Made by a program: the position numbers and the translations under genes. From Thermococcales archaeon 44_46 (GTDB lineage: Archaea > Methanobacteriota_B > Thermococci > Thermococcales > Thermococcaceae): a DNA stretch of 10,072 bases. Location of the stretch: NCBI GenBank assembly GCA_001507935.1, contig LGET01000044.1, forward strand, positions 1-10,072, given 5' to 3'. Of the stretch, positions 1 through 10,072 are shown one piece after another (the first letter of the stretch is position 1; every line of letters begins with the position of its first letter). The notes beneath the pieces are model-generated. The model ran no database searches, was not told where the DNA came from, and saw only the letters and a program-made list of their open reading frames with translations.

Positions 1-368
1 GCACCTATTCCAGCGATTCCTCCGCCTATTATAGCGACGTCAACAACCTCCCTAAGAACTCCCTTACTTCCGTCTATTTCCACAGTTTCTTGAAACTCAC
101 CGTAGTTCTGCCTCTCTATCTTCATTCCGTCCTTAACGAGGGTTTTTCTTCCATCCATGTTTTTGATGCCATTTACAATGACCGGCAACGGGCCAAAAGT
201 GAACGCACCCCTTTTCCTTCCCTGGAGACTGGTCGTTATCCAGTAAATACCATTTGCAAGCAGTGCCACTGGAAGTTTTTCTCCTTCATATGCTTCCAGA
301 GCTTTGCCCTCAAAATATATCGTGACTTTCTTAGAAGCGTCTTTCTCATACAGATCCAGCGGACGCAT
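1..368 (-). CDS. Dye-linked proline dehydrogenase alpha-subunit-like flavoprotein, N-terminal part
   Basis: Partial gene: the C-terminus lies beyond the left edge; 122 full codons are visible. The protein starts MRPLDLYEKDASKKVTIYF and continues as a ferredoxin-like beta-grasp domain (about residues 10-95). It then enters a dinucleotide-binding fold with VDVAIIGGGIAGIGA at the window edge (GxGxxG type, FAD/NAD). The order resembles the alpha subunit of Thermococcales dye-linked L-proline dehydrogenase and sarcosine-oxidase alpha. No cysteine occurs in the visible part, so the beta-grasp domain cannot hold a 2Fe-2S cluster. Start ATG at 366-368 is chosen because GGTGA lies just upstream (371-376 on the minus strand); an in-frame ATG at 378-380 has no such site. 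The gene is divergent from the Pyr2C reductase and racemase, which fits oxidation of L- or D-proline. Which enantiomer or hydroxyproline it uses cannot be told from this fragment. Confidence 0.8.
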   Translation of the reverse strand, partial: MRPLDLYEKDASKKVTIYFEGKALEAYEGEKLPVALLANGIYWITTSLQGRKRGAFTFGPLPVIVNGIKNMDGRKTLVKDGMKIERQNYGEFQETVEIDGSKGVLREVVDVAIIGGGIAGIG

Positions 369-400
369 GTTATCACCCATGAACAAGTTTTATCATGAAA

Positions 401-416
401 GTTTACACATGTAAAC
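401..416. promoter_or_regulatory. Inverted repeat, candidate operator
   Basis: GTTTACACATGTAAAC has perfect 7-base arms (GTTTACA / TGTAAAC) around 2 central bases. It lies immediately downstream of the candidate TATA box of the minus-strand gene, between it and the expected transcription start, where a bound dimeric regulator would block initiation. Two further TTTAAAC motifs follow (419-425 and 432-438). The regulator is unknown. Confidence 0.45.
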
Positions 417-426
417 TATTTAAACC
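416..426 (-). promoter_or_regulatory. Candidate TATA box of the proline dehydrogenase-like gene
   Basis: On the minus strand this reads GGTTTAAATAG, preceded by an A-rich stretch (ACAAAA) that could serve as BRE. Transcription would start about 25 bases further on, near 395, giving a leader of roughly 25 bases to the ATG at 368. A second AT-rich element, the palindrome GTTTAAAC at 431-438, lies just upstream and could be an alternative TATA box or protein site. Confidence 0.45.
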
Positions 427-457
427 TTTTGTTTAAACACAAAATTGTTGAACTTAT

Positions 458-473
458 GGTTATATAAATAACC
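458..473 (+). promoter_or_regulatory. Candidate TATA box of the Pyr2C reductase gene
   Basis: GGTTATATAAATAACC contains the TATA core TTATATAAAT and is itself nearly palindromic (6-base arms GGTTAT/ATAACC). A start of transcription about 25 bases downstream would fall near 490, giving a leader of about 50 bases before ATG 544. A second AT-rich element, AATATTTATA at 502-511, would put a start near 532. Either or both may be used. Confidence 0.5.
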
Positions 474-483
474 TCCTCGATAT

Positions 484-496
484 TTTCATGTTGAAA
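484..496. promoter_or_regulatory. Inverted repeat at the expected transcription start of the reductase gene
   Basis: TTTCATGTTGAAA has 5-base arms (TTTCA/TGAAA) around a 3-base centre and sits over the predicted start of transcription from the 458-473 TATA box. As I recall, the Pyrococcus FL11 regulator prefers sites built from TGAAA and TTTCA half-sites with an AT centre, in the opposite order. This is therefore a suggestive but not exact match to the Lrp/FL11-type regulator encoded at 9354-9806. Confidence 0.35.
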
Positions 497-543
497 GCAG
501 AGAATATTTATACAACAAAGAACATTACAATATGGTGTTCGGC

Positions 544-2564
<2,021 letters not shown>

Positions 2565-2570
2565 AGATAA

Positions 2571-2620
2571 AACAGAAAAGTGGAAAAAGTATCTGTCTAT
2601 ATTTCTGTTCATTTTTCTTC
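2571..2620. terminator. Convergent-gene terminator region with inverted repeat
   Basis: Only 44 bases separate the racemase stop (2564) from the stop of the converging small membrane-protein gene (2609). AACAGAAA (2571-2578) and TTTCTGTT (2602-2609) form a perfect 8-base inverted repeat with a 23-base loop. On the plus strand it is followed by a T-rich tract (CATTTTTCTTCT, 2610-2621). On the minus strand T5 and T4 runs occur within the loop. U-rich tracts terminate archaeal transcription, so a bidirectional terminator is plausible. Confidence 0.35.
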
Positions 2621-2740
2621 TGACGCTTCTGATATGTGATAATACTTTTTTGCATAGTATTCAATGCTGTATGCCCAAAGGAAAGTTCCTATAACAACTA
2701 AGACAAAAACCACCCAAGTTGGGACGGTTGGCAGAGCCAT
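2609..2740 (-). CDS. Second miniature membrane protein of the NSS symporter operon
   Basis: 43 residues: a short N-terminus (MALPTVPT), one hydrophobic helix (about residues 9-25, WVVFVLVVIGTFLWAYS), then a Tyr/Lys-rich, charged C-terminus ending SEASEEK. It starts 3 bases after the stop of the other miniature gene, with GGAG-type bases of that gene's last codons (GGGGGAG, 2747-2753) acting as ribosome-binding site, so translation is probably coupled. The position directly behind an NSS-family transporter suggests a small accessory subunit, comparable to MetS, the small partner of bacterial MetP. This is inferred from size, topology and context, not from recognised homology. It is last in the operon and converges on the racemase gene. 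Confidence 0.6.
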   Translation of the reverse strand: MALPTVPTWVVFVLVVIGTFLWAYSIEYYAKKYYHISEASEEK

Positions 2741-2743
2741 CTT

Positions 2744-2857
2744 TCACTCCCCCAATGCCCTTATTATTTTTTCTCTTTTTATTGCTGCATACCAGGTGTA
2801 AAAGCCCAGAATCTGGAAGACGAAGGTCAGGACAAGGAAGATTACCCAAACTCCCAT
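2744..2857 (-). CDS. Miniature single-helix membrane protein, MetS-like NSS transporter small subunit
   Basis: 37 residues: MGVWVIFLVLTFVFQILGFY is an almost uninterrupted transmembrane helix, followed by TWYAAIKREKIIRALGE with positive charges that would sit in the cytoplasm. The start codon lies one base after the symporter stop (TGA then G then ATG). A strong GGAGGTGA site (2863-2870, minus strand) overlaps the end of the symporter gene, so translational coupling is almost certain. MetP of Corynebacterium glutamicum, also an NSS transporter, needs the small membrane protein MetS for function, and MetS-type small proteins accompany other prokaryotic NSS genes. A regulatory or stabilising subunit role is therefore the best guess. 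Confidence 0.72.
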   Translation of the reverse strand: MGVWVIFLVLTFVFQILGFYTWYAAIKREKIIRALGE

Positions 2858-2858
2858 C

Positions 2859-4343
2859 TCATTCACCTCCGCCTGTCATGTAATTAAGCACTCTGTTTAC
2901 TGACCAGTAGATTATTGCACCTCCAATGATCAACATCAGGAATCCTGGGAAGGTGTAGTAGGCGTGCAATCCAGCTCCCCATCCTTGCATCCACTCTTTG
3001 TACCCTATCCACCAGAAGAAGAACACCGCAGCTATGATGGGTAGTAGCTTCAGCTCTATATCCCACCATGAACCCAAGCGTATTAAGGGCTTTGGCTCCA
3101 CGGAGTTTATCTTTTCTCTTACTTCCCTTGCATTATGCCAGTAAGCCACAATTAGGGCAATGAACACTAGACCAACAGTAAGCCCTGCAATTCCCCACAC
3201 TGTGTCATAGTAGTCAAGCCAGTCTCTTGTACCTGGCATTGTTGTTGGAAGACCAACTATTGTCCAGATTAGACCGAAAATAAGGGCTGCCTTAGCCTTA
3301 GGCACTCCAAGATCCTTGTAAATCTTCGAACCGACATCCCAAATGGTTATATAGCTTGTGAACGCTGCAAACCAGAAGGCTGTGAAGAAGAGGACTGCAA
3401 ATGGCCATCCCCATGATTTTGGTGCTGTTGAAAGGAGCCTTGGGAGAGATACAAACGCCAATCCAGTTCCAGCCGCTTTGATATCCTCAAATGGAGTTGC
3501 CGAAAGGGCAAATATAATTGGGATAATAGCTAGCCCTGCAGTCCATCCAACTGCCGAGTCATTAGTTATATTCCCAAATGCCGCTAAAGTAACGTCATCT
3601 CTCTTTCTCATATAGGCGCCAGCGGTTATGAAGAACCCCCAAGCAATACCGGCACTCCATATAACCTGTGAGAGGGATTGCATCCAGGTGCTTGGATCCT
3701 TCAAAGCTTCAACTCTTGGGGTGTAGTAGAACTCTAAACCTTCCCTTGCCCCGGGCACTGTTAGGGCGTAGATACCCAAGATGATGGTGAATATATAGAG
3801 CAGCGGGAACATGGCTTTTGCAACTGTTTCAACTCCGCGAACTCCCTTTGAGAGAACTACCAGTCCCATAACAAACATAAGGATAAGGGCTACTAAAGCT
3901 GGTGTCTGATTGTAGATACTGTTCCAGAGGGCTAAAGCATCAAAGTCCGGTCTCCAGAAATATCCCGTCCATGAAAGTAGCATGTAAATGAATATCCATC
4001 CCACTACAACTCCATAGTAGGCATAGATAAGTGCTGTCGACCATGCCATCCACACGCCACCAAAACTTGCTAATTTCTTATGTCTCTTTGCGAAGTTGTA
4101 GGGACCAATTAAAACACCACCTTCACCATATTTACCAATAGCATACTCTGCAACAGCTGCTGCAAAGGCAAATACTATTAGCCAGACCAGGTATGTGAAG
4201 AGAAATGACCCACCACCGTAGTTTGCTGCCCTCCATGAAAAACGCCAGTAGTTCCCTGAGCCAACACTCCAACCTACTGCTGTCATTAATAGACCAAAAG
4301 TTGTAGCAAATTTCTCCAAACTACGACTTTTGAGTTCAACCAT
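2859..4343 (-). CDS. Sodium-dependent NSS (SLC6/LeuT-fold) family transporter
   Basis: 494 residues, about 12 hydrophobic helices. The first helix carries the NSS signature: VGSGNYWRFSWRAANYGGGS matches the LeuT segment around GLGN..RF. N31 corresponds to the sodium-binding Asn and R34 to the extracellular-gate Arg. The protein should import a substrate with Na+ across the cytoplasmic membrane. Next to racemase, Pyr2C reductase and HypD, proline, hydroxyproline or another imino acid is the likely substrate. Prokaryotic NSS members carry varied amino acids, so this is inference. Start ATG 4341-4343 has GGGGGG (4350-4355, minus strand) upstream as ribosome-binding site. The C-terminus ends MTGGGE, and those codons also hold the GGAGGTGA site for the miniature gene one base downstream. 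The gene is divergent from hypD. Confidence 0.9.
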   Translation of the reverse strand: MVELKSRSLEKFATTFGLLMTAVGWSVGSGNYWRFSWRAANYGGGSFLFTYLVWLIVFAFAAAVAEYAIGKYGEGGVLIGPYNFAKRHKKLASFGGVWMAWSTALIYAYYGVVVGWIFIYMLLSWTGYFWRPDFDALALWNSIYNQTPALVALILMFVMGLVVLSKGVRGVETVAKAMFPLLYIFTIILGIYALTVPGAREGLEFYYTPRVEALKDPSTWMQSLSQVIWSAGIAWGFFITAGAYMRKRDDVTLAAFGNITNDSAVGWTAGLAIIPIIFALSATPFEDIKAAGTGLAFVSLPRLLSTAPKSWGWPFAVLFFTAFWFAAFTSYITIWDVGSKIYKDLGVPKAKAALIFGLIWTIVGLPTTMPGTRDWLDYYDTVWGIAGLTVGLVFIALIVAYWHNAREVREKINSVEPKPLIRLGSWWDIELKLLPIIAAVFFFWWIGYKEWMQGWGAGLHAYYTFPGFLMLIIGGAIIYWSVNRVLNYMTGGGE

Positions 4344-4370
4344 TGATACCCCCCGAGAGAGCTCAGGTCT

Positions 4371-4433
4371 TAAAATAAAATACCCAAAGTAGACAACATA
4401 ACATAATTAAGTATTACGTTGATCTATATAAAG
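4371..4433. promoter_or_regulatory. Divergent promoter region between symporter and hypD
   Basis: CTATATAAAG (4424-4433) reads as a TATA box on the plus strand. It would start hypD transcription near 4452-4455. On the minus strand the same element reads CTTTATATAG, preceded by GCAAA, and would start the symporter about 60 bases before its ATG. A second minus-strand AT-rich element (GGTATTTTATTTTAAG, about 4369-4384) could give a shorter leader. Between them, 4394-4421 is an imperfect inverted repeat (CAACATAA... / ...TTACGTTG; 8 of the outer 10 positions pair), a possible shared operator. Confidence 0.5.
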
Positions 4434-4471
4434 TTTGCTTCCGATAGTGCTGTGTTGATGTTAAGGAGAAA

Positions 4472-6886
4472 ATAGAAAAAGAGTTAGAAAGGCGCAGAAG
4501 TTCTATAAGACCCATAAATGAGAGGGTTGCAAAGCTTAGAGAAGAAAGTGTAAATACTGCGGTCAAAATTTCCTCTGAAAGGGCCAAACTTATAACCGAA
4601 TTCTATAAGAGTGATCTGGCAAAGGGAAAATCAATCCCAGTTCAGAGAGCCCTTGCTTTTAAATATCTCCTTGAACACTGTAGCTTGCCTGTTGAGGATG
4701 GACAACTTATTGTAGGGCTTAGAGGCACTGGAGTTAAGGAAGTTCCCACTTATCCGGAAATCTGCGTACACAGCATGCAGGATCTTGAAATTTTAAACTC
4801 AAGACAAAACATGCCCTACAAAGTTGATGAAGAAACTAAAGAACTCTATGAAAAAGAGATAATCCCCTTCTGGAAAGGGCAAGCAATGAGGGATATAATC
4901 TTTGAAAATCTACCGCAGGAGTGGATTGACTGTTATGAGGCAGGCATTTGGACCGAGTTTATGGAACAAAGAGCTCCAGGACACACTGCAGGTGGAGAGA
5001 GAATATTCAAGATAGGCGTTTTGGACATTAAGGAAGAGATCAGAAAGAAAATGGAAGAACTCGACCCTAGCGATCCGGATTATTACGAGAAGATGGAAGA
5101 GCTCAAAGCCATGGACATCGCTGCAGATGCGATCTTAATCTACGCCCAGAGATACGCTGAAAAGCTGGAGAAAATGGCAGAAGAAGAGACTGACCCCAAG
5201 AGAAAGGAAGAACTAAAGCAGATGGCTGAGATATGTAAGTGGGTGCCTGCACATCCACCAAGAACCTTCTGGGAGGCCTTGCAGCACTACTGGTTCATAC
5301 ACGTGGGAGTTACCTATGAGACGAACCCATGGGATTCCTTTAACCCAGGAAGAATAGATCAGCATCTCTACCCCTTCTATAAGAAGGACATTGAAGAAAG
5401 CAAGCTCACGAGAGAAAAAGCAAAAGAGCTTCTCCAGTGCTTCTGGCTCAAGTTTAACAACCAGCCAGCAGTTCCAAAGGTTGGGGTGACTGCGGAGGAG
5501 AGCTTCACATACAACGACTTCTCAAAGCTCAACGTTGGTGGACTAAAGGAGGACGGCTCCGATGGAGTTAATGAGCTCTCCTATTTGATCCTCGAAGTCC
5601 TCGGCGAGATGAGGACTTTGCAGCCAAACACCGCCGTGCTGGTGAGCGAGAAAAATCCTGACCGCTTTCTCATTGAAGCCCTAAAGGTCGTAGGGCCGGG
5701 ATTCGGCGAGCCGCCGTTCTTCAACTTTGATGGAGTCATAGTAAAGATGCTCAGGCAAGGTAAGAGCCTTGAGGATGCGAGAACTTCGGGAGTTAGTGGC
5801 TGTGTAGAGAGCGGTGCCTTTGGAAAGGAAGCCTACATACTCACTGGCTACTTCAACCTGCCAAAAATCCTCGAGATAACCCTCAACAACGGTGTTGATC
5901 CAAGAACGGGCAAGAAGATTGGCCTTGAGACCGGCGATCCAAGAAACTTCAAGAGCTTTGAAGAGCTCTGGGAGGCCTTTATGAAGCAGGTGAAACACTT
6001 CATGGACATAAAAATGAAGGGCAACGACATAATTGAGACCCTATACGCAAAGTATCTGCCGGTGCCATTCATGTCTCTCTGGATAGAGGATTGCGTAAAG
6101 AACGCTAAGGACTACAACTGCGGGGGAGCTAGATACAACACTCAATACATTCAGGTAGTTGGGCTAGGAACTATAGCAGATAGCCTAGCCGCAATAAAGT
6201 ACCACATCTTTGACAAGAAGACGTTCACGATGGAAGAGCTTCTTGAGGCATTAAAGAACAACTGGAAGGGTTATGAACTTATGAGGGAAATACTCCGCAA
6301 TCCCGAGAAGACTCCAAAATTTGGAAATGACGATGACTACGTCGACGAGATAGCCAAGAGAGTCGTTGACGAAGTGGTCAAGCTCATCGAGAGTTATCCT
6401 CCTTCTCCAGTTAGGAAGGCCTCAAGAAGAGCCTACTTCCTCCCAACAACGGTTCACGTTTACTTTGGAAAAGTTACCGGAGCAACGCCCGATGGAAGGG
6501 AAGCAGGCTTTCCGGTTTCAGAGGGAGTGTCACCGGTCCAGGGGATGGACAGGAGGGGTATAGCTGCAGTGTTCAGGAGCGTTGCAAAGTGTGACTGGGA
6601 TAAGACGGGAGGAGCATTGCTAAACCAAAAGCTGACACCCGACCTCTTTGACAGTGAGGAGAACATCAAAAAACTGGCGCAGCTGATAAGGACGTTCTTT
6701 AGGCTTGGCGGCCACCATGTGCAGTTCAACGTTATAAGCGCGGAACTCCTTAGGGAAGCCCAAAGAAGACCTCAAGACTTTCAGGATTTAATGGTTAGAG
6801 TGGCAGGTTATAGTGACTACTTCGTAAACCTGCCCAAAGGGCTACAAGAGGAGATAATAAGGAGGACAGAGCACAAAGAACTCTAA
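4472..6886 (+). CDS. hypD: Glycyl radical enzyme, probable trans-4-hydroxy-L-proline dehydratase (5' end irregular)
   Basis: The frame gives about 804 residues, near the ~790 of clostridial HypD, which it resembles throughout. Numbered from codon 4472: thiyl-radical Cys C444 in SGCVESG, base E446, and glycyl-radical G779 in RVAGYSDYF near the C-terminus. HypD-like pocket segments are also present: TEFMEQRAPGHT and AYILTGY. The enzyme removes water from trans-4-hydroxy-L-proline to give pyrroline-5-carboxylate, anaerobically, after activation by the radical-SAM protein at 7069. hypD here is the dehydratase name, not the hydrogenase-maturation gene. Oddity: the frame is open from 4448, and N-terminal family sequence (RVAKLREESVNTAVKISSERAKL) is encoded before 4685. 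Yet no in-frame ATG, GTG or TTG occurs before TTG 4685, which is too far in. ATG 4458 (or GTG 4452) joins the frame only if one base is added in the A4 run 4469-4472. Another amino-acid or diol dehydratase is less likely. Confidence 0.85.
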   Translation: MEKELERRRSSIRPINERVAKLREESVNTAVKISSERAKLITEFYKSDLAKGKSIPVQRALAFKYLLEHCSLPVEDGQLIVGLRGTGVKEVPTYPEICVHSMQDLEILNSRQNMPYKVDEETKELYEKEIIPFWKGQAMRDIIFENLPQEWIDCYEAGIWTEFMEQRAPGHTAGGERIFKIGVLDIKEEIRKKMEELDPSDPDYYEKMEELKAMDIAADAILIYAQRYAEKLEKMAEEETDPKRKEELKQMAEICKWVPAHPPRTFWEALQHYWFIHVGVTYETNPWDSFNPGRIDQHLYPFYKKDIEESKLTREKAKELLQCFWLKFNNQPAVPKVGVTAEESFTYNDFSKLNVGGLKEDGSDGVNELSYLILEVLGEMRTLQPNTAVLVSEKNPDRFLIEALKVVGPGFGEPPFFNFDGVIVKMLRQGKSLEDARTSGVSGCVESGAFGKEAYILTGYFNLPKILEITLNNGVDPRTGKKIGLETGDPRNFKSFEELWEAFMKQVKHFMDIKMKGNDIIETLYAKYLPVPFMSLWIEDCVKNAKDYNCGGARYNTQYIQVVGLGTIADSLAAIKYHIFDKKTFTMEELLEALKNNWKGYELMREILRNPEKTPKFGNDDDYVDEIAKRVVDEVVKLIESYPPSPVRKASRRAYFLPTTVHVYFGKVTGATPDGREAGFPVSEGVSPVQGMDRRGIAAVFRSVAKCDWDKTGGALLNQKLTPDLFDSEENIKKLAQLIRTFFRLGGHHVQFNVISAELLREAQRRPQDFQDLMVRVAGYSDYFVNLPKGLQEEIIRRTEHKEL

Positions 6887-6917
6887 ATTTCTCGATTTTT
6901 GATTTTTCAGGAAATTT
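6885..6917 (+). terminator. U-rich stem-loop between hypD and its activase, possible partial terminator
   Basis: AAATTTC (6885-6891, including part of the hypD stop codon) can pair with GAAATTT (6911-6917). The loop contains a tandem repeat GATTTTTGATTTTT (6894-6907) with two T5 runs. Oligo-U tracts terminate archaeal RNA polymerase, so partial read-through would lower activase relative to enzyme. RNA processing is an alternative role. Confidence 0.35.
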
Positions 6918-6928
6918 GAGGTGAGATA

Positions 6929-7052
6929 ATGTTCAAAAAGCTTGAGAACTATCATGTCCGAAAAAGAAATAAGGCACCCATTTGAGGAGGATTTAAGCTT
7001 TCTGTATGGGGCGATATTCATAGGAGAGCCGGAAGAGGAGGAGATAAGATAG
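6929..7052 (+). other. Candidate small gene in the hypD-activase spacer, broken across two frames
   Basis: GAGGTGA (6918-6924), a very good ribosome-binding site, precedes ATG 6929, but that frame ends after 18 residues (TGA at 6983). A second frame from ATG 6954 runs 32 residues to TAG at 7050 (starts MSEKEIRHPF, ends in an acidic EPEEEEIR). Removing one A from the A5 run 6961-6965 fuses them into a single 40-residue protein beginning MFKKLENYHVRKEIRHPFEE. I do not recognise the product. It could be a real small protein with a sequencing or natural indel, or a leftover of a larger gene. It would be co-transcribed with hypD and the activase. Confidence 0.3.
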
Positions 7053-7068
7053 ATAAGGAGGACAAGCA

Positions 7069-7980
7069 ATGGTCAAGGGTATAATCTTTGATATAAAGCG
7101 CTATGCAATCCATGACGGCCCGGGAATCAGAACTACAATCTTTATGAAGGGCTGTCCGTTGAGGTGCTGGTGGTGTCATAACCCAGAGGGGATATCCCCA
7201 AAGCCGGATATCATGTACTTCAGCTTTAAGTGCATCCACTGCCACACCTGCGTTAAGGCTTGCCCCGAAAATGCAGTTAGCTTTGATGAAAACGAAACCC
7301 AACACATCGATAGAGAAGAGTGCACAGGTTGTGGGATTTGTGCAGAGCTTTGCCCAACGAATGCCCTAAGGCTTGTGGGCAAAGTTGTTACTGTGGATGA
7401 GCTCATTCGTGAGATTGAGAAAGACATTAAGTTCCATGACAGCTCTAATGGGGGAGTAACGTTCTCCGGCGGAGAACCCCTTTTTCAGCCAGAATTCTTG
7501 GAAGATATCCTCAAGGAGTGCAAGAAGAGGTACATTCATACAACAGTCGATACCTCTGGATACGCCCCAACAAGAATTTTGGAGAAGATACTCCCTTACA
7601 CAGACCTCTTCCTATATGACCTGAAACTTTTTGATGAAAAAGAACACATCAAATATACTGGAGTTCCAAATGAATTGATAAAGAAAAATTTAATTTTCCT
7701 TGTTGAAAAGAAAGCTAACGTAATCCTAAGGTTTCCAGTTATCCCAGGAATAACAGACACAGAATGGAACGTAAAAGGTTGGGCAAGATTCCTCTCGGAG
7801 CTTGACTTAAGTTCTATTCAAGAGATAGATCTGTTGCCATACCATGATGTTGGAGAGAAGTTCAACCGTTTGGGAAGGGAATACAAAATGGAAGTTCACC
7901 ACGCGCCATCTGACGAGACATTAAAGTGGATTAAGGAAGAATTTAAAGGCTTAGGACTCCAAGTCAAAATCGGTGGATAA
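7069..7980 (+). CDS. Glycyl radical enzyme activating enzyme (radical SAM), activase of HypD
   Basis: 303 residues. The radical-SAM cluster motif CX3CX2C is C29, C33, C36 (MKGCPLRCWWCHNPEG). Two bacterial-ferredoxin-type 4Fe-4S motifs follow: C55/C58/C61/C65 (CIHCHTCVKACP) and C85/C88/C91/C95 (CTGCGICAELCP), the insert typical of HypD, choline-lyase and glycerol-dehydratase activases but absent from PflA. The SAM-binding SGGEP is at 133-137. It cleaves S-adenosylmethionine and abstracts hydrogen from the glycine of the upstream enzyme (G779, codon 6806-6808). Start ATG 7069 has GGAGG (7057-7061) 7 bases upstream. It lies 182 bases after hypD with a U-rich hairpin and a small ORF between, and is presumably in the same transcript. 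The stretch 7621-7740 is strikingly AT-rich (34 G/C of 120) compared with 7141-7200 (32 of 60). Oxygen-sensitive, cytoplasmic. Confidence 0.93.
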   Translation: MVKGIIFDIKRYAIHDGPGIRTTIFMKGCPLRCWWCHNPEGISPKPDIMYFSFKCIHCHTCVKACPENAVSFDENETQHIDREECTGCGICAELCPTNALRLVGKVVTVDELIREIEKDIKFHDSSNGGVTFSGGEPLFQPEFLEDILKECKKRYIHTTVDTSGYAPTRILEKILPYTDLFLYDLKLFDEKEHIKYTGVPNELIKKNLIFLVEKKANVILRFPVIPGITDTEWNVKGWARFLSELDLSSIQEIDLLPYHDVGEKFNRLGREYKMEVHHAPSDETLKWIKEEFKGLGLQVKIGG

Positions 7981-8000
7981 AAGAAAGTCTCTTTGCAGAT

Positions 8001-8019
8001 GGAGATAATTTTTTCATTT
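8001..8019 (+). terminator. T-rich terminator after the activase gene
   Basis: The run T6 at 8009-8014 followed by CATTT lies 30 bases after the activase stop. AGTCTC (7986-7991) and GAGACT (8022-8027) flank it as a weak 6-base inverted repeat. An oligo-T stretch alone suffices for archaeal intrinsic termination. The remaining bases to the GTPase stop at 8070 hold nothing else I can identify. Confidence 0.4.
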
Positions 8020-8069
8020 GCGAGACTCCAATTCTGAGATGGTGTGTTTTTATGGAGAAAGAAACTGGT

Positions 8070-9233
8070 CTATCTAGCATGAATCTCAACTATATCTCCA
8101 TCTTCAAGAACGTGATCTGCACCGACTCTCTGCCCCGGGAACTTTGCACTCTTTCCCCACACCCTTGCGTATTTAAAGTTCTTTGCTAGGTCTTTGTGAA
8201 CTCTCTCCGCCACATCAAGAACGGTTGCACCTTTTTTGAGGGCTATGGGTGGATAAGCTGGCTCTTCACCCGGCGACTTTGTGAAGACTCTAATTATGCC
8301 AGCGAGATCATAAAGAGCTTCTTTAAGGGCTTCAAGGTTTGCCTTCTTTTCTGCCGAAACGGGCACTATTTTAAACCTATCCCCATAAGCCTCAACGAGC
8401 TTTTCATAGTTCTCTTTGCTTCCCGGCGCATCGCCTTTGTTGGCAATAATTATGGCCTTCCTCCATACAATGCTCTCATCGAGGGCATCTGAGAATTCTT
8501 CAAGAGTGACAGGTTCTTTTACTGTAATCTCAGCACTGTGAATGCCTTCCTCCCTAAGCATTTTCATGACTTCACTTATATCCCCCTGAATCAAGTCCTG
8601 CCCGTTGATTACAATTCCGCCCATTGGCATTCTCTTTACTTCAACTTTTGGCTTCCTTTTGTTTATTTTTATTCCAGCACGCTCAAATTCCCTCAACAGT
8701 ATCTCCATCTGCTTTATTGGGTCTTGGGAAAGATCAACGACAATGGCTATTGCATCGGCATTTCTTATAACGCTCAAAAGCTGTGTTCCCATACCTTTGC
8801 CCAATGCAGCCCCCTCTACTAACCCCGGTACCTCCACGAGTTGAATCTGGACGTCCTTATACTTCATCATGCCCGGAATTGGTTCAACAGTCGTGAAAGC
8901 GTAATCAGCGACGTCAACATCAACGTCCGTGAGGACTTTAAGAAGTGAGGATTTCCCAACATTTGGCAAACCCGCAAGAACTATCTGGGCAGCTCCTTCT
9001 TTTTTAACGCTAAATGAGTAACCCCCACCTTTTCGCTGGCTCTGCTGTTTTTCCAGTTCTTTTCTCAGCTCTGATATCTTTCTCTTTATTTGGAGCCTGA
9101 GCTTCTCTGTTCCCTTGTGCTTCGGTACTGTAGCATACATTTTTTCCAAGGCCCTTATTTTTTCGGGTATCGTTTTAGCCTGTCTGTATTCCTCTTCCGC
9201 CGCTAGATATTCTGCTGTTACGTTTGTTGGCAT
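8070..9233 (-). CDS. DRG-type (OBG/DRG subfamily) GTP-binding protein with TGS domain
   Basis: 387 residues. The N-terminal 70 residues are charged and helical (EKIRALEKMY..., KRKISELRKELEKQ), as in the DRG coiled-coil region. The G domain carries Walker A GLPNVGKSS (88-96), a G3 region EVPGLVEGA (134-142, with E in place of the usual D), G4 NKGD (265-268) and G5 SAEK (293-296). An inserted segment lies between about 190 and 255. The C-terminal ~70 residues (from VFTKSPGEE, 317) are a TGS domain ending GDIVEIHAR, an RNA/ribosome-associated module. DRG GTPases are conserved in archaea and eukaryotes and are linked to translation. Start ATG 9233 has GAGGTGA (9241-9247, minus strand) upstream. 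It is transcribed away from the Lrp gene and convergent to the activase. Housekeeping gene, probably unrelated to hydroxyproline metabolism. Confidence 0.93.
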   Translation of the reverse strand: MPTNVTAEYLAAEEEYRQAKTIPEKIRALEKMYATVPKHKGTEKLRLQIKRKISELRKELEKQQSQRKGGGYSFSVKKEGAAQIVLAGLPNVGKSSLLKVLTDVDVDVADYAFTTVEPIPGMMKYKDVQIQLVEVPGLVEGAALGKGMGTQLLSVIRNADAIAIVVDLSQDPIKQMEILLREFERAGIKINKRKPKVEVKRMPMGGIVINGQDLIQGDISEVMKMLREEGIHSAEITVKEPVTLEEFSDALDESIVWRKAIIIANKGDAPGSKENYEKLVEAYGDRFKIVPVSAEKKANLEALKEALYDLAGIIRVFTKSPGEEPAYPPIALKKGATVLDVAERVHKDLAKNFKYARVWGKSAKFPGQRVGADHVLEDGDIVEIHAR

Positions 9234-9265
9234 CTCTACTCACCTCTCCTTCTCCAGCCCATTAG

Positions 9266-9325
9266 AGGTATATAGAGAGTTTTTATAAATCTATGGTGTG
9301 GATGCATCATCAACTTTATATATTA
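9266..9325. promoter_or_regulatory. Divergent promoters of the GTPase and Lrp genes
   Basis: On the plus strand CTTTATATATTA (9314-9325) is a strong TATA box, putting a start near 9344, about 10 bases before ATG 9354 with GGTGA at 9345-9349. On the minus strand ATTTATAAAA (9281-9290) would start near 9258 for the GTPase. Between the two TATA boxes lies the palindrome GATGCATC (9301-9308), a possible operator for the Lrp protein itself. Confidence 0.55.
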
Positions 9326-9353
9326 TCCCGAAAAATTTTAGGGCGGTGAGAGT

Positions 9354-9806
9354 ATGAAAGGATTTTTGGATGAAATTGACAAGGAAATCTTAAAGGTACT
9401 CCAAAAAAACAGCCGTACTCCCTTAAGAGAGATATCCAAACAGGTAGGACTTGCAGAGTCAACTGTCTATGAGAGGATTAAAAAGCTTAAGGAAAGGGGA
9501 ATAATAAAGAAATTCACGATTATCCCCGATCCAGAGTCCCTTGGCTTTCACCTGCTGGCTTTCATACTGATAAAGGCAAAAGCCGGAAAATATAGTGACG
9601 TTGCCGAGAAGCTCATTAAATATCCAGAAATAGTGGAAATTTATGAAACTACGGGCGACTACGATATGATACTCAAGATAAGAACAAGGAGCAGCGAAGA
9701 GCTCAACGACTTTCTCGATAGAATTGGAGAGATAGAGGGCGTTGTCGCGACGCATACAATGGTTGTGTTGAAGATACACAAAGAGACAACCGAGCTTCCT
9801 CTTTAA
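9354..9806 (+). CDS. Lrp/AsnC family transcription regulator, FL11-like
   Basis: 150 residues, complete. The N-terminal winged helix-turn-helix (about 5-55) contains LREISKQVGLAESTVYERIKKL with the recognition helix near 34-46. The C-terminal RAM ligand-binding domain (about 67-141) contains YETTGDYDMILKIR and ends HKETTELPL. From memory this is very close to the feast/famine regulator FL11 (PH1519) of Pyrococcus horikoshii, which senses lysine and controls many metabolic genes; the tail is almost identical. It forms dimers that assemble into higher oligomers. Start ATG 9354 follows GGTGA (9345-9349) and a TATA box. Autoregulation is usual in the family. The nearby amino-acid genes may be targets, but the GTPase gene lies between them, so linkage is weak. 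Its stop overlaps the stop of the converging gene. Confidence 0.9.
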   Translation: MKGFLDEIDKEILKVLQKNSRTPLREISKQVGLAESTVYERIKKLKERGIIKKFTIIPDPESLGFHLLAFILIKAKAGKYSDVAEKLIKYPEIVEIYETTGDYDMILKIRTRSSEELNDFLDRIGEIEGVVATHTMVVLKIHKETTELPL

Positions 9807-10072
9807 ATCTTTCCGTCTGCATAAAGTTTATGATATGCCTTCAAAAGGGCATCTCTTACTCTTTTTGGCCCATACCTTCTTACGGCCTCTTTTAACCCCT
9901 CGGAATAAACTTTCCTAATTATCAAATCCACGTCGGGAGAATCTTTTAAGTTGTTTTCTATGTAAAGTTTTGCTATCTCCTCTGGATTTCTGTAGTTCAG
10001 CCCTTTGAGCCACTTCAGAGGAATTCCGCTCTCGAACTTCTCCACAACCTCAAACTCAATTACCGTCACTTC
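9803..10072 (-). CDS. Unrecognised small protein, open to the right edge
   Basis: The reading frame is open to the window end. The only visible start is GTG at 10067-10069 (88 residues), but the frame continues upstream of it and the real start may lie outside. The visible part is a soluble, mixed-charge protein. An N-terminal beta-like segment (VTVIEFEVVEKF) is followed by helices (EEIAKLYIENNLKD; VDLIIRKVYSEGLKEAVRRYG; RVRDALLKAYHKLYADGKI). There is no cysteine, signal peptide or membrane helix. I cannot name a family. Its stop codon TAA shares 9803-9806 with the stop of the Lrp gene, a tail-to-tail overlap with no room for separate terminators. Confidence 0.7.
   Translation of the reverse strand, partial: EVTVIEFEVVEKFESGIPLKWLKGLNYRNPEEIAKLYIENNLKDSPDVDLIIRKVYSEGLKEAVRRYGPKRVRDALLKAYHKLYADGKI

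Follow-up and report, generated by a model that had tools for sequence, protein, structure and literature searches.

We describe a hypD gene of the Thermococcales archaeon 44_46 that, on balance and judging from the sequence, has been cut from its start by a real and recent rearrangement. The gene lies in the window, by which we mean the whole 10,072-nucleotide stretch of contig LGET01000044.1 that was analyzed. Its frame (4448..6886, plus strand) lacks a start codon, probably because the place of the native symporter is now taken by a cassette with a different transporter.

An intact hypD frame without an ordinary start codon

The window gene encodes a predicted hydroxyproline dehydratase, HypD. 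Its product scored 1166.1 bits against the NCBIfam model NF043068 (trans-4-hydroxy-L-proline dehydratase; cut-off 1100) and matched Pfam PFL-like and Gly_radical, which upheld the identification made in a preliminary description of this DNA. H179, C452, E454, and G787 of the frame (the His, the Cys and Glu of CXE, and the radical Gly) align with H160, C434, E436, and G765, the residues named for the Clostridioides difficile enzyme in excerpts of PMC7077986.

The frame is bounded by TAG at 4445-4447 and TAA at 6884-6886 and holds 812 codons from the first sense codon to the stop, with no internal stop. It is indeed open from 4448 with no ordinary start before TTG 4685..4687, as had been claimed; checked as a translatable gene with a start codon, hypD fell short, with 79 codons devoid of ATG, GTG, or TTG. 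Among 80 hypD loci, the window included, 78 have such a codon by residue 30 (partial loci, six in number, were removed before counting, as was anything on a list of 21 ids that are window copies or repeat, overlapping records of one relative); the exceptions are the window and L070. In L070, a Lokiarchaeia hypD, ATT stands at 4001-4003 where the near-identical L067, L071, and L073 have ATG, and the next ordinary in-frame start is a TTG at residue 75 in window numbering.

We rejected TTG 4685 as the true start. Initiation there would remove 56 residues, and at 18 of these 56 positions a single residue prevails in 90% or more of 81 aligned sequences; a scan found no Shine-Dalgarno-like piece of 5 nt or more just upstream, and the C. 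difficile enzyme already aligns from residue 21. The conserved loss reported earlier is thus real, but it amounts to ∼56 residues and not ∼70, because the family profiles of HypD begin at residue 24 (about 4517). A start upstream of 4448 was rejected as well, since TAG 4445-4447 shuts the frame and the DNA there shows no homology to what natively precedes hypD. No second hypD copy, or hypD 5′ end, was found elsewhere in the organism's own genome assembly.

We searched the frame for decay (stops, dN/dS, invariant columns) and saw none. Compared with hypD of G078, a Thermococcaceae genome of the same genus, dN was 0.023 and dS 0.78 (dN/dS about 0.03), and the window has no changes at columns otherwise invariant in the 81-sequence alignment, which omits loci matching only after residue 30 or ending before 790. 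By the usual marks of a pseudogene, then, the expression signal is disrupted, with the start and the native upstream region gone, while selection is not relaxed. These comparisons indicate that full selection on hypD either persists or ended only recently; given the lack of decay, the gene was broken not long ago or is still translated weakly from a non-standard start. Identity to the G078 gene is mosaic, varying between 75% and 100% when taken in 60-base steps along 4448-6886, which suggests past recombination.

Likeness to related loci ends at 4447/4448

hypD is present in 8 of the 94 genomes of the family, its own one counted. The G078 locus shares with the window the order of ornithine-cyclodeaminase-family gene (OCD), proline racemase, symporter (minus strand), hypD, second racemase, hypE, GTPase, and Lrp-type regulator, and its hypD is 87.9% identical in DNA to that of the window. 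The OCD gene is split over two frames in G078 (L097 3007-3995) and whole in the window (532-1521).

In three separate comparisons, the blastn match between the window and G078 began abruptly at 4448, and we place a breakpoint at 4447..4448. Downstream of it, likeness to the hypD loci of relatives sets in at once, with 67 of 69 nt the same as in G078 over 4448-4516 (2 differ); upstream lies unrelated DNA. The 104 nt above 4448 resemble the native upstream DNA of five relatives at chance level in a shuffle test, in which the score was reached by 207 of 500 shuffles for G078, 146 for G079, 142 for G082, 78 for G024, and 25 (borderline) for G083.

Of the seven other hypD loci in the family, six have a readable 5′ end (that of G085 could not be read), and in each of the six an ATG precedes window residue 1 by 6 or 7 codons, in frame. 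The G078 gene begins ATG-AGT-GAG, 6 codons above window position 4448, with a Shine-Dalgarno sequence, GGTGAT, 4 nt before the ATG. P0049, the closest protein found, does not differ from the window in the first 109 residues and has seven residues, MSETLSS, ahead of the window's first CC. Comparison with the hypD of relatives, which the preliminary description had called for, thus places the native ATG upstream of 4448, in the part that is replaced in the window. The native upstream DNA was not found elsewhere in the organism's own assembly (272 contigs, 79.23% complete, 1.08% contamination), and the junction was found neither in the other searched genomes nor in viral contigs; it is known from one draft contig.

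The start had previously been sought just downstream of 4448. GTG 4452, ATG 4458, AAGGAG 4463-4468, the A4 run 4469-4472, ATA 4472, and TAG 4473-4475 all lie where they had been placed, and an out-of-frame mini-ORF (ATG…TAG, 4458..4475, plus strand) had been proposed to join hypD through an A lost from the run by sequencing error, which would make ATG 4458 the true start. One extra base would arithmetically make this join. However, the A-run is identical in G078, where translation from the upstream ATG passes through it in the hypD frame, so that an extra A would throw the G078 gene out of frame, and P0049 reads VDVKEKIEK in frame across the same run. These two sequences contradict a missing A at 4469-4472, and we give a sequencing error there next to no credence. 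The run once favored as the changed site thus carries the same letters, in the hypD frame, in relatives. A natural inactivating event was among the three options offered at the time and still stands, whereas its location in the A-run does not: everything upstream of 4448 has changed.

A different symporter cassette occupies the native site

The segment 2573..4447 has no DNA match in the G078 locus and sits at the site of the relatives' native symporter. It encodes, on the minus strand, a transporter of the sodium:neurotransmitter-symporter family (2859..4343; Pfam SNF, 129.8 bits against a gathering score of 27) and two small ORFs seen in translation. One (2744..2857, minus strand, 37 aa, one membrane helix predicted by eye) presumably resembles the small subunits of such symporters; the other (2609..2740, minus strand, 43 aa) is also hydrophobic, and neither matched a Pfam family.

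A symporter on the opposite strand precedes hypD in G078, G079, and G082. The window symporter has the place and orientation of this native gene but is only 32.8-34.1% identical to it (34% to that of G078). It was not found in the 93 other genomes of the family (E 1e-100) or in 114 other genomes of the class (E 1e-120), the source of the cassette was not found in viral contigs or plasmids, and a search of the organism's own assembly, at its 79.23% completeness, found the native symporter nowhere else. Among public contigs, with the 7998 candidates sharing most words scored, the exact symporter protein occurs on at least 40, the longest of 634,047 bases; aside from it, the top full-length relatives listed from those 7998 are 58-61% identical, the named ones being Sulfolobales and Thermoprotei. 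Codon usage of the cassette is like that of its neighbors (RSCU cosine 0.957; five others 0.889-0.942) and its GC content is ordinary (0.442). Together with the exact protein on at least 40 public contigs, these properties argue that the cassette is not stray DNA. Both of its flanks are syntenic on a single contig.

A racemase remnant and an intact hypE lie downstream

Between hypD and hypE, G078 has an intact 348-aa gene of the proline racemase family. The window holds a remnant of this second racemase gene (6929..7052, plus strand) with two internal deletions, of ∼627 and ∼297 bases relative to G078, and a broken frame; 36 residues match at 83%. The glycyl-radical activase gene hypE (7069..7980, plus strand) is intact and its product is 98% identical to that of G078. 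It scored 358.2 against TIGR02494 (glycyl-radical activase; cut-off 174.35) and 393.1 against the more specific model NF043069, below the cut-off of 425.

Discussion

We propose that an ancestor resembling G078 had hypD divergent from a sodium symporter, with ATG-AGT-GAG 6-7 codons above the present 4448. Comparison with relatives shows that a cassette with a different symporter has replaced the native symporter, the intergenic space, and the first hypD codons. Lost with this exchange were the native hypD promoter region, the Shine-Dalgarno site, the ATG, and the 6-7 codons; the hypD frame, whole in other respects, now abuts foreign DNA that offers no in-frame start. The gene is probably silent or nearly so, with little or no translation. 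With its second racemase gene reduced to a remnant, this lineage may be in the course of losing its hydroxyproline module. The absence of decay in hypD, the presence of the four catalytic residues, and the intact hypE fit a recent break, but they fit a gene still in use equally well.

A local fault of assembly or consensus at the 5′ end of hypD, by which the cassette swap is real and the contig merely lost the start at the junction, is the rival that we take most seriously, although we think it unlikely. The draft state of the genome and the absence of the junction from every other searched genome and from the viral contigs would fit such a fault. Against it, the fault would have to delete the start and yet produce a sharp join where no long sequence is shared; the chance-level likeness of the 104 nt above the join to native upstream DNA of five relatives (borderline for G083, at 25 of 500 shuffles) and the synteny of both cassette flanks on one contig also count against it.

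We further considered that hypD is still made, either from ATA 4472..4474 (plus strand), a possible non-standard start in the hypD frame that follows GGAGAA, or from a leaderless-looking ATG 4458, the ribosome slipping by −1 on AAA ahead of TAG 4473. Purifying selection on a frame without decay would agree with this, as would the dispensability of the first 22 residues in the family, where many shorter homologs start with an ATG opposite residue 23; L070, an independent hypD, likewise has ATT in the start position. A TATA-like box had been described upstream, and it is present (4426..4431), but it matches the published Thermococcus consensus, TTWTAW, on the minus strand alone, toward the transporter; toward hypD, no TTWTAW occurs on the plus strand in 4344-4470. 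The orientation of the box is by itself weak evidence, because the minus-strand form, which reads ATATAA on the plus strand, also lies 25-30 nt ahead of the hypD ATG in G079 and G082. Were it active on the plus strand, it would put a start near 4454-4458, given that transcription starts of T. kodakarensis lie at a median of 23 bp below the TATA box according to excerpts of PMC4247193. The GGDGRD-type Shine-Dalgarno match (GGAGAA, 4465-4470) ends 1 nt before ATA 4472, as against 4 nt in G078, where the AAGGAG letters are plain Lys-Glu codons, and ATG 4458 meets TAG 4473 unless the ribosome slips. In the excerpted text of PMC5316973, 94.9% of leaderless mRNAs of T. onnurineus have ATG starts, and archaeal aIF1 is reported, in the part of PMC6237735 available, to discriminate against non-canonical starts. 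We hold continued synthesis by either route to be improbable.

If the rearrangement that we favor is real, a metabolic gene can lose its start through exchange of a neighboring transporter and for a time keep a fresh frame, and the lack of a start in a draft genome is not necessarily a homopolymer error. If hypD is translated all the same, the locus would offer a naturally occurring test case for non-AUG initiation or slippage in archaea; that the rearranged gene has been rescued in this manner, by initiation at AUA 4472 or by −1 slippage on AAA after a leaderless start at AUG 4458, strikes us as a long shot. In the open-licence PMC literature, we found no paper with both Thermococcus and trans-4-hydroxy-L-proline dehydratase.

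Xenologous replacement is the swapping of a gene in situ for a distant homolog. The symporter exchange proposed here shares with it the same transporter family, place, and orientation, at a divergence too great for orthology. Pseudogenes can arise by replacement of an upstream region, and in the window, too, the 5′ end of a neighboring gene is lost; unlike in such pseudogenes, hypD has not yet decayed. The G078 locus differs from the window in that its ATG and promoter region are intact, the native symporter is in place, the second racemase is whole, and two extra genes follow hypE. Among known enzymes, the best PDB match to the window protein is HypD of C. difficile (structures 6vxc and 6vxe; NF043068). 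As in HypD as known, the active-site Cys, Glu, His, and Gly are all present, and a gene that scores as a glycyl-radical activase, though below the cut-off of the more specific model, lies close by; the window gene differs in having no usable start codon, the 6-7 N-terminal codons of the thermococcal form being gone.
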